DNA of 64,000 bases from Mesorhizobium sp. M3A.F.Ca.ET.080.04.2.1. Lineage in GTDB: Bacteria > Pseudomonadota > Alphaproteobacteria > Rhizobiales > Rhizobiaceae. The position numbers were made by a program, and so were the translations under genes. A model generated the notes under the pieces. It made no database searches. It saw nothing but the letters and a program-made list of their open reading frames with translations, and was not told the DNA's origin. The stretch covers positions 3,410,001 through 3,474,000 of the forward strand of contig NZ_CP034451.1 of the NCBI RefSeq assembly GCF_003952525.1. The letters run 5' to 3'. This document shows positions 1-64,000 of this stretch, one piece after another. Positions within the stretch are counted from its first letter, which is position 1. Every line of letters starts with the position of its first letter.

Positions 1-260
1 TGCGCATGGGCCTGACGCATGGGCTCTATTGCCTCGGCTGCTGCTGGCTGTTGTTCGTCGCGCTTTTTCCGCTCGGGATGATGCACATCGCGGCAATGGC
101 CGTGGTCACCCTGCTGGTCTTTGCGGAAAAGACCCTTCCGGCGGGAGGGCGGATAGCAAAGGTGTCCGGGATTGCTCTGCTGCTCTACGGTGCCACCGTG
201 CTCGTCTTTCCGCAGGCGCTGCCGACCTTCCAGGCGGCGGACGGCATGACCATGAACTGA
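1..260 (+). CDS. DUF2182 family integral membrane protein, C-terminal end (partial)
   Basis: The reading frame is open from the left edge of the window and ends at 258-260, so only the C-terminus is present. The segment HGLYCLGCCWLLF followed by hydrophobic helices and EKTLP is characteristic of DUF2182 (predicted metal-binding integral membrane proteins). About three membrane segments can be seen. The first Met in view (6) is internal to the family, not a start. Function is unknown beyond the family name. Confidence 0.75.
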   Translation, partial: RMGLTHGLYCLGCCWLLFVALFPLGMMHIAAMAVVTLLVFAEKTLPAGGRIAKVSGIALLLYGATVLVFPQALPTFQAADGMTMN

Positions 261-289
261 ACGGCAGAACAAGTGCCATGGCGCGAAGG

Positions 290-402
290 GGGCTAAAGCG
301 CGACGCGCTGAAACGGAGTCAGGCGACGCGCTTTAAGTCTTTGTTTTTACGCATGTCGTTGCCCCAGAACCGCTGCGCACTTCTGGGCGACATGCTTTAG
401 CG
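290..402. repeat. Rhizobial intergenic palindromic repeat
   Basis: Two inverted repeats lie side by side: AAAGCGCG (near 295) pairs with CGCGCTTT (near 325), and GCATGTCG (near 352) pairs with CGACATGC (near 388). From memory, this arrangement, with GTCTTTGTTTTTACGCATG in the middle, is a common interspersed repeat in Rhizobiales. It separates the DUF2182 gene from the convergent holA end and could also act as a bidirectional terminator. Confidence 0.6.
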
Positions 403-1440
403 CTGCCCCAGCCTGGCGCTTTCCACCGCGATGCCGAGCAGGGCCTGGCGCGCCAAGGCCTCCGATAAATCGGGCCGCTTGCGGGTCTGCAGCACCGCCG
501 TCTGCAATCGGTTCAGCGCGCGGCCGAGCGCTTCGCTGCTCCAGCGTTCGAGTGTCTTTTCGACCAACCTGCGGCGCGAAAAGAAAACCGGCGGGCGGGC
601 GGCGGCGACGACCGACGCGGCATTGCGGCCCCCCGATTCCATCTGGCCGCGCATTGCCTGGATCGCCTGCAGCTGCCGCATCGCAGCCGACAGCACCAGG
701 AACGGGTGACCACCCGACTGGCAGTGGCGGGTGAAGGCGGTGTCGAAATCGCCGATCCTGCCGTCGAGCACGGCATCGACCGCGTCGTCGAAGGAGGCGC
801 CGGACACATCGCCCGACATCGCATTGACGTCGTCGAGGACGATCTCCCTCTTGCCGTGGGCGTAGAGCACCAGCTTCTCGATCTCGCCGCGCGAGGCCAG
901 CCGGTCTCCGCCGAGATTGCGGCGCAACGCCTGCCTGGCGTCGAGCGTCATCGACATGCCGGCCTTGCGCAGTTCGTCATCGATGACCGAATCCAGATCC
1001 CTGGCCTCGTCGGCATAGCAGGGCAAGGCCATGGCGTTGCCGGCGGCTTCGACGATGGCTCGCAAGCCGGTGCCCTTCTTCAGGTCGCCGGCTTCGATCA
1101 GGATGACCGCATCCCGTGCCGGCTCGCTCGTCAGCGCCTTGATGTCGTCGGCCAGGGCCTTTTGGCCGCTGGCATTGCGCACCCAGAGCAGCCGCCGGTC
1201 GGAGAACATCGGCACGGTGCGGGCCTCGTCGAGCAGGCGGCCCTGGTCACGGTCGACTTCCGCGCCGTCCAGCTTGACCACCGAGAACGGGTCGTCGAGC
1301 GGCAGGCCGGTCTTGGTGGCAAAGGTCTTGGCCCGCTCGGCGACCAAGCCGCGATCGGGGCCGTAAAGCAGGACAATCGCCATCGCGGGGTCCGGCTTCG
1401 CGAGCCACGAATCGACCTCGTATCCCTTCTTCTGTGCCAT
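397..1440 (-). CDS. holA: DNA polymerase III delta subunit
   Basis: A 347-residue protein with the HolA layout: an N-terminal AAA+-like domain (VLLYGPDRGLVAERA at about 23-37), a middle segment, then the C-terminal helical collar. It would form the wrench subunit of the clamp loader that opens the beta sliding clamp. Length is typical for alphaproteobacterial HolA. In related genomes this gene often follows leuS and lptE; here the region upstream on the same strand has no such genes, only a gap of about 350 bases and a divergent operon. Confidence 0.85.
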   Translation of the reverse strand: MAQKKGYEVDSWLAKPDPAMAIVLLYGPDRGLVAERAKTFATKTGLPLDDPFSVVKLDGAEVDRDQGRLLDEARTVPMFSDRRLLWVRNASGQKALADDIKALTSEPARDAVILIEAGDLKKGTGLRAIVEAAGNAMALPCYADEARDLDSVIDDELRKAGMSMTLDARQALRRNLGGDRLASRGEIEKLVLYAHGKREIVLDDVNAMSGDVSGASFDDAVDAVLDGRIGDFDTAFTRHCQSGGHPFLVLSAAMRQLQAIQAMRGQMESGGRNAASVVAAARPPVFFSRRRLVEKTLERWSSEALGRALNRLQTAVLQTRKRPDLSEALARQALLGIAVESARLGQR

Positions 1441-3030
<1,590 letters not shown>

Positions 3031-3031
3031 C

Positions 3032-4045
3032 ATGCCGAGAAAGACCATGATCGAGGCGATCCGCGACGCCATGGATGTCTCCATGGCACGCGACGAGCGC
3101 GTCATCGTCTATGGCGAGGACGTAGGCTTCTTCGGCGGCGTCTTCCGCTGCACGCAAGGGCTGCAGGCGAAGTATGGCAAAAGCCGCTGCTTCGATGCGC
3201 CAATCAGCGAATCCGGCATCGTCGGTTCGGCCATCGGCATGGCGGCGTATGGGCTCAAGCCCTGCGTCGAGATCCAGTTTGCCGACTACATGTATCCGGC
3301 CTACGACCAGCTGACGCAGGAAGCGGCGCGGCTGCGCTACCGTTCGAACGGCGATTTCACCTGCCCGATCGTGGTGCGCATGCCGACCGGCGGCGGCATT
3401 TTCGGCGGCCAGACGCACAGCCAGAGCCCGGAAGCGCTGTTCACGCATGTCTCCGGCCTGAAGACGGTGGTGCCGTCCAATCCGCATGACGCCAAGGGGC
3501 TGCTGATCGCGGCGATCGAGGATCCGGACCCGGTGATTTTTCTCGAGCCGAAGCGGCTCTACAACGGCCCCTTCGACGGTCATCACGACCGGCCGGTGAC
3601 GCCGTGGTCGAAGCACGCGCTCGGCGAGGTTGCCGACGGCCACTACACGGTTCCGCTCGGCCAGGCGGCGATCCGCCGGCCGGGCGCGGCGGTCACCGTG
3701 ATCGCCTACGGCACCATGGTCTATGTCGCGCAGGCCGCTGCCGAGGAGACCGGCATCGATGCCGAAATCATCGATCTCAGGACATTGCTGCCGCTCGACC
3801 TCGACACCATCGTCGCCTCGGTGAAGAAGACCGGCCGCTGCGTGGTGGTGCATGAGGCGACGCTGACTTCGGGCTTCGGCGCCGAGCTGGTCGCGCTGGT
3901 GCAGGAGAACTGCTTCTACCATCTGGAGGCCCCGGTGGCGCGAGTCGCCGGTTGGGACACGCCTTATCCGCATGCGCAGGAGTGGGAATATTTCCCCGGC
4001 CCCGCACGGGTCGGGCGGGCGCTCGTCGAGACCATGGAAGCCTGA
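3032..4045 (+). CDS. bkdA2: Branched-chain 2-oxoacid dehydrogenase E1 beta subunit
   Basis: A 337-residue transketolase-fold subunit, the usual length. Landmarks are VYGEDVGFFGGVF near residue 28, EIQFADYMYPAYDQ near 85, and a C-terminal domain with ARVAGWDTPYPHAQEWEYFP. It completes the ThDP site with E1 alpha and hands the acyl group to the E2 lipoyl arm. It begins one base after the E1 alpha stop and ends 11 bases before the E2 start, so the three are surely co-transcribed. Confidence 0.93.
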   Translation: MPRKTMIEAIRDAMDVSMARDERVIVYGEDVGFFGGVFRCTQGLQAKYGKSRCFDAPISESGIVGSAIGMAAYGLKPCVEIQFADYMYPAYDQLTQEAARLRYRSNGDFTCPIVVRMPTGGGIFGGQTHSQSPEALFTHVSGLKTVVPSNPHDAKGLLIAAIEDPDPVIFLEPKRLYNGPFDGHHDRPVTPWSKHALGEVADGHYTVPLGQAAIRRPGAAVTVIAYGTMVYVAQAAAEETGIDAEIIDLRTLLPLDLDTIVASVKKTGRCVVVHEATLTSGFGAELVALVQENCFYHLEAPVARVAGWDTPYPHAQEWEYFPGPARVGRALVETMEA

Positions 4046-4056
4046 GAGGAATCACG

Positions 4057-5427
4057 ATGGGCGAATATGTGATCAAGCTTCCCGATGTCGGCGAAGGCGT
4101 CGCCGAGGCCGAGCTCGTCGAGTGGCATGTCAAGCTCGGCGACCTGGTGCGCGAGGACACGGTGCTGGCGGCCGTCATGACCGACAAGGCGACGGTCGAG
4201 ATTCCGTCTCCGGTCGACGGCGAGATCCTGTGGCTCGGCGCCGAGATCGGCGACACGGTGGCGATCGGGTCGCCGATCGTGCGGCTGAAGGTTGCCGGCG
4301 ATGGAAATGTCGTGGCGGGCGCGCAACCGTCGGAGGTCATGGCGGCACCGACCCCCACCCCTGACCCCTCCCCACAAGGGCGAGGGGAACACGCTTCGAC
4401 CGCCAAGGCCGCTGCCAGGCCAATGACTTCTTCAACCGCAGAGGCGCCGGCACGAGATCGTGAGCCGGCACCGCAATCCCCCTCCCGCTTTCGGGGGGTC
4501 AGGGGTGGGGGTGCTGCGCCGACTTCTGGCGCGCCGCGCGCGGAAGGCGAAAAGCCGCTGGCCTCGCCCGCGGTGCGGCTGCGCGCGAAGGAGGCCGGCA
4601 TCGACCTGAGGCAGGTTGCAGGGAGTGGTCCGGCCGGGCGCATCAGTCATGAGGATATCGAAGCCTTCCTGGCCCGCGGGCCGCAGCTTGCCCGCGCCAC
4701 CGGCTTGACGCGCAAGGACGGCGTCGAGGACATCAAGGTCGTCGGGCTGCGGCGCAAGATCGCCGAGAAGATGGCGCTCGCCAAATCGCGCATCCCGCAC
4801 ATCACCTATGTCGAGGAGATCGACGTCACCGCGCTGGAGGAGCTGCGCGCCACGCTCAATAAGGAAAAGCGCGGCGCGCACGGAGCGGACAGGCCAAAGC
4901 TGACGCTGCTGCCCTTCCTGATGCGCGCCATGGTCAAGGCCATCGCCGACCAGCCCAGCCTCAACGCGCTGTTCGACGACGAAGCCGGCATCATCCACCA
5001 GCACGAAGGCATTCATATCGGCATCGCCGCGCAGACGCCCAACGGCCTCGTCGTGCCGGTGGTCAAGCATGCCGAGGCGCGCGACCTGTGGGATTGCGCC
5101 GCGGAGGTCAACCGGCTCGCCGAGGCGGCCAAGTCGGGCACGGCGAGCCGCGACGAGCTTTCGGGCTCGACCATCACCATCACCTCGCTCGGCGCCATGG
5201 GCGGCGTGGCGACGACGCCGGTCATCAACCATCCGGAGGTGGCGATCGTCGGCGTCAACAAGATGATGGTGCGGCCGGTGTGGGACGGCACGCAGTTCAT
5301 GCCGCGCAAGATGATGAACCTGTCATCCAGCTTCGACCACCGCGTCATCGACGGCTGGGATGCCGCCGTCTTCGTCCAGCGCATCAAGACGCTGCTGGAG
5401 ACGCCGGCGCTGATCTTCGTGGAATAG
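4057..5427 (+). CDS. bkdB: Branched-chain 2-oxoacid dehydrogenase E2 (dihydrolipoyl acyltransferase)
   Basis: A 456-residue core of the complex. The domains are a lipoyl domain at 1-75 with lipoyl-lysine K44 in MTDKATVEI, a long linker, a peripheral E1/E3-binding domain at about 168-205 (SPAVRLRAKEAGIDL), and a catalytic acyltransferase domain at about 225-456 with the HRVIDG active-site motif near 427. The linker (about 99-152) is odd: it is encoded by a palindromic intergenic-type repeat that stays in frame, giving low-complexity Pro/Arg/Gly text such as PTPTPDPSPQGRGE. AGAGGA upstream of 4057 supports the start. Confidence 0.92.
   Translation: MGEYVIKLPDVGEGVAEAELVEWHVKLGDLVREDTVLAAVMTDKATVEIPSPVDGEILWLGAEIGDTVAIGSPIVRLKVAGDGNVVAGAQPSEVMAAPTPTPDPSPQGRGEHASTAKAAARPMTSSTAEAPARDREPAPQSPSRFRGVRGGGAAPTSGAPRAEGEKPLASPAVRLRAKEAGIDLRQVAGSGPAGRISHEDIEAFLARGPQLARATGLTRKDGVEDIKVVGLRRKIAEKMALAKSRIPHITYVEEIDVTALEELRATLNKEKRGAHGADRPKLTLLPFLMRAMVKAIADQPSLNALFDDEAGIIHQHEGIHIGIAAQTPNGLVVPVVKHAEARDLWDCAAEVNRLAEAAKSGTASRDELSGSTITITSLGAMGGVATTPVINHPEVAIVGVNKMMVRPVWDGTQFMPRKMMNLSSSFDHRVIDGWDAAVFVQRIKTLLETPALIFVE
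4351..4512. repeat. RIME-like palindromic element inside the bkdB coding region
   Basis: An 18-base perfect inverted repeat marks the ends: the left arm at 4351-4368 begins ACCCCCACCCCTGACC and its exact reverse complement is at 4495-4512. An inner pair (CTCCCC near 4369, GGGGGG near 4493) adds to the hairpin. The element spans 162 bases, a multiple of three, and is read through in frame. It resembles the CCCCTCCCCACAAGGGCGAGGGG type of intergenic repeat. Confidence 0.75.
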
Positions 5428-5454
5428 TCGTATGGATGCGGACGGTGCCCCCTT

Positions 5455-5625
5455 AGCTTCGTCATCCTCGGGCTTGACCCGAGGATCCATGCCGCGACCT
5501 CGGCCGAAGGGCGCGGCGGACCAGAATTCTGGACCGTTGCAACGCCCTCACGTCACGGCATGGATCCTGGGGTCTACGCGCGTCGCTACGCTCCTTGCTC
5601 CGCCCCAGGATGATGACGTTCCAAG
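5455..5625. repeat. Interspersed palindromic repeat between bkdB and lpdV
   Basis: The left arm around 5459-5500 (GTCATCCTCGGGCTTGACCC then GGATCCATGCCG) pairs with the right arm around 5552-5618 (CGGCATGGATCC then CCCAGGATGATGAC). This is a widespread rhizobial intergenic repeat from memory. It fills most of the 267-base gap between the E2 and E3 genes and could modulate E3 expression through RNA folding. Confidence 0.65.
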
Positions 5626-5694
5626 GATATCGGCCAATCGCCACGGTCTGCGATTGGGTCAGCCAAAATCCCCGTGCTCAGCAACGAGAACGTC

Positions 5695-7092
5695 ATGAAA
5701 GAAATCTCCTGCAAGCTGCTCGTCGTCGGTGCCGGTCCAGGCGGTTATGTCTGCGCCATCCGCGCCGGCCAGCTGGGCGTCGACACCGTCATCGTCGAGG
5801 TTGGCAAGCCGGGCGGCACCTGCCTCAATGTCGGCTGCATCCCGTCCAAGGCGCTCATCCATGCGGCGGAAGAGTTCGACAGAATCGCGCATCTGGCGGG
5901 GGCACAGAGCCCGCTCGGCATCGCGGTGGCCACGCCGGCGCTGGATCTGGCGCGGACGATCAGCTGGAAAGACGGTATCGTTAGCCGGCTCACCAGCGGC
6001 GTCGCGGGGCTATTGAAAAAGGCCAAGGTCAAGACCGTGCATGGCTGGGCGACGTTCCGGGACGGCAAGAGCGTCGTGGTCGAGACCGAGACCGGGACCC
6101 AAATCATCCGCGCCGAGACGGTGGTGATTGCCACCGGCTCGGCTTCGGTCGCCTTGCCGGATCTGCCCTTCGGCGGACCGGTCATCTCGTCGACCGAAGC
6201 GCTGGCGCTCAGCGAAGTGCCGGGCAAGCTCGTCGTGGTCGGCGGCGGCTATATCGGGCTCGAGCTCGGCATGGCCTTTGCCAAGATGGGCGCCAAGGTC
6301 ACTGTGGTCGAGGCGTTGCCGCGCGTGCTGGCGCAGTATGACGCCGAGCTGACAAGGCCGGTGCTCAAGCGTCTGGGCGAACTCGGCGTCGAGGTGATGC
6401 AAGGCGCCAAGGCCAGGGGGCTGTCGACCAAAGGCGATGCGCTGCTTGTCGAGGCGGCCGACGGCAAGAACGCCAAACTCGCTACCGACAAGATCCTGAT
6501 AACGGTCGGCCGCAAGCCGCTCACCGAGGGTTGGGGCCTGGAGCAGATCGACCTCGACATGGCGGGAAAATTCATTCGCATCGACGACCAGTGCCGCACC
6601 TCGATGCGCGGCATCTACGCCATCGGCGATGTCACCGGCGAGCCGATGCTGGCGCATCGCGCCATGGCGCAGGGCGAGATGGTGGCCGAGATCGTCGCCG
6701 GCCACAAAAGAAGTTGGGACAGGCGCGCGATCCCGGCGATCTGCTTCACCGATCCGGAGCTGGTCACCGCCGGGCTGTCGCCGGACGAGGCGAAAGCGCT
6801 CGCGGGCGAGATCAAGATCGGGCAGTTTCCGTTCTCCGCCAACGGCCGCGCCATGACCAAACAAGGCGAGGACGGTTTCGTCCGCGTCGTGGCGCGGGCA
6901 GACAATCACCTGGTGCTCGGCATCCAGGCGGTCGGGCAGGGTGTGTCGGAGCTGTCGGCGGCCTTCGGCCTGGCGCTGGAAATGGGGGCGCGGCTGGAAG
7001 ACATCGCCGGCACCATCCATGCACATCCCACGCAGGGCGAGGGGTTCCAGGAAGCGGCGCTGAAGGCGTTAGGCCACGCGCTGCATATTTAG
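5695..7092 (+). CDS. lpdV: Dihydrolipoyl dehydrogenase (E3)
   Basis: A 465-residue FAD disulfide oxidoreductase that reoxidises the E2 lipoyl arm and reduces NAD. It shows the FAD GxGxxG motif VVGAGPGGYV, the redox pair C43 and C48 in CLNVGCIPSK, the NAD motif VVGGGYIGLELG near residue 180, and the C-terminal HAHPTQGE with the catalytic His/Glu. ATG 5695 is preferred over an upstream ATG at 5674 because MKEISCKLLVVGAG matches the family N-terminus. It is the fourth gene of the bkd cluster. Confidence 0.92.
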   Translation: MKEISCKLLVVGAGPGGYVCAIRAGQLGVDTVIVEVGKPGGTCLNVGCIPSKALIHAAEEFDRIAHLAGAQSPLGIAVATPALDLARTISWKDGIVSRLTSGVAGLLKKAKVKTVHGWATFRDGKSVVVETETGTQIIRAETVVIATGSASVALPDLPFGGPVISSTEALALSEVPGKLVVVGGGYIGLELGMAFAKMGAKVTVVEALPRVLAQYDAELTRPVLKRLGELGVEVMQGAKARGLSTKGDALLVEAADGKNAKLATDKILITVGRKPLTEGWGLEQIDLDMAGKFIRIDDQCRTSMRGIYAIGDVTGEPMLAHRAMAQGEMVAEIVAGHKRSWDRRAIPAICFTDPELVTAGLSPDEAKALAGEIKIGQFPFSANGRAMTKQGEDGFVRVVARADNHLVLGIQAVGQGVSELSAAFGLALEMGARLEDIAGTIHAHPTQGEGFQEAALKALGHALHI

Positions 7093-7093
7093 A

Positions 7094-7234
7094 GGGAGCG
7101 ATGGCCGGCAGGCCAGAGGGGGTCGATGCGACTGGATGCGACTCCGTTGCGACAGATGGAGGTTGGCGCTCCACGCGCGGCGACCCTCTGTCGCCTTCGG
7201 CGACATTTCCCCTCAAGGGGGAAGATCACACAGC
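7094..7234. repeat. RIME-like intergenic element
   Basis: Contains GATGGCCGGCAGGCCAGAGG (7099-7118), also present in the element at 8934-9096, and later GACATTTCCCCCTCAAGGGGG near 7201. It lies between the convergent ends of lpdV and the saccharopine dehydrogenase-like gene and may help terminate both transcripts. Confidence 0.55.
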
Positions 7235-8338
7235 TCACCCCGCTAATCGGCTCACCATCTCGTGCTGGGCGTAGGCGCGGCCGAAGCGGTTGGCGAGGAA
7301 GGCGTCGAGCGCGATGTCTTCCTGGCGGACAAAGCCCTTGGCCGGCAGGGTGCCGTCGGCCAGCATGTCGAGCACGGCGCAGATGCCGGAGGCGGTGGTG
7401 ATCTGGATGGCGCTGCGCACGACGTCGCCGACGCGGTGCGAGTAGATCTTGTTGGCGTAGGTCTCCTGCAGCAGGCGGCCGTTCCTGCGGCCGGAGACGG
7501 TGACGAAGACGATGACCACGTCCTGCAGCGTCGCCGGCAGCGCGCTCTCGAAAATGTCCTTCAGCACGTCGCGGCGGTGGCGCAGCCCGAGATCGTTGAG
7601 CAGCGCCTTCATGATCGCGGCGTGGCCGGGATAGCGGATGGTGCGGTAGTTCAGCGTGCGCACCTTCCCCTTCAGCGTCTCGGCCAGCGTGCCCAGACCG
7701 CCGGAGGTGTTGAAGGCCTCGTAGGTGACGCCGTCGAGCGAGAACTCCTCGCGCTCCTCCAGCGGCGGCACCTCGATCAGCTCGCCCTCGACGATCGCCT
7801 CGCAGGGCTCGCAATATTCGTTGATGACGCCGTCGGTACTCCAGGTCAGGTTGTAGTTCAGCGCGTTGGACGGATATTGCGGCAGGGCGCCGACGCGCAT
7901 GCGCACGCTTTCCAGCGTGTCGAAGCGGCTGGCGAGATCGTTGGCGACGATCGAGATGAATCCCGGCGCCAGGCCGCATTGCGGAATGAAGGCACTGTTT
8001 GCGGCGCGCGCCAGCTCCTTCACCCGGCGCGTGCTGACGACATCCTCGGTGAGGTCGAGATAGTGCACGCCGGCGGCGGCGGCTGCCTCGGCGATGCGCG
8101 TGGTGAGGTGGAAAGGCGCGGCGCTCAGCACCGCGAACTTGCCGGCGAACACTGCCTCCAGCGCGCCCGGCGCCGCGATGTCGAGCTCGCGCGTCGCGAC
8201 GGCGGCGGGCAATTCGGCCGCGGCGAACTGGGCGGCCGAGCGGTCGACGAGCGTGACGTGATAGTCGCCCGTGGCGCTGAGCATCTCGGCGATGGTCGAG
8301 CCGATCTTGCCGGCGCCGACGACAACGATGTTCTTCAT
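7235..8338 (-). CDS. Saccharopine dehydrogenase / lysine dehydrogenase-like oxidoreductase
   Basis: A 367-residue NAD(P)-dependent enzyme of the saccharopine dehydrogenase family, with Rossmann motif VVGAGKIGSTIAEML at residues 4-18. It is predicted to act in lysine or other amino acid metabolism; the exact substrate cannot be told from sequence alone. The start at 8338 is chosen because GGAGAGGG sits about 8 bases upstream; the alternative ATG at 8344 would be too close to it. An Lrp-type regulator diverges 150 bases away and is the likely controller. Confidence 0.8.
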   Translation of the reverse strand: MKNIVVVGAGKIGSTIAEMLSATGDYHVTLVDRSAAQFAAAELPAAVATRELDIAAPGALEAVFAGKFAVLSAAPFHLTTRIAEAAAAAGVHYLDLTEDVVSTRRVKELARAANSAFIPQCGLAPGFISIVANDLASRFDTLESVRMRVGALPQYPSNALNYNLTWSTDGVINEYCEPCEAIVEGELIEVPPLEEREEFSLDGVTYEAFNTSGGLGTLAETLKGKVRTLNYRTIRYPGHAAIMKALLNDLGLRHRRDVLKDIFESALPATLQDVVIVFVTVSGRRNGRLLQETYANKIYSHRVGDVVRSAIQITTASGICAVLDMLADGTLPAKGFVRQEDIALDAFLANRFGRAYAQHEMVSRLAG

Positions 8339-8344
8339 GATCAT

Positions 8345-8486
8345 ACCCTCTCCAATTCGGGTGGGCCAATTCGGACGGGGCCGATTCGAGCTGCCGGGAT
8401 CATCGCAGCTTGCCCGTCGAAAAGAAGCGTGGAATCTGTCAAAGTGAAGCTCAAGTTTAAGCTTATTGCCGAGAGGTTTCGTCGAA
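8345..8486. promoter_or_regulatory. Divergent control region with candidate Lrp site
   Basis: An 18-base imperfect palindrome at 8447-8464 has arms AAGCT and AGCTT. It lies 23 bases upstream of the Lrp-family start and inside the shared promoter region, where an Lrp-type dimer would be expected to control both genes. Function is inferred from position and symmetry. Confidence 0.4.
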
Positions 8487-8915
8487 ATGATCAGCAATGC
8501 CGAACAGGCCCTGCTTTCGCTGCTGCGCGCCAACGCACGCGCCTCGACCGCGGAGCTCGCAAGACAGCTCGGCGTGTCGCGCACCACGGTGCAGAGCCGG
8601 ATCGAGCGGCTGGAACAGCGCGGCATCATCGCCGGCTATGGCGTCAGGCTGTCACCGGACTATGAGCAGGGGCTGGTCAAGGCGCATGTCCTGCTCACCG
8701 TCACGCCCAAGCTCGCCGACAAGGTGGTGCGCAGCCTGGAGGCGCTGCCGCAAGTCAGGACGCTGCATTCGGTGAGCGGCAATTTCGACATGATCGTCAT
8801 CGTCGACGCGCCGTCGATCCGCGATCTCGACGCGCTGCTCGACCGGATCGGAGCGATGGACGGGGTGGAACGGACGTCGTCGTCGATCATCTTGTCGACG
8901 CGGGTGGATCGGTGA
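8487..8915 (+). CDS. Lrp/AsnC family transcriptional regulator
   Basis: A 142-residue regulator: N-terminal winged helix (LARQLGVSRTTVQSRIERLE at about 24-43) and C-terminal RAM ligand-binding domain with VRTLHSVSGNFDMIVIVDA. It probably senses an amino acid and controls the divergent saccharopine-dehydrogenase-like gene. ATG 8487 follows GAGAGG at 8471 and fits the family N-terminus better than the upstream start. Confidence 0.88.
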   Translation: MISNAEQALLSLLRANARASTAELARQLGVSRTTVQSRIERLEQRGIIAGYGVRLSPDYEQGLVKAHVLLTVTPKLADKVVRSLEALPQVRTLHSVSGNFDMIVIVDAPSIRDLDALLDRIGAMDGVERTSSSIILSTRVDR

Positions 8916-8933
8916 GGCGGGGCGGTGGAACTG

Positions 8934-9096
8934 CTGATCTCCCCCCTTGCGGGGGAGATGGCCGGCAGGCCAGAGGGGGGTGTGAAGGAATGCCGGCTTT
9001 GGCCTGTCTTCTCGTGCCAGTCACATGTTAGGAGACGCCGGCGGGACAGCACCCCCCTCTGCCTTGCCAGGCATCTCCCCCGCAAGGGGGGAGATT
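8934..9096. repeat. RIME-like inverted repeat pair
   Basis: The left arm around 8938-8965 (CTCCCCCCTTGCGGGGGAGA) and right arm around 9070-9094 (ATCTCCCCCGCAAGGGGGGA) are reverse complements, and each is itself a hairpin. The outer parts also pair (AGGCCAGAGGGGGGT with ACCCCCCTCTGCCTT). It sits between the Lrp gene and the convergent fusion gene. Confidence 0.65.
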
Positions 9097-9136
9097 GGAT
9101 GTCGCGGCGGCCTTCGCCAATCTCAAGCGTCGGCTC

Positions 9137-11170
9137 CTACGCCCGCCTTCTCTCCGGCCCGTTGTCCAGCCACGCCACATCTTCCGCCGACAGCTCAATG
9201 TCCAGCGCCTTCAAGCTGTCCTCGAGCTCGTCCAGCGTGCGCGGACCGATCAGCGGCACCGACGGGAAGGGCTGCGCCAAGACGTAAGCCAGCGCGACAT
9301 GGATCGGGCTCTTGCCGAGCCTCCGCGCCAGTTCGATCGCCCGGTCGCGGCGGCCGAAATTCTTCTGCGAATACCAGACGCGCACCAACTCCTCATTGTC
9401 GGTGCGGTCGCGGCCGGCGCGATCGGTGAAGAAGCCGCGGCCCTGGCTCGACCAGGCGAAGTTCGGCATCTGCCTTGCCGTCAGCCAGGCTTTCCAATCA
9501 TCGCTCGAAGAAGTGATGCAGCCGGCCCAGATCGGCTCCAGCATCTCGGCCAGCGAGAAATTGTTGGAGAGCGCGCCCGGCTTCTGCTTGCCGGTGCGCT
9601 CGGCATAGGCAATCGCCTCATCCATGCGCTCCATCGTCCAGTTGGAGCCGCCGAACGGGCCGCGGATGCGGCCGGCCCTCACCTCCCGGTCCATGGCGTC
9701 GACGAATTCGCCGACCGGCACGTCCGAATTGTCGCGGTGCATGAAATAGATGTCGACATGGTCGGTCTGCAGCCGGTCGAGCGACTGGGCGAGCTGCTTG
9801 CCGATCACATCGGGGTAGCAGAGCGGCGAATGGGCGCCCTTGGCGATGATGACCGACTGTTCGCGCACGCCGCGATTCTTCAGCCATTGGCCGAGCAGCG
9901 TCTCGGTGTAGCCGCCGCCGTACACATAGCCGGTGTCGAACAGATTGCCGCCGGCCTCGAAATAAGCGTCGAGCAGGATCGAGCCCGAGGAGAAGGTGCG
10001 GAAATCCTCGAAGCCGAGCGCCAGCCGCGAAGCCGGCCGCGGCAGTCCCGGAATGGTGCGCTTGCCGATGGCGGTGCCGCCGGCCCTGAGCGGCCGGCCG
10101 GAGATGGTGTTGATGCGCTTTGCCGGCTTCTCGATTTCGTATTCCAGCCCGACCGCGGCACGCCATTTGTCGAGAACACGCAGATTATGGAGGCTGTCGG
10201 CCCAACTCATGCCCGGCCAGGCGAATTCCTGCCGGCCCGCTTGGATTGCTTCGCCCGCAGCGTCGACCTCGAAGGAATAGAGATGACGCGTCTCGTTGAC
10301 GCTGACGGTTTCGCGCGCAGCCCCGGATCGGACCACGTCGATCCGGCCCAGGCCGACATCGCGGTTGCCGCCGGCGAACCAGAAGTCGGGCACCTCGATG
10401 TGACCCTTGGTGCCGAAGATGCGCAGCACATTGTCCTGGTTCAGCGAAATGCTGCAGGAGACCTCGGCGACGATGCCGCCCGGGAAGGTGAGCAGCGCCG
10501 AGGCCCACTCGTCGACTCTCGATTGGCCGAGATGGGCGGCACCCACTACCCTGTCCGGCTCGAGGAAAGGTCGTCCCGCCGCCGCACCCGCGATCAGCCG
10601 CGCCATCGACACCGGATAGCCGCCGACATCGAGAATGCCGCCGCCGGCAAGCTCGTTGGCATAAAGCCGATGCTCGGGCATGAAGCCCGGCATGGCGAAG
10701 CCGAAGCTCGACTTGATCATGCGAACCTCGCCGATGACGCCTGACTTGATCAGCTCGACCAGCTGCCGGGTCTGCGGGTGAAGCCGGTACATGAAGGCTT
10801 CGCCCAGGAACGTGCCGGCCTTGCGGGCCGCGTGCATCATGGCATCCGTCTCGAAGGCGGTCAGCGCCAGCGGTTTCTCGCACAGCACATGTTTGCCGGC
10901 TTCCGCGGCCTTGATTGCCCATTCGGCGTGGCCGGGATGCGGTGTCGCGATGTAGACGGCGTCGACGCAGTCATCGGCAAGCAGCGCCTCGTAGCCGCCG
11001 AGGATGCGCGCACCCGCAAAGGCTTCGGCGAGTCCCGGCTTGCCGGGGTTGCGGGCGCCGAGCGCGACCAGCTCGCCGGTACGCGACTGCGCGACGCCGC
11101 CGGCGAAGGATCTTGCGATGCTGCCGGGCCCGAGAATGCCCCAGCGAATCTTTCTGGATATGGATGTCAT
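9137..11170 (-). CDS. Gfo/Idh/MocA oxidoreductase fused to aldo/keto reductase
   Basis: A 677-residue two-enzyme fusion. Residues 1 to about 335 form a Gfo/Idh/MocA dehydrogenase (Rossmann WGILGPGSIARSF, then HVLCEKPLAL with the family EKP motif). Residues about 350-677 form an aldo/keto reductase with the Asp/Tyr/Lys/His set visible in NLFDTGYVYGGG, VIIAKGAH and IYFMHRD. Both halves act on sugars or polyols in known families. It lies 57 bases downstream of a sugar transporter ATPase gene, same strand, so it probably processes the imported sugar. GGAG 9 bases before 11170 supports this start. Confidence 0.85.
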   Translation of the reverse strand: MTSISRKIRWGILGPGSIARSFAGGVAQSRTGELVALGARNPGKPGLAEAFAGARILGGYEALLADDCVDAVYIATPHPGHAEWAIKAAEAGKHVLCEKPLALTAFETDAMMHAARKAGTFLGEAFMYRLHPQTRQLVELIKSGVIGEVRMIKSSFGFAMPGFMPEHRLYANELAGGGILDVGGYPVSMARLIAGAAAGRPFLEPDRVVGAAHLGQSRVDEWASALLTFPGGIVAEVSCSISLNQDNVLRIFGTKGHIEVPDFWFAGGNRDVGLGRIDVVRSGAARETVSVNETRHLYSFEVDAAGEAIQAGRQEFAWPGMSWADSLHNLRVLDKWRAAVGLEYEIEKPAKRINTISGRPLRAGGTAIGKRTIPGLPRPASRLALGFEDFRTFSSGSILLDAYFEAGGNLFDTGYVYGGGYTETLLGQWLKNRGVREQSVIIAKGAHSPLCYPDVIGKQLAQSLDRLQTDHVDIYFMHRDNSDVPVGEFVDAMDREVRAGRIRGPFGGSNWTMERMDEAIAYAERTGKQKPGALSNNFSLAEMLEPIWAGCITSSSDDWKAWLTARQMPNFAWSSQGRGFFTDRAGRDRTDNEELVRVWYSQKNFGRRDRAIELARRLGKSPIHVALAYVLAQPFPSVPLIGPRTLDELEDSLKALDIELSAEDVAWLDNGPERRRA

Positions 11171-11227
11171 GTCAAAATTCTCCATGGGTCGCCGCGCTCG
11201 CCTTGGCGATCGGGCAGGAAAGGAAAG

Positions 11228-12313
<1,086 letters not shown>

Positions 12314-12325
12314 CCTGGTCCTGTC

Positions 12326-13162
12326 CTATTTGACTGCGCCGGCGGCGATGCCGGCGATGAAATGACGCTGCAGCAGCACGAAGACGACAAGCATCGGCAC
12401 GGTCAGCATGACGGCGCCGGCCATGATGCCGCCCCATGAAACCTTGGTCAGGCCGATCAGCGTGCCGAGCGCGACCGGCGCCGTCATCGCGCCGGGCTGG
12501 CTGTTGATCAGCAGCGGCCACAGATAATTGTTCCAGGAGGCGAGGAAGAGGATGATGGCAAGCGCCGCCAGCATCGGCCGCGCCAGGGGCAGCGCGACGA
12601 AAAGGAAGATGCGCCACTCCTTCACGCCCTCGACGCGCGCGGCGTCGAACAGCTCGGCCGGCATCATCGAGAAGGCCTGGCGCATGAAGAGCACGCCGAG
12701 CGAATTGAACAGCGGCGGCACGATCAGCGCGACCCAGGTGTTGGCGAGCTGGAAGTCGCGCGCCACCATTATGAATTGCGGGATCAGCACGACCGCATAG
12801 GGAAGCGTGATGGTGCCGAAGATGATCGCCACCACCATGCCCTTGCCGAAGAACTCGTAGCGCGCCAGCGCCCAGCCGGCCATCGAGGTGAGCAGCACCG
12901 ACAGAAAGGTGTAGGTCACCGCGACCGAGACCGAGATGCCGATGGCGCCGATGAAATTGGTGTCGCGCTCGAGATTGCCGACATTGTCGAGGAAGCTGTC
13001 ACGCGGCAGAAGCTGGATGCCGGGGCTGAAGATGGCGTTGTCGGGCATGGTGGCGAACACCACCATCATCCACAGCGGGAACAGCCAGACCAGCGCCAGC
13101 GGCGTCAGGACGAGATGCAGCAGGATGCTGCGGCCGAGGCGATTGTTGGCGCGCGAGGTCAT
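12326..13162 (-). CDS. Carbohydrate ABC transporter permease (MalG type)
   Basis: A 278-residue membrane protein with about six hydrophobic helices and the MalG-type coupling loop EAARVEG-like sequence FDAARVEGVKEWRIFLFVALPLARP. It overlaps the preceding permease gene by 4 bases, showing translational coupling. Pairs with the MalF-type partner to form the sugar channel in the inner membrane. Confidence 0.9.
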   Translation of the reverse strand: MTSRANNRLGRSILLHLVLTPLALVWLFPLWMMVVFATMPDNAIFSPGIQLLPRDSFLDNVGNLERDTNFIGAIGISVSVAVTYTFLSVLLTSMAGWALARYEFFGKGMVVAIIFGTITLPYAVVLIPQFIMVARDFQLANTWVALIVPPLFNSLGVLFMRQAFSMMPAELFDAARVEGVKEWRIFLFVALPLARPMLAALAIILFLASWNNYLWPLLINSQPGAMTAPVALGTLIGLTKVSWGGIMAGAVMLTVPMLVVFVLLQRHFIAGIAAGAVK

Positions 13163-14019
13163 TTCGGGTCTCTCGTCAGCCAGAGCTGCACCAGGGTGAT
13201 GGCGATCGCCAGCCCGGCCATGGTGTAGGCGATGGCCGAGGCATAGCCGAAATTGAGCGAGCGGAAACCCTGGCGGTAAAGCAAGAGACCCAGCGTCTCG
13301 GTGCCGCCGCCCGGTCCGCCGCGCTCGGTGATCAGGAACGGCTCGGTGAAGAGCTGCATGGTGCCGATGATCGACAGCACGGCGCAGAAGACGATCACCG
13401 GCTTCAGCAGCGGCAAGGTGATGTAGAAGAACTGCTTGACCTTGCTGACGCGATCCAGCGTCGCCGCCTCGTAGACGTCGTCCGGAATGGACTGCAGGCC
13501 GGCGAGGATGATGATGGCGTTGTAGCCGGCCCAGCGCCAGGTGACCGCGATCATGATCAGCGCCATGGCCGGCGTGTCGTTGGAGAACCAGTCGATTTTC
13601 GGCAGGCCGACGCCGTTGAGCAGCTTGTTGACGATACCGAAATCAAGGCTGAACATCAGCCGGAACACCGCCGAATAGGCCACCTCGCCGACCACGACCG
13701 GAGCGAAGAAGGCGAAGCGGTAGAGACCGCGCAGTTTCAGCAGTGGCGAATTCAAGAGCACCGCCATCACGATCGCCAGCGCGATCATCACCGGCACCTG
13801 GATGACGAGGATCAGCAGGGTGTTCTTGAGCGCGTTGAAGAAGGCCGGGTCGCCGATCAGGCGGCCCCAGTTGAAGGCCGGCGCGAATCGCCACGGCACG
13901 GTGCGAGTCGCCTGGAAGGAGATCAGGAAGGAACTGATGATCGGCCAGATCCAGAAAATGGCGAAGACCAGCAGATAGGGCGTGAGGAAGCGATACGCGG
14001 TGGCGTTCCGGTAGCGCAT
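13159..14019 (-). CDS. Carbohydrate ABC transporter permease (MalF type)
   Basis: A 286-residue membrane protein with about six helices and the EAA-type loop YEAATLDRVSKVKQFFYITLPLLKP. The N-terminal YRFLTPYLLVFAIFWIWPI is typical of the family. It is the first of the coupled permease pair and lies 344 bases downstream of the binding-protein gene, a gap filled by a RIME element. Confidence 0.9.
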   Translation of the reverse strand: MRYRNATAYRFLTPYLLVFAIFWIWPIISSFLISFQATRTVPWRFAPAFNWGRLIGDPAFFNALKNTLLILVIQVPVMIALAIVMAVLLNSPLLKLRGLYRFAFFAPVVVGEVAYSAVFRLMFSLDFGIVNKLLNGVGLPKIDWFSNDTPAMALIMIAVTWRWAGYNAIIILAGLQSIPDDVYEAATLDRVSKVKQFFYITLPLLKPVIVFCAVLSIIGTMQLFTEPFLITERGGPGGGTETLGLLLYRQGFRSLNFGYASAIAYTMAGLAIAITLVQLWLTRDPK

Positions 14020-14363
14020 CGTCTTCCTCCTTTCCGGTTCCGGGATTGTGACATGCCGCCTCTGGCGTCGTGTCAGCTATAATGCCGGTGTGGCTCGCGG
14101 TTCCATTTCAGCGCAGCCTCAACTGTCGATGCCGCCGCCGCCCCTCATCGCCCGCCGGGCACTTCTCCCCGTATAGTGACGGGGAGAAGGGGCTGGGCGC
14201 ACCGCCGGCGCCCCCCGACCTTGGCGATTGGCGAAACCGTTGGCGACAGCGCCCCTCTCCCCGTCACTATACGGGGAGAGGATGCCGGCAGGCAGGTGAG
14301 GGGCAGCGCCGACGGTCCGGCAATCTTGCTGTCGAAACTGCCAGCGGCACCATTCCCGCCTCC
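14020..14363. repeat. RIME element between binding protein and permease genes
   Basis: The 344-base gap holds a large rhizobial mosaic element at about 14,137-14,310. Two hairpins, CTTCTCCCCGTATAGTGACG near 14,161 and CTCTCCCCGTCACTATACGG near 14,254, are inverted relative to each other, flanked by GCCCCTCATCGCCC-like and GGCAGGTGAGGGGCAGCG arms. Such an element could attenuate transcription or protect the 3' end of the binding-protein mRNA. Confidence 0.7.
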
Positions 14364-15632
14364 TCACTTTACCGGCAGGCCGGTCGCCGAGGCGATCTGG
14401 TTGGCGGCGTCGTCGAGCGCCGCCTTGGCATCCGGATAGCCGCCGCCCAGATATTTGGTCTGCACGGCGCGCATGATGATCTCGGCATCGCTCTGGAACT
14501 GCGTGCCGCGGCTCGGCACCACCTTGGGCAGGGTGGCGAGAATGTCCTTCCACACCGCCTGGCCGCCCCAGTAGTCCAGACCCTGCGAGACGTAGGGGTC
14601 TTGGAGCGCCGAGATCAGCGACGGCACCAGGCCGAAATCCTTCAGCATGGTGATCTGGCCTTCATTGGTCTCCAACGTGTATTTCAGATAGGCGTAGGCC
14701 GCTTCCTTGTTCTTGCTGGCCGAGGTGATGGCCAAGGAGGAGCCGCCGAGATTTGCGGCACGCGGCCCGTCGGCGGTGAGGCTGGGCATCGGGTAGACGC
14801 CCCACTTGCCGCTCTCCTTCGGCGATTCGGTGCGGATCGTGCCTTCATACCAGCCGCCATAGACCTGGCTGGCGACGGTGCCGGCGGTGTTGTTGGTGAT
14901 CTTGGTGCCCCAGTCGGCCGACGACATGATGCCGGCGTCCTTCATCTCCTTGATCTTGGTCAGGGTATCGACGCATTTCGGCTGGTTGACCGTGATCGAC
15001 TGGCCGTCCTCGGCGAAGTAGCCGCAGCCTTGCTCGTTGGAGATCATCCGGAAGAATTCGGTGTCGCCGTTGAAATCGGCATTGGTCATGGTGACGCCGG
15101 GATTGACGGCCTGGATCTTCTTGCCGGCGGCGATGAAATCGTCCCAGGTCTTGATCGAGGCGGGATCGACGCCAGCCTTTTCGTAGAAGTCGCGGCGGTA
15201 GAACACCGCCACCGGTCCGGAATCCCACGGCATCGCGTAGGCCTTGTCGCCCACTTCGAGCTCGGTGCGCTTGAAATCGGGGAATTTCTTCTCGTCCTCG
15301 GCGGTGTAGCCAAGCGTGTGCAGGTCAACGAAACAGTCGGGGAACTGACTCCAGTAGTTCTCGGCCTCGCCATTCTCGATCGAGACGATGTCGGGCAGAC
15401 CGACGCCGCCGGCGGCGCAACCGGCAATCGACTTGTCATAGGTAGGCTGATTGCCGAGGTCCTGAACGGTGACCTTGATGTCGGGATACTTCTTGTTGAA
15501 GCCGGCTACCGTGGCCTTCAGCGAGGAAGCGGCGATGTTCCAGCTCCAAATCGTGATTTCGCCGGATTGCGCCAGCGCCGGGCCGGAGCCCAGCGCAAGC
15601 AAAAGCGTGGCGCAGGTCAGTGTGGTGCGCAT
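14364..15632 (-). CDS. Carbohydrate ABC transporter substrate-binding protein
   Basis: A 422-residue periplasmic family 1 solute-binding protein. It begins with a signal peptide (LLLALGSGPALAQ, cleavage near residue 22) and continues EITIWSWNIAASSL, a typical mature N-terminus. It captures a sugar or oligosaccharide for the downstream permeases; the substrate is not evident, though the family includes lactose- and arabinose-type systems. It is the first gene of the operon and diverges from an AraC regulator. Confidence 0.9.
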   Translation of the reverse strand: MRTTLTCATLLLALGSGPALAQSGEITIWSWNIAASSLKATVAGFNKKYPDIKVTVQDLGNQPTYDKSIAGCAAGGVGLPDIVSIENGEAENYWSQFPDCFVDLHTLGYTAEDEKKFPDFKRTELEVGDKAYAMPWDSGPVAVFYRRDFYEKAGVDPASIKTWDDFIAAGKKIQAVNPGVTMTNADFNGDTEFFRMISNEQGCGYFAEDGQSITVNQPKCVDTLTKIKEMKDAGIMSSADWGTKITNNTAGTVASQVYGGWYEGTIRTESPKESGKWGVYPMPSLTADGPRAANLGGSSLAITSASKNKEAAYAYLKYTLETNEGQITMLKDFGLVPSLISALQDPYVSQGLDYWGGQAVWKDILATLPKVVPSRGTQFQSDAEIIMRAVQTKYLGGGYPDAKAALDDAANQIASATGLPVK

Positions 15633-15738
15633 TGAAATCCTCCCATTTCGTTTGCTCTCTCACCGTGAGCGTGGCTAGATTATGCGGCGCGGAAGGCTTG
15701 TCCCCGACAAAGGGAATAAGAAGTTGGCGGAAAGTAAG

Positions 15739-16605
15739 ATGCCTGGGCGTCCGTTCTATCAGCCCGGCGCGAGCAGCGTCGAAGGCCTGCCCTTGGCGCT
15801 GCAGATGTTCCACAACCATCCGCTGGTGATGCTGAAACCCCACTGGCACGCCCAGGTCGAGGTGAACTTCATCGTGCGCGGCAGCGTGCATTACCGCATG
15901 GCGGAGCATGAGATATCGCTTTCGGCCGGCGAGATGTGCCTGTTCTGGGGCGGCCTGCCGCACCAGATGGACGACCTGACGGATGACGCCATCTATGCCG
16001 GCGCGCACCTGCCGCTGGTGCATTTCTTCAGGCTGCATTTGCCGGCCGATGTCAGGCACCGGCTGATGACCGGGGCGACGCTGGTGACGAATGCCACCGA
16101 CCAGTCTGACAATGATAATTTCAGACGCTGGAACGAGTATGCGCGCTCGGGCGATCCGGCAAAGGCCGAACATGCCGTCAACGAGCTGCTGTTGAGGCTC
16201 GAGCGGGTGCGCTTCGAGCCGTACCGGCTGGTGCCGGGGACCGGACCGGGGCAAGGTGCCGGCAATCCCTTCGACCAGCAGTCGTCGCGCAATGTCGGGC
16301 GCATGTGCGACTTCATCGCCGAAAATTTCCTTTACGACATCGATTGCGTGAACATCGCTGCCGCCGCCGACATTCACCCGAAATACGCCATGAGCCTGTT
16401 CAAGAAATCGACCGGCATGACGCTCAACGAGTATGTCAACCTGCTGCGGCTGAGCTACGCGCAGGCGCTGCTGATGCATGAGGATGCCAATGTTCTTAAG
16501 GTGGCGATGGACTCCGGCTTCGGCTCGCTGAGCGCCTTCAACAAGTCGTTCCGCAAGCTTGCCGGCATGTCTCCCTCCGATTTCCGCAGGGCGGGCGGCC
16601 GGTAG
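15739..16605 (+). CDS. AraC family transcriptional regulator
   Basis: About 289 residues: an N-terminal cupin sensor (HWHAQVEVNFIVRGSVHYRM near the start) and a C-terminal double helix-turn-helix (NIAAAADIHPKYAMSLFKKS and VAMDSGFGSLSAFNKSFRK). It probably regulates the divergent sugar transport operon. The start is uncertain: ATG 15739 fits the cupin best, while the frame is open to an ATG at 15682. Confidence 0.85.
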   Translation: MPGRPFYQPGASSVEGLPLALQMFHNHPLVMLKPHWHAQVEVNFIVRGSVHYRMAEHEISLSAGEMCLFWGGLPHQMDDLTDDAIYAGAHLPLVHFFRLHLPADVRHRLMTGATLVTNATDQSDNDNFRRWNEYARSGDPAKAEHAVNELLLRLERVRFEPYRLVPGTGPGQGAGNPFDQQSSRNVGRMCDFIAENFLYDIDCVNIAAAADIHPKYAMSLFKKSTGMTLNEYVNLLRLSYAQALLMHEDANVLKVAMDSGFGSLSAFNKSFRKLAGMSPSDFRRAGGR

Positions 16606-16609
16606 CCCA

Positions 16610-16825
16610 TCACCTCTCTCCCTCACGTGCCGCGCGGCGGGCGCTCTGCCACAATATGGCGAGGCAGCCGAGCAGGATCAGCACGCCGCCGGCGAGCGGC
16701 GGCAGTCCGAGCAGCTTCACGGCCGCTCCGATCAAGGCGATCAGGACCAGCGCCAACAGCGCCAGGCTGCCGTCGTCGACGAACATGCCGACCAGCTCCT
16801 TCAGGATGAGGCTGAGGATCTTCAT
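16610..16825 (-). CDS. Small membrane protein
   Basis: A 71-residue protein with two hydrophobic segments (SLALLALVLIALIGAAVKLL and PPLAGGVLILLGCLAIL) and a basic tail. Its start overlaps the stop of the upstream membrane protein gene by 4 bases, so the pair is co-translated. Family and function are not recognised. Confidence 0.7.
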   Translation of the reverse strand: MKILSLILKELVGMFVDDGSLALLALVLIALIGAAVKLLGLPPLAGGVLILLGCLAILWQSARRAAREGER

Positions 16826-17595
16826 CGGGCGCTTCCTTCAGCGGGCCTAGGATAGACGCCGCGCAGCCGGCGCACGATGGCGAAGGACGTCCCGGCAATG
16901 ATGCCGAAAATGGCTATGAGCGCGAAATCCTCGCCGGGCCACTCGGCGCCGAGGCCCTCACCGGTCCAGAATACGCCGAAGCTGGTCAGCATCAGCCCGA
17001 CAATGAATTTGAGCGCGTTTTCCGGAACGCGCGCCAGCGGGCGGTGGACGGCCAGGCCGACAAGCATCACCAGCACGAAAGCCGCCAGCGCACCCAGGCT
17101 GGCATAGAGCGTCTGCCCATGCGCGGCGCCGACGGCGACGACGATGAACACCACCTCCACGCCTTCGAGCAGCACCGCCTTGAAGGCCGCCACGCCGGCC
17201 AGGTAGTCGGCGCGGCGGTCGGCCGCCTGGCGGCCAAGCGCGGCGGTCTGCCGCAAGAAGGCCGCCTCCTCGTCGCGCAGCGCGAGGATGCCGGCTCTGC
17301 GCAGGATCGCCTTGCGCAACCAGCGCATGCCGAACAGGATGAGAAGCACGCCGACCACGAATTGCAGGACGGTGATGGGGACGAGCGCCAGCAGCGGTCC
17401 GAAGGCCAGCACCAGCGCCGCCAGCACGGCGAGAGCTAGCGCGGCGCCCGTCAGCGCCGGGCGCCAGCTGCGCGTCACGCCGACGGCAAGCACGATGGTG
17501 AAGGCTTCGACGACCTCGACAAAGGACGCCAGGAACGATGCCGTGACGGTGGAGAGGATGGGTGTCAGGTCGTGCAAAGGTCGGGTCTCCAGCAT
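16822..17595 (-). CDS. COG4280-like integral membrane protein
   Basis: A 257-residue protein with about seven hydrophobic segments arranged as an internal repeat: FLASFVEVVEAFTIVLAVG near the N-terminus and FKAVLLEGVEVVFIVVAVG in the middle. The repeated acidic E-x-VE motif within helices recalls cation-exchanger-type families such as TMEM165/GDT1, but this is only a resemblance. It leads a two-gene unit with the small membrane protein. Confidence 0.75.
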   Translation of the reverse strand: MLETRPLHDLTPILSTVTASFLASFVEVVEAFTIVLAVGVTRSWRPALTGAALALAVLAALVLAFGPLLALVPITVLQFVVGVLLILFGMRWLRKAILRRAGILALRDEEAAFLRQTAALGRQAADRRADYLAGVAAFKAVLLEGVEVVFIVVAVGAAHGQTLYASLGALAAFVLVMLVGLAVHRPLARVPENALKFIVGLMLTSFGVFWTGEGLGAEWPGEDFALIAIFGIIAGTSFAIVRRLRGVYPRPAEGSAR

Positions 17596-17759
17596 TGCCG
17601 CCGAGTGATCACGCTCGACGCGCAGCCCTTGTTCAATCGGTTATGAAGCCCAAACTATGGCAGATTGGAATATGCGGACGACCGGCGGCGGCGTGCCCGC
17701 CTTGCAGCCCGATCTTAGGCGATGCCATAACGCCACGAACCAGCTAAGGAAACAACCGG

Positions 17760-19253
17760 ATGGCGATACCGGCGAGACGTCTTTCCCCACGCACCCCGAT
17801 CGACGGCCGGCACCGGCAGATGCTGATCGACGGCCAGTGGTGCGACGCTGTCAGCGGCCGGACATTCGAAACGCGCAACCCGGCCACCGGCGCCCTGATC
17901 GGCACCGTGCCGCAGGCCGACGCGAAAGACATCGATCTCGCGGTTTCTGCGGCGCGCCGCGCCTTCGAAGGGCCGTGGAGCCGGTTCAAGCCCTATGAGC
18001 GACAGCTGCTCCTGCTGAAGATTGCCGATCTGATGGAGCGGCATTGGGAAGAGCTGGCGCTTTCCGACACCACCGATATGGGCATGCCGATCACCCGCAC
18101 CCTGGCCAACAGGAACCGCGTGCTCGGCATGCTGCGCTTCTATGCCGGCATGGCGACGTCGATCCACGGCCACACGATCGGCAATTCGCTGCCGGGCGAG
18201 ATCGTCTCCTACACGCGCAAGGAGCCGGTCGGCGTGGTCGGCGCGATCATTCCCTGGAATGCGCCGACCGCCGCCTCGATCTGGAAGATCGGCCCGGCTC
18301 TGGCCACCGGCTGCACCATCGTCTTGAAGCCCTCGGAAGAGGCGCCGCTGACGCCGCTCCTGATCGCCGACCTGATGCAGGAGGCCGGCGTGCCGCCCGG
18401 CGTCGTCAATGTCGTGACCGGCACCGGCGCGGAAGCCGGCGCGCCGCTGGCCGCGCATATGGATGTCGACAAGCTTGTCTTCACCGGCTCGACCGCCACC
18501 GGCCAGGCCATCCTGCGCGCCTCGGCCGCCAACATGAAGCGCGTGTCGCTGGAACTCGGCGGCAAGTCGCCGGTGATCGTCTTGGCCGATGCCGATATCG
18601 AGCGCGCCGTGCCGGTGACGGCGATGTCCGTGTTCGCCAATTCCGGCCAGATCTGCATTGCCGGCTCGCGGCTTTTCGTCGAGCGGCCGATCTACGACGA
18701 ATTCGTCGAGCGCGTCGCCGCCTTCGCCGCGAAACTCCGCATCGGCGACGGCGCCGATCCCGACACCGAGATCGGGCCGCTGATCTCACCGCGGCAGCTC
18801 GAGCGTGTCACAGGCTTCATCGAGGACGGCGCGCGCGAAGGCGCGCGGCTGCTGACGGGCGGCATGCGCATCACCGAGGGCGCCCTGGCCGCCGGCAATT
18901 TCATGACGCCCGGTGTGTTCTCAGGGGTCAGCGACGGCATGCGCATCGCGCGCGAGGAAATTTTTGGGCCGATCATCTCGGCGCTGCCCTTCGACACGCT
19001 GGACGAGGCGGTGCGGCGCGGCAACGACACGCCCTACGGACTCGGCGCCGGCGTGTTCACCCGCGACGTCGGCAAGGCGCATCAGCTCGCCAACCGGCTG
19101 CGCGCCGGCTCGGTCTGGGTCAACACCTATCACGCCATCGACCCGGCGGTGCCCTTCGGCGGCTACAAGATGAGCGGCTACGGCCGCGAGGGCGGCGCCG
19201 AGCATCTCGATGAATATCTCCACACCAAGGGCGTCTGGATCCGTACTGATTGA
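17760..19253 (+). CDS. NAD(P)-dependent aldehyde dehydrogenase
   Basis: A 497-residue ALDH superfamily enzyme. Visible are the cofactor site IIPWNAP, the catalytic Glu in LELGGKSP near residue 265, catalytic Cys 299 in GQICIAGSR, and the EEIFGPI and PFGGYKMSGYGREGG signatures near the end. It would oxidise an aldehyde to the acid; substrate unknown. The luciferase-like oxidoreductase gene follows after about 150 bases, suggesting a shared catabolic role. Confidence 0.92.
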   Translation: MAIPARRLSPRTPIDGRHRQMLIDGQWCDAVSGRTFETRNPATGALIGTVPQADAKDIDLAVSAARRAFEGPWSRFKPYERQLLLLKIADLMERHWEELALSDTTDMGMPITRTLANRNRVLGMLRFYAGMATSIHGHTIGNSLPGEIVSYTRKEPVGVVGAIIPWNAPTAASIWKIGPALATGCTIVLKPSEEAPLTPLLIADLMQEAGVPPGVVNVVTGTGAEAGAPLAAHMDVDKLVFTGSTATGQAILRASAANMKRVSLELGGKSPVIVLADADIERAVPVTAMSVFANSGQICIAGSRLFVERPIYDEFVERVAAFAAKLRIGDGADPDTEIGPLISPRQLERVTGFIEDGAREGARLLTGGMRITEGALAAGNFMTPGVFSGVSDGMRIAREEIFGPIISALPFDTLDEAVRRGNDTPYGLGAGVFTRDVGKAHQLANRLRAGSVWVNTYHAIDPAVPFGGYKMSGYGREGGAEHLDEYLHTKGVWIRTD

Positions 19254-19401
19254 CAGTCTGTATCAATTCAGTGTCCGTTGAATCGCTGCCCTGCCCTACT
19301 ACCTGTCTTCACGAAATTCCCAGGCCGAAAGCGTTGGCTTTTCCTGGGCAACAAACGAATTTCAGCGGCTCGGCGAGCCGCTCCGGACTGGAATGGAGCG
19401 C

Positions 19402-20421
19402 ATGAAGAAGATCGGGTTTCTTTCGTTCGGGCATTGGTCGCCCGCGCCGCAATCGGGCACGCGCTCGGGAGCGGACGCGCTGCTGCAATCGATCGACCTG
19501 GCGGTCGCGGCCGAGGAGCTCGGCGCCGACGGCGCCTATTTCCGCGTCCACCATTTTGCCCGGCAGCTCGGCTCGCCCTTCCCGCTGCTGGCCGCGGCGG
19601 GCGCGAAGACGAAGCGGATCGAGCTCGGCACCGCCGTCATCGACATGCGCTACGAAAACCCGCTCTACATGGCCGAGGATGCCGGCGCGGCCGACCTGAT
19701 CGCCGGCGGGCGGCTGCAGCTCGGCATCGGCCGCGGCTCGCCCGAGCAGGTGATCGATGGCTGGCGATACTTCGGCTACGTGCCGGAAGAGGGCAAGAGC
19801 GACGCCGACATGGCGCGCCGCCACGCCGAGATTTTCCTGGACCTGCTGCGCGGCGAAGGTTTTGCGCAGCCCAATCCGCGGCCAATGTTTCCCAACCCGC
19901 CCGGGCTGCTGCGCCTGGAGCCGTTCTCCGCTGGCCTGCGCGAGCGCATCTGGTGGGGTGCCGCCACCAACGCCACCGCCGAATGGGCGGCCAGGCTCGG
20001 CATGAACCTGCAGAGCTCGACGCTGAAATTCGACGAGAGCGGCGAGCCGCTGCACATCCAGCAGGCCGAGCAGATCCGCGCCTACCGCGCCGCCTGGAAG
20101 GAAGCCGGCCACGCCAGGGAGCCGCGCGTCTCGGTCAGCCGCAGCATCTTTGCGCTCGTCAACGACATGGACCGCGCCTATTTCGGCGGCAGCGAGGGCG
20201 AGGACCATTTCGGCTATATCGAGCCGGAGAAGCGCGCCGTCTTCGGCCGCACCTATGCCGCCGAGCCGGACGTCCTGGTCGAACAGCTCAGGCAAGACCA
20301 GGCGATCGCCGAGGCCGACACGCTGCTGCTCACCGTGCCCAACCAGCTCGGCGTCGACTACAACGCCCATGTCATCGAGGCGATCCTGAAGCACGTCGCG
20401 CCGGCGCTGGGCTGGCGCTAA
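19402..20421 (+). CDS. LLM class flavin-dependent oxidoreductase
   Basis: A 339-residue bacterial-luciferase-fold (TIM barrel) enzyme using reduced flavin. It begins KKIGFLSFGHWSP and has LGIGRGSPEQVIDGWRYFGY and ADTLLLTVPNQLG, typical of the family. ATG 19402 is chosen because TGGAG lies 6 bases upstream; an ATG at 19393 overlaps that site. It lies between an aldehyde dehydrogenase and a sugar transporter; the substrate cannot be deduced. Confidence 0.85.
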   Translation: MKKIGFLSFGHWSPAPQSGTRSGADALLQSIDLAVAAEELGADGAYFRVHHFARQLGSPFPLLAAAGAKTKRIELGTAVIDMRYENPLYMAEDAGAADLIAGGRLQLGIGRGSPEQVIDGWRYFGYVPEEGKSDADMARRHAEIFLDLLRGEGFAQPNPRPMFPNPPGLLRLEPFSAGLRERIWWGAATNATAEWAARLGMNLQSSTLKFDESGEPLHIQQAEQIRAYRAAWKEAGHAREPRVSVSRSIFALVNDMDRAYFGGSEGEDHFGYIEPEKRAVFGRTYAAEPDVLVEQLRQDQAIAEADTLLLTVPNQLGVDYNAHVIEAILKHVAPALGWR

Positions 20422-20478
20422 GCCGGACCGACTTCCCCAATATTGCTGCGGCGCTCGGGATGTGGCTTACCGTCGATA

Positions 20479-20536
20479 TTGACACCTGATAAAATAACAT
20501 CTTACTTTCACGTAATCGGTTACGTAACCGATTACG
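20479..20536 (+). promoter_or_regulatory. Promoter with LacI-type operator
   Basis: A -35 box TTGACA at 20479-20484 is followed 17 bases later by a weak -10 (TTACTT, 20502). Immediately downstream is a perfect 26-base palindrome, 20511-20536, whose left half is CGTAATCGGTTAC. Its position, covering the transcription start, is that of a repressor site. The LacI-family gene that ends this operon is the obvious candidate regulator. Confidence 0.75.
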
Positions 20537-20557
20537 GCGTAATGAGTGGAGGAAAGC

Positions 20558-21529
20558 ATGAGCAAGACTTCAAAGTCGCATGGACTCGATCTAAGCCGCT
20601 TCTCGCGGCGCCAGTTTCTCAGGACCAGCGCGCTTGCCGCCGGCGCGCTCGCACTGCCATTCGGCCCGGCTTTCGCTGCCGACAAGCCGAAGGTCGGCCT
20701 GGTCATGAAGTCCCTGGCCAACGAGTTCTTCAAGCAGATGCAGGCCGGCGCCGAGGCGTATGCGGCCAAGAACAAGGACAAGTTCGATTTCGCCGCCGTC
20801 GGCATGAAGGACGAGCGCGATTTCGCCGCGCAGGTCGATGCGATCGAGAACTTCATCACCCAGAACTACAACATCATCGTCGTGGCGCCGGCCGATTCCA
20901 AGGCCATGGTGACGCCGATCGCCAAGGCGCTGAAGGCCGGCATCAAGGTCATCAACATCGACGTCGCGCTCGACGAGGAAGCCAAGAAGAAGGCCGGCAT
21001 CGATCTCGCCTTCTTCGGCCCGGACAACCGGGCCGGCGCCAAGCTGGCGGGCGACGCGCTCGGCAAGGCGCTGGGCAAGGGCGGCAAGGTCGTCATCCTC
21101 GAAGGCAATCCGGAGGCCGACAACGCCAAGCAGCGCAAGCTCGGCTTCGACGACGCGGTCAAGGAACACGGCCTCGACCTGCTCGACTCCAAGACGGCGC
21201 ATTGGGAGACCGAGGAAGCCAACACGCTGATGACCAACTTCCTTACCCAGCACCCGGATATCCAGGGCGTGATGGCGGCCAACGACTCGATGGCGCTCGG
21301 CGTCGTCAAGGCGATCGACGCGGCCGGCAAGTCGGGCCAGATCAAGGTGGTCGGATTCGACAACATCCCGGCCGTCGGGCCGCTGCTCAAGGAAGGCAAG
21401 ATGCTCGCCACCGTCGAGCAGTATGGCGCGCAGATGGCGGCGCTCGGCATCGACTACGGCCTGCGCGAGCTCGCCGGCGAAAAATTCTCCGGCTGGGTCA
21501 AGACGGACATCAAGCTGGTCACGGCGTGA
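20558..21529 (+). CDS. Ribose-type sugar ABC transporter substrate-binding protein
   Basis: A 323-residue periplasmic-binding protein of the LacI-fold (Peripla_BP_4) family. The N-terminus has a twin-arginine signal, SRRQFLRTSALAAGALAL, so export is probably through Tat. Mature sequence starts near ADKPKVGLVMKSLANEFF. TGGAGGA lies just before ATG 20558. It is the first gene after the palindromic operator and supplies sugar to the ATPase and permease encoded downstream. Confidence 0.9.
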   Translation: MSKTSKSHGLDLSRFSRRQFLRTSALAAGALALPFGPAFAADKPKVGLVMKSLANEFFKQMQAGAEAYAAKNKDKFDFAAVGMKDERDFAAQVDAIENFITQNYNIIVVAPADSKAMVTPIAKALKAGIKVINIDVALDEEAKKKAGIDLAFFGPDNRAGAKLAGDALGKALGKGGKVVILEGNPEADNAKQRKLGFDDAVKEHGLDLLDSKTAHWETEEANTLMTNFLTQHPDIQGVMAANDSMALGVVKAIDAAGKSGQIKVVGFDNIPAVGPLLKEGKMLATVEQYGAQMAALGIDYGLRELAGEKFSGWVKTDIKLVTA

Positions 21530-21540
21530 AACTGCCAACG

Positions 21541-21611
21541 GCACCAGCGTCGATAGCTGGTGCTATCGCCCATTTTACCTGATCGTCGCCGCCGGCCTGT
21601 TCCGGCGGCGA
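21541..21611 (+). terminator. Two hairpins after the binding-protein gene
   Basis: The first stem pairs GCACCAGC (21541-21548) with GCTGGTGC (21556-21563); the second pairs TCGCCGCCGG (21586-21595) with CCGGCGGCGA (21602-21611). Neither has a run of T, so they more likely stabilise or attenuate the message than fully terminate it. Such hairpins commonly raise binding protein above ATPase levels. Confidence 0.45.
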
Positions 21612-21672
21612 GGATGGCGCGTTCCTATCGCTTTCGCGGTAGAAGAGCGGAGCTCAGGACTTTTCGCTGCCC

Positions 21673-23175
21673 ATGGACGACGTGATTCTTTCCCTTCAAG
21701 GGGTCGGAAAGATCTTTCCCGGCGCCGTCGCGCTGAGCGACGTCTCGCTGTCGATCGCGCGCGGCGAAACCCATATCATCCTGGGCGAGAACGGCGCCGG
21801 CAAGTCGACGCTGATCAAGCTGCTCGCCGGCATCTACCAGCCGGACAGCGGCTCGATCGCATTCAACGGCGCGCCCTATGAGCCGAAGACGCCGCATGAT
21901 GCGCAGCAGAGCGGCATCCGCATCGTGCATCAGGAACTCAACCTGCTGCCCTATCTCAGCATCGCCGAGAACCTGATGCTGGAAAGCCTGCCGCGCCGCG
22001 CCTTCGGCATCGTCGACGGCAAGGCGCTCAACCGGCGCGCGGTGGCGTTGCTCGAGGAGGTCGGGCTCGACGTCGACCCCCGGACCCGCGTCGAGGCGCT
22101 GGGCGTCGCGCAGATGCAGCTGGTCGAGATCGCCAAGGCGCTGAGCTACGACAGCAAGCTCCTGGTCCTCGACGAACCGACGGCGACGCTGACGCCGCCG
22201 GAGATCAAACGGCTCTTTTCCATCATCAAGCGGCTGAAGGCCAAGGGCGTCACCATCATCTACATCTCGCATCGCCTGCATGAGGTGTTCGAGATCGGCG
22301 ACCGGGTGACCATTTTGCGCAACGGCAGGCTGGTGGCGACACGCAACCTCCGCGGCCTCGCAGTGCCCGACCTGGTGCGCATGATGATCGGCCGCGACAT
22401 CGCCGACGAATACAGCTTCGACGCCTCGATCGTGCCGGGCAAGATCGCGCTGAGCGTCGCCAGTCTGAAGCGCAGCGCAGCGACGCCCGAAATTTCCTTC
22501 GCCGTCCGGCATGGCGAGATCCTGGGCGTCGCCGGATTGGTCGGCAGCGGCCGCACGGAGGCCATGCGGGCCCTGTTCGGCGCCGATCCCAAGCTCGACG
22601 GCATCGTCGAGATCGACGGCAAGCCGGTAGCGATCACCGCACCCAAGGATGCCGTGCGGCATGGGCTCAGCCTGCTCACCGAGGACCGCAAGGGCCAGGG
22701 GCTGCTGCTCGACCTGGCCGTCGACAAGAACATCACCATCACCGATCTGGCAAAGGTTTCGCGCCATGGGCTGGTCAACCGCCGCGCCGAAGCCGCAGTG
22801 GCCAGGGATCTGATCGGCCAGCTGCGCGTCAAGGCAAGCTCGATCGAGCAGGCGGTGCGAAACCTCTCGGGCGGCAACCAGCAGAAGGTGGTGCTGGCCA
22901 AATGGCTGTTCCGCGGCACCTCAACGCTGATCCTCGACGAGCCGACGCGCGGGGTCGACATCGGCGCGCGGCGAGAGATCTACCAGCTGCTCTGGATGTT
23001 GGCGGCGGCGCAGAAGGGCATCATCATGGTGTCGTCCGACCTGCCCGAGCTGATGGGCATGTGCCACCGCATCATCGTCTTCTCGAAGAACAGAATCGTC
23101 GGCGAGGTGCCGCGCGCCGAATTCGACCAGGAGCGCATCCTGTCGCTGGCCTATCAGGAGTATGTGCGACCATGA
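21673..23175 (+). CDS. Ribose-type ABC transporter ATPase (RbsA-like, two nucleotide-binding domains)
   Basis: A 500-residue fusion of two ATPase domains. The first has Walker A GENGAGKST and Walker B LLVLDEPTATL; the second has a degenerate Walker A (VGSGRTEAM), signature LSGGNQQK and Walker B LILDEPTRGVD, the usual RbsA asymmetry. It energises monosaccharide uptake. Its stop overlaps the permease start (ATGA at 23172). Confidence 0.93.
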   Translation: MDDVILSLQGVGKIFPGAVALSDVSLSIARGETHIILGENGAGKSTLIKLLAGIYQPDSGSIAFNGAPYEPKTPHDAQQSGIRIVHQELNLLPYLSIAENLMLESLPRRAFGIVDGKALNRRAVALLEEVGLDVDPRTRVEALGVAQMQLVEIAKALSYDSKLLVLDEPTATLTPPEIKRLFSIIKRLKAKGVTIIYISHRLHEVFEIGDRVTILRNGRLVATRNLRGLAVPDLVRMMIGRDIADEYSFDASIVPGKIALSVASLKRSAATPEISFAVRHGEILGVAGLVGSGRTEAMRALFGADPKLDGIVEIDGKPVAITAPKDAVRHGLSLLTEDRKGQGLLLDLAVDKNITITDLAKVSRHGLVNRRAEAAVARDLIGQLRVKASSIEQAVRNLSGGNQQKVVLAKWLFRGTSTLILDEPTRGVDIGARREIYQLLWMLAAAQKGIIMVSSDLPELMGMCHRIIVFSKNRIVGEVPRAEFDQERILSLAYQEYVRP

Positions 23176-24188
23176 GCGAGACGTCCGAACCCCTCGTGGC
23201 GGCGCCCGTTTCCCCCGGCCGGGCGAAGTTCCTGCGCTTCCTCATCCGCGACGCCGGCGTGCTCCTGGCGCTGGTGCTGATCACGCTGTTCTTCTCGCTC
23301 AGCGCGCCCTATTTCGCGACGCCCGGCAATGCGTTGAAGATCTTCGTGCAGATCGCCATCAACACGGTTCTGGCGGCAGGCATGACCTTCGTCATCCTCA
23401 CCGGCGGCATCGACCTTTCGGTCGGCTCGGTGCTGGCGCTGTGCACCGTGGTCGGCGCGACGGTCATGATCAACGAGAGCCTGTCGCCGGCGGCGGCGAT
23501 CACGCTGGCGCTGCTCGCCTGCATGGCAACCGGGGCGGCCTGCGGCCTGCTCAACGGCTGGATCTCGACGCGCTGGAAGATCCCCTCCTTCATCGTCACG
23601 CTCGGCATGCTCAACATGGCGGCGGGTGCCGCCCGCGTCGTCAGCGACAACTCGACCATCACCGGCCTGCCGCAGAGTTTCGTCGATTTCGGCAACCTGA
23701 TCATCGGCGGCTTCCTGCCGTCGATCTTCCTGGTCGCGGTGCTGGTCATCGCGGCCGGCTGGTTCGTGCTGCGCTTCACCGTCTTCGGCCGCATGATCTT
23801 CGCCGTCGGCACCAATGACGAGGCGGTGCGGCTCTCCGGCCATAACCCGGACTTCTACAAGGTCGCTGCCTTCACCATCAGCGGCCTGACGGCCGGCATC
23901 GCGGCCATGGTCTATCTCCTGCGCCTCAACATCGGCAGCCCGATCGCCGGCGTCGGCTACGAGCTCAACGCGATCGCCGCCGTCATCATCGGCGGCACCA
24001 GCCTCAGCGGCGGCAAGGGCTCGATCATCGGCACGCTGGTGGGCGCCTGCATCCTGCAGGTGCTCAGCACCGGCTTGCAGCTGCTTGGTGTCGGCGACAA
24101 TTTCAAGCCGATCGTGATTGGCCTTGTCATCGTGCTCGCCGTCATTCTAGACGCGTATCGGGAGCGGCTGTTGCGGAGGATCCGCTAA
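23172..24188 (+). CDS. Ribose-type ABC transporter permease (RbsC-like)
   Basis: A 338-residue membrane protein with eight or more hydrophobic segments and the family motif MTFVILTGGIDLSVGSVLAL, plus VGTNDEAVRLSG and IIGGTSLSGGKG. The start is fixed by the ATGA overlap with the ATPase gene. It forms the inner membrane channel as a homodimer. Confidence 0.93.
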   Translation: MSETSEPLVAAPVSPGRAKFLRFLIRDAGVLLALVLITLFFSLSAPYFATPGNALKIFVQIAINTVLAAGMTFVILTGGIDLSVGSVLALCTVVGATVMINESLSPAAAITLALLACMATGAACGLLNGWISTRWKIPSFIVTLGMLNMAAGAARVVSDNSTITGLPQSFVDFGNLIIGGFLPSIFLVAVLVIAAGWFVLRFTVFGRMIFAVGTNDEAVRLSGHNPDFYKVAAFTISGLTAGIAAMVYLLRLNIGSPIAGVGYELNAIAAVIIGGTSLSGGKGSIIGTLVGACILQVLSTGLQLLGVGDNFKPIVIGLVIVLAVILDAYRERLLRRIR

Positions 24189-24269
24189 TGCACGCCGCGC
24201 AAAAATGCGTAGGCGTTTTTTCGCCCGGAGTTGCGTGGGACAAGCAGGAGTAACCAGGACCAAAGGGCT

Positions 24270-25271
24270 ATGACAACGATTGCCGATGTCGCGCGCTACG
24301 CCGGAGTGTCCGTCGCAACCGTGTCGCATGTGATGAACCGCACGCGCCATGTCGAGCCAAAGACGGCCGAGCGCGTGCGCGCGGCGATCGCCGCCCTGCG
24401 CTACAGCCCCAATTCGCTGGCGCGCAGCCTGCGGCGCGGCGAGACCAAGACCATCGGCCTGCTGCTGCCCGACAATTCTAATCCCTTCTTCGCCAGCGTC
24501 GCGCGCCAGATCGAGGATGCGGGGTTCGTGGCCGGCTACACGGTGATCCTGTGCAACTCCGACGGCAACGCCGAAAAGGAGGAGCGCTATCTGTCGGTGC
24601 TGATGGCCAAGCAGATCGACGGGCTGATCTTCGCCGGCTCGTCGGACCACGCGCGGGTGTTCTCGCGCCTTTCACCCGACGTGCCGGCGGTGCTGCTCGA
24701 CCGCGAGATCCATTCGGTCAATGTCGATTCGGTGCTGGTCGACCACGATCACGGCGGCTATCTCGCCGGCCGCTACCTGGTCGGGCTCGGCCACCGAAGA
24801 GTCGGCGTGATCGGCGGTCCGCGCGATTCGAGCTCCAGCCCCGCCCGCCAGCGCGGCTTCACCCGGGCGCTCGAGGAAGCGGGCCTCGACCTGCCCGCCG
24901 CATCGGTGGTGGATTCGGACTATCAATTCGCCGGCGGACGGCTGGCGATGGAACGCCTGATGGAACAGGTGCCGGAGATCACGGCGGTGTTCGCCTGCAA
25001 CGACCTGATGGCGATGGGCGCCATCACCGCGCTGCGCTCGCGCGGGCTGCGGGTTCCCGACGACATGTCGATGGTCGGCTTCGACGACATTCCCTATGCC
25101 GTCACCACATGGCCGCCGCTGACGACGATCGCCCAGCCGGTGGAGAAGATCGGCACGCGCGCGGTGAGCCTGCTTCTCGAGCGCCTCGGCGAGCCGGCGG
25201 CGCCGTCGCGCCGTGAGGTGCTGGCGCCGGTGCTGGTCGAACGGGAGAGCTGCGCGGCGGTGCGCGGATAA
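24270..25271 (+). CDS. LacI family transcriptional regulator
   Basis: A 333-residue repressor: N-terminal helix-turn-helix and hinge (TIADVARYAGVSVATVSHVM, then SPNSLARSLRRGETKTIGLL) and a periplasmic-binding-protein-like sensor with VGFDDIPYAVTTWPPLTTI. It lies last in the ribose-type transport operon and most likely binds the palindrome at 20511-20536, released by the transported sugar. ATG 24270 gives the standard LacI N-terminus. Confidence 0.9.
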   Translation: MTTIADVARYAGVSVATVSHVMNRTRHVEPKTAERVRAAIAALRYSPNSLARSLRRGETKTIGLLLPDNSNPFFASVARQIEDAGFVAGYTVILCNSDGNAEKEERYLSVLMAKQIDGLIFAGSSDHARVFSRLSPDVPAVLLDREIHSVNVDSVLVDHDHGGYLAGRYLVGLGHRRVGVIGGPRDSSSSPARQRGFTRALEEAGLDLPAASVVDSDYQFAGGRLAMERLMEQVPEITAVFACNDLMAMGAITALRSRGLRVPDDMSMVGFDDIPYAVTTWPPLTTIAQPVEKIGTRAVSLLLERLGEPAAPSRREVLAPVLVERESCAAVRG

Positions 25272-25383
25272 AGCATGGATCTCGAAATTGAGAACAGGTT
25301 TTCTTACTTCGGGCCGTGAACTCATAAATGCGGAAGGACCAGCACGGGTGGAAAGCAGGCGATGAGGTTGCTATCCTTCTAGG

Positions 25384-25830
25384 ATGAAGCATGAACGTCT
25401 TTGCGCGATCGCTCACAACTTCGCCGACTCGATGGCAAGTGGCCTGGGCTTTGTTGTCGGCTACTGCCAAACCGACGTGTTTGGAGAGGCCGCCATCAGC
25501 ACGGGTGGAGTAATCGAGATCGACTTCCTGCGCGGGAGTGTTGTCAGAGGCCGCCCTTCGGACCAATTGAAAAGTGCTGCGGTCATATTTGGGCAAGCCT
25601 TTCCTGCCTTCTGCAAAAGGAACGGCGCGGAGGTGACGGACTTCCAGAGTTTTCTCGCTGCGTTTGATGCCAGAGGCGGCAGGTGTCGCGCAGTGCTGAC
25701 CGTTGTAGATCGAAACGGCCGCAGTTCTCTTACGGAGTATGATGGCGTCCCGTTGAAGCGCTTAAGAGTTCTGGACACGTTGGGCCGTATACGCCGAAAA
25801 ACGAGGCAGATCGAAAAAGTTGGCCAGTAA
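25384..25830 (+). CDS. Hypothetical protein
   Basis: A 148-residue soluble protein, not recognised. It has an N-terminal mixed segment (HNFADSMASGLGFVVGYCQTDVFGEAA) and a very basic C-terminus (GRIRRKTRQIEK). Codon use is less GC-rich than the neighbours. No close neighbour on the same strand; the LacI gene ends 112 bases upstream. It may be a real rhizobial orphan, but the start is not backed by a clear ribosome-binding site. Confidence 0.5.
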   Translation: MKHERLCAIAHNFADSMASGLGFVVGYCQTDVFGEAAISTGGVIEIDFLRGSVVRGRPSDQLKSAAVIFGQAFPAFCKRNGAEVTDFQSFLAAFDARGGRCRAVLTVVDRNGRSSLTEYDGVPLKRLRVLDTLGRIRRKTRQIEKVGQ

Positions 25831-25892
25831 GCCAGTGTCCCGAATGGCGACATGCATTGGTGGCGGCAATTGTTGACGCCGGCGCTGCCCCT

Positions 25893-25940
25893 TATCTGCC
25901 TGCCGGCATCTTCTCCCCGTGAAACGGGGAGAAGATGAAA
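25893..25940. repeat. RIME-like hairpin
   Basis: CATCTTCTCCCCGTGAAACG at 25909 pairs with the following CGGGGAGAAGATG to form a near-perfect hairpin, preceded by CTTATCTGCCTGCCGG, matching half of the 14.2 kb element. It lies between the hypothetical gene and the convergent cyclodeaminase gene, where it can act as a terminator. Confidence 0.6.
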
Positions 25941-25943
25941 GGC

Positions 25944-27002
25944 TTATGCCGCCGGCTGCATCGCCGCTCTCAGCAGCATGCCGAACAGGTCGCGCGGCTC
26001 GTCGGGGTCGGCGAGCAGGTCGAGCTCCTCATAGAGGCCGGTGGCCTGGAGCTGATCGCGGACATAGCGCAGTGCCGAAAAATCTTCCGTGGCGAAGCCG
26101 ACGGAATCGAACAGGGTGATCTGTTCCGGCGCCTTGCGCCCTTCTGCCTGGCCGGTTATCACCTGCCACAGCTCGGTCACCGGATGGTCGGCGTCGAGCT
26201 GCTGGATCTCGCCCTCGATGCGCGTCTGCGGCGGGAACTCGACGAAGATGTCCGAGCGCAGCAGGATATCGCGATGCAGTTCCGTCTTGCCGGGGCAGTC
26301 GCCGCCGACGGCGTTGATGTGGACGCCGGAGCCGACCATGTTGTCGGTGAGGATGGTGGCGTACTGCTTGTCGGCGGTCACCGTGGTGATGATGTCGACG
26401 CCTTCCACCGCATCCTGCCCGGTCGAGCAGATGGTGATGTCGAACCCCTTGCCGGCGAGGTTGCGGGCGCATTTTTCCGAGGCCTGGCGGTCGATGTCGT
26501 AGAGCCGCAGCCGGTCGATGCCGAGCAGCGCCTTGAAGGCGATGGCCTGGAATTCGGACTGCGCGCCGTTGCCGATGATGGCCATGGCGCGCGAGCCCTT
26601 AGGCGCCAGGTATTTGGCCGCGACAGCGGATGTGGCCGCGGTGCGCAGCGCCGTCAGGATGGTCATCTCGGTCAAAAGCATCGGATAGCCGGAGCCGACA
26701 TCGGCGAGCACGCCGAAGGCGGTGACGGTCTGGCGGCCCTCGCGCATGTTCTTCGGGTGGCCGTTGACATATTTGAAGCCATACATCTTGCCGTCGCTGG
26801 TCGGCATCAGCTCGATGACGCCGTCATGGCTGTGCGAGGCGATGCGCGGCGTCTTGTCGAACAGCTCCCAGCGGCGGAAATCCTCCTCGACATAGGCGGC
26901 GAGCTCGGTGAGGAAGCGCTCGATGCCGATGGCGAGCACCAGCTTCATCATGCGGTCGACGCTGACGAAGGGGACGATGGCAAGGCGCGACGGCTGGGTC
27001 AT
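25944..27002 (-). CDS. ocd: Ornithine cyclodeaminase
   Basis: A 352-residue NAD-dependent enzyme of the mu-crystallin/OCD family converting ornithine to proline and ammonia. Motifs include KYVNGHPKN near residue 75, the nucleotide site AIIGNGAQSEFQAIA near 140, and INAVGGDCPGKTELH. It starts 2 bases after the arginase stop, so the two enzymes form an arginine-to-proline route in one transcript. ATG 27002 gives the normal N-terminus. Confidence 0.9.
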   Translation of the reverse strand: MTQPSRLAIVPFVSVDRMMKLVLAIGIERFLTELAAYVEEDFRRWELFDKTPRIASHSHDGVIELMPTSDGKMYGFKYVNGHPKNMREGRQTVTAFGVLADVGSGYPMLLTEMTILTALRTAATSAVAAKYLAPKGSRAMAIIGNGAQSEFQAIAFKALLGIDRLRLYDIDRQASEKCARNLAGKGFDITICSTGQDAVEGVDIITTVTADKQYATILTDNMVGSGVHINAVGGDCPGKTELHRDILLRSDIFVEFPPQTRIEGEIQQLDADHPVTELWQVITGQAEGRKAPEQITLFDSVGFATEDFSALRYVRDQLQATGLYEELDLLADPDEPRDLFGMLLRAAMQPAA

Positions 27003-27004
27003 GA

Positions 27005-27937
27005 TCAGAGGCTTCCGGAATGGCTGCGGGTCGGGCGGTCCATGATGCGGCGGCCCATCAGGCTGGCGGTGAGGTCGACCATCAGCGTCGCGGTGCGGCC
27101 GCGCTCGTCGAGGAACGGGTTCAGTTCGACCAAGTCGAGGCTGGAGACCAGACCGCTGTCTGACAGCATCTCCATCACCAGATGCGCCTCGCGGAAGGTA
27201 GCGCCGCCGGGCACCGTGGTGCCGACCGCGGGCGCGATCGAGGGGTCGAGGAAGTCGACATCGAGGCTGACATGCAGCAGGCCGTTTTCCGTCTCGACGC
27301 GGCTCAGGAAAGCGCGCAGCAGCGGCGCGATGCCGTGTTCGTCGACGGCGCGCATGTCGTGCACGGTCACGCCGGCCTCGTTGAGCGCCCGGCGCTCGGC
27401 CGGATCGACGCTGCGCAGGCCGATGGTGCAGATGCGGCTCGGATCGACGGCCGCCGGCAGATCCGGGAAATAGCCGGTGAAGCCGGGACGACCGCTGGCA
27501 TAGGCGAGCGGCACGCCGTGCAGATTGCCGCTGGTGGTGGTGTCGAGCGTGTGGAAATCCGGATGCGCGTCGAGCCACAGCACGAAGAGCGGCCGGCCGC
27601 GTTCGGCGGCGCGGCGGGCGACGCCCGAGACCGTGCCGGCGGAGATCGAATGGTCGCCGCCAAGGAAGATCGGCATGGCATCCCTGGAAGCCGTGTAGGC
27701 CGTCTCGGCGATCGCCGCCGTCCAGGCTGAAATCTCCGGCAGCGCCTTGAGCGCGAGATTGCCATGGACGACGGCGCGCGCCCGAGCCGGCTGAACCGCG
27801 CCCCAGTCCTCGACTTCATGGCCGAGTTCCGACAGCACCCAGACCAGGCCTGCAGTGCGCAGCGCGCTCGGCCCCATCTCGCATCCCATCCTGCCCGCAC
27901 CGTCCTGCACCGGCGCGCCAACGATCCTGCAACGCAT
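27005..27937 (-). CDS. rocF: Arginase
   Basis: A 310-residue binuclear manganese ureohydrolase that splits arginine to ornithine and urea. Metal ligands are seen in FLGGDHSIS, LWLDAHPDFHT and SLDVDFLDPSIAP. Length is standard. It is followed directly by ornithine cyclodeaminase and faces a divergent Lrp-type regulator, the arrangement known for arginine catabolism in Agrobacterium-like bacteria. Confidence 0.92.
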   Translation of the reverse strand: MRCRIVGAPVQDGAGRMGCEMGPSALRTAGLVWVLSELGHEVEDWGAVQPARARAVVHGNLALKALPEISAWTAAIAETAYTASRDAMPIFLGGDHSISAGTVSGVARRAAERGRPLFVLWLDAHPDFHTLDTTTSGNLHGVPLAYASGRPGFTGYFPDLPAAVDPSRICTIGLRSVDPAERRALNEAGVTVHDMRAVDEHGIAPLLRAFLSRVETENGLLHVSLDVDFLDPSIAPAVGTTVPGGATFREAHLVMEMLSDSGLVSSLDLVELNPFLDERGRTATLMVDLTASLMGRRIMDRPTRSHSGSL

Positions 27938-28060
27938 GATTCTTTTAGCCCCTGCGATTTGATTGCGCGGATTGGATCATCACGGGCTGGCGGTTTGAAC
28001 AGGGAAAATTGGCATTTCGGGAAGGATGATCTATCATTTCGATCAGCTGTTCTGACCGAA

Positions 28061-28513
28061 ATGCAAAGCCAAATGGATACGCTACACGAAAGGCTGGTAA
28101 CGCTTCTGAGGCACGATGCGCGGCGCAGTGTCTCCGATCTCGCCCTCGACCTCGGCGTTTCGCGCGCGACGGTCAGGGCGCGCATGGAGCGGCTGGAAAA
28201 ATCCGGCGAGATCATCGGCTACACGGTGGTGCTGCGCGCCGACGCGGTCGACCAGCGCATCCGCGGCGTGATGATGATCGAGATCGAAGGCCATGCCGCC
28301 GACCGCGTGATCAGGGCGCTCGGCGGCTTCCCCGAGGTCTCGACCATCCACACCACCAACGGCCGCTGGGACCTGGTGGTCGAACTCGGCACCGCCTCGC
28401 TGACCGAGTTCGACGCCGTGCTGCGGCGGATAAGGCTGATCCCCGGCATTACCGGGAGCGAGACGAGCCTGCTGCTGGCGACGCCGCGGACGACGCGGGC
28501 GAGGTTGGCGTAG
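28061..28513 (+). CDS. Lrp/AsnC family regulator of arginine catabolism (likely)
   Basis: A 150-residue regulator with N-terminal winged helix (LALDLGVSRATVRARMERLE) and RAM domain (VSTIHTTNGRWDLVVELGT). It diverges from the arginase-cyclodeaminase operon with a 123-base gap; an inverted repeat, ATTTCGG at 28014 and CCGAAAT at 28056, spans that gap next to the start codon. Two in-frame ATGs, 28061 and 28073, are possible; no clear ribosome-binding site decides between them. Confidence 0.87.
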   Translation: MQSQMDTLHERLVTLLRHDARRSVSDLALDLGVSRATVRARMERLEKSGEIIGYTVVLRADAVDQRIRGVMMIEIEGHAADRVIRALGGFPEVSTIHTTNGRWDLVVELGTASLTEFDAVLRRIRLIPGITGSETSLLLATPRTTRARLA

Positions 28514-28561
28514 GTATTGCCGAAGAGATTCTGTGGGGCAGCTCAGCTCCAAAACGCGAAA

Positions 28562-28585
28562 AAGCCGCGGAAAACCGCGGCTTTT
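28562..28585. terminator. Bidirectional intrinsic terminator
   Basis: AAGCCGCGG, loop AAAA, CCGCGGCTTTT. With A-rich and T-rich sides on both strands it can end the Lrp transcript (plus strand) and was presumably the terminator of the tRNA-Gly gene, whose 3' end lies 26 bases away on the minus strand. Confidence 0.75.
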
Positions 28586-28610
28586 CGTTTGCTTGATCCC
28601 TGAAGGAAAC

Positions 28611-28656
28611 TGGAGCGGGTGAGGCGATTCGAACGCCCGACCCCAACCTTGGCAAG
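28611..28656 (-). tRNA. 3' half of tRNA-Gly(GCC): attachment-site remnant
   Basis: On the minus strand this reads from the anticodon loop (TTGCCAA) through the anticodon-stem 3' side (GGTTGGGG), a T arm GGGCG-TTCGAAT-CGCCT and an acceptor end CACCCGCTCCA. The 5' half (acceptor, D arm) is missing; the sequence changes abruptly at about 28,656. That is the footprint left when an island integrates within the gene. The intact, restored tRNA should be at the far right end of the inserted DNA, beyond this window. Confidence 0.8.
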
Positions 28657-28860
28657 CGGTAAATTGCGCCGTCAAGGTATTGAACAAGAATCTTTCAGAT
28701 TTCATGTCAGTGCGCAAGAGTGTCCGTCCTTCCAGCGCCTGTCGGGCGACGATTTATGAACGGAACGATACTCCGGTGAACTGACGCAAACGGCAGCGAA
28801 GTAGCAAAAGGGTGGCCGCGCGGTGACCGCAAGCGTGTCTCCGGGCGACCAATCCTTCCG
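28657..28860. repeat. Island end sequence, copy A
   Basis: Immediately inside the tRNA junction. It is a diverged direct copy of 49,690-49,870: shared landmarks are AAGGTATT, AGATTTCAT/CGATTTCAT, AAGAGTG.CCGT, TGAACGGAACGATACTCC, GCAGCGAA and CGGTGACCGC, all in order and spacing. It probably contains integrase arm sites or other end-specific sequence. No gene is evident in it. Confidence 0.65.
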
Positions 28861-28989
28861 CATCGCCAACACTGTTTGGATGCGGATGAATCCTTCAAGA
28901 CGATCTTAACTGCTTCTTAGTTGCAGGCTTGCCCCCAAGTGAGTTCCACGGCTTAGTAGCAGAGGGGTGGTTTATGGGCGGGTCGGATA

Positions 28990-30171
28990 ATGAGCTTGAA
29001 AAGATGGGAGACTAGTTTCGCCGCCGTGGCGGCCGTTGCTGTTGCGTTTGCCACACAACCAGCAAATGCGGACCAGTCTGAGGTTTCCAGTTCGGGAACT
29101 GGCTTTTTCGTAAACGATCAAGGCTGGGTGGTTACCAACGCACACGTCGTTGAAGGTTGCATAAGCATCAGCGTCCCACAGCTGGGGGACGGCAGTGACC
29201 TCGCCGTCGACAACCAAAATGACCTCGCTGTCTTTAAGCTCGCTATGGGTACAGGAAAGCCTCACCTTCCGCTGCGCCGCTCTCAACCCCGGCTTGGAGA
29301 AGATATTGCCGCCTACGGTTTCCCTCTCAGTGGGTTGCTTTCTGACTCCATTAAGGTCACGACCGGGAACGTCAATTCGCTGGTGGGTATGGAGAACGAC
29401 ACCCGATATCTACAAGTGTCAACGCCCCTTCAGCCAGGGAACTCCGGCGGCCCAATAGTTGATCAATGGGGCTCGATCATTGGTGTTTCGACAGCGGTGC
29501 TCGGATCGAAGTTCACGAACGAGACGGGCATTGCTGTGCAGAACGTCAATTTTGCCATTCGATCGAACGTGGTCGAATTGTTCCTTCAAAGCCGGAACAT
29601 TCAGTTCGACGCCGCCGATGCTGCGGCTGATGCGAAACCGCTTTCAACAGCCGATCTCTCCGACAAAGTTGTACCATCGGTTGTTCAGGTCCTTTGCCAC
29701 GGTGCTGAAAAACCGCTTGCTAACACTGGCCCCTTACCATCGACAGCCGAAGTGCCATCAACTCCACCCGGCACATCATCCAATGAAGCCGTCAAAGAGG
29801 CAGCGGTCGCGGTCATTCGCAATTTGATAGAACGCGACAGCGGCGATGCGTCGTCCTCGCTGCAAGCCGTTGCAGCCATATATGCGGATTCTGTTTCATA
29901 TTACGGAAAGCAGAGACCTCTAAGCGAAGTCCTGGCCGATAAGAGAGATTATTTCATACGGTGGCCTGAGCGAGCCTATCGCATCCGCGATGGTTCTCTG
30001 ATGGTGACCTGCGCTAATGGCGCGTGCATGGTATCGGGCATTTATGATTGGGTGGTGCGGAGTATCCCAAGAAACAAGCAGGCACACGGCGCCGCTCGAT
30101 TCAGCTACGCGATTTCCCTGGGAGCCAATCCGAAGATTATATCAGAAGCCGGGAATGTTCTGAAACAATAG
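28990..30171 (+). CDS. Secreted trypsin-like serine protease (DegP/HtrA-type catalytic domain)
   Basis: A 393-residue exported protein. A signal peptide (FAAVAAVAVAFATQPANA, cleavage near 28) precedes a chymotrypsin-fold domain with His in VVTNAHVVEG, Asp in NQNDLAVFKL and Ser in PGNSGGPIV. There is no PDZ domain; instead a linker leads to a C-terminal segment (about 290-390) with two cysteines (TCANGACMV) that may be an NTF2-like or dimerisation module. It is AT-richer than the core. The first gene of the island; likely envelope or extracellular proteolysis. Confidence 0.85.
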   Translation: MSLKRWETSFAAVAAVAVAFATQPANADQSEVSSSGTGFFVNDQGWVVTNAHVVEGCISISVPQLGDGSDLAVDNQNDLAVFKLAMGTGKPHLPLRRSQPRLGEDIAAYGFPLSGLLSDSIKVTTGNVNSLVGMENDTRYLQVSTPLQPGNSGGPIVDQWGSIIGVSTAVLGSKFTNETGIAVQNVNFAIRSNVVELFLQSRNIQFDAADAAADAKPLSTADLSDKVVPSVVQVLCHGAEKPLANTGPLPSTAEVPSTPPGTSSNEAVKEAAVAVIRNLIERDSGDASSSLQAVAAIYADSVSYYGKQRPLSEVLADKRDYFIRWPERAYRIRDGSLMVTCANGACMVSGIYDWVVRSIPRNKQAHGAARFSYAISLGANPKIISEAGNVLKQ

Positions 30172-30402
30172 GCCACGGTCACATAACTGCGGCGCCGAGG
30201 GTCTGTGCCGCAACTACGTTCAATCCTCGTCCGTCGCAAACGAGCGATCACGAGGGATTGCTACTGCAGTGGACATTTCGCGATTCCGGGCCAGGAAGAC
30301 ACCGGCAGCGTGGCTGCACCGAGCGAGGCCTATCTGAACTGGAGTTTCTCTGAAAAACGGCTAAGAGGTCTGCAATTGTTGCCGTAAAACAGGAGACATT
30401 GC

Positions 30403-30855
30403 ATGCCGGAAGAGGCGGAAAACAATAGAGTCCAGTTGATCGAGCTCACCGCGGACATCGTGTCCGCCTACGTCAGCAAGAACGCGGTCCCGGTTGCGTC
30501 TCTTCCAGAGATCATCGAAAGCGTGAATTCGTCGCTTTCGAAGATCGGAGGACCGGCCGAACCCGAGACGCCAGCCCAGGCGCCCGCTGTCAATCCGAAG
30601 CGGTCGGTGTTCCCCGACTACATCATTTGCCTCGAGGACGGAAAGAAGTTCAAATCGCTGAAGCGCCATCTCAGCGTGGATTTCGGGCTCACGCCCGAAG
30701 AGTACCGCGAGAAGTGGGGGCTGAAGCCGGACTATCCGATGGTGGCGCCGAACTACGCCGCCCAGCGATCGACGCTGGCCAAGGCGGCTGGGCTCGGCCG
30801 GAATCCCGCGAAAAAGCCGGCGAAGAGCACAGGCAAGCGGAAGACTAGGGCTTAA
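30403..30855 (+). CDS. MucR/Ros family transcriptional regulator
   Basis: A 150-residue regulator of the rhizobial Ros/MucR family, which binds AT-rich promoters of exopolysaccharide, motility and symbiosis genes. The DNA-binding core is visible as IICLEDGKKFKSLKRHLSVD followed by GLTPEEYREKWGL. The zinc-finger second Cys is replaced by Asp (C-LE-D), as in several Mesorhizobium Ml-type members that fold without zinc. A basic Lys/Arg tail ends the protein. It could regulate surface genes from the island. Confidence 0.88.
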   Translation: MPEEAENNRVQLIELTADIVSAYVSKNAVPVASLPEIIESVNSSLSKIGGPAEPETPAQAPAVNPKRSVFPDYIICLEDGKKFKSLKRHLSVDFGLTPEEYREKWGLKPDYPMVAPNYAAQRSTLAKAAGLGRNPAKKPAKSTGKRKTRA

Positions 30856-30892
30856 GCCGGCTCTTGCCGGGGCTTGGTTGTGATCATGCGGC

Positions 30893-30954
30893 GTCTCCAA
30901 GTTCGGCACAAGTTTTGGAGACGGAAGCCCGGCTTGCGAATTGCAAGCCGGGCT
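30893..30954. terminator. Tandem hairpins downstream of the MucR gene
   Basis: GTCTCCAA (30893-30900) pairs with TTGGAGAC (30915-30922); AGCCCGGCTTGC (30926-30937) pairs perfectly with GCAAGCCGGGCT (30943-30954). No T tract follows, so termination is possible but unproven. Confidence 0.45.
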
Positions 30955-31137
30955 GTCCTGCCGACTGATGGGCGGGGGGCTTGGGGTTTACCAGCCGGCG
31001 CGATCGGAGAGTGTCTGATTTGCCATTTGGTTCACAATCGGCAGAGGTCCGGGACCGCCAAGCGCATTGGTCCGAGTAACTGAAAGATATAGCCCGTATT
31101 CCGTTGGGACAGTCTGCCCTGTGACAACCGCACTCGC

Positions 31138-31563
31138 TCAAGAGCTCTTTCGCGAGTAGGGCGATGGTCCCTCCGGCGTCTCGGCGATGTATTTCGTGAA
31201 CACCTGCTCCAGCTCGGCCACCGCCTCATCCTTGGCGTTCGCCTGGCCGCGCTGCCCGCCATGTCCACGCCAGCGCTTATCGTGTGTGGCGATCGACCAA
31301 CGCCATGTGGCAGCGCTCGGGCCATGTCGCTCGCCTTGAATGCGGCCGACGGGAGAGCCTAGGAACGTCGCCACGAAGTCTTGCGGTGCTATCTGGCCCC
31401 CGATGATGGTTCGGCCCCAGTCGAGCCACAGGCGAGCCCCACGATCGCGAACAAACCGCACAGCCTCGACGATGGTGTCGAACCTGCGCATCGGGCCGCT
31501 CTCGTCTGCCACCTGGTAGCGGTCGTCGGATTTGCTCACTCTTAGGCGGTCGGCGGGCATCAT
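31138..31563 (-). CDS. Hypothetical protein, intact copy of a duplicated gene
   Basis: A 141-residue protein of unknown function. N-terminal part RLRVSKSDDRYQVADESG followed by FDTIVEAVRFVRDRGARLWLDWG resembles a small beta-beta-alpha module; the C-terminal part has WRWSIATHDKRWRGHGGQRG and an acidic helix. The tandem ATG at 31558-31563 is chosen because similarity to the second copy (34,525-34,928) falls off shortly beyond it. The second copy is frameshifted. Confidence 0.5.
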   Translation of the reverse strand: MMPADRLRVSKSDDRYQVADESGPMRRFDTIVEAVRFVRDRGARLWLDWGRTIIGGQIAPQDFVATFLGSPVGRIQGERHGPSAATWRWSIATHDKRWRGHGGQRGQANAKDEAVAELEQVFTKYIAETPEGPSPYSRKSS

Positions 31564-31576
31564 TCCGTTGATATAG
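31161..31576. repeat. 400-bp direct repeat, copy 1
   Basis: Nearly identical, in the same orientation, to 34,525-34,928. It covers the coding region of the 141-residue hypothetical protein. Differences are scattered single bases plus a 13-base deletion in copy 2 near 34,800. Confidence 0.85.
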
Positions 31577-31619
31577 GCGTCCGGAAGGCGGAGCATAGGC
31601 GGCCCGCTTATCGACGGAT

Positions 31620-31742
31620 TCACATCTCGACAAGGACGTAGGCCAGGCCGAAAATAGCGGTCATTAGGACGAAAAAGAATCCCCACCCCTTCAGGGCGTG
31701 GCGAACATCCTCAGGCGAAGCGCCTTTCTGATCGTCATCCAT
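31620..31742 (-). CDS. Small single-pass membrane protein (40 residues)
   Basis: A short open frame, MDDDQKGASPEDVRHAL then GWGFFFVLMTAIFGLAYVL, i.e. an acidic N-terminus and one transmembrane helix. A GGGAG ribosome-binding site lies about 7 bases upstream of ATG 31742. It sits 57 bases upstream of the hypothetical gene on the same strand. Function unknown. Confidence 0.55.
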   Translation of the reverse strand: MDDDQKGASPEDVRHALKGWGFFFVLMTAIFGLAYVLVEM

Positions 31743-31760
31743 AATCGAACTCCCACCCAA

Positions 31761-32166
31761 TCAATGATTGGTAGAAATGGGCACCCGAATTGTCAACCGA
31801 AGGGGCTGACCAACATGGCGGCTGTATCCTCCGACATGGTTGGTAAGCGGTAGCTCGGGTGGTAGGAAGCCCGCCGCCAGAAACCTCCCCTGATCAGCGG
31901 GCTCCCACGTCGGGAACCTGTAACCCGACAGGCGCTTGCTCGACCGTGATGCGGGAACTGCGCCCAACACTGTCAACGATGCCTGAGGTCTGAGGTTCCG
32001 CCTCCAAGAGCCCGCCCGCTTTGTGGGGAAGTCGAACGGGCTCCGGGTTTGCACCCAACGACGCGGCCAACCCTCGGTCAAGGAGCCGCGCCGCAGCCCC
32101 GAACCGGGTGACTAGAGGATTGTTCCGCCAGTCCTGGCCCTTCAGAGGCAGCCAGCAGCCATCGAT
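31761..32166. repeat. Gene-poor stretch with two copies of a hairpin-plus-GTTCCGC element
   Basis: No convincing gene. Two imperfect copies of an element also found at 37,036-37,165 and 37,722-37,825: a hairpin with AGCCCGCCGC or AGCCCGCCCG arms closed by CGGGCT (31,874-31,908 and 32,010-32,042), followed by C-rich text and, in the second copy, GGATTGTTCCGCC at about 32,116. Confidence 0.4.
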
Positions 32167-32361
32167 CTAGAGTTCTTCTGCACCTGCAAGCTCTTTTTCC
32201 AGGAGCGGTGTCGCTGCCAGACCTAACCGCGCCCTCTGTGCTTGTGCAAACGCGTTTGCGCTAGCCTCGCTATCAAAGACGCGCATCCACGGACTGTGTC
32301 CGCCTGCGCGAACTGAAACCCGCCATTCACCTACAACTTCACGCACAGAAACTTCGCTCAT
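32167..32361 (-). CDS. Small hypothetical protein (DUF2188-like fold)
   Basis: A 64-residue protein; WRVSVRAGGHSPWMRVFDSE then AFAQAQRARLGL suggests three short strands and a helix. It aligns with the C-terminal parts of the proteins at 33,205-33,489 and 35,920-36,231 (WHVLVEQ...TRSF...YAV...RVRLGL). GGAGGG lies about 7 bases upstream of the start, and an EcfG-like promoter lies at 32,400-32,424. Confidence 0.6.
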   Translation of the reverse strand: MSEVSVREVVGEWRVSVRAGGHSPWMRVFDSEASANAFAQAQRARLGLAATPLLEKELAGAEEL

Positions 32362-32399
32362 TCCGCCCTCCTACGCCACCTGAGGGGTCGACCGCTAAT

Positions 32400-32424
32400 A
32401 ACTGACAGCGTCGGCGTGGGTTCC
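32400..32424 (-). promoter_or_regulatory. EcfG-like stress promoter (weak match)
   Basis: On the minus strand GGAAC, 16 bases, AGTT, matching the EcfG/RpoE2 consensus GGAAC-N16/17-CGTT except at one -10 base. It ends 39 bases upstream of the 64-residue gene. Confidence 0.45.
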
Positions 32425-32510
32425 AAACAATTTTACATATATTAGAACTAGCTTAACGATGCCGTTTGCTGCTCCAGACTCCACTGCATGGCCAAGAGAG
32501 GTAGCCAGAC

Positions 32511-32804
32511 ATGACGAAGCTTTCGGACCTCGGCCCACCTATCGTCACTGCAAAGTACCGAGCCAGAACAGCCGTCACGGAACAGGAGAACTTCCACCGG
32601 TGCCCTAAACGCGGCCAGGCTGTTGACCGGCGCGATCTTCGCCAAGGTGGCACGAGCAGCAAGGGCATAAGCCGCTGGGATTGGATGGCTAGGAGCATCA
32701 ACGAGGCACGGGAGCCGGCCAGTCGGAACCGCCCGGCCCCGCTGGTCACTGTGGGTATGCACAGGAGTTCGCAGGGCCAGGCCCACCCCGCCCAAGCGGA
32801 ATGA
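32511..32804 (+). pseudogene. Degenerate copy of a small zinc-ribbon-like gene
   Basis: The N-terminus TKLSDLGPPI and the block AVDRRDLRQ match the intact gene at 44,044-44,226. Here CPTCGQ has become CPKRGQ, losing one cysteine, and after DLRQ a small deletion shifts the frame: the expected WHE...PL text can be read in another frame. The extended 97-residue reading frame is therefore probably not a functional product. Confidence 0.5.
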
Positions 32805-32939
32805 GGGTGATCCTGCGCAAATGGAACCGCGCTCGCAATCTGTCTCTGTGGCGAACAGCCAAATGGAGTACACTAGCTCTCTAAGAAGTGGCTCGGCCAA
32901 CTAGCGTCGTGGTGGCAACCAAGAGGGCGCGCTGGCCGA

Positions 32940-32965
32940 GGAACTATCTTTCCAGCCTGCAGGTT
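32940..32965 (+). promoter_or_regulatory. EcfG-like stress promoter
   Basis: GGAAC at 32940-32944, 17-base spacer, GGTT at 32962-32965. The same spacing and distance to the start codon occur at the paralogous gene (35,677-35,702). The -10 lies only 7 bases before the ATG, which predicts a leaderless message. Confidence 0.55.
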
Positions 32966-32972
32966 TGAACAA

Positions 32973-33208
32973 ATGGTGCTCGCGAATGACATCGAAATGG
33001 TGCGGGGGCATGTGAGGCTGGGAAGACGCATCGCCCAGCAGCGCGAGCGCATCACTGAATTAGAGCGTCTCCAATTGCCTACCGAGAGAGCATTCGAACT
33101 GCTTGACCTGTTCGAAAGCATGCAAGACTTGCATTGATGTATCTGTCGCGGTTGCTGGCAAAGGCTGGAGAAGGCGGCCTAGATACGGCTCACCGTTTGC
33201 AGGCCTAG
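32973..33208 (+). pseudogene. Frameshifted small helical protein
   Basis: ATG 32973 opens a 54-codon frame (RRIAQQRERITELERLQLPT, then ELLDLFESMQDLH) closed by TGA at 33135. Comparison with the intact paralogue at 35,710-35,949 shows the missing C-terminus (YLSRLLAKAGE...) in another frame up to 33,208. The product would be a truncated helix-turn-helix-like or coiled-coil protein. Confidence 0.6.
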
Positions 33209-33489
33209 ACGCACCCTTTTGCCTTGGCGAATTTGACCGCGTACTGCTCGTTTCGGAAAGAGCGAGTGACCATATGCTGGTCCGCTTGCTCGACGAGGAC
33301 GTGCCACTTGTCGTCGACCTGGGTTATGGAGACAGCATTTCGATCGAGCTGTATCCTGTGCGGGTCTCGCTGCGGCTCGGTATCGATAAGCAGTTGCCGC
33401 GAACGATTTATAGCTGCTCTCGTCTGAACGAGCAGGTTCCGGTCGTGCTGGGACTGGCGCGGGCGTTGGATTTCGGGATCGTCCGACAT
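33205..33489 (-). CDS. Small hypothetical protein (DUF2188-like), C-terminus shortened
   Basis: A 94-residue protein paralogous to 35,920-36,231. Shared text includes INRSRQLLIDTEPQRDPHRI and the module WHVLVEQADQH...RSFRNEQYAVKFA. A one-base difference near 33,215 ends this copy at KGCV instead of RVRLGLQ, so the final strand is lost. It may be decaying together with its neighbour. Function unknown. Confidence 0.5.
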   Translation of the reverse strand: MSDDPEIQRPRQSQHDRNLLVQTRAAINRSRQLLIDTEPQRDPHRIQLDRNAVSITQVDDKWHVLVEQADQHMVTRSFRNEQYAVKFAKAKGCV

Positions 33490-33748
33490 AACTTGGCCTC
33501 CGGTCTTAGTTCAGACGGGAGCGCGGTCGCTGTCTCTCAGCCGTAGGCGTCCATTAGGCTGTTGCCGACGATGTATGTGAGTATAGGGCTTAGCGCCCCC
33601 GTTTCAAGTAAGCCCGATCCGCCTCTCTATTACGCCGGTCCGAGCCCGGCGCCGCCTGCCATAATGTTGACCGCATCTTTCACGTCTGTTGGCTGAGGCG
33701 CGCCAGACACTGGACCGCAGGTCGGGCCATCAGCAATGCGAGGGGTCG

Positions 33749-33940
33749 TTAGCCTATCTTTTCCAGCTCCGTCGATAGCTGGGTAGGATCAATCATGCCT
33801 CGCCGAAAAAGGCTAAGTATCTTGAGCGCGATCTGTTCGCGCTCATCGGTATCCACGACATGATGCGTTGCGCAGTAGTCGTTCAATGCTTTTGTCAGAA
33901 TTGCGAGCTGGGCGGAATCCGCCACTCCGTGAGCCGACAT
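33749..33940 (-). CDS. Small helical hypothetical protein
   Basis: A 63-residue protein, predicted helical: LAILTKALNDYCATHHV, then EREQIALKILSLFRRGMID. The same pattern (helix, variable turn, basic helix, short acidic tail) is seen in the proteins at 37,240-37,461 and 37,838-38,038, so the island holds at least three members of this family. GGGAG precedes the start at about 33,950. Function unknown. Confidence 0.6.
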   Translation of the reverse strand: MSAHGVADSAQLAILTKALNDYCATHHVVDTDEREQIALKILSLFRRGMIDPTQLSTELEKIG

Positions 33941-34076
33941 GCTTGTCTCCCATATGGGGCCGAAAGCATGATTACCGCTTCCAAGCGTCCGTGAGCCTCA
34001 AGTCGATGCGGACGACTTGATGACTGTATGCCTTCTTTAGAGACCGGCCAATCAACTATGTTATAGGGAAGCGGCC

Positions 34077-34253
34077 TCAGTTTCGCCTGAGAAGACGCGC
34101 CTCGCGTAAAAGCGAACTCGCATCAATGCCAATCAGGTCAATAAGCTCGCGTGCCTGAGCTTCAGTGATGCCGGTTTCCCTCACAAGGAAGCGGACACGG
34201 AAATCCTTCTCCGCTCGAATGCGTTCCGCGCGCTCTTGCTTGGTTTCGGCCAT
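34077..34253 (-). CDS. DUF3606-like small protein
   Basis: A 58-residue protein: a charged N-terminal helix (TKQERAERIRAEKDFRVRFL) then ETGITEAQARELIDLIGIDA, the hallmark of DUF3606, with a basic end. Members are common in rhizobial stress regulons. A full-consensus EcfG promoter lies 22 bases upstream of ATG 34253. A truncated relative is fused to an IS remnant at 41,179-41,292. Confidence 0.7.
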   Translation of the reverse strand: MAETKQERAERIRAEKDFRVRFLVRETGITEAQARELIDLIGIDASSLLREARLLRRN

Positions 34254-34274
34254 AGGTAGTCCCCGATGGCCGAG

Positions 34275-34299
34275 AACGCAGATCAGGCAAACAGGTTCC
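34275..34299 (-). promoter_or_regulatory. EcfG-type general stress promoter
   Basis: On the minus strand GGAAC, 16 bases, CGTT: an exact match to the alphaproteobacterial EcfG/RpoE2 consensus. It is placed directly upstream of the DUF3606-like gene, with a predicted leader of about 15 bases. Confidence 0.75.
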
Positions 34300-34332
34300 A
34301 CAAAACCATTGGTCGCTAAGCCGCTTGAAACG

Positions 34333-34362
34333 AAAAAAAAACCCGTTGGCAGAACCAACGGG
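34333..34362 (-). terminator. Intrinsic terminator
   Basis: On the minus strand CCCGTTGG, loop TTCTG, CCAACGGG followed by nine T. It ends transcription coming from the pseudogene copy on the right and insulates the DUF3606-like gene promoter. Confidence 0.8.
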
Positions 34363-34524
34363 CAGTTTGCTGAAGTGTCGCCTGAATGCGGCTTAGAGCG
34401 GACAACATGCGCAAACAGGCACTTACCAACCTGTGGCGCATCTTCAAGTTCCAGCAATCTTTGGGCCCGGACCTTCAGTCTAGCGGGGGCGCTTCCGAAC
34501 GTCCCACGCCGGGCCTATTAAGTC

Positions 34525-34928
34525 GCGATGGTCCCTCCGGCGTCTCGGCGATGTATTTCGTGAACACCTGCTCCAGCTTGGCCACCGCCTCATCCTTGGT
34601 TTGGACCTGTCCGCGCTGCCCGCCATGTCCACGCCAGCGCTTATCGTGTGTGGCGATCGACCAACGCCATGTGGCAGCGCTCGGGCCATGTCGCTCGCCT
34701 TGAATGCGGCCGACGGGAGAGCCTAGGAACGTCGCCACGAAGTCTTGCGGTGCTATCTGGTCGCCGATGATGGTTTGACCCCAGTCGAGCCACAGGCGCG
34801 CCCGAACCGCACAGCCTCGACGATGGTGTCGAAGCTGCGCATCGGGCCGCTCTCGTCTGCCACCTGGTAGCGGTCGTCGGATTTGCTCACTCTTAGGCGG
34901 TCGGCGGGCATCATTCAGTCGATATGGG
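34525..34928 (-). pseudogene. Frameshifted second copy of the 141-residue hypothetical gene (400-bp direct repeat, copy 2)
   Basis: Nearly identical to 31,161-31,576. A 13-base deletion near 34,800 (within the text coding RDRGARLWLDW) shifts the frame, and the C-terminus runs into different sequence (RLNRPGVGRSE instead of PYSRKSS). An internal ATG frame of 87 codons survives but is unlikely to be functional. Confidence 0.75.
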
Positions 34929-35126
34929 CAACCTGTGAGCGGAACGCAGTTTCTTCAGCGATGTGCCTGCGTGTCGTTGGAGAGAGACCGCTTCGATTTC
35001 GTCAATGAGCCTTCGCGCCCGGTCGACCTCAGCCTTTGCCTTGGCACATATCTTCTCGTTCTCAGCGCGGAGCTTTTCCGCCTGGTTGATCACTGCGGTA
35101 GCAAACTCGAGCGTGGCCGATCTCAT
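34911..35126 (-). CDS. Small coiled-coil hypothetical protein
   Basis: A 71-residue helical protein (TAVINQAEKLRAENEKICAK then RARRLIDEIEAVSLQRHAG). AGGGAG lies 5 bases before ATG 35126, favouring this start over longer frames. Its 3' end overlaps the edge of the frameshifted duplicate. Function unknown. Confidence 0.55.
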   Translation of the reverse strand: MRSATLEFATAVINQAEKLRAENEKICAKAKAEVDRARRLIDEIEAVSLQRHAGTSLKKLRSAHRLPISTE

Positions 35127-35309
35127 GCTCCCTAAATCAAGGCGCTCTGAATGCGTTCCCATGCAGGACTCCAAAAGAGAGCGGAACATTGGCGGCCCGG
35201 CCCGCTTATCGATGTGTGACACAGGATTTTGCGAGCCGGACCTACCCCGCCATTGCGAGCGGGGTAGGTTGATTCTGCTCTCGTGCGTCGCAACGCGCAA
35301 CGCCGAGTC

Positions 35310-35504
35310 TCAATTTGAAATTTTCGGCCACCACGATCGGATTTGGGTGCTCGCGAGAAGCTGAAGCGAACGCGCCACGCGCTCCTGCGATTGGGAACGG
35401 GCGTCGTCAACGCTCCGCTTAAGTTCCGAGCGGAGTTCGGTGGAGCGCCTTTTTATCTGCGCTGATTTGGTCCGGATGGCACGATGGGCTTCGAAAGGAG
35501 ACAT
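35310..35504 (-). CDS. Small basic helical hypothetical protein
   Basis: A 64-residue highly charged protein (SAQIKRRSTELRSELKRSVD then QSQERVARSLQLLAST) predicted almost wholly helical. GGAG lies about 8 bases before the start, and an EcfG-like promoter is at 35,555-35,579. Function unknown. Confidence 0.5.
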   Translation of the reverse strand: MSPFEAHRAIRTKSAQIKRRSTELRSELKRSVDDARSQSQERVARSLQLLASTQIRSWWPKISN

Positions 35505-35554
35505 AATTCGCTCCGCTCATCAGCCGCCGCTTTTGATTGCTGGCGGGAGTGATT

Positions 35555-35579
35555 AACCTTTGTTGACCCGATTGGTTCC
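35555..35579 (-). promoter_or_regulatory. EcfG-like stress promoter
   Basis: On the minus strand GGAAC, 16 bases, GGTT. It lies about 50 bases upstream of the 64-residue helical gene. Confidence 0.55.
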
Positions 35580-35676
35580 TACAAGGGTCAGTCACGTGAG
35601 CGCTTTCGGCGCGACGGCCCCCGCGCCTCGAAGCCGGCGTGTAGATAGAAGATAGGCTAGCCGCTGCCGTGGTGAT

Positions 35677-35702
35677 GGAACCACCTTTCCCAAGCAAACG
35701 TT
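35677..35702 (+). promoter_or_regulatory. EcfG-type general stress promoter
   Basis: GGAAC at 35677-35681, 17-base spacer, CGTT at 35699-35702, an exact consensus match. The start codon of the downstream gene follows 7 bases after the -10, so the message would be nearly leaderless. Confidence 0.72.
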
Positions 35703-35709
35703 TCGGTCC

Positions 35710-35949
35710 ATGGCGCTCGCTGATGACATTGTGATGGTGCGGGGACACGTCTGGCTCGGTGGTCGACACATCAGTCAGCAGCGTGAGCGTATCGCTGAAT
35801 TGGAACGCCTGAAGTTGCCCACTGAGCAGGCGTATGACCTACTCGACATCTTCGAAAGCCTACAGGACCTCCACCAACTGCATCTGTCGCGGTTGCTGGC
35901 AAAGGCCGAAGAACGCAGCCTAGATGCGGGTCACCGTTTGCAGTCCTAG
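35710..35949 (+). CDS. Small helical hypothetical protein (intact paralogue)
   Basis: A 79-residue protein: VWLGGRHISQQRERIAELER, a turn, then QAYDLLDIFESLQDLHQLHL and a C-terminal helix. The pattern H-x3-I-x2-QRE-x-I-x-EL...LL-x2-FE-x2-Q recurs in 32,973-33,208 (broken) and in 36,381-36,581, so it is a small family seen three times in 4 kb. Expression from the adjacent EcfG promoter is likely. Function unknown. Confidence 0.65.
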   Translation: MALADDIVMVRGHVWLGGRHISQQRERIAELERLKLPTEQAYDLLDIFESLQDLHQLHLSRLLAKAEERSLDAGHRLQS

Positions 35950-36231
35950 ACGCACCCTTTGTCCTTCGGCGTAGTTCACGGCGTATCGCTCGTCTCGGAA
36001 AGAGCGGGTAACCAGATGCTGGTCCACTTGCTCGACGAGGACGTGCCACTCGTCGTCAACCTGGGTTAGGGATACAGCATTTCGATCGAGCTGTATTCTG
36101 TGCGGGTTTCGCTGCGGCTCAGTATCGATAAGCAGTTGCCTCGAACGATTTATGGATGCTCTCGTCAGAGCGAGCACGTTCCAGTCGTTCTGGGACTGGC
36201 GTGGGCGGGGGATTTCAGGATCGTCTGGCAT
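35920..36231 (-). CDS. Small hypothetical protein (DUF2188-like), intact paralogue
   Basis: A 103-residue protein. The N-terminal half is polar (RASINRSRQLLIDTEPQRNP), and the C-terminal half is the strand-helix module WHVLVEQVDQH...TRSFRDERYAVNYA...RVRLGL shared with 32,167-32,361 and 33,205-33,489. It overlaps the end of the convergent helical-protein gene; the gene pair as a unit was duplicated from, or to, 32,973-33,489. Confidence 0.55.
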   Translation of the reverse strand: MPDDPEIPRPRQSQNDWNVLALTRASINRSRQLLIDTEPQRNPHRIQLDRNAVSLTQVDDEWHVLVEQVDQHLVTRSFRDERYAVNYAEGQRVRLGLQTVTRI

Positions 36232-36380
36232 AGCTCGCCTCCGGTCGTGTTCAGACGGGAGCGCGGTCGCTGTCTCTCAGCCGCCGACGTCCATGAGGCT
36301 GTTGCCGACGATAGCGCTAAACTGATGACGGGGGGATTCAGTTCCGCCAAAAGGCGGCAACCAAGAGGCCGGCACCCCAT

Positions 36381-36581
36381 TCACTTGGATTTTCGCAGAA
36401 AGTCCAGGTGCGCTTCGAGTTCCCGTTGCACAGCCTCAAACTCCTGCAACAACCTTTTCGCTTCCCCGGTCCGGTGGCCATCGCGTGACAATTCTTCGAT
36501 CAGCTCGCGCTGGCGAGCAATGCGTGCCTTGCCTTCTCGGACGTGGCGCTCTCCGATTTCCAGCTTGGTCTCGGTGCTCAT
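36381..36581 (-). CDS. Small helical hypothetical protein (third family member)
   Basis: A 66-residue protein: HVREGKARIARQRELIEELS, then TGEAKRLLQEFEAVQRELEA, clearly of the same family as 35,710-35,949. ATG 36581 is preferred because the homology begins there; a longer frame starts at 36,662 within a leader-like repeat. Function unknown. Confidence 0.6.
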   Translation of the reverse strand: MSTETKLEIGERHVREGKARIARQRELIEELSRDGHRTGEAKRLLQEFEAVQRELEAHLDFLRKSK

Positions 36582-36840
36582 GCTGAGGAAAAGCAGGCCG
36601 GCAGTCTTAGGTTCCTTTCGTCTCGGAAGCTCTGTGGGCGAAGCAGCGGGTAGGCGGAACATAGGCAGCCCGATCCGCTTATCATAGGTGTGACACAGGA
36701 GAGGAACAGGCGTAGGGCTGCTTCCTGAAGGAGCGGCGTCGTCATCACACGAAACGACCGCTGCGTCTTAAACTGCCATGCCCGAATGCATGTTCCATTA
36801 GCGTCCACAAATTGGCTGCAGCCGAAAACCGGGTGTTCCG

Positions 36841-37032
36841 ATGAACCGCTACGCTGTCGAGATCATGTCGGGTAACGAGCCTACTTCTCTGGCCTTCGCG
36901 AAGACCACTTCGCCACAAGCTGCCGCCGAATGGATCACTGGTCGCAAGATGCAAGACAGGCAAGGCGAGGCCGATTGGGTGCGGGTTACCGATCAATCCA
37001 ACCGGGTTGTGTACAAATTTGCCTTCAAATAG
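36841..37032 (+). CDS. Small hypothetical protein
   Basis: A 63-residue protein (NRYAVEIMSGNEPTSLAFAK, QAAAEWITGRKM, then WVRVTDQSNRVVYKFAF) with a likely strand-helix-strand fold. A stem-loop with perfect 12-base arms follows its stop by 3 bases. Not recognised; possibly distantly related to the DUF2188-like modules nearby. Confidence 0.6.
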   Translation: MNRYAVEIMSGNEPTSLAFAKTTSPQAAAEWITGRKMQDRQGEADWVRVTDQSNRVVYKFAFK

Positions 37033-37035
37033 GAA

Positions 37036-37165
37036 AAGCCCGTCGCCTGGTCGGGAGCGCTGGCGACGGGCTTCTATGCTGCCATGAGACGGCTACACCC
37101 CAAGGGGGATCGACCGCCTGTCTAGTTAAACGCACGGCTGCGGGATTGTTCCGCAATGGGACAGG
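37036..37165 (+). repeat. Hairpin-plus-GTTCCGC element, best copy
   Basis: AAGCCCGTCGCC (37036-37047) pairs perfectly with GGCGACGGGCTT (37062-37073), a likely terminator of the preceding gene. About 70 bases later GCGGGATTGTTCCGC forms a 4-base stem with a 7-base loop. The same order recurs at 37,722-37,825 and, less exactly, twice in 31,870-32,140. It could be the 3' part of a transcript or a small RNA. Confidence 0.5.
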
Positions 37166-37239
37166 CCCTCGACATCTTTCTTCTTCATGCCTCGGCCTCT
37201 GCGTGAGATAATTCGGAACGGGCGCTTGGGCCGACGACA

Positions 37240-37461
37240 ATGCCATTGTCTCGTTACAGTGGTGTGTACGAACCCGCTGATCTGGCGTTACTCCAGCGGG
37301 TCTTTGATCGGCTGTGCTATGAGCGGCGCCTCGCTAAGAAAGATCGGGACCAACGACAGCAGTTGGCTTCTGAGGTCTTTGAAGCCTTCGACAACGGGCT
37401 TACCGACGAAACGGAGTTGTGGCGGTCTCTTTCAAAGCTTCGGGCGGCCAAGGATGCATAA
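37240..37461 (+). CDS. Small helical hypothetical protein
   Basis: A 73-residue protein: LALLQRVFDRLCYERRLAKK, then QQLASEVFEAFDNGLTDETE. It shares its design with 33,749-33,940 (AILTKALNDYC...EQIALKILSLFRRG). Function unknown; the related members suggest a regulatory or stress role, but that is a guess. Confidence 0.6.
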   Translation: MPLSRYSGVYEPADLALLQRVFDRLCYERRLAKKDRDQRQQLASEVFEAFDNGLTDETELWRSLSKLRAAKDA

Positions 37462-37624
37462 AGCGAATCCTGCGTCCCGTTTCGAGACCCAATTGCCGGC
37501 ACCAGATTTGCACTGAACAGCGTGCCGGGTCTTCCCGGTCCCCCGGTCTTTGGAGATCGGGTGGCGACTCGCCGGGCTTGAAGGCAGGGTGGGCGAGCCT
37601 CGCCCGGTGAGTTGCCTCTTTAAC

Positions 37625-37699
37625 AAACCTTAGGTTCTCTCTGAAACTCCGCATCGAGGCATGGCGAAGAATATGCTCGCCGCGGAGGAACTTCACGCA
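37625..37699 (-). pseudogene. Fragment of a LigD-type ATP-dependent DNA ligase (C-terminal piece)
   Basis: On the minus strand MKFLRGEHILRHASMRSFRE is nearly the same as the end of the larger ligD remnant at 43,067 (VKFLRGEHILRHTSLEGFRE). This is the conserved C-terminal block of the OB domain in rhizobial LigD-type ligases. Only about 25 codons are left; no ligase text lies upstream. Confidence 0.6.
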
Positions 37700-37721
37700 T
37701 ATATCGAGATCTTACGTACAG

Positions 37722-37825
37722 AAGCCCGCCGCACCTTTGAGCGTAAGCGACGGGCTCTGCCCTGAGACGGTTAACACCCCAACTCCCGGTTAAACGACGT
37801 GCCTGCGGGGTTGTTCCGCAATGAG
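37722..37825 (+). repeat. Hairpin-plus-GTTCCGC element, second copy
   Basis: AGCCCGCCGC (37723) pairs with GCGACGGGCT (37747, one mismatch); then GAGACGGTTAACACCCCAAC and GCGGGGTTGTTCCGCAATG, closely following the text of the copy at 37,036-37,165. Confidence 0.5.
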
Positions 37826-37837
37826 CGCCGATCTCGC

Positions 37838-38038
37838 TCAACGCTGGGGCTGTTCATTCCGCACAATCCAATCCAGCAATTCGGGATCGACCGGGCGAGA
37901 GCCGGTGAATTCCTGAATCAATTTCGTGGCGTGATCTCGCCACTCGCTTTGCGGTAGGTTGTTTTCGCGGATTTCGGTGTGGAGTGCCGATCGGATGATC
38001 TCGAGTTCCATCACCGATAGCGACTTCGAGTTCGCCAT
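37838..38038 (-). CDS. Small helical hypothetical protein
   Basis: A 66-residue protein (ELEIIRSALHTEIRENNLPQ, then HATKLIQEFTGSRPVDPELL), the third member of the small helical group seen at 33,749 and 37,240. Start ATG 38038 has a weak upstream GAGGG. Function unknown. Confidence 0.6.
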   Translation of the reverse strand: MANSKSLSVMELEIIRSALHTEIRENNLPQSEWRDHATKLIQEFTGSRPVDPELLDWIVRNEQPQR

Positions 38039-38289
38039 TGCACCCTCAAACGCGCGCGGCGAAGCCGCGCCACGGCAAAAAAATATACTCCGTACAGCAT
38101 TTGCGCGAATCGTTTTTTATGTGAGCCCTCCCGACGCCATTCGCCGGCAAGGAGCGGGACGTTGTGCGGATGAACAATAGGAGGAGACCCGATCTCCTTG
38201 TCCGGGAGGAGTGACACAGGCCGAGCCGGCCCCCTGGGGGTCGGAGCGCCGTGATGCTGCCCTAAGGCGGAGCGGCAATCCGGCGCTCC

Positions 38290-38397
38290 TCAGATATGAC
38301 CGCCCCAGCAAGGCGGCTCTAGAAACCATGCTGACGCCAGAATAGCTGCCAGTACGATCAGGACGACAGCGAGGATGATAACTGAGGATCGAGACAT
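38290..38397 (-). CDS. Possible 35-residue single-pass membrane peptide
   Basis: A short frame with a clear transmembrane stretch, SSVIILAVVLIVLAAILAS, followed by AWFLEPPCWGGHI. The strong hydrophobic pattern argues for selection, but the start is uncertain (a longer in-frame start upstream is possible) and no clear ribosome-binding site is seen. Confidence 0.4.
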   Translation of the reverse strand: MSRSSVIILAVVLIVLAAILASAWFLEPPCWGGHI

Positions 38398-38617
38398 GCG
38401 GCTTTGGTAAGGCCACCAACCGAGATAGCAACTCATATCGTCGTCAGTGCGGCCCGTCTCTTGTTGCCGGCACGGAAACAGCTGGCCTCTCGGCGAAACA
38501 GTCCGCGACCTTGTCTTCCAGGCCTGCTTGCATATCTTTGGCCCCTGGCGTGTGCTGCGTGCGCCCAGGCTCGGCCCGACTACGGAGACTGAAGATCGTT
38601 TTCCGTGGAGCGCCAGC

Positions 38618-39790
38618 GTGCCAAAGTTCAAATCGCTCGTTCGCGAATTCCTTGACGGCGAGGCGGCCGGCGGCATCGTCCTGATGGCGGCTGCGGCGCT
38701 CGCCTTGATCGTCGCCAACTCGCCTCTCGCCGAAACCTATTTCGCGCTCCTGCATGCCTATCTCGGGCCGCTCAGCGTCTCGCACTGGATCAATGACGGG
38801 CTGATGGCGGTGTTCTTCCTGCTGGTCGGGCTGGAGATCAAGCGCAAGGTGCTGGACGGGCAGCTCTCCACCTGGCCGCGCCGCATGCTGCCGGGCATCG
38901 CCGCCGCCGGCGGCATGGTGGTTCCGGCGCTGGTCTATGTCCTCATCAACCGCGGCAACCAGGCAGCACTGTCCGGCTGGGCGATCCCGACCGCCACCGA
39001 CATCGCCTTTGCGCTCGGCGTGCTGTCGCTGCTCGGCAGCCGGGTCCCGGCCTCGCTAAAGGTGTTCCTCACCGCTTTGGCCATCATCGACGATCTCGGC
39101 GCCGTCATCATCATCGCGCTGTTCTACACTGGCGGCCTGTCGCTCGCCTATCTGGGCGCCTCCTTCGCCGTCATCGCCGCGCTCGTCGTGCTCAACCGCA
39201 TGCGGGTGATGAGCCTCGTGCCTTATCTCGTGCTCGGCGCGCTGCTTTGGGTGCTGGTGCTGAAATCGGGCGTGCATGCCACGCTGGCCGGGGTGGCGCT
39301 GGCGCTCACCATTCCGCTCGAACGCTCCGCCGGCACGGGCCACGATGCCGAGCATTCGCCGCTGCACCGGCTGGAGCACGGCCTGCACCGGCTGGTGCCC
39401 TTCATCGTCATCCCGGTCTTCGGCTTCGCCAATGCCGGCGTCTCGCTCGGCGGCCTGAGCCTCGCCGCTCTGGTCGAGCCGCTGACCTTGGGGGTCGCCG
39501 CCGGCCTGGTGCTCGGCAAGCTGATCGGCGTGTTCGGCTCCTCGGCGCTCGCCATCCGCCTCGGCCTCGCCGACCTGCCGGCCAATGCCGGCTGGCTGCA
39601 TATGGTCGGCATTTCGCTGCTGTGCGGCATAGGCTTCACCATAAGCCTGTTCATCGGCCTGCTCGCCTTCGCCAACGACGCCGCCCTTCAGGACGCGGTC
39701 AAGGTCGGCATCCTCGCCGGCTCGCTGATTGCCGCGCTGGTCGGCGCGGCGGTTCTGTTCGTGATCTGCTCGTCGCGCGCCAGTCAATGA
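38618..39790 (+). CDS. nhaA: Na+/H+ antiporter NhaA
   Basis: A 390-residue inner-membrane antiporter, close to the 388 residues of the E. coli enzyme. The essential transport aspartates are visible in [14 protein letters not shown] and in [12 protein letters not shown], and the end has [16 protein letters not shown] 38618 is chosen because GTGGAG lies 8 bases upstream and the length then fits; the frame is open further upstream. Its base composition is much more GC-rich than the surrounding small genes, so it may have a separate origin. Confidence 0.9.
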
Positions 39791-39993
39791 AGGCGCCGAC
39801 GCATTATCTCGAACAGCCAACTGCTGAGCGACACTGAGATCGGCGTATCCTCACCAATTTCCGCGATTGCCCTTTCCAGTGTCCACGCCACTAAATCGTC
39901 GGCAGCTTCAGTTGAGCCATCCCGATAGACCAATGCCTGTCGCCGTAGCGCCCGAGTGAGCCATTCCAACTCGTCATGCACGGGTTGCCTCAT
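39784..39993 (-). CDS. Small protein resembling an ECF sigma factor region 2 fragment
   Basis: A 69-residue protein with [15 protein letters not shown], then [17 protein letters not shown] and [11 protein letters not shown]. This follows the sigma region 2 pattern (A-x-DLV-x-T-x2-RA...W-L-x-I-x-R) but lacks region 4, so it is either a truncated sigma factor or a small independent protein. It overlaps the nhaA end by 7 bases. Confidence 0.5.
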
Positions 39994-40304
39994 TGCCCAA
40001 TGGCTACGGTTAATACTGCACGTTTGTAGATGGTCCGCCCTAACTCATGTGAATCATATGTGATCAAAGGCGCAGCTAACCGCGACCAACGAAACTCCGC
40101 CCCCACCCGAGTTTCAGCGTGCGGCGATACGAACGTGTCTCCCTCCGCGCGAAGAAACACGTCCGCCTGAATCTCGAATAAGCTTCGGATGTGAATCGGC
40201 GTGCAAAATTGACCCCCTAAGCCGGGGAATCGGCGTCCAATTTTGACCCCCCTGATGCTTTGATTTGCGACCGTTAGCTCGTCGAGGCGAGCGGATGGTG
40301 TGGG
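39994..40304. mobile_element. Left end of an IS21-family remnant and flanking sequence
   Basis: Two tandem repeats of the type AATCGGCGTGCAAAATTGAC / AATCGGCGTCCAATTTTGAC, followed by CCCC, lie at 40,194-40,253. Such multiple terminal repeats mark IS21-family ends. The left part (39,994-40,190) holds no recognisable gene. Confidence 0.6.
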
Positions 40305-41178
40305 ATGAAGTCGGCGGATACGATTGCCCGGGTTCGGCGCGCCTTCCATGGGCAGGGATGGTCTCTCAAGCGGATTTGCCGCGAACTGCATGTTCGCGGA
40401 ACACCGTCCGCAAGATACTCAGGTCCGATGAGACATCGTTCTCCTACGAACGCGAGCGGCAGCCCAATCCGAAGATCGGTCCGTGGCAGGATCAGCTTGA
40501 CGGATTTTTGAACGGCAACCGTGGCAAGGCGGCGCGCGAGCAACTGACACTGATCCGGATTTACGAAGAGCTTTGCAGCCTCGGCTACGAGGGAGGCTAT
40601 GACGCCGTCCGCCGCTACGCGAAGAGCTGGGCGAAGGCGCAGGGGTCGGCGACGGCGGACGCTTATGTGCCGCTGTTCTTCGCGCCGGGCGAGGCCTACC
40701 AGTTCGACTGGAGCCACGAGATCGTCCTGATCAATGGCGTGACTGTGACCGTGAAAGTCGCCCATGTCCGGCTCTGCCACAGCCGCATGATGTTCGTCAG
40801 GGCCTATCCGCGGGAGACGCAGGAGATCGTGTTCGACGCGCACGACCGGACCTTTGCCTTCTTCGGTGGCGACTGCACGCGCGGCATCTACGACAACATG
40901 AAGACGGCGGTGGAAACGATCTTCGTCGGCAAGGACCGGCAATACAATCGCCGCTTCCTGCAGATGTGCAGTCACTATCTGGTGCAGCCGGTCGCCTGCA
41001 CGCCGGCGTCCGGCGGGGAGAAGGGTCAGGTCGAGAACCAGGTCGGGCTGGTGCGGGAGCGCTTCTTCACACCGCGGCTGCGCTTCAAGTCTTATGCCGA
41101 GTTGAAAGCCTGGCTCGCCGACAAGTGCGTCGCCTATGCGAAGGCACACCGCCATATTGACCAGCCCGAGCGCACGAT
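40305..41178 (+). pseudogene. istA: IS21-family transposase IstA, frameshifted and truncated
   Basis: The N-terminus (MKSADTIARVRRAFHGQGWS) reads in one frame to about 40,392, then a one-base deletion moves the continuation (RNTVRKILRSDETSFSYERE) to another frame. The catalytic core follows: GEAYQFDWSHEIVLINGV, then YDNMKTAVETIFVGK and ASGGEKGQVENQVG (DDE-type). The gene is cut at about 41,178 (HIDQPERT) and no IstB ATPase gene remains, so the element is dead. Confidence 0.8.
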
Positions 41179-41292
41179 GAAACGGGCATCACCGAGGCCC
41201 AAGCCCGCGAACTCATCGAAATGACTCGTCAAGCAGGTTCTTACCTTTTGCGCGAGGACGTTTCGCTTCGGCGACGCTCGTTGTTCTTCTGA
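41179..41292 (+). pseudogene. 3' fragment of a DUF3606-like gene fused to the IS remnant
   Basis: Right after the broken transposase the text ETGITEAQARELIEM begins without its N-terminus and continues to SYLLRED...RRRSLFF and a stop at 41290. It matches the intact protein at 34,077-34,253. The junction marks a deletion that joined the insertion sequence to this gene. Confidence 0.65.
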
Positions 41293-41334
41293 GTCGCTTC
41301 GCCTCCCAGAGCAGTCCGGAAATCCTCATCGCAT

Positions 41335-42027
41335 CTATCCTTGCCATAAGGTCAATCCACTTTCTGCTGCGAAGTCTCTGTCCTCTGCGTAGATTGGCTC
41401 GCCTCTTCGCACCACCCGTCGAAGCAAAGCCGCATCTTCGTCGGCATGATATCGAAAGGCGTTTCGGGTGTCGTATCCATGCCCTGCTTGGGACAGGGAA
41501 AACCCGCTGACCACAACAGGGGCGAAACCGGCGAAACGCGCCAGTATGATCGCGAAGGCTCCGGTGGAGATTTTCCGGTGCCAGCCGCCGGAAACATGAT
41601 ATTTGCCGCTAAGCCGCCAAACGATGTTGGCTAGCTGCCACTTGGTAAGCGCCTGCAAGGTGTCATAGCGATAATTGACGGTGCAGCAACTGGCTTTCAG
41701 CTTGTCCTCAACGTCCTGCCAGACCGGGATGATCAGATGCTTTGCCTGCCGTCCTTTTAACAAATCACGCTTGTAGATATCCTGCCCGCCCGCGCCGATC
41801 AAAATGCCGCGGCGGATCAGCGCGATATCAGGAATGGGAAGGCCGAAGGTTTCCGCCAAAAGCTGGGAAGCGTTGACGGTCACAAGTGCCCAATGGGAAT
41901 CATGTCCCCGCGGGAGGCGAAAATTCGGCGCCGACCCCATCACCAGGGCGGGACCCGTCACTCTGGACAAGCGAAGAATTGGCTTTGGGAAGATGGGCAA
42001 GAGATGATCCGAGAGCGGAATTTTCAT
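41335..42027 (-). CDS. Probable sugar-transferase-associated protein (GT29/DUF115-like region)
   Basis: A 230-residue protein. ALVMGSAPNFRLPRGHDSHW near residue 29 is the phosphate/nucleotide loop type seen in sialyltransferase-like (GT29) and DUF115 proteins, followed by VTVNAS and, near the C-terminus, VVVSGFSLSQAGHGYD. Its start overlaps the end of the glycosyltransferase gene by 4 bases, so both work together, probably on a surface glycan. Exact reaction unknown. Confidence 0.6.
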   Translation of the reverse strand: MKIPLSDHLLPIFPKPILRLSRVTGPALVMGSAPNFRLPRGHDSHWALVTVNASQLLAETFGLPIPDIALIRRGILIGAGGQDIYKRDLLKGRQAKHLIIPVWQDVEDKLKASCCTVNYRYDTLQALTKWQLANIVWRLSGKYHVSGGWHRKISTGAFAIILARFAGFAPVVVSGFSLSQAGHGYDTRNAFRYHADEDAALLRRVVRRGEPIYAEDRDFAAESGLTLWQG

Positions 42028-42770
42028 CCGGGAATCTGAACCGCATGTTCCTCATAGGCGCGTAGGATCTTTTCTTCTCGGCTCCACAATTCGTCCCATT
42101 GCGTGGCGCCAGACCAGCCCGCAAACCAAGGACCGCCGAGCGTGTAGTGCGCTAGCGAGACATCGGCGGGATCGAGTTCCGAAGCCGAAGCCCCTACCAG
42201 GTAGTTCCATGCCAGGGGCAATTCCCCAATCTCATTGTCCTCAAGCCATTTGAAGGCGTGGAGGTCACGCCCGGGCCACTTATTAAGCATCTCGTTGGTC
42301 AGCCGTTTGTTGGCGGGATGGTCCAGGTTCCACAAAACGACCGACGACCAGTTCTTGCGGCGATAGAACGTCTGCGTTTGTCCGTCCATCTTGACCGCTT
42401 CGGATTCGCGCTGCTGGTGCTTAACCGCCATGATCGCGCAGGAAGGATCGACCAGGTCGAGCAGCTTGACCGGGTCCTGCAGAAACAGGACGTCACAATC
42501 GCAGAACATGGCCCAGCCGCCTTGCCGCAGAAACGGAACGGCAAAGCGCGATATGGCAAACTCGGTGGCCATTGGTGCCTCGGAAATTGGGCACCAGAGC
42601 TTACCATCACGGACCTCGATCGGTCGCTTCATGATTCCCTGGGCTACAAGGTCTTTAAGCACGAGGGGCCGTATCTGCAACGGCGTGCTTGTTCGCCGGT
42701 AGGCGCTCCATCGTGCTACGTCGAGAACTCGGGATTCGCGCGGATCATACCCGATGTAGATTGGTATCAT
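42024..42770 (-). CDS. Glycosyltransferase (GT8/GT-A-like)
   Basis: A 248-residue protein starting IPIYIGYDPRESRVLDVARW, with ATEFAISRFAVPFL and a DxD-type metal site in WAMFCDCDVLFLQDP near residue 90. It is a retaining GT-A-like transferase related to proteins found in phages and surface polysaccharide islands. No signal or membrane segment. It is translationally coupled to the downstream gene. Confidence 0.7.
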   Translation of the reverse strand: MIPIYIGYDPRESRVLDVARWSAYRRTSTPLQIRPLVLKDLVAQGIMKRPIEVRDGKLWCPISEAPMATEFAISRFAVPFLRQGGWAMFCDCDVLFLQDPVKLLDLVDPSCAIMAVKHQQRESEAVKMDGQTQTFYRRKNWSSVVLWNLDHPANKRLTNEMLNKWPGRDLHAFKWLEDNEIGELPLAWNYLVGASASELDPADVSLAHYTLGGPWFAGWSGATQWDELWSREEKILRAYEEHAVQIPG

Positions 42771-43066
42771 ATGGCAATTCTATACTGATTGTGAAATCCC
42801 GGATTAGCATGGTAGCACTGCAAGCGGAAATGCCGGCACCGATCCTGGGAAACGGGCGTGGCTGTCTGCTGAGATTGATCGTGATTACCGCTTCTGCCGC
42901 GCTACCACTTTTTCAAAGCACGAACCTGAAAGTATCTGACCCATTGGTTCAGTCAAGGTTTGGCTTCAATTCGCAGGAAGTCAGAAAGGTGGGATGACGA
43001 ATAGGGTAGCGTGATCCAGGTCCATCGGCGCGAACGCTGGGTAATACTTCCAGAGCCGGTCGAGCA
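42771..43066. other. Non-coding gap
   Basis: About 300 bases between the divergent or unrelated ends of the glycosyltransferase gene and the ligase remnant. No gene, repeat or strong promoter is visible. Confidence 0.4.
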
Positions 43067-43987
43067 CTAGTCTATCAAATCCTCGCGGAAACCCTCAAGG
43101 GACGTATGCCTCAGGATATGCTCCCCGCGAAGGAACTTCACTCGGCCGGTGATGCCCGGCTTTACCCATTCGACGTCGTCGGCAAAGGCTCTGGGGACAC
43201 GCTTCGACGGCTTGGTTGCCCTGTCTGCCTGCACACGCTGCCAGAGCCGTTCACGAAGCCCGCTGGGCAGCGTGACGGCCGCAGCGCCAGCGTAGCGCCC
43301 ATTGCGCGTCATGATCGCCGCTGCGGGCTTCCCTGACTCGCGTCGAATGCCTAGCAGTTCAAACTCCCCCAGTTCCCAACACTTCGTTTTGACCCAAGAG
43401 TCCAGCTTGCCGGTCTTGTAGGGGCTTCCCCGCCGCTTCGAGACCATGCCCTCCAGCCCCATTTTCTCGACCGCTTCGAAGAATGCAGCTCCGCCGCCCT
43501 CGACGTGCTCGCTGTACTGGAGATCCCCTTGGCGGGTTTGACCAGGTCCCATAGCTTCGCCTTGCGCTCGATCGCTGGCAGCGAGCGAAGATCCTGGCCG
43601 TCGAGGTGCAGAATGTCGAAAGCCACGAATGCAAGCTGTTAGCTGTTCGGCGTTCCAGGTCATCCGCGAGTGCATCTGTTGAAAGTTGGGCCGGCCGTCG
43701 GGTTCGGGCGCGATCATCTTACCGTCGAGAATAAAAGCCCTTGCTGGCAGTTTCTCCGCCGTGGCCACGATCGGCCAATAGCGCGTGGACCAGTCGAAGC
43801 CATTTCGGGAGAAAGCGCGGGCGCCGGCCAAATCGAGGATGATCTGGGTCCGAAACCGTCCTACTTGATCTCGTTCAGCCAGTCGTCGCTGACTGGTGGC
43901 GTCTCGACCTGGCTTCAGCGGCCTGATGAACTTCGGCCGCTCGCGGGCGTTACGCATAGACTTGCTACTCCGAACCGCCGGATTCAA
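43067..43987 (-). pseudogene. ligD: LigD-type ATP-dependent DNA ligase, multiply broken
   Basis: The minus strand carries ligase text in at least three frames. The catalytic-Lys motif is present near 43,870 as WLNEIK, but the next codon is a stop (TAG where Tyr is expected) before DGFR, and a base is missing soon after. RNGFDWSTRYWPIV, LDGKMIAPEPDGRPNF and MAFDILHLDGQDLRSLP follow, the last in a different frame from GLEGMVSKRRGSPYKTGKLD. Several independent lesions mean it is a pseudogene. Its end matches the fragment at 37,625. Confidence 0.85.
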
Positions 43988-44043
43988 GCCGTCGAACGCG
44001 TTCCGGCTCTTCGTATTTTAGCAAAGTCGATGGACTAGTGGTC

Positions 44044-44226
44044 ATGACCAAGCTTTCGGATCTCGGGCCGCCGATCACCGGGACGCGACACGGACGCGAG
44101 CCGCAGACGGAGGCGCATCATTTCCACCTCTGCCCAACGTGTGGGCAAGCAGTCGATCGGCGGGACTTGCGGCAAGTCATCTGGCATGAGCGGCCAAAAC
44201 ATGAGCCGCTTGAAATGGACGCCTAG
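44044..44226 (+). CDS. Small zinc-ribbon-like hypothetical protein
   Basis: A 60-residue protein: TKLSDLGPPI, then FHLCPTCGQAVDRRDLRQVI and WHERPKHEPL. CPTCG with later His residues (WHE..KHE) suggests one zinc site. A decayed copy lies at 32,511. It converges on and slightly overlaps the KTSC gene. Function unknown. Confidence 0.6.
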   Translation: MTKLSDLGPPITGTRHGREPQTEAHHFHLCPTCGQAVDRRDLRQVIWHERPKHEPLEMDA

Positions 44227-44426
44227 TCTGGGATGTGACGGTATCGGAAGCGATTGCGAATATGGTCGTTGAAGAAACGGCCTTTGACGAACGCCGATCG
44301 GAACGCCGCATAAGTCTCCGGCGGCACTTCTTCAAACTCGTAGTGCTTGCCGCTGGCCACGAACCAGACCGAGAGAACACGGCTGGCCGGATCGTATTTT
44401 GTTTTTCTGATCGATGTGGACGGCAT
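44223..44426 (-). CDS. KTSC domain protein
   Basis: A 67-residue protein, almost all of it the KTSC domain: YDPASRVLSVWFVASGKHYE, FEEVPPETYAAF, GRFFNDHIRNRFRY. KTSC domains occur alone or near lysyl-tRNA synthetase and phage or stress genes; the role is not known. GAAGGAG lies about 12 bases before the ATG, and an EcfG-like promoter lies at 44,468-44,492. Confidence 0.75.
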   Translation of the reverse strand: MPSTSIRKTKYDPASRVLSVWFVASGKHYEFEEVPPETYAAFRSAFVKGRFFNDHIRNRFRYRHIPD

Positions 44427-44467
44427 GAGAGTATCCCGCTCCTTCTCCAGAGCGTGGGCTGTGAATC

Positions 44468-44492
44468 AACTTCGAGATGACATTAACGTTCC
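44468..44492 (-). promoter_or_regulatory. EcfG-like stress promoter (weak match)
   Basis: On the minus strand GGAAC, 16 bases, AGTT, then a leader of about 35 bases with a good ribosome-binding site before the KTSC gene. Confidence 0.5.
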
Positions 44493-44553
44493 TTGTCGTC
44501 TCATCTGGACACCAGGCGGGGTTTCGGCGCATTCTTCCGTCGGGGAGAGGGGC

Positions 44554-45387
44554 TTGGACAAATCTCGTTACGACAACCGGTCGGACCAGTGGCGGAAGCG
44601 CAGCGGCGCGCGGCGCTCGCGCTCCCTGCGTTGGGCGAGCGTGCCGCGACGGCTGATCTTCGTGACTGTCGCTGCGGCTGGCGCGCTGGCCGCCCAAACC
44701 GTCCTACGACACAGCGACAGCCTGCCGGAGCTCAACCTATCGGACTTGATCGGCCCGAAGCCGGCGCCGATCGCTGGCGTCGCGTCGGTGATCGACGGCG
44801 ACACGATCGAAGTCCACGGGCAGCGGATACGCTTCAACGGGATCGACGCGCCGGAGAGCAAGCAATACTGCGACGACACCAAGGGTTTTGAGTACCCTTG
44901 CGGCCGGCGATCGGCCGAGGCACTGGACACTTTCTTGGCCGCCTCGAGGCCGATCCAATGCACGTTCGTGACCTGGGACCGCTATCACCGCTATGTCGGC
45001 AACTGTCGGCGCGCTGACGGCACCAGCGTGGCCGTGTGGATGGTCGAGCATGGCCAGGCGGTCGATTGGCCGCGGTACAGCCACGGCGCCTATGCGGCGC
45101 AGCAGACGAAGGCAAAAGCGGCGAAGGTCGGTCTGTGGGGCGGGAAGTTCCAAGATCCGTGGGACTGGCGCGCATCGCACGGTGACAGTCAGCCTCCAAC
45201 GAGCGAGCCTCTCGGCATCATGAATCGCAAGTTGGTGGCGCAAAGCGGGAGCTATTCGTGCGCGCCGCGCCGCTACTGCTCTCAGATCAGCTCGTGCGAC
45301 GAAGCACAGTGGTATCTGCACAACTGCTCGTGGGGCCGAAAGCTCGACCGCGACAGCGACGGGGTGGCCTGCGAGACGCTGTGCTAG
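44554..45387 (+). CDS. Membrane-anchored or secreted thermonuclease (SNase) with Excalibur domain
   Basis: A 277-residue protein. A basic N-terminus and hydrophobic segment (RRLIFVTVAAAGALAA) target it to the envelope. The SNase domain runs from about 70 to 200 (VASVIDGDTIEVHGQRIRFN, GIDAPESKQ, TWDRYHRYVGNC), with the catalytic Asp/Arg/Glu pattern. The C-terminus is an Excalibur calcium-binding motif, LDRDSDGVACETLC, with extra cysteines. TTG 44554 follows GGGGAGAGG, so it is preferred to the longer ATG frame from 44,347. Confidence 0.85.
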   Translation: MDKSRYDNRSDQWRKRSGARRSRSLRWASVPRRLIFVTVAAAGALAAQTVLRHSDSLPELNLSDLIGPKPAPIAGVASVIDGDTIEVHGQRIRFNGIDAPESKQYCDDTKGFEYPCGRRSAEALDTFLAASRPIQCTFVTWDRYHRYVGNCRRADGTSVAVWMVEHGQAVDWPRYSHGAYAAQQTKAKAAKVGLWGGKFQDPWDWRASHGDSQPPTSEPLGIMNRKLVAQSGSYSCAPRRYCSQISSCDEAQWYLHNCSWGRKLDRDSDGVACETLC

Positions 45388-45517
45388 GATCAAATGCTAC
45401 AACCGACGGACCGCGCGCGACATTTCAGCCGGCCGGATTGCGACGGTCGAGACTATTGCCCGAAGGCGGCGGTCCATCTTCATGGAAGAGCGACCTCCAT
45501 CATGTAAGGGCGACGGA

Positions 45518-45925
45518 TCAAGTGTGACCTTTCGGGTCCCCCCAAGGGCGACCCGCGCAAAGTTCCCATAAGTCGGCAGCGGCCAAGCTAACGGGCTGCC
45601 CGTGAGGAGTATGCAAGTGTGCTCGCCGCCATTCGTCTCGTCGGCGTGCCAGTTCCTGGTATGAAACGTGTCCCCCTGCGTCCAGAATACGTTCGAGAGA
45701 AGCCAGCACGGCTGCGTAATAGGTGCTGGTATCGTCGGCACTCCCGGCAGGGTTCGCCAGGCGGACTTCTTCACCTAAGATTTCCGCCCATCTTATTTGC
45801 GAAATCGTTCCCGAACCGATCATTAGATTGGCGATTGCCATTGCCTGCGCTTGCCATGGTTCAGCGAAGATTGGCTCGTCATCTCTTTTCCTCAACGGCC
45901 CCCAGCCTGGATCAGGAACGTTCAA
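45518..45925 (-). CDS. Nitrile hydratase accessory protein (activator, P14K-like)
   Basis: About 135 residues: NVPDPGWGPLRKRDDEPIFA, PWQAQAMAIANLMIGSG, then LASLERILDAGGHVSYQELA and a tail. It resembles the N-terminal part of the beta subunit, as known cobalt-type activator proteins do; these help insert cobalt and oxidise the active-site cysteines. TTG 45925 is proposed as start, overlapping the beta-subunit stop by 14 bases; no ATG fits well. A long upstream extension of the frame lies over the beta gene and is not credible. Confidence 0.75.
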   Translation of the reverse strand: MNVPDPGWGPLRKRDDEPIFAEPWQAQAMAIANLMIGSGTISQIRWAEILGEEVRLANPAGSADDTSTYYAAVLASLERILDAGGHVSYQELARRRDEWRRAHLHTPHGQPVSLAAADLWELCAGRPWGDPKGHT

Positions 45926-46568
45926 GATAGCCCTCCCAAAGATCAACAAAAACCCGGTCCCGGCGGTCCATCGCTTCCGGCCACAGTTCCGACGCAGCGA
46001 AACTAATCGTATAAAGGTGCTCCGCCTTTTGTTCGCCCCGCGCAGACGCATCCGGGAAGACATGGCCACCATGACGGGCGAAGATCGTTCCCTTTCTGCC
46101 GCGCACATAACCGGGAAGACGAGTATGTCCCGATCGCCCCGATATCTTTGCGCGTACGGACTCGCCTAAGGCAAATGATGGCGGAGCTTCGATTTCAACG
46201 GCGTAGCTGCGCGGGTTCTTGACATAGGCTCTGGCGTCCTCCGCCGTCTCCGGCGGCAATCCTGGCTGAGGCGTGAACATCGATGTCCCCGATTTGAGCT
46301 CCGCCAAGGTAATATAGCCCGCGTCGATCATTTGCGCTGTAAGGGTGAGCAGCCAGTGATCGAAATAGGATCGCGTCAGGTAATCCGCCGGAACGATCAA
46401 CTCGCGGCAGTGTCGGAACCAGTCTATCGACCAGTCGCTATCGCCAGCGGCCGCCTGCGCCAATCCAAAAGCACGTGTTTCCCATTGTTCATGGAACGGC
46501 TCCCCATCGCTCGTGCCTTGGATCGAGCCGAACCCTTCCCGCCCACCAAGGTCATGTATGCCGTCCAT
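45912..46568 (-). CDS. nthB: Nitrile hydratase beta subunit
   Basis: A 218-residue subunit beginning with the family signature MDGIHDLGGREGFG. It contains FDHWLLTLTAQMIDAGYITL and, near the C-terminus, a small beta-barrel (YVRGRKGTIFARHGGHVFPD) followed by YTISFAASELWPEA. It forms the heterodimer with NthA that hydrates nitriles to amides. Its start overlaps the alpha stop by one base. Confidence 0.9.
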   Translation of the reverse strand: MDGIHDLGGREGFGSIQGTSDGEPFHEQWETRAFGLAQAAAGDSDWSIDWFRHCRELIVPADYLTRSYFDHWLLTLTAQMIDAGYITLAELKSGTSMFTPQPGLPPETAEDARAYVKNPRSYAVEIEAPPSFALGESVRAKISGRSGHTRLPGYVRGRKGTIFARHGGHVFPDASARGEQKAEHLYTISFAASELWPEAMDRRDRVFVDLWEGYLERS

Positions 46569-47218
46569 CAGCGGTCCCTCTGCGACTGCCAGAGGTCCCT
46601 TTCAGTTCCGATCATCGAATTGCGCGTCACCAACCGCGTAAGAGAGTCCTCATCCAAGCTCTCAGTGCCTTTTGGCTGTTGCGGCAGTACGAGGTATCGT
46701 CTTTCCGACGTCGAGTCCCAGACGCGCACCTCTACGGTGTCTTCGAGGTCGACCCCGAATTCTTTTAGGACACCCCGAGGATCGCGTACGGCGCGCGCCC
46801 TGTATTCGTTGGATTTGTACCATGCCGGCGACATGCCCAGTATGGAGAACGGATAGCAGGAGCAAAGCGTACAGACGACGAGGTTATGAACGTCAGGAGT
46901 GTTCTCGACCACGTCTAGATGACCCGTTCCGTGGCCCGCAAAGCCGAACTCGTCGATTGCCGACGTCGCGTTTGCCAGCAGGCGCGCTTTAAAAGCGGGA
47001 TCTTTCCATGCTCGCGCCACAACTTTCGCGCCGCGCTTGGGTCCGATCTCCTCCTTATACATCTCGATCCATGCGTCCATCGCTTTCGGATCGACCAAGC
47101 GCTTCTCTACCAGGAGGCTCTCGAGAGCCTTCGCTCTCAAAGCCGGTTCGGAGGGCAAGTGGTCGTGTAAATCGTGATGAATCATCGAAAGATTTTTCGA
47201 ATCGAAACTCGTCACCAC
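46568..47218 (-). CDS. nthA: Nitrile hydratase alpha subunit, Co-type
   Basis: A 216-residue metal-bearing subunit. The metal claw is C116-T-L-C119-S-C121 in VVCTLCSCYPF; Thr at the second position is the cobalt-type signature (iron-type has Ser). GMSPAWYKSNEYRARAVRDP follows as expected. First gene of an alpha-beta-activator operon. No amidase gene is adjacent, so the amide product must be handled elsewhere or excreted. Confidence 0.92.
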   Translation of the reverse strand: MVTSFDSKNLSMIHHDLHDHLPSEPALRAKALESLLVEKRLVDPKAMDAWIEMYKEEIGPKRGAKVVARAWKDPAFKARLLANATSAIDEFGFAGHGTGHLDVVENTPDVHNLVVCTLCSCYPFSILGMSPAWYKSNEYRARAVRDPRGVLKEFGVDLEDTVEVRVWDSTSERRYLVLPQQPKGTESLDEDSLTRLVTRNSMIGTERDLWQSQRDR

Positions 47219-47703
47219 GCCCTCTCCATTTTAGGACCTCGGTTCGGGCGCGGAATTTATCACGGGCTCCAGAAGGTTACAAAGAGCACCGCCGTGCCAC
47301 GAGCTTCTCCCATCAAGAAGCTCGCGCGGCCTTGCGCGCGTCGTCATTCGGAACGGAAGTCGCCGATATCGCGCGCGGCTCATGCTGATCCGGGTCGCGG
47401 GCGGCAAGGTCTCACGTATGCTGATGACGGCCTCAACGCTCTGGACCTGCAGATTGGCGGCCGAGTGATCGGTGGGACTGGAGGCATACTCCTACTGATG
47501 ACCAACATGGTCGACGACTGGTTTGCCGGACGGGAAATCGCAACCGCCATAACGCGGGTCCAAATATGCGCAGTTCGCGCGGGGCCTATGAAGCGCGCTG
47601 GTTCATGCGCGCCTCAAATATTCAGGCAGGCAACTATTGGCAACAATGCGGGAAGCGTTCAGGATTGCCAAAGGTCTTTGTCCAGCGACAGGACGTTTGG
47701 GCG
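47219..47703. other. Divergent intergenic region
   Basis: About 485 bases between nthA and the hydrolase gene. It should contain both promoters. Frames crossing it lack ribosome-binding sites and family resemblance; a stretch near 47,420-47,560 (reading NALDLQIGGRVIGGTGGILL) may be a remnant of an older gene, but nothing supports an intact one. Confidence 0.35.
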
Positions 47704-48936
47704 ATGAGTCAGCTGGCTGGCGAGTCGATTGGTGATCCTACGGACCTTGGTTTCGACAAGGCGCGGCTGGCGCGATTGAAGCAATGGATGCAGCGCTACA
47801 CCGACGCCGGGCGCTGGCCTGGCGGCGCGGTTCTCATCGCGCGGCATGGCAAGCTCGCCTACTTCGACTGCGCCGGGCATGCCGATGTGGAGGCCACGCG
47901 GCCTTGGCAGCGCGAGCTCATCGCCCGCATCTACTCAATGACCAAGCCTGTCACGGCCGTCGCATTGTTGACGCTGTACGAGGAAGCGCGGGTGCATCTC
48001 GACGATCCGGTCGAGGCTTATCTGCCGGAATTCAAAGACGTGCAACTTCTGATACCGGACGCAACGTCGCTCGACCAAACGGTGCCTGTCAAAACGAAGA
48101 TGACGATCCATCATCTCTTGACCCACCAATCTGGCCTGAGCCTTTTTACAAACCCCCGCTTGCTCGGCGAAGCCTATGCCAAGGAAACGCTCGGCTTGGC
48201 CTTGGCCTATGGCGGGCTCGACAAGATGGTTCGCAGGATCGCCGAGTTGCCGCTGGAATGGGAGCCTGGCACGAGGTGGCAGTACAGCACTGGCTCCGAT
48301 GTCATCGGGCGCGTAGTTGAAGTCGTTTCCGGCATGACGCTCGACAAATACTTCGCTACGCGGATCTTCGAGCCCCTGGGCATGACCGATACTGGCTTCT
48401 CTGTGCCGGACTCCGAGATCAGCCGCTTCCCCCCGATGTACGAGGTGACTGCGGGCGGCATGGCCTTGAACGAAAGGCCTGAGGTTTCGGCGTGGCGGCA
48501 AGGCAAGGTCGATACGTTCTGCGGTGGCGGCGGGCTTGTCGGAACCATCGACGACTATTGGCGGTTTGCTGAGATGCTACGGGGTGGGGGTGAATTCAAT
48601 GGCGAGCGCATCCTCAGTCCCCGCACCTTGAGCTTGGCGGCGTGCAATCACCTGCCGGGCGATCTTGCCTCGTTGGCAACCGAAGTCTGGGCCGAGACCC
48701 AGTTTGACGGCGTCGGGTTTGGTCTGTTGGGTTCCGTCGTCCTCGATCCGGCCAAGGCACAAATTTCGGCGCGGGTCGGAGACTATGGCTGGGGCGGGGC
48801 CGCAGGCACCTTCTTCTGGGTGAGCCCGATCGACGACATGGTTGTCATTCTCTTCACGCAACTGCTGCCTTCGAGCGCCATTCCGGTGCGCAAAGAACTG
48901 CGCGCACTCGTCCATAGTGCGCTGACAGGTGTCTGA
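47704..48936 (+). CDS. Serine hydrolase of the class C beta-lactamase / esterase family
   Basis: A 410-residue protein. The active-site S-x-x-K is SMTK in ARIYSMTKPVTAVALL near residue 80; the Tyr motif is YSTGS in RWQYSTGSDVIGRVVE; the third element is GWGGAAGTFFW in place of KTG. No signal peptide is obvious, which favours a cytoplasmic esterase or amidase-type enzyme over a true beta-lactamase. The start at ATG 47704 is placed at the beginning of homology; the frame is open to 47,566. Confidence 0.85.
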   Translation: MSQLAGESIGDPTDLGFDKARLARLKQWMQRYTDAGRWPGGAVLIARHGKLAYFDCAGHADVEATRPWQRELIARIYSMTKPVTAVALLTLYEEARVHLDDPVEAYLPEFKDVQLLIPDATSLDQTVPVKTKMTIHHLLTHQSGLSLFTNPRLLGEAYAKETLGLALAYGGLDKMVRRIAELPLEWEPGTRWQYSTGSDVIGRVVEVVSGMTLDKYFATRIFEPLGMTDTGFSVPDSEISRFPPMYEVTAGGMALNERPEVSAWRQGKVDTFCGGGGLVGTIDDYWRFAEMLRGGGEFNGERILSPRTLSLAACNHLPGDLASLATEVWAETQFDGVGFGLLGSVVLDPAKAQISARVGDYGWGGAAGTFFWVSPIDDMVVILFTQLLPSSAIPVRKELRALVHSALTGV

Positions 48937-49681
48937 GACTCGCCAACAGAAACTGCGCGGACGGAGGGCGTATCGTGCCGTCCGGGTGGCCGATAGCAAC
49001 CTTGCTCTTAGACTAACAGGCGTGGGCCATGCCCGTCATTTGGTCGTCGTTGGCGGATTCGCCTTTGTCCTGAACCCTTCCGCCCTATGGGTAGGCGGCG
49101 GGTACCATCGCCAATACCCAGTGGCGACATTATGGTCCAAGATTTTAGCCTCGGTGCCGGACTCTAATCTCTTGCCACCAATTTCCTGGATTGCTTCAGG
49201 CGATCTGGCGCGGCGGGCATTATAGCGGCAAAGCAATCGAAATCGGCAGTCGATGGTCGATACGCTTGCCGCGCTCAGACTGCTTGCCGCGATGCTCCGC
49301 TTAGGCAGGTGCGGGTAGCAGCAAACCCTTTGCTTGAAGACCCGTCTCGGCACATGATGACTAGCGGATTCGGCCGCTTCCATCTTGGCGACAGAGCAGA
49401 CACATCGTTCGCCGATGCTGGCCCGGAGCCTCGCGTTCACCCTGACGCGACTCAGTCGGGGTAGAGCACAAACCTACGCAGGTTGGAATCACTGCCCGTC
49501 GCGCTCAAGGCCGGCTTGCCGCGGTCTCCAAATCCGAAGATAATCGACTCTAACGGGCGCTGCGTAACCTCGGCGGTGACCTGCTGGTAACCTGCTGCTG
49601 ACCTCCGTGCAAATAGTGTTCGCACGGTAAGGACGGGTAGAGCACAACACTACGCGACATGAAATCGCGTTGTCGCCCCAG
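48937..49681. other. Gene-free junction region between the two putative islands
   Basis: About 745 bases with no convincing gene. Two imperfect copies of a short sequence, GTAGAGCACAAACCTACGC at 49,462 and GTAGAGCACAACACTACGC at 49,637, lie 175 bases apart. Just before the TTGGCAAG core, the minus strand shows CGCGA-TTTCATG-TCGCG, a 5-base stem with a 7-base loop as in a T arm, so a decayed tRNA-Gly 3' half may remain here. Confidence 0.4.
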
Positions 49682-49870
49682 TTTGGCAAGGCAAAAATTA
49701 CACCGTTAAGGTATTCCAGCAGAATATCGTCGATTTCATTCCAGTACGTAAGAGTGCCCGTTCTTCCGGTATTCATCTGGGCTGCGATTCGTGAACGGAA
49801 CGATACTCCAGCGACCTGGCGCGTACCGCAGCGAAACGGCGAAACGGTGACCGCACGGTGACCGCGTGGA
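49682..49870. repeat. Island end sequence, copy B, with att core
   Basis: Starts with TTGGCAAG, the same anticodon-loop core at which the tRNA-Gly is cut at 28,650, and continues with a diverged version of 28,657-28,860: AAGGTATT, GATTTCAT, AAGAGTGCCCGTTCTTCC, TGAACGGAACGATACTCC, GCAGCGAAA, CGGTGACCGC in the same order and spacing. I read it as the left end of a second, tandemly integrated element. Confidence 0.6.
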
Positions 49871-49872
49871 TG

Positions 49873-50496
49873 CTAGAGCTTCATTGCTCCATTTTGGGTA
49901 TTCTCTCGGTCACGTATCGTCTTCGGAGCGATTTCGTTGAACCTCGCTAGAAAGGACTCCGCAGCTTCGTATGGGCCTAGAGGGATTATTTCGAAGTCAA
50001 ATGGTTCGGCATCGTCGTCTTCGGCCCAGCGCCGGCCATCCCAATTCAACAGATCACGGCGTTCGGTTGCCCACAATCTCACATCGTAGGTTTTGATGAG
50101 GGCGTGGTCGAAGTTGTCGACCCCGAACGCTGCCATTATCGCGCTGGAGCAATGCTTCTCAATATGCCGATACTCGGGCAATTTGGACTTAAGCGGAGTA
50201 TTCAAATCGCCACACACGGCCTCGCCGCTTTCATGCATCAGCGCGGCATAAGCATGGGACTCTGGGGCGAGCCTGCTCATAATGTCGCAGTGCTGGGCAA
50301 CCGAATAGAAAACGCGCTTGCCGGTGCGCCGACTTACGCACTGGCCGGAAAATCTTCCAGTGAAGGCCAAACTGTACGCCAAATCCGCCAGGGTGACGCG
50401 GCTGTTTTCCGGGTCTTCATAGTCGAAGAAATTGCCTGAACCCAGTAGGATAGTGGGTCCGATTGCGGTTCGAATGCTATTGCCTTTTGTCGCCAT
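49873..50496 (-). CDS. HD-domain phosphohydrolase (YfbR/YfdR/DatZ-like)
   Basis: A 207-residue protein of the HD nucleotidase superfamily. Metal-site residues appear as H69 (YSVAQHCDI), H88-E89 (ALMHESGEAVCGDL) and D97, followed by PLKSKLPEYRHIEK, the usual pattern of phage and bacterial 5'-nucleotidase or dNTPase-type HD proteins. The Asp of the HD doublet is Glu here. ATG 50496 is chosen since homology starts near RVTLADLAYSLAFTGRFSGQ; the frame extends further without similarity. It diverges from the PurZ-like gene by 120 bases. Substrate unknown; dATP or another purine nucleotide is a reasonable guess from context. Confidence 0.78.
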   Translation of the reverse strand: MATKGNSIRTAIGPTILLGSGNFFDYEDPENSRVTLADLAYSLAFTGRFSGQCVSRRTGKRVFYSVAQHCDIMSRLAPESHAYAALMHESGEAVCGDLNTPLKSKLPEYRHIEKHCSSAIMAAFGVDNFDHALIKTYDVRLWATERRDLLNWDGRRWAEDDDAEPFDFEIIPLGPYEAAESFLARFNEIAPKTIRDRENTQNGAMKL

Positions 50497-50555
50497 GCTG
50501 CAAGTGTATAGCAATGAGCCGACCGCTAGTAACCTCCCGTATCTTTCAAAATCCG

Positions 50556-50577
50556 GCCAGCCTTTCCGGAGGCTGGC
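50556..50577. promoter_or_regulatory. Palindrome in the HD / PurZ-like divergent promoter region
   Basis: GCCAGCCT (50556-50563), loop TTCCGG, AGGCTGGC (50570-50577): a perfect 8-base inverted repeat 39 bases before the PurZ-like start. It could be an operator for both divergent genes or an mRNA hairpin in the leader. Confidence 0.45.
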
Positions 50578-50616
50578 AATTGAGTTAGAACCCGGCGAGA
50601 GCAAGCGGAGAATCCT

Positions 50617-51657
50617 ATGCCAGTTACAGTGGTAGTCGGCGGGCAGTACGGCTCGGAAGGCAAAGGCAAGGTTTCCGCTTACGTTACCAGAACAAGTGGC
50701 GCGGCTGCAGTCGTGCGCGTCGGTGGCCCAAATTCGGGCCATAGTGCGGTCAACGACCAAGGTGAACTCATCACGTTGCGTCAACTGCCTGCGGGCGCGG
50801 TAAGCTCGGATGTGCAAATTGTCCTGCCTGCGGGTAGCCTGATCGACCTGCACATACTGCAACGCGAAATAGCCAGGCTGAGCGTGAGTCCGGACCGCCT
50901 ACGAATCGACGGTAATGCCTCCATCATCACTCGTGAGCATATTAATAAGGAAGCTGATCTGGCACTCATGAGTTCAATTGGCTCGACCGCCTCGGGCACT
51001 GGCGCAGCCCTGATGGAGCGCTTGTCGCGCACCTCTGCGCACCGCCTGGCACGAGATGTCAAAGAACTGCAGAACTTTATCGAGCATGACTCGGCGGCCT
51101 ATTTGAGGGGCCTGCTAGATCGCAATGAGCGCGTCGTCATAGAGGGCACACAGGGATTTGCCCTATCCATCTGGCATTCCCACGAGTTTCCGTACGCGAC
51201 TAGCCGCGATACCACGGCAGCTGGATTTGTCTCCGAAGCTGGGTTGGCCCCCCATGACGTCGACGACGTAGTTTTGGTGCTTAGAGCCTTTCCAATCCGC
51301 GTTGGCGGAAACTCGGGTCCTTTGCCTAACGAAATCTCTTGGCCAGAGCTTGCGAGAGAGGCCCATTTGGCGCCCGATTTCGTCGAGTTGACCTCGGCAA
51401 CTCATCGCGTGCGCCGAGTCGGGCGATTTGATCCAAGTATTGTGAAGCGAGCGATAAACAGCAACAGGCCGCATCGAGTCGTAATGAACCACATGGACTA
51501 CATTGATCCCCCCGGCGCCCAAGACAGTCCGACTTGGCGTAGCCAAAAATTCTTAATTCAAGTCGAGCGCGATATGGGCAGACAGATTGACCTTCTCGGC
51601 TTTGGGGCGGCATCACTCGAGCCTCGTTCGAGTGTAAACCTTAGGTATGCAGTATGA
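50617..51657 (+). CDS. Adenylosuccinate synthetase homologue of the PurZ type
   Basis: A 346-residue protein of the PurA/PurZ GTPase-like family; canonical PurA is about 430. The P-loop reads GGQYGSEGKGK with Ser13 where PurA has catalytic Asp13 (GDEGKGK); G-S-x-G-K-G is the phage PurZ form, whose enzymes join Asp to dGMP on the way to diaminopurine. NSGHS keeps the second catalytic His; GSTASGTGAALMERL replaces the IMP-binding GTTGRGIGP; EGTQGFALS and ATSRDTTAAGF match the central block. The C-terminal region is short, as in PurZ. It is coupled (ATGA) to the next gene. Its substrate is not proven by sequence. Confidence 0.8.
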   Translation: MPVTVVVGGQYGSEGKGKVSAYVTRTSGAAAVVRVGGPNSGHSAVNDQGELITLRQLPAGAVSSDVQIVLPAGSLIDLHILQREIARLSVSPDRLRIDGNASIITREHINKEADLALMSSIGSTASGTGAALMERLSRTSAHRLARDVKELQNFIEHDSAAYLRGLLDRNERVVIEGTQGFALSIWHSHEFPYATSRDTTAAGFVSEAGLAPHDVDDVVLVLRAFPIRVGGNSGPLPNEISWPELAREAHLAPDFVELTSATHRVRRVGRFDPSIVKRAINSNRPHRVVMNHMDYIDPPGAQDSPTWRSQKFLIQVERDMGRQIDLLGFGAASLEPRSSVNLRYAV

Positions 51658-52691
51658 AGGTCAGCTTGGAAGCGTTTCACAACCAGGTTGCGGTGCTGGC
51701 CGAGGCCGTTGCCAAATCGAGACTTTCCGCCGACGGGCGCCATGACCTTTTTGACGAGTTTGATCCGTACGCGGGCAAGATTGAGCCCGCCTTGCTGAAC
51801 GCGGGCCATTTGGCCACGTACGCGATGGTTACGGGTATGATTGAGCCCTTCGATGCATCGCGCCTGATCAAGCCTGCGACCTATTTGGTCGCCGCTGAAG
51901 GGCCGGTCAGATATAGGAATGACAAAGGTCACGTAGAGCGTTTCTATCTCTCCGCGGATCCGAAGAAGCGTGAGACGGAATCTTGCGTCCGTGATTCAGT
52001 TCAGATCGCGCCCAATTCCATTTGTTTTTTGACATTGGAACCAACCTTTCGAATGCCATCGTACATCGCGGCAAGGTTCAACTTGTTGATACGGGACGTA
52101 TATCGCGGCTTGCTTGTAGGTACTGGACCATTAGTAGACCCTGGCTTCGATGGTAGGTTATCAATACCAATCCATAATTTCACCACTCAGCCGTACGACA
52201 TTACCGCCGGAGAGGGTATTGTCTATTTTGAATTTACAAAATTGAGCTGGCAAAATCCGGCAAAAGCTCCAGATGAGATATCGTGGCTTCCAGATCCGGT
52301 TAATTGTCAGCCGCCATTTCCCGCTTCAAAAAACAAGCGAAAATCGCTGGACAATTATTTAGCCGAGGCCACGGGTAATGGCCCACCGCAGCACGCGATA
52401 GAACTGTCAATTGCTGAAATGCGAAAGCAGGCTGAGTGGACGCGTAACGTTTTGAATATTGCCACTGTTGCTGGCGCGATTGGCGTGGCGGGACTGGTGA
52501 TTACCTGTTGGCAACTTTTTGCTGGGGCTCAACAATTTGCGGCTGACGCGCAAACAGAACTCAGAGGCTCGCGCTACCAACTTGCTCAGGATGTGCAAGT
52601 CCTGAAAGATCGAGTTGCAGACCTTAAGCGGCAATTGGATGCGTCAATGGGAGCGAATCGGTCACCGGCCAACGCCGCCTCCAACAAATAG
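51654..52691 (+). CDS. dCTP deaminase/dUTPase-fold protein with C-terminal membrane anchor
   Basis: A 345-residue protein. Residues about 80-205 resemble Dcd: ICFLTLEPTFRMPSYIAARF, then GTGPLVDPGFDGRLSIPIHN and PYDITAGEGIVYFEFTKL. The catalytic Glu expected in the LE of Dcd is not there (LSIPIHN), so deamination is doubtful. Residues about 263-285 form one transmembrane helix (ATVAGAIGVAGLVITCWQLF), followed by a coiled coil (RYQLAQDVQVLKDRVADLKR). The DNA is strikingly AT-rich. It overlaps the PurZ-like gene by 4 bases, so the two are made together. Confidence 0.7.
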   Translation: MKVSLEAFHNQVAVLAEAVAKSRLSADGRHDLFDEFDPYAGKIEPALLNAGHLATYAMVTGMIEPFDASRLIKPATYLVAAEGPVRYRNDKGHVERFYLSADPKKRETESCVRDSVQIAPNSICFLTLEPTFRMPSYIAARFNLLIRDVYRGLLVGTGPLVDPGFDGRLSIPIHNFTTQPYDITAGEGIVYFEFTKLSWQNPAKAPDEISWLPDPVNCQPPFPASKNKRKSLDNYLAEATGNGPPQHAIELSIAEMRKQAEWTRNVLNIATVAGAIGVAGLVITCWQLFAGAQQFAADAQTELRGSRYQLAQDVQVLKDRVADLKRQLDASMGANRSPANAASNK

Positions 52692-52781
52692 CAACTTGCT
52701 CGCACGGGTAGGCGGTTGTCCTACGTCCGCCAACTAACCCCCGTGCATGTTGGACAAAGAAATCAATAATGGCCTGAACAC

Positions 52782-55541
52782 ATGAACGCCGTAGAGATTG
52801 AGGAAGCCATATCGGCCCTCGCCGAGCAGCCGTTCGAACCTGTCGAGTTTCCGTTCGCCTTCCTGCAAGCCTTCGGCAACAAGGAAACGACGATCAAGAA
52901 GTTGCGGGCGGGCGCGTCGAACAAGTCCGACCTTCCCGGCGGCGTGCTTCAGACCAGCAACATCCATATCGCCGTGGCCGCTCCTGGCGAAGTCACAGCG
53001 ACGCTTGGCGTGCTGAAAGCCAGCCCGGCCACGGCCAGGACCAGGGCGAAATTCGTGCTGGCGACAGACGGAGACACCTTTGAGGCCGAAGACCTGGCGA
53101 GCGGCGAAACAGTTGCCTGTGCCTATGCCGATTTCCCGAATCATTTCGGCTTCTTCTTGCCCCTCGCCGGCATCACGACCGTCAAGCAGATACGAGAGAG
53201 TTCTTTCGACATCAGAGCCACCGGCCGTCTGAACCGGCTCTACCGTACGCTGCTGGAAGAAAACCCCGATTGGGATGCCGTCGAGCGCCGAGCGGGAATG
53301 AACCATTTCATGGCGCGGCTGATCTTCTGCTTCTTCGCCGAGGATACCGACATCTTCAACGGCACCGGCCTGTTCACGGCTACAGTCGAGCAGATGAGCG
53401 CGCGCGACTCGTCGAACACCCACGAGGTCATCCGCACGCTGTTCCTCACCATGAACACGAAGATCGCCGAACGGAAGGCGGCTAATCTGCCGAGGTGGGC
53501 CGACACCTTCCCGTATGTGAACGGAGAGCTTTTTTCGGGCAGTATCGACGTACCACGTTTCAGCAAGATAGCCCGTTCCTACCTCATTCACATTGGCAAT
53601 CTCGACTGGACGAAGATCAACCCCGACATTTTCGGCTCGATGATCCAGGCGGTCGCCGACGATGAGGAGCGCGGTGCGCTCGGCATGCACTACACGTCGG
53701 TTCCGAACATCCTGAAAGTCCTCAATCCGTTGTTTCTCGACGATCTGCGGAAGCGGCTTGAGGAGGCCGGCAACAATGCCCGGTCGCTTCTCAACCTGCG
53801 CAAGCGCATGGCGAAGATCAGAGTCTTCGACCCGGCCTGCGGCTCGGGCAATTTCCTTGTCATCGCCTACAAGGCAATGAGGGAGATCGAAGCCGAGATC
53901 AATAAGCTGCGCGGCGAGCCAGACCGGCGCACCGAGATTCCCCTGACCAATTTCCGTGGAATCGAGTTGCGCGACTTCCCTGCTGAGGTAGCACGTCTTG
54001 CGCTCATCATCGCAGAGTTTCAGTGCGACGTTCTATATCGCGGCCAAAAGGAAGCTCTCGCAGAGTTTCTGCCGCTCGATGCGCAGAACTGGATAACCTG
54101 CGGCAATGCCCTGCGGCTGGACTGGCTAAGCGTCTGCCCGCCGACCGGAACGGGCGTGAAGTTTCAGGCCGATGACTTGTTCCATACGCCGCTCGATCAG
54201 GCGCAGATCGACTTCGAGAATGAGGGCGGTGAGACCTACATCTGCGGAAACCCGCCGTACAAGGGGAATGCCAGGAAGACAGCGACACAGAAGGACGATC
54301 TCAAGGCACTGTTGGATGGACGGATCGAGAACTGGGGCTTGCTCGACTACGTCTGCGGGTGGTTCTTCAAAGCGCACGATTATTCAAAGCACACCGCAGC
54401 AAGGTTTGCGTTTGTTGCTACAAATAGCGTGGCTCAAGGTCAGCATGTGTCCAATTTCTGGAAAGCACTCTTTGACGACGGACTGCGCTTCGCTTTCGCA
54501 GTTCGGTCGTTCAAGTGGAGTAACCTTGCGCGCAACGATGCAGGAGTAACGGTTGTCATCGTGGGTGCAGGCAAGGACGCGGGAGAGCGGATCATATTTG
54601 ATGGCGATGTCCGCATCTCGGCGGATAACATAAATGCATACCTGTTGGCCCAAGATAACTTCTGGGTATATGCTTCTAGAAAACCGCTGTCGGCAATTTA
54701 TCCGATGGTCAAGGGAAACTACTATGGCCTTTCGGAACACTTGCTTTTCGACCGAGAGGCGAAAGACGCTTATGTCGCGGCTGGTCTGGATAGCAGGTTT
54801 GTCCGAAAATTCTACGGATCGACGGAAGTAATCAACGCCAAGCCGCGATACTGCTTTTGGTTTGAGGAAAAGCCTGATCCGACAACGCTTGCCGTCAAGG
54901 ACATCGACCAGCGTATTAGAGTTGGCGCAGAGAAGCGATCCGAGTCGGGCGACGCAGTTGCAAACGGCATGGTCAACCGTCCCCACCAGTTTCGTGAGAT
55001 GAACAGCGCCCGACAGCAGTTCTTCGCTATCCCTGTCGTATCCTCCGAAAACCGCGAATTTCTTCCCGTCGACTTGCTCGACAACCAGTCTGTTCTCTCG
55101 AATAAGTGCTTCGCGCTCTACGATGCACCTCTCTGGCACCTCTCACTAGTGGCGTCGCGCCTCCATTGGGTTTGGATCGGGGCGGTTTGTGTTCGTCTTG
55201 AGATGCGGTTTTCGTATTCCAATACCCTCGGATGGAACACCTTTCCGGTCCCCACACTCACCGACAAGAACAAGGCCGACCTGACCCGCTGTGCCGAGGA
55301 CATCCTGTTGACGCGCGAGGGGCATTTCCCGGCGACCATCGCCGACCTATACGACCCGGAGAACATGCCCGCCGACTTGCGCGAGGCGCACGAGCGCAAC
55401 GACGAGGTACTGGAGCGCATATATATTGGTCGCCGCTTCCGCAATGACACGGAGCGGCTGGAGAGGCTGTTTGAACTTTATACAAAAATGACCGCTGCGC
55501 CGAAGTCGGCCGCGAGAGGAAGGGCGAGGGCAAGCGCGTGA
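52782..55541 (+). CDS. DNA adenine methyltransferase (MmeI/Eco57I-like, gamma class)
   Basis: A 919-residue enzyme. SAM-binding motif I is VFDPACGSGNFLV at about 345; the catalytic motif IV is ICGNPPYKGN at about 487; a long C-terminal target-recognition region follows, ending in NTFPVPTLTDKNK and a helical tail. The N-terminal 330 residues have no recognisable PD-ExK nuclease motif. A four-base GTGA overlap links it to the helicase gene. It should protect host DNA in a restriction-type system; specificity unknown. Confidence 0.85.
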   Translation: MNAVEIEEAISALAEQPFEPVEFPFAFLQAFGNKETTIKKLRAGASNKSDLPGGVLQTSNIHIAVAAPGEVTATLGVLKASPATARTRAKFVLATDGDTFEAEDLASGETVACAYADFPNHFGFFLPLAGITTVKQIRESSFDIRATGRLNRLYRTLLEENPDWDAVERRAGMNHFMARLIFCFFAEDTDIFNGTGLFTATVEQMSARDSSNTHEVIRTLFLTMNTKIAERKAANLPRWADTFPYVNGELFSGSIDVPRFSKIARSYLIHIGNLDWTKINPDIFGSMIQAVADDEERGALGMHYTSVPNILKVLNPLFLDDLRKRLEEAGNNARSLLNLRKRMAKIRVFDPACGSGNFLVIAYKAMREIEAEINKLRGEPDRRTEIPLTNFRGIELRDFPAEVARLALIIAEFQCDVLYRGQKEALAEFLPLDAQNWITCGNALRLDWLSVCPPTGTGVKFQADDLFHTPLDQAQIDFENEGGETYICGNPPYKGNARKTATQKDDLKALLDGRIENWGLLDYVCGWFFKAHDYSKHTAARFAFVATNSVAQGQHVSNFWKALFDDGLRFAFAVRSFKWSNLARNDAGVTVVIVGAGKDAGERIIFDGDVRISADNINAYLLAQDNFWVYASRKPLSAIYPMVKGNYYGLSEHLLFDREAKDAYVAAGLDSRFVRKFYGSTEVINAKPRYCFWFEEKPDPTTLAVKDIDQRIRVGAEKRSESGDAVANGMVNRPHQFREMNSARQQFFAIPVVSSENREFLPVDLLDNQSVLSNKCFALYDAPLWHLSLVASRLHWVWIGAVCVRLEMRFSYSNTLGWNTFPVPTLTDKNKADLTRCAEDILLTREGHFPATIADLYDPENMPADLREAHERNDEVLERIYIGRRFRNDTERLERLFELYTKMTAAPKSAARGRARASA

Positions 55542-57604
55542 CCGACGAAAAGAAAACAGTCCCGTCCGTTTCGGTTTCCTATGCCAGTACTGGCTCCTCG
55601 ACTAAGGCCAACGCGCTCGGCATGAGGCCGATGCAGGAGCGCGCCTATGAGCGGCGCGGTGAGCAATATCTTCTCATCAAATCGCCCCCGGCGTCGGGTA
55701 AGAGCCGCGCGCTCATGTTCATCGCCCTCGACAAGCTGACCAATCAGGGCCTGAAACAGGCCATCATCGTCGTGCCGGAGAAATCCATCGGCGCCAGCTT
55801 CAACGACGAGCCGTTAAGCAAGTTCGGTTTCTGGGCCGACTGGGCCGTGGAGCCGAAATGGAATCTTTGCAATGCCCCTGGTTCGGACAATGGCGGCAAG
55901 GTCAATTCCCTTGGCGTCTTTCTGGGAGGCGACGACAAGGTGCTGGTTTGCACCCATGCAACCTTCCGCTTCGCCGTAGAGAAATTCGGCATCGAGAAGT
56001 TTGACGACCGGCTTATCGCCGTGGACGAGTTCCACCATGTTTCCGCCGACCCGGAAAGCAGGCTCGGCCAGCATCTTGGGCAGCTCATCGCGCGCGACAA
56101 AGTGCATATCGTCGCCATGACCGGGTCCTATTTCCGGGGCGACGCCGTACCCGTTCTCGCTCCACAGGACGAGGAGAAGTTCGATACCGTCACCTACACC
56201 TACTACGAGCAGCTCAACGGCTACGAATATCTGAAATCGCTCGACATCGGCTATTTCTTCTATTCCGGTGCCTATGCCGACGACATTCTCAAAGTCCTCG
56301 ACCCCGGTGAGAAAACTATCATCCACATTCCGAGCGTTAATTCGCGCGAAAGCACGAAGGACAAGATCAGGGAGGTGGAGCATATCATCGAGGAACTGGG
56401 CGCGTGGCAGGGGACCGATCCTGCCACGGGCTTCCAGTTGGTCAAGGCAAAGGACGGCCGCATCCTTCGCATCGCTGATCTTGTCGATGATGATCCGGCC
56501 AAGCGCGACAAGGTCTCCGCCGCGCTGAAGGATTCGGTGCAGAAGAACAATCGCAACCATGTGGATATCATCATCGCCCTTGGCATGGCCAAGGAGGGTT
56601 TTGACTGGATTTGGTGCGAACACGCGCTGACGGTCGGCTACCGCTCGAGCCTGACCGAGATCGTGCAGATCATCGGACGCGCGACCCGCGACGCGCGTGG
56701 CAAGATGCGCGCCCGCTTCACCAACCTGATCGCCGAGCCGGACGCTTCCGAGCAGGTCGTCACCGAGGCCGTCAACGATACGTTGAAAGCCATCGCCGCC
56801 AGCTTGTTGATGGAGCAGGTGCTTGCGCCGCGCTTCGAGTTCAAGCCGAAGAACCCGACGAGCGGCCCGACTCCCGGCTTCAATTACGGCGAGGGCGGAT
56901 ATGACCCTAACAAGTGCAATGTCGGCTTCAATGAAAATACCGGCGAGTTCCAAATCGAGATCAAGGGCCTCGCCGAGCCGACGAGCAAGGAGGGACAACG
57001 GATCTGCCGGGAGGATCTGAACGAGGTCATTGCCGCCTTCGTTCAGGACAAGACTGCCATCGAACGCGGCCTGTTCGACGAGGAACTGGTGCCGCAGGAA
57101 CTGACGCAGGTCAGGTTGGGCAAGATCATCAAGGACAAGTACCCTGGACTCGGCGAGGAGGATCAGGAGGCGGTGCGGCAGCACGCCATCGCTGCGCTCA
57201 ATTTGACGCAGCAGGCCAAGCAGATCGCGCTTGGCGGTGGGGGTGGCGGGAGTGATGAACCGCCATCCAACACCGCCCTGATCGACGGCGTGCGCAAGTT
57301 CGCAATGGACGTGCGCGAACTCGACATCGATCTGATCGACCGCATCAATCCGTTCGGCGAAGCCTATGCCATCCTCGCCAAGACCATGAGCGAGGACAGC
57401 TTGAAACAGGTTGCCGCCGCCATCGCCGGCAAGCGTACCAGCTTGACGCCGGATGAGGCCAAGGAACTCGCCGTGCGCGCCGTGAAATTCAAGAAGGAAC
57501 GCGGACGGCTCCCGTCCATCAGCTCCACTGACGCTTGGGAGAAACGGATGGCCGAAGGCGCCGCTGCCTTCGTCCGCTTCAAGGACGAGGGCCGCTATGA
57601 GTGA
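55538..57604 (+). CDS. SF2 DEAD/DEAH-like helicase
   Basis: A 688-residue helicase. Motif I is IKSPPASGKSRAL near 50, motif II VDEFHHV near 165, motif III AMTGSYF near 195, motif VI QIIGRATRDARGK near 385. The C-terminal 250 residues are specific to this group. GTG 55538 overlaps the methyltransferase stop. Probably the translocase of a restriction-type complex that moves along unmodified DNA. The stop overlaps the nuclease start by 8 bases. Confidence 0.85.
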   Translation: MTDEKKTVPSVSVSYASTGSSTKANALGMRPMQERAYERRGEQYLLIKSPPASGKSRALMFIALDKLTNQGLKQAIIVVPEKSIGASFNDEPLSKFGFWADWAVEPKWNLCNAPGSDNGGKVNSLGVFLGGDDKVLVCTHATFRFAVEKFGIEKFDDRLIAVDEFHHVSADPESRLGQHLGQLIARDKVHIVAMTGSYFRGDAVPVLAPQDEEKFDTVTYTYYEQLNGYEYLKSLDIGYFFYSGAYADDILKVLDPGEKTIIHIPSVNSRESTKDKIREVEHIIEELGAWQGTDPATGFQLVKAKDGRILRIADLVDDDPAKRDKVSAALKDSVQKNNRNHVDIIIALGMAKEGFDWIWCEHALTVGYRSSLTEIVQIIGRATRDARGKMRARFTNLIAEPDASEQVVTEAVNDTLKAIAASLLMEQVLAPRFEFKPKNPTSGPTPGFNYGEGGYDPNKCNVGFNENTGEFQIEIKGLAEPTSKEGQRICREDLNEVIAAFVQDKTAIERGLFDEELVPQELTQVRLGKIIKDKYPGLGEEDQEAVRQHAIAALNLTQQAKQIALGGGGGGSDEPPSNTALIDGVRKFAMDVRELDIDLIDRINPFGEAYAILAKTMSEDSLKQVAAAIAGKRTSLTPDEAKELAVRAVKFKKERGRLPSISSTDAWEKRMAEGAAAFVRFKDEGRYE

Positions 57605-58790
57605 CCTTGACCTCGACGATCTCCGCGCCGAACTCGACGACTTCGCCGTCCCTGAGAAGAAGGGCGGGCGTTCACCGCGCGAGGAGCGCATCATCGCCGG
57701 ATTTGACGAAATCCAGCGCTTCGCCGAGCAGCATGGCCGCGCGCCGCAGCACGGCGAGGACCGCGACATCTTCGAGCGGCTTTACGCCGTGCGCCTCGAC
57801 CGGCTGCGCGCGCTGGAGGAATGCCGTTCGCTTCTTTTGTCGCTCGACCGGCAGGACTTACTTGCCCCCGAGGAGGTCGTCGTCACCGGCCCGGTAGAGG
57901 AAATGGGCGAGGACGAGTTGCTCGCCGAACTGGGGGGTGTGGCCGGATCGTCCGACATCACGGAGCTGCGGCATGTACGTGCCAGCGCTGAAAAGCGTAC
58001 AGCGGAGGAGATCGCCAACCGCGATCCCTGCCCGGATTTTGGGAAGTTCAAGCCGTTGTTCGCCAACGTTCAGCGCGACCTCGACACCGGCGTCAGGACA
58101 ACCCGCTCGTTTGTGAAGGATGCCGGTTTCCTGAAAGCGGACATCACGGAAGGCCAGTTCTTCGTTCTTGGCGGCCAGATCGCCTACGTTGCCGAAGTTG
58201 GCGAAACCTTCAAAGCCCCAAATGGGGAATACGACGCTCGTCTGCGGGTCATCTATTCCAACGGGACGCAAAGCAATTTGCTGCGCCGGTCGCTCCAGCG
58301 CGCACTGTACAAAGACGAGGCGGGGCGGCGCATCACCGACCCGACGGCCGGGCCGCTGTTCGCCGGGGAGAGCGAACAAGGGGACCTTGCCAGCGGTACA
58401 ATCTACGTCCTGCGCAGCAAATCCGACAACCCGGTTGTCGCTGGGCGCCGTGACGTGCTGCACAAGATCGGCGTCACCGGCGGGGATGTGAAAACGCGCG
58501 TCGCCAACGCGAAACTCGATCCGACCTTCCTGCTGGCTGACGTGGAGATCGTCGCCACCTATACGCTCTACAACATCAACCGCACCCGGCTTGAAAACTT
58601 GATTCACCGCATCTTCGACCCGGCCCGCCTCGACATCGAGATCAAGGACCGCTTTGGCCATCCCGTTATTCCGCGCGAATGGTTCCTTGTCCCGCTATTC
58701 ATCATCGACGAGGCCGTCGAGAAGATCAAAAGTGGCACCATCGCGGACTATGTCTATGACCCAAATGTCGCTGCGTTGGTACGCGTCTAA
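57597..58790 (+). CDS. GIY-YIG nuclease family protein (T5orf172-like)
   Basis: A 397-residue protein. A helical N-terminus (residues 1-130) precedes the nuclease domain at about 265-350: the GIY strand is TIYVLRSKSD, the YIG strand HKIGVTGGDV with KTRVANAK supplying the Arg, and the catalytic Glu is probably in RLENLIHRIF. The final 40 residues are extended. Last gene of the methyltransferase-helicase-nuclease unit and the likely cleavage subunit. Confidence 0.82.
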   Translation: MSDLDLDDLRAELDDFAVPEKKGGRSPREERIIAGFDEIQRFAEQHGRAPQHGEDRDIFERLYAVRLDRLRALEECRSLLLSLDRQDLLAPEEVVVTGPVEEMGEDELLAELGGVAGSSDITELRHVRASAEKRTAEEIANRDPCPDFGKFKPLFANVQRDLDTGVRTTRSFVKDAGFLKADITEGQFFVLGGQIAYVAEVGETFKAPNGEYDARLRVIYSNGTQSNLLRRSLQRALYKDEAGRRITDPTAGPLFAGESEQGDLASGTIYVLRSKSDNPVVAGRRDVLHKIGVTGGDVKTRVANAKLDPTFLLADVEIVATYTLYNINRTRLENLIHRIFDPARLDIEIKDRFGHPVIPREWFLVPLFIIDEAVEKIKSGTIADYVYDPNVAALVRV

Positions 58791-59199
58791 CTGATAGCGT
58801 ACCCCGCACGCCTCTGCCGCCACCCCTACGCATATACCTCGGCTGTGCAGCAGCGGCGCGGCACACGGGCGCGTGATCCCTCCAGGCGCTGCTGGTTGAC
58901 CACATTCCGTGAACGCTTCCGAAACAAAGCGAGGGTGGACGTGTGACGCACGCCAGCCTAAAAGAACAGCAGCAACACCGATGAGAAACGCTGACGCACG
59001 GCTAACGCCGTCTCATGGTGGAGTGCTTCAGACGTGACAACCGAAACGCAGGCTAGTTAGGCCGCAGTTGCTAAGGTTGGAAAGTTCTGCAGAGCGCTGC
59101 CGGTTTGCATTTTCACCCCCCTGGTTCAACGGGGCGGAGATGCACTGCGCAGCCCTTCCTCCCGGCTCCGTCGTCTCTGCTCCTTTAAGGAGAAAAGAC
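58791..59199. other. Intergenic region before the mobile-element core genes
   Basis: About 410 bases without a credible gene. It should hold the promoter for the excisionase-primase operon. A good ribosome-binding site, AAGGAG, lies at 59,187-59,192. Confidence 0.4.
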
Positions 59200-59424
59200 A
59201 TGGATTCGGAATTTGCGGAGCCCGGCACACCGCCTCCGCCGAGGTTGCTCACCATTCACGAAGCCGCCGAGGCGATCGGTGCCAAATACTGGCAAGTCCA
59301 ACGTGCCGTCCGGCGCGGGGACATTCCTAGCTACACCCCGTTCACGTCCAGGCCGCTGGTCAAGCTTTCAGAAGTCCTAGCTTACATCGACTCTTGCCGT
59401 CGGGAGACTCTCGATGGGCGCTGA
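59200..59424 (+). CDS. Excisionase-like helix-turn-helix protein
   Basis: A 74-residue MerR/AlpA-type winged helix-turn-helix: LTIHEAAEAIGAKYWQVQRA then VRRGDIPSYTPFTSRPLVKL and AYIDSC. Such proteins direct excision or transcription in integrative elements. ATG 59200 follows AAGGAG by 8 bases. It overlaps the primase-helicase start by 11 bases, so both are in one operon. Confidence 0.75.
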   Translation: MDSEFAEPGTPPPPRLLTIHEAAEAIGAKYWQVQRAVRRGDIPSYTPFTSRPLVKLSEVLAYIDSCRRETLDGR

Positions 59425-62005
59425 GTTCTCTCTCCCCAACCTGATCAACGAGTTTTGGGGTTCGTCATTTGAGGGCGAACTCAAGATGTGGAGCCGCAAG
59501 ACCAAAAAGACGAGTTCGTACAGGCCGAACGATATTCCCCGACTGGTTCGCGATATCGAGAAGCGGAAACACACCGAGGATTTGTACCTCGGGCTAAGTA
59601 CCCAGGCGACAGGCCTCAAACCCATTGCGCGCGGTTCGAATGAAACCGCCGTCTCGCTTCCAGGCATCTTCGCCGACATCGATTTTGCCGAGGCAAAGAA
59701 CAGCACCAAGCACTATCCGCCCGATAGCGACACCGCCCTCGACCTTATCCAGTCGTTCGAGGTCAAGCCGTTTCTGGTCCAACATAGCGGCAACGGTCTC
59801 CACGTCCTTTATGCATTCGACAAGTCGATGGCTCTGGTGAACCGAGACGAACGGCGTAGGGCTCAAGCCATCTTGCGGCAGTTTTATCGTAAGCTGGCTG
59901 ATCACTTCGAACGTGCCGGCTATGAGATCGACAATGTCAGCGATCTTGCTCGCGTCTTCCGCGTGCCAATGACCTTCAATCACAAGTCGGGCACACCAAA
60001 GCCTGTGGCGGTCATCACTTACAGTCCCGAGGAACGACTGTCACTCTCCGACCTGGAACGGGAACTGCCGCAGGTTGATGGCGAAACACCAAAAGCGGCC
60101 TCGGCGAAACCAGCCGACCATTCGGTGATTCGGCAGGAATGTCCTTGGTATAGCCACTTCACGGGGGATGGTGCGGCCGCTGCTGATGAGCCCAACTGGT
60201 ATGGTGCCGCGTCGATCACGTCGCGCTGCAAAGATGGCGAACGCAGCTTCCACGAATATAGCGCTCGGCATCCCGGTTATAGTCCGCGCGAGGCGGACAA
60301 GAAACTCAGACGCGCACTTGAGGAAGCCGGTCCCCGCACCTGCGATTCTATCCGCTCGGAACTCGGCAATGAGCGCTTCTGTGACGGCTGCCCGCATCGC
60401 GGTAGCATCACGTCGCCTATCCAGCTTGGCATAATTTACGATCCCGGCCCCACCGGGCCGAGGGCGCTGGGCTTCACGAAAGAAGGGCACTACGCGCTAC
60501 TCGATCCGGTGCGGAAGATCGTCATACTCGCATCCGCCCAGCAGCTTCTCGCGGAGCAGTATCTGCTCGGTCTGGCCGAATCCGGATTTTGGCGTCAGCG
60601 GTTTCCCGGCAGAAGGGGCGCAAATTTCAAAGCCGCAGGAGAGACCCTGATAAAAGCCTGCCGCCGTGCGGGCCCGTTCAATCCCCTGCGCATTCGTGGC
60701 CGTGGGATCTGGCCTGAGAGCGGCGAGGTGATCGTCAATCTCGGCCAGCCGATCGAAAGCTCGAAATTCCTCTACCTATGCTTTGAACGCATAGTTCTGG
60801 ATAACGATGGGCCGCCTTTCGATGCCGAGCGCCTCAGGAGCCACTTGGAGCTCTATCATTGGCGCAACTCGCAGGATGCTGGACTGCTGTTCGGTTGGCT
60901 CGCGATGGCTCCGATCTGCGGCGCTCTGGTGTGGCGGCCCCATGCCTTCGTCTACGGGCCGGCGCGGTCGGGAAAAACCACCATCCACACGGTCGCTTCC
61001 ATCGTGCTGAGCCCGTTAGCGATATCGGCGGACGGCCAAAGCACGGAAGCAGGCATCCGCCAGACGCTGGGGCCAGATAGCTTGCCGATCCTGCTGGACG
61101 AGTTCGAGAGTGACCAGAACGGTTCAACCTTGCGAAACATCCTCCGGCTCGCCCGCAGCGCGTCGTCAGCGGATACACCGGTGCTGAAGGGCACACCGGA
61201 AGGGAAGGCTATGAGCTTCAGCCTGCGCACCACCTTCCTGTTCAGCGCCATCAACCCGCGCGGCATGTCCCCGGCTGACCAGTCACGCATCTCGATGTTC
61301 GAACTGCTGATGCACAACAACGACAGGGAGGTCGCCAAGCGCATCGCCCAGGATGAGACATACTTCCGTACGACGGGCTCGGCGTGGTGCTCCCATATGA
61401 TTGGGCTCGCCCATCTGGTGCAGCCGGCCGCCGACGCCATCGACATCCATCTGGTGGGAGATCGGCGCCATCGTCAGAACATGAGCATCCTCATCGGGGC
61501 GGGCTTCGTTGCCTTGAACAGCAGGATCCCCACGGACGAGGAAGCGCGGGCGCTCGCCGCCGAATATGCGCCGGCCATCGAGCAACATGCCCTTGAAGTC
61601 GAGCGCGACGACGCGCAGGAGTGCCTCGATTACCTGCTCTCCCATGTCACGGACGGCTATCCCCTCGGGCATTGGCTCGCCTGCGTCAGGGATGAACAGC
61701 AGCGGCGCGGCAACGACTTCGCGGATGCAGAGCGTATAGTCGCGAGCTACGGCATGCGGGTAAATGCCGAGGGCGAGGCCGCCGGCTTCTACATCGCCAA
61801 CGGCGCTCCAGCGACGGAGGGGGTGTTCCAGGGCACACAATGGGCGCAGAAGGCTTGGGAACGCGCCCTTCGCAAGTTGGAGGGTGCCTTCACACCTCGT
61901 AACCCTGTCCAATTCAAGGTGCTGGGGAAGAAGCGCGCACTAGGTATTCCGCTCTCCTACCTACCCGATGAGCCGCTGCCGTTCGTCACCAAAGGACCGT
62001 ATTAG
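59414..62005 (+). CDS. Primase-polymerase/helicase of a mobile element
   Basis: An 863-residue replication protein. The N-terminal archaeo-eukaryotic primase domain has the catalytic hhhDhD block IFADIDF at about 86-92, the nucleotide-binding HSGNGLHVLYAF near 120, and LARVFRVPMTFNHKSG near 180. A Cys cluster (CDSIRSELGNERFCDGC) near 312 may bind zinc. The C-terminal AAA+ domain has Walker A GPARSGKTT at about 515, Walker B ILLDEFE near 560 and sensor text FLFSAINPRG. This combination implies autonomous replication of the excised element. Confidence 0.82.
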   Translation: MGAEFSLPNLINEFWGSSFEGELKMWSRKTKKTSSYRPNDIPRLVRDIEKRKHTEDLYLGLSTQATGLKPIARGSNETAVSLPGIFADIDFAEAKNSTKHYPPDSDTALDLIQSFEVKPFLVQHSGNGLHVLYAFDKSMALVNRDERRRAQAILRQFYRKLADHFERAGYEIDNVSDLARVFRVPMTFNHKSGTPKPVAVITYSPEERLSLSDLERELPQVDGETPKAASAKPADHSVIRQECPWYSHFTGDGAAAADEPNWYGAASITSRCKDGERSFHEYSARHPGYSPREADKKLRRALEEAGPRTCDSIRSELGNERFCDGCPHRGSITSPIQLGIIYDPGPTGPRALGFTKEGHYALLDPVRKIVILASAQQLLAEQYLLGLAESGFWRQRFPGRRGANFKAAGETLIKACRRAGPFNPLRIRGRGIWPESGEVIVNLGQPIESSKFLYLCFERIVLDNDGPPFDAERLRSHLELYHWRNSQDAGLLFGWLAMAPICGALVWRPHAFVYGPARSGKTTIHTVASIVLSPLAISADGQSTEAGIRQTLGPDSLPILLDEFESDQNGSTLRNILRLARSASSADTPVLKGTPEGKAMSFSLRTTFLFSAINPRGMSPADQSRISMFELLMHNNDREVAKRIAQDETYFRTTGSAWCSHMIGLAHLVQPAADAIDIHLVGDRRHRQNMSILIGAGFVALNSRIPTDEEARALAAEYAPAIEQHALEVERDDAQECLDYLLSHVTDGYPLGHWLACVRDEQQRRGNDFADAERIVASYGMRVNAEGEAAGFYIANGAPATEGVFQGTQWAQKAWERALRKLEGAFTPRNPVQFKVLGKKRALGIPLSYLPDEPLPFVTKGPY

Positions 62006-62013
62006 TGCCGCCC

Positions 62014-62119
62014 GGACGGACGGACACCTATACGCTATGGGAGAGAGGGGGTGGGGTAGCTGCCGTGCACTGCCGCCGCCCACCCCCTGTGCCGGTGCTG
62101 TATGGGCGGCCGTCCGTCC
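62014..62119. other. Nested stem-loop, candidate replication origin or terminator
   Basis: An outer pair GGACGGACG (62014-62022) / CGTCCGTCC (62111-62119) encloses an inner perfect pair AGGGGGTGGG (62046-62055) / CCCACCCCCT (62079-62088). It starts 9 bases after the primase-helicase stop. There is no T tract. A structured region beside a primase gene could be an origin; it could also end the operon transcript. Confidence 0.45.
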
Positions 62120-62308
62120 CGTGGCCGCCGGAATGCTGGAACGCCGCTTTCACCGTTTCGCTGCCGAGATGTTCGTGGACTCGATTTCAACCTCGGTGGC
62201 CGAGGAATCCGCAATATCCGCGGCCGCGTCGTCTCGCGGCTGCGACATCCAACAACATGCTGAGGTTACCGCGCTGGTTACAAGTGGGGTCGCTCAGGAG
62301 GCCTCGGG

Positions 62309-62355
62309 GCACAATTCGCGATTAATTGTGCGGGTTACCGCTGCGTGTTTTCCTG
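62309..62355 (+). promoter_or_regulatory. Control block upstream of the integrase gene
   Basis: A palindrome GCACAATT-N7-AATTGTGC (62309-62331) overlaps a block CGCGATTAATTGTGC (62317-62331), then 13 bases, then GTGTTTTCCTG (62345-62355). The same two blocks with the same 13-base spacing occur at 63,797-63,835 before the next gene, so this is probably a shared promoter and operator. Confidence 0.6.
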
Positions 62356-62383
62356 ACTGTTTTTGCTTAGCGAGAGCACAGAG

Positions 62384-63622
62384 ATGAACGACTTTAGAGT
62401 TTCTATTACGCACACGACCCGTCGGCGTAAGCTAAAGGACGGCAAGGTTGCGCACTATGACCAGTATTACTGCGAGTACCGCGATCCGAAGTTGAAGCGC
62501 AGGCGCCGCCGCGCCTTCAATCGTAAGAAGGATGCCGAGGCCTTCCGGAATGCCCTGCTAATCAAGGTTTCTGAGGGCAAGTATGTCGACGAACGAACTT
62601 CGCCAACCCTCGGCAAGGCCATAGATCATTGGTTGGCAGACAAAGAAGGCAAGGTGAAGCCCTCGACCCTCATGGGATATAAGGTTGTCGTGAACGGCGC
62701 TATCCGTGGTCCGTTGTTGGTCGGCACCGCTCAAGAGCGGGCAAACTATACCGAAACCGGCGTCGCGCCGGAGGGAGCCCGGTTTCTCCAGCTTCTTGGT
62801 GACGTAAAGCTGACTGATCTAAACCCCGCGATGCTCCGAGTTTGGCACAAGACCATTGTGGACCACTGCGGCATCTACACTGCCAATCGGGCAAAGAGCC
62901 ACATCAAATCGATCACGGCCCTTGCCGAGGAAGATTTCCTGGTAAGGGCGCCGTCGATGCCGACTGGGCTTACGAGGGTCCGGAACCGTCCGAAGAAGGC
63001 AATCTTGACCCCGGAAGACATCGCGAAGGTGGTCCGGGCCGCCAAAGATGACGCAGAATGCGGCATCTACTACGCCTTCGCTTTCCTCGCCGGGACGCGA
63101 CCGTCCGAGCAGCTGGGCCTGCTCTGGTCCGAGGTGGATTTCGACAAGAACGTGATCCACATTCGCCGCATCCAGGAGCGCGATGGAACGCTCACCGAGA
63201 TGACCAAAACCGAAGCCGGTACTCGCGACATCCCAATGAGCGCCGTGTTGCGTGAGATGCTGCTGGCTTGGCGGGTCCGCTGCCCGAGAAAGGGCAAGGA
63301 GCTACACCGCGTCTTCCCCGGCCCCGGCCGGCTACAGGAATGGCCGAAGCCCCGCCTCGGCGGCGGTGGGCCGCTGCTCTACCAAAACTTCCGTAAGCGT
63401 TACTGGACGCCGGTCTTCAAGCGTCTGGGCCTTCCGTATGTGACGCCGCATTCGGCGCGCCACTCCTTTATCTCGACCTTGCAAGCTCAAGGCATTGAGA
63501 TCGGTCTGGTCGCGCAGATCGCCGGCCATGCGAACCCGACCGTGACGCTTGGCCACTACACCCAGGCGGTTCGTGACGGCAGTGCTGCAATGGAGGCGCT
63601 GGACCGGGCCTACGGTGGGTAG
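62384..63622 (+). CDS. int: Tyrosine recombinase (site-specific integrase)
   Basis: A 412-residue phage-type integrase. The N-terminal arm-binding domain starts SITHTTRRRKLKDGKVAHYD; a SAM-like core-binding domain follows. Catalytic residues are R239 (AGTRPSEQLGLLW), a Lys in the KTEAGTRDI turn, H356 and R359 (HSARHS), H382 (GHANPT) and Y392 (LGHYTQ). ATG 62384 is preferred to a TTG at 62,363. It is the likely enzyme for integration at the tRNA-Gly anticodon loop; the fact that it lies near the right end fits an intact tRNA beyond the window. Confidence 0.9.
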   Translation: MNDFRVSITHTTRRRKLKDGKVAHYDQYYCEYRDPKLKRRRRRAFNRKKDAEAFRNALLIKVSEGKYVDERTSPTLGKAIDHWLADKEGKVKPSTLMGYKVVVNGAIRGPLLVGTAQERANYTETGVAPEGARFLQLLGDVKLTDLNPAMLRVWHKTIVDHCGIYTANRAKSHIKSITALAEEDFLVRAPSMPTGLTRVRNRPKKAILTPEDIAKVVRAAKDDAECGIYYAFAFLAGTRPSEQLGLLWSEVDFDKNVIHIRRIQERDGTLTEMTKTEAGTRDIPMSAVLREMLLAWRVRCPRKGKELHRVFPGPGRLQEWPKPRLGGGGPLLYQNFRKRYWTPVFKRLGLPYVTPHSARHSFISTLQAQGIEIGLVAQIAGHANPTVTLGHYTQAVRDGSAAMEALDRAYGG

Positions 63623-63654
63623 GTAGCTGCGGTGCTGGCCACGCCGCGCCACGG

Positions 63655-63765
63655 GGACCGTACGTCCGTGGGCGCTAGCAGGCCGGCGCTGCCGCCGGGG
63701 CGGTGCGGGCGCAGGGCCCGCCCCGTGGCCTGCCCGGCGCAGGGCGGCATGTGGCAGGCTTGCAC
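63655..63765. other. GC-rich structured region after the integrase gene
   Basis: CGGGGCGG (near 63,697) pairs perfectly with CCGCCCCG (near 63,718), and several overlapping GC-rich repeats of the GCGCAGGGC type surround it. A terminator-like or recombination-related fold is possible. No gene is seen between the integrase and 63,858. Confidence 0.4.
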
Positions 63766-63796
63766 TACCTGTGCGCGAGCTAACTATCTGATATTA

Positions 63797-63835
63797 CGCG
63801 AATAATTGTGCCAAGACTCGCGCCGTGTTTTCCTG
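63797..63835 (+). promoter_or_regulatory. Second copy of the integrase control block
   Basis: CGCGAATAATTGTGC (63797-63811), 13 bases, GTGTTTTCCTG (63825-63835), matching 62,317-62,355 in content and spacing. The start codon follows after 22 bases (28 at the integrase), so both genes probably share a regulator. Confidence 0.6.
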
Positions 63836-63852
63836 TCCTGTTGGACAGGAGG
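63832..63852 (+). promoter_or_regulatory. Hairpin hiding the ribosome-binding site
   Basis: CCTGTCC (63832-63838), loop TGTT, GGACAGG (63843-63849). The 3' arm overlaps the AGGAGG ribosome-binding site (63847-63852) of the last gene, so folding could limit its translation. Confidence 0.45.
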
Positions 63853-63857
63853 CAGTC

Positions 63858-64000
63858 ATGCACATCATGGTCAAGGACAAGCGCACCGGCAGCGAGGAGT
63901 GGATGTCCCTCGATAAAGCAGCAGAGCTGATGCGGCTCGATCCGGCCGAGATCGAATGGGCGCTAGAAGAATTCGGCGAGTGCGAGTCTGTCGACTACAT
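63858..64000 (+). CDS. Unknown protein, N-terminal part (runs off the window)
   Basis: ATG 63858 follows a strong AGGAGG by 5 bases. The visible 47 residues start MHIMVKDKRTGSEEWMSLDK and continue AAELMRLDPAEIEWALEEFG, an acidic helical protein. Not recognised. Sharing its promoter block with the integrase suggests a role in the life cycle of the element. Confidence 0.6.
   Translation, partial: MHIMVKDKRTGSEEWMSLDKAAELMRLDPAEIEWALEEFGECESVDY

Follow-up and report, generated by a model that had tools for sequence, protein, structure and literature searches.

The window, the whole 64,000-nt stretch analysed here, comes from Mesorhizobium sp. M3A.F.Ca.ET.080.04.2.1 (GCF_003952525.1, NZ_CP034451.1, positions 3,410,001-3,474,000 of the forward strand). 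Three of its genes are our subject, and all three lie where a sequence-only reading of this DNA had placed them. The first (49873..50496, minus strand) encodes an HD-superfamily phosphohydrolase of 207 aa that resembles 5′-dNMP phosphatases (PHROG 318, PDB 2gz4). It is divergent from the second (50617..51657, plus strand), which encodes a short PurZ-like adenylosuccinate-synthetase homologue of 346 aa, assigned by NF003295, NF038379 and the tree described below. The 120-bp region between them (50497..50616), recognized from the sequence, presumably contains both promoters; promoter, terminator and Rfam scans of this region did not rise above chance, and neither a promoter-like consensus nor an Rfam match was found there. 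The third gene (51654..52691, plus strand) overlaps the synthetase gene in the sequence ATGA, also as previously read, and encodes a membrane-anchored protein of 345 aa with a dCTP-deaminase/dUTPase fold. Further along the plus strand are genes for an MmeI-type IIG restriction enzyme (52782-55541), a helicase (55538-57604), a T5orf172/MUG113 nuclease (57597-58790) and, as part of the wider context, a tyrosine integrase (62363..63622; PF00589, 1.2e-17). The restriction enzyme, helicase and nuclease were considered as parts of the module and rejected: the first two also adjoin locus L041, but the DNA match is missing beside L033-L035 and L042.

The synthetase scores 274 bits against NF003295 and 244 bits against NF038379 (PurZ), in the latter case below the curated cut-off of 300 bits. 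At the position of PurA Asp13 it has Ser (codon 50653..50655, plus strand, by the synthetase alignment), a trait of phage PurZ and not of housekeeping PurA; a published account likewise gives Ser at this position as a PurZ feature (PMC12884076). Relatives were collected from 84,980 genomes, which yielded 442 pattern matches and 412 relatives, of which the best 80 were kept. Ser13 is present in all 79 readable relatives among these best 80 of 412. Since one of the two search patterns requires Ser at position 13, the residue is built in for the 47 of 80 loci that match only that pattern and is informative for the 32 that match both (32/32), L080 being incomplete. Asp occupies the position in 16/16 PurA loci, counted from an alignment that does not require it; an earlier count of 11/11 PurA was circular, its rows having been chosen by an Asp-containing pattern. 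Moreover, Lys16, His42, Gln179, Arg266 and Arg267 are present in 81/81 synthetases. Because these residues are kept, the PurZ-like synthetase looks catalytically active. Its product is probably a DNA precursor outside the usual set.

Phylogeny sets this enzyme apart from its better-known relatives. Our tree has 61 rows and was obtained by a quick search with SH-aLRT support only; it includes 31 of 80 prepared pair-type rows, taken partly by random draw (these prepared rows stand for the window and L033 plus 78 of the best 80 loci, as L080 and L107 were omitted), and five PurA loci missed by the P-loop pattern were dropped from its rows. The sequence-only reading had proposed grouping with PurA as the test for the synthetase, and the enzyme falls outside: the window and PurA as one group are rejected (AU p 5e-5), as is the same group enlarged by archaeal and toyocamycin-type rows (AU p 2e-4). 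With Ser13, and with a separate normal PurA retained in 40/40 carrier genomes tested, housekeeping PurA is rejected as an identity for this gene. The clade of pair-type synthetases itself has a support of only 83. A clade uniting the window with eight phage PurZ/PurZ0 rows is rejected as well (AU p 3e-66), which removes a phage PurZ offshoot as an explanation for the window synthetase and leaves unsupported the earlier suggestion that the genes descend from phage Z-DNA genes. A phage-only PurZ clade is also rejected (p 2e-4), but no longer so when the phage-like chromosomal copies L007 and L008 are included (p 0.34); for this reason we do not claim a repeated origin of phage PurZ.

The surroundings of the cellular genes differ from those of phage PurZ in the same sense. 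Matches to DutZ (Ghobes gene 55) were found at 0/80 cellular and 54/80 viral loci, to DmtZ (gene 53) at 0/80 and 32/80, and to DpoZ-like polymerase at 1/80 and 36/80 (best 80 of 412 cellular and best 80 of 251 viral relatives in each case). Two other phage dUTPase queries each hit a single cellular locus (L096, L113), and single-sequence queries with DatZ and MazZ found 0/80 cellular and 0/80 viral loci, hence these two queries are without a positive control. PurZ0 phages encode a dUTPase-fold enzyme in addition to PurZ (PMC12884076). This pairing, together with Ser13 and the similarity to PurZ profiles, is what the window type shares with phage PurZ/PurZ0 and what favours viewing the locus as a remnant or relocated piece of a phage Z-DNA cluster, or as a device against Z-genome phages. 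Yet the window type is cellular and accessory, has a membrane-anchored, deaminase-dead partner and lies outside the phage rows; when the membrane protein of L054 was searched in 50,697 phage records (tblastn, E<=1e-5), it gave zero matches. Given also the tree and the absence or rarity of DutZ, DmtZ and DpoZ-like matches, such an origin is very improbable. The idea of countering Z-genome phages, raised by the sequence-only reading, finds no support, because the synthetase would make a Z precursor and not remove it. The locus is neither a Z-DNA cluster nor housekeeping PurA.

The third gene product has the fold of dCTP deaminases in residues 46-203 (51789..52262, plus strand). Its score against TIGR02274 (dCTP deaminase) is 35.7 bits, short of the cut-off of 92.8. 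Pro172 (52167-52169) aligns with the catalytic Glu of 4xjc and 2qlp (E. coli Glu138); Pro occupies this place in 84/84 family members and the RSS motif is lost, while Arg141, Asn143, Gly152, Asp162, Pro163 and Asn175 are found in 84/84. Loss of Glu and RSS with other residues invariant is as expected for a ligand-binding, non-deaminating domain. What further distinguishes the family from dCTP deaminases and dUTPases is extra hydrophobic and C-terminal helices. In the window protein, a transmembrane helix is predicted from hydropathy and model helices at residues 266-284 (52449..52505, plus strand), running into a long helix at 274-335. By hydropathy, at the threshold used, a hydrophobic helix is present in 80 of 87 family ORFs, and the remaining seven are three fragments and four closely related rhizobial proteins. 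In four of the six loci with the HD gene (L033, L034, L035, L042) the helix is sub-threshold. Judged by these sequence features, the membrane protein is deaminase-dead. It probably senses the product of the synthetase.

Asp162 may be equivalent to a dUTPase catalytic Asp, and since it is kept, the membrane protein may be a hydrolase. In a different, rather unlikely reading, PurZ, the deaminase-fold protein and the HD enzyme drain dGMP, dGTP or other dNTPs and so starve phage replication, with no messenger involved. The dUTPase-fold DutZ of PurZ0 phages hydrolyses dATP and dGTP (PMC12884076) and, as noted, stands near 54/80 viral PurZ genes (best 80 of 251); HD relatives bear the family name of dNMP phosphatases; and Clover provides a precedent for a nucleotide-depleting defence enzyme. 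All of this, with invariant Asp162, would agree with depletion, but neither the RSS motif nor the Glu is retained, soluble dNTP hydrolases need no hydrophobic helix such as most of this family keeps, and a synthetase is an indirect means of depleting nucleotides. PurZ with a dUTPase-fold neighbour is not confined to cells either: at those 54 viral loci the neighbour is the soluble phage DutZ, a dNTP hydrolase, which counts against the favoured defence reading.

The membrane protein is a nearly constant companion of the synthetase. A profile search detects it within 4 kb in 79/80 loci (best 80 of 412 relatives); this profile includes many of the counted proteins, but a phmmer search with just the window protein recovers 78/80. 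The only miss, L107, has a cut gene adjoined by a transposase-like ORF. With the same profile and a cut-off of E<=1e-15, none of 80 viral PurZ loci, the best among 251 viral relatives, has the protein nearby; at 1e-5, weak short matches appear in three viral loci of that set. A separate viral scan using the membrane protein returned one weak locus. The two proteins co-diverge, with a distance correlation of 0.61 over 76 loci that none of 2000 permutations reached. The pair is found across thirteen bacterial and two archaeal phyla, Pseudomonadota accounting for 53 of the 80 loci (best 80 of 412). Within the genus of the window, nine of 99 genomes have a match at E<=1e-3, four of them full-length and five weak. 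The conserved core is this pair of synthetase and membrane protein, spread horizontally and accompanied by exchangeable partners. Joint conservation across genomes, which the sequence-only reading had made the test of its three-gene module, holds for these two genes, but a trio is rejected as the definition of the module: the HD gene accompanies the pair in six known loci only.

Those six loci (window, L033, L034, L035, L041, L042) comprise the window, two draft genomes and three plasmids; the HD gene, which accompanies the pair in the window's subclade alone, has the same place and orientation in each, and a seventh match, L194, is the L041 locus again. The HD protein matches PHROG 318 at E 5.8e-61 and PDB 2gz4 at E 2.5e-11. 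Its metal-site residues His69, His88 and Asp138 are kept, and the dyad is HE in 6/6 window-type proteins and HD in 6/6 proteins of the DUF7002 type described below. It had been likened to DatZ, but against PHROG 318 the DatZ family fares poorly (PHROG 7076, E 0.012), and blastp to one DatZ gives E 0.02. A profile of HD relatives gives the same DatZ 17.7 bits. The two thus appear akin at least at the level of the HD superfamily, and an identity as DatZ is not supported.

In these six loci the HD gene replaces a different partner, a nuclease(-kinase) protein, which a profile finds within 4 kb of the pair in 72/80 loci and clustering finds within 6 kb in 73/80 (both best 80 of 412); the counts differ as clustering missed L112 and the proteins of L061 and L106 lie beyond 4 kb. 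It also occurs in two viral PurZ loci, L235 and L242. In L054, the sole member scanned for domains, it consists of an RNase H-fold exonuclease and a C-terminal kinase; the DUF429 and kinase matches are below the Pfam cut-offs, with the kinase supported by its fold. Short versions (543-547 aa) occur in L090, L092 and L113, at least the last without the kinase part. Genome-wide searches of 12 genomes found no nuclease-kinase in the window's genome or in those of L041, L042, L043, L050, L068 and L081, the other five being positive (5/5). Among the best 80 of 412 loci, a dNK gene is near 23 and an adenylosuccinate-lyase match near two; the latter would point to dZMP, not dSMP, as the product. Nuclease, kinase and dNK are the kinds of partner to be expected if dNMPs are supplied and then phosphorylated.

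The same nuclease and dNK, with the NMP-kinase-like domain, also count as salvage-type activities and, with the two lyase matches, are compatible with an accessory salvage or repair operon that recycles damaged or foreign DNA, has the membrane protein as a regulator and plays no anti-phage role. We find this improbable: PurA is already present in every carrier genome tested, full-length matches are confined to four of 99 genomes of the genus, and the neighbourhoods are rich in defence genes. The last point was suggested as a check by the sequence-only reading. Control stretches were available for 36 of 40 genomes; a fixed random seed picked 25 pairs, whose ORFs of at least 250 aa were compared with PADLOC models at E<=1e-20. 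The 101 proteins beside the 25 loci matched 129 PADLOC families; the same 25 genomes supplied 107 control proteins, a set biased to the core genome, which matched two. The figure counts families, not loci: among the 25 of 129 families listed, each matches at most three of the 101 proteins, and most of these 25 are type I restriction. The neighbourhoods are rich in restriction systems, and both the module and its neighbourhood are well supported; what had been proposed as a nucleotide-enzyme module is real, conserved, accessory and situated in surroundings rich in defence genes, although its definition by three genes is not supported. None of the PADLOC models matches the three window proteins at E<=0.1, and for relatives and partners matches are weak or partial only. 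These models do not recognize the core, so the case for defence comes from the genes around it and from how it is distributed.

Two further groups of relatives deserve mention. In the DUF7002 type, which does not occur among the best 80 of 412 relatives, a Ser13 synthetase is fused to a kinase-like domain and a DUF7002 protein (by Pfam in L004-L006, by phmmer in L036 and L038-L040) takes the place of the membrane protein. This type usually includes an HD gene as well: as in the window, a divergent HD phosphohydrolase is next to the synthetase in L005, L006, L036, L039 and L040. These synthetases form a branch of their own (SH-aLRT 100) apart from the pair type; a single clade of both types is neither demonstrated nor rejected (p 0.19). 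A literature search for DUF7002 found no mention of it. The second relative, L037 of Rhizobium leguminosarum, is a PurA-like gene inside a queuosine/toyocamycin-like cluster. It might be taken to suggest that the window genes belong to a purine-analogue (nucleoside antibiotic) biosynthesis cluster, as might nitrile hydratase genes 2.7 kb off in the window, but this is the least credible reading of all. L037 has Asp13 and a separate branch, no queuosine-type gene was recognized by eye among the gene clusters present in at least three loci, and the nitrile hydratase genes are outside the stretch common to the window and L041.

We tentatively favour, with a probability of about 0.42, an anti-phage or abortive-infection system made of the two-gene core and exchangeable partners, in which a deaminase-dead membrane protein senses a succinylated purine deoxynucleotide. 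Its mechanism can be inferred as follows. The level of dGMP would be raised by infection or, where the module takes its common form, by the partner nuclease; the synthetase would condense this dGMP with aspartate into succinylated 2-amino-dAMP (dSMP), the product of phage PurZ. The kinase fused to the nuclease, or dNK, would phosphorylate dSMP; because the window's genome has no nuclease-kinase, its form needs another kinase, which could be of host or phage. The dCTP-deaminase-fold domain would then bind the phosphorylated succinylated nucleotide, and the membrane helices of the sensor would rearrange, leading to growth stop or membrane damage. Where the HD phosphatase is present, as in the clade of the window, it may hold the precursor or messenger down until infection.

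A literature search covering few subscription papers found, among the papers listed, no description of such a PurZ-membrane-protein defence. The closest parallel by inference is Kongming (KomABC), in which a nucleotide-modifying enzyme and kinase activity yield dITP, a sensor reads it and an effector fires (PMC12948488, PMC12774641). In both systems a non-canonical deoxynucleotide would be made and then read by a sensor protein. Where Kongming has KomA and the KomB-KomC NADase complex, our module has a PurA/PurZ-family synthetase and a membrane protein of dCTP-deaminase fold, and often its own nuclease and kinase. Clover, reported to consist of a dGTPase (CloA) and a nucleotidyltransferase (CloB), resembles the module, by description, in its HD-family enzyme and in nucleotide signals in defence.

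A broader claim, to which we give somewhat less credence, is that of a widespread bacterial and partly archaeal immunity whose messenger is an amino-acid-carrying deoxynucleotide read by a membrane-tethered dead enzyme fold. If this is true, phage Z-DNA enzymes and an immune enzyme would be two uses of one Ser13 family, each with its own dUTPase-fold partner, and phages that carry PurZ might meet or exploit this immune system. The cellular branch also bears on the origin of phage PurZ. PurZ is known for letting some phages replace adenine; its cellular branch suggests that the same chemistry is used as a signal, which would widen nucleotide-messenger immunity from cyclic and deaminated to amino-acid-conjugated messengers.

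An HD-type phosphohydrolase gene on the minus strand (49873-50496) is separated by a divergent gap of 120 bp from the plus-strand gene of a PurZ-like synthetase (50617-51657, 346 residues), the end of which is overlapped by the start of the membrane-protein gene (51654-52691, plus strand, 345 residues). All three genes proposed in the sequence-only reading were confirmed. Its expectation that the trio is conserved together held for the synthetase and the membrane protein but not for the trio, the conserved unit being the pair. A profile of the synthetase, searched against one genome per species (84,980 species), found 412 relatives; in the best 80 of these cellular loci, a membrane-protein profile placed the partner no more than 4 kb from the synthetase in 79, and the window protein alone as query recovered it at 78. 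According to record titles, the 80 comprise 53 Pseudomonadota, 8 Bacillota, 14 members of eleven other bacterial phyla, 2 archaea and 3 with no named phylum. Distances among synthetases and among membrane proteins correlate at 0.61 over 76 loci (highest of 2000 permutations, 0.12), a value to which shared descent of the hosts may contribute.

The window synthetase has Ser at the Asp13 position, a mark of PurZ according to PMC12884076; in PurZ this Ser sits next to the 2-amino group of dGMP (PMC8342488). For 47 of the best 80 relatives, found by a pattern requiring Ser13, the residue is there by construction, and the informative subset is the 32 also matched by a Ser-free pattern, all of which have it. 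Asp13 is present in 16/16 housekeeping PurA. All 81 synthetases share Lys16, His42, Gln179 and two Arg without exception. In the tree, PurA forms a single clade (SH-aLRT 100), and the window synthetase falls in the Ser-type part alongside phage enzymes, where members of its type form a separate branch (support 83). The AU test rejected grouping with PurA, a grouping that would have spoken against a module in the sequence-only reading, and likewise grouping with the phage rows. The genome of the window encodes a single PurZ-like synthetase and a separate full-length PurA; since the latter is kept in 40/40 carrier genomes tested (of 80), the synthetase gene is accessory. The PurA of the window's genome is almost identical to that of M. 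qingshengii, which points to Mesorhizobium as the genus; a genome with a locus scoring like L041 was assigned to it as well. A full-length membrane protein occurs in 4/99 genomes of the genus: the window, the M. qingshengii type (L041), and two (G501 and G504) with the nuclease protein next to the synthetase.

The predicted structure of the membrane protein (pLDDT 89.7) has a dCTP-deaminase/dUTPase fold at residues 46-203. Pro172 aligns with a Glu of 4xjc and 2qlp, which, judging from PDB titles, is probably the catalytic Glu138 of E. coli; this position is Pro in 84/84 family members. The family lacks the RSS motif and has nine invariant positions, and a hydrophobic helix lies C-terminal to the fold domain in 80/87 ORFs. 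We infer a putative sensor with a membrane effector part.

Among the best 80 of 251 viral PurZ loci, the membrane-protein profile matched none at E<=1e-15 and gave three weak short matches at 1e-5. The phage protein DutZ (Ghobes gene 55) as query matched at 54 of these 80 loci and at 0 of the best 80 of 412 cellular loci. Viral PurZ genes thus also tend toward a dUTPase-fold neighbour, which cuts both ways: PurZ and the dUTPase fold are united in two settings, phage and cell. DutZ is a soluble dNTP hydrolase (PMC12884076), whereas the cellular partner is a membrane-anchored, deaminase-dead relative of the same fold. This may hint that the partner could handle the PurZ substrate or product in both. 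Phage PurZ enzymes are the nearest sequence relatives of the synthetase; the phage clusters differ in gene content. Eight viral contigs (L202-L209; five >90 kb) carry synthetases 41-51% identical to that of the window; within 4 kb of these there is no match to the membrane protein, to DpoZ or to DmtZ. At L007:758-3145 and L008:772-3116, a Ser13 synthetase, nested within phage PurZ in the tree, lies by eye between a cytidylate-kinase-like gene (5′) and a HAM1/RdgB-like gene (3′).

On Agrobacterium and Rhizobium plasmids and in other genomes of the window's class, a kinase-PurZ fusion is followed by a DUF7002 protein (L004-L006, L036, L038-L040). Ser13 is present in 7/7 fusions, and the arrangement is another candidate module containing such a synthetase. 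An HD gene accompanies the fusion in 6/7 loci, divergent and adjacent in L005, L006, L036, L039 and L040, convergent and nearby in L038; at L004 there was no such gene in view but a macro-domain protein. The recurrence of kinase, Ser13 synthetase and HD phosphatase with a different candidate effector supports a logic common to both types, in which a modified nucleotide is made and then acted upon.

Proteins adjoining 25 pair loci (101 proteins) matched 129 PADLOC defence families at E<=1e-20, type I restriction subunits foremost, against 2 in 107 proteins from control stretches of the same genomes, a contrast that is only qualitative because families overlap and do not count loci, and because the control stretches are biased toward the core genome. 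The window module is followed 3′ by an MmeI-type IIG restriction enzyme, a helicase and a T5orf172/MUG113 nuclease, whose genes overlap tightly (52782-58790), and further downstream by a tyrosine integrase (62363-63622); the IIG and helicase genes are shared with L041 at 82-84% DNA identity. Nitrile hydratase alpha and beta genes (45912-47218) adjoin a beta-lactamase-family (serine hydrolase) gene (47566-48936). The S. medicae pSymA copy of the pair adjoins, by eye, genes resembling E1, JAB and ubiquitin-like genes.

A Rhizobium leguminosarum plasmid locus (L037:7375-15715) encodes FolE, PurA-like, PurB, QueE, IMP dehydrogenase, nitrile hydratase alpha, QueC and QueD, presumably resembling toyocamycin/sangivamycin biosynthesis. 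A conserved protein of ~250 residues, with N-terminus MQ(N/D)RYVGD and, by eye, a DPDNG motif, occurs at 22/80 loci; its copy at L094:5077-5832 had no match in Pfam or PADLOC. A lokiarchaeal locus (L092:6001-10120) comes close to a complete dZTP-type pathway: the genes for synthetase, membrane protein, deoxynucleoside kinase and adenylosuccinate lyase are consecutive there, the membrane-protein ORF beginning within the fold domain.

The nearest working analogue is Kongming, in which dITP from KomA and kinases activates KomB-KomC (PMC12948488, PMC12774641). None of the papers listed by literature searches describes the synthetase/membrane-protein pair, which we regard as a candidate for a new system based on nucleotide signalling. 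Evidence for the module and the association is strong; the mechanism is a proposal. PurZ-type synthetases and the dUTPase fold are found together in phages and in cells, with partners of different kinds, soluble in the former and membrane-anchored in the latter.
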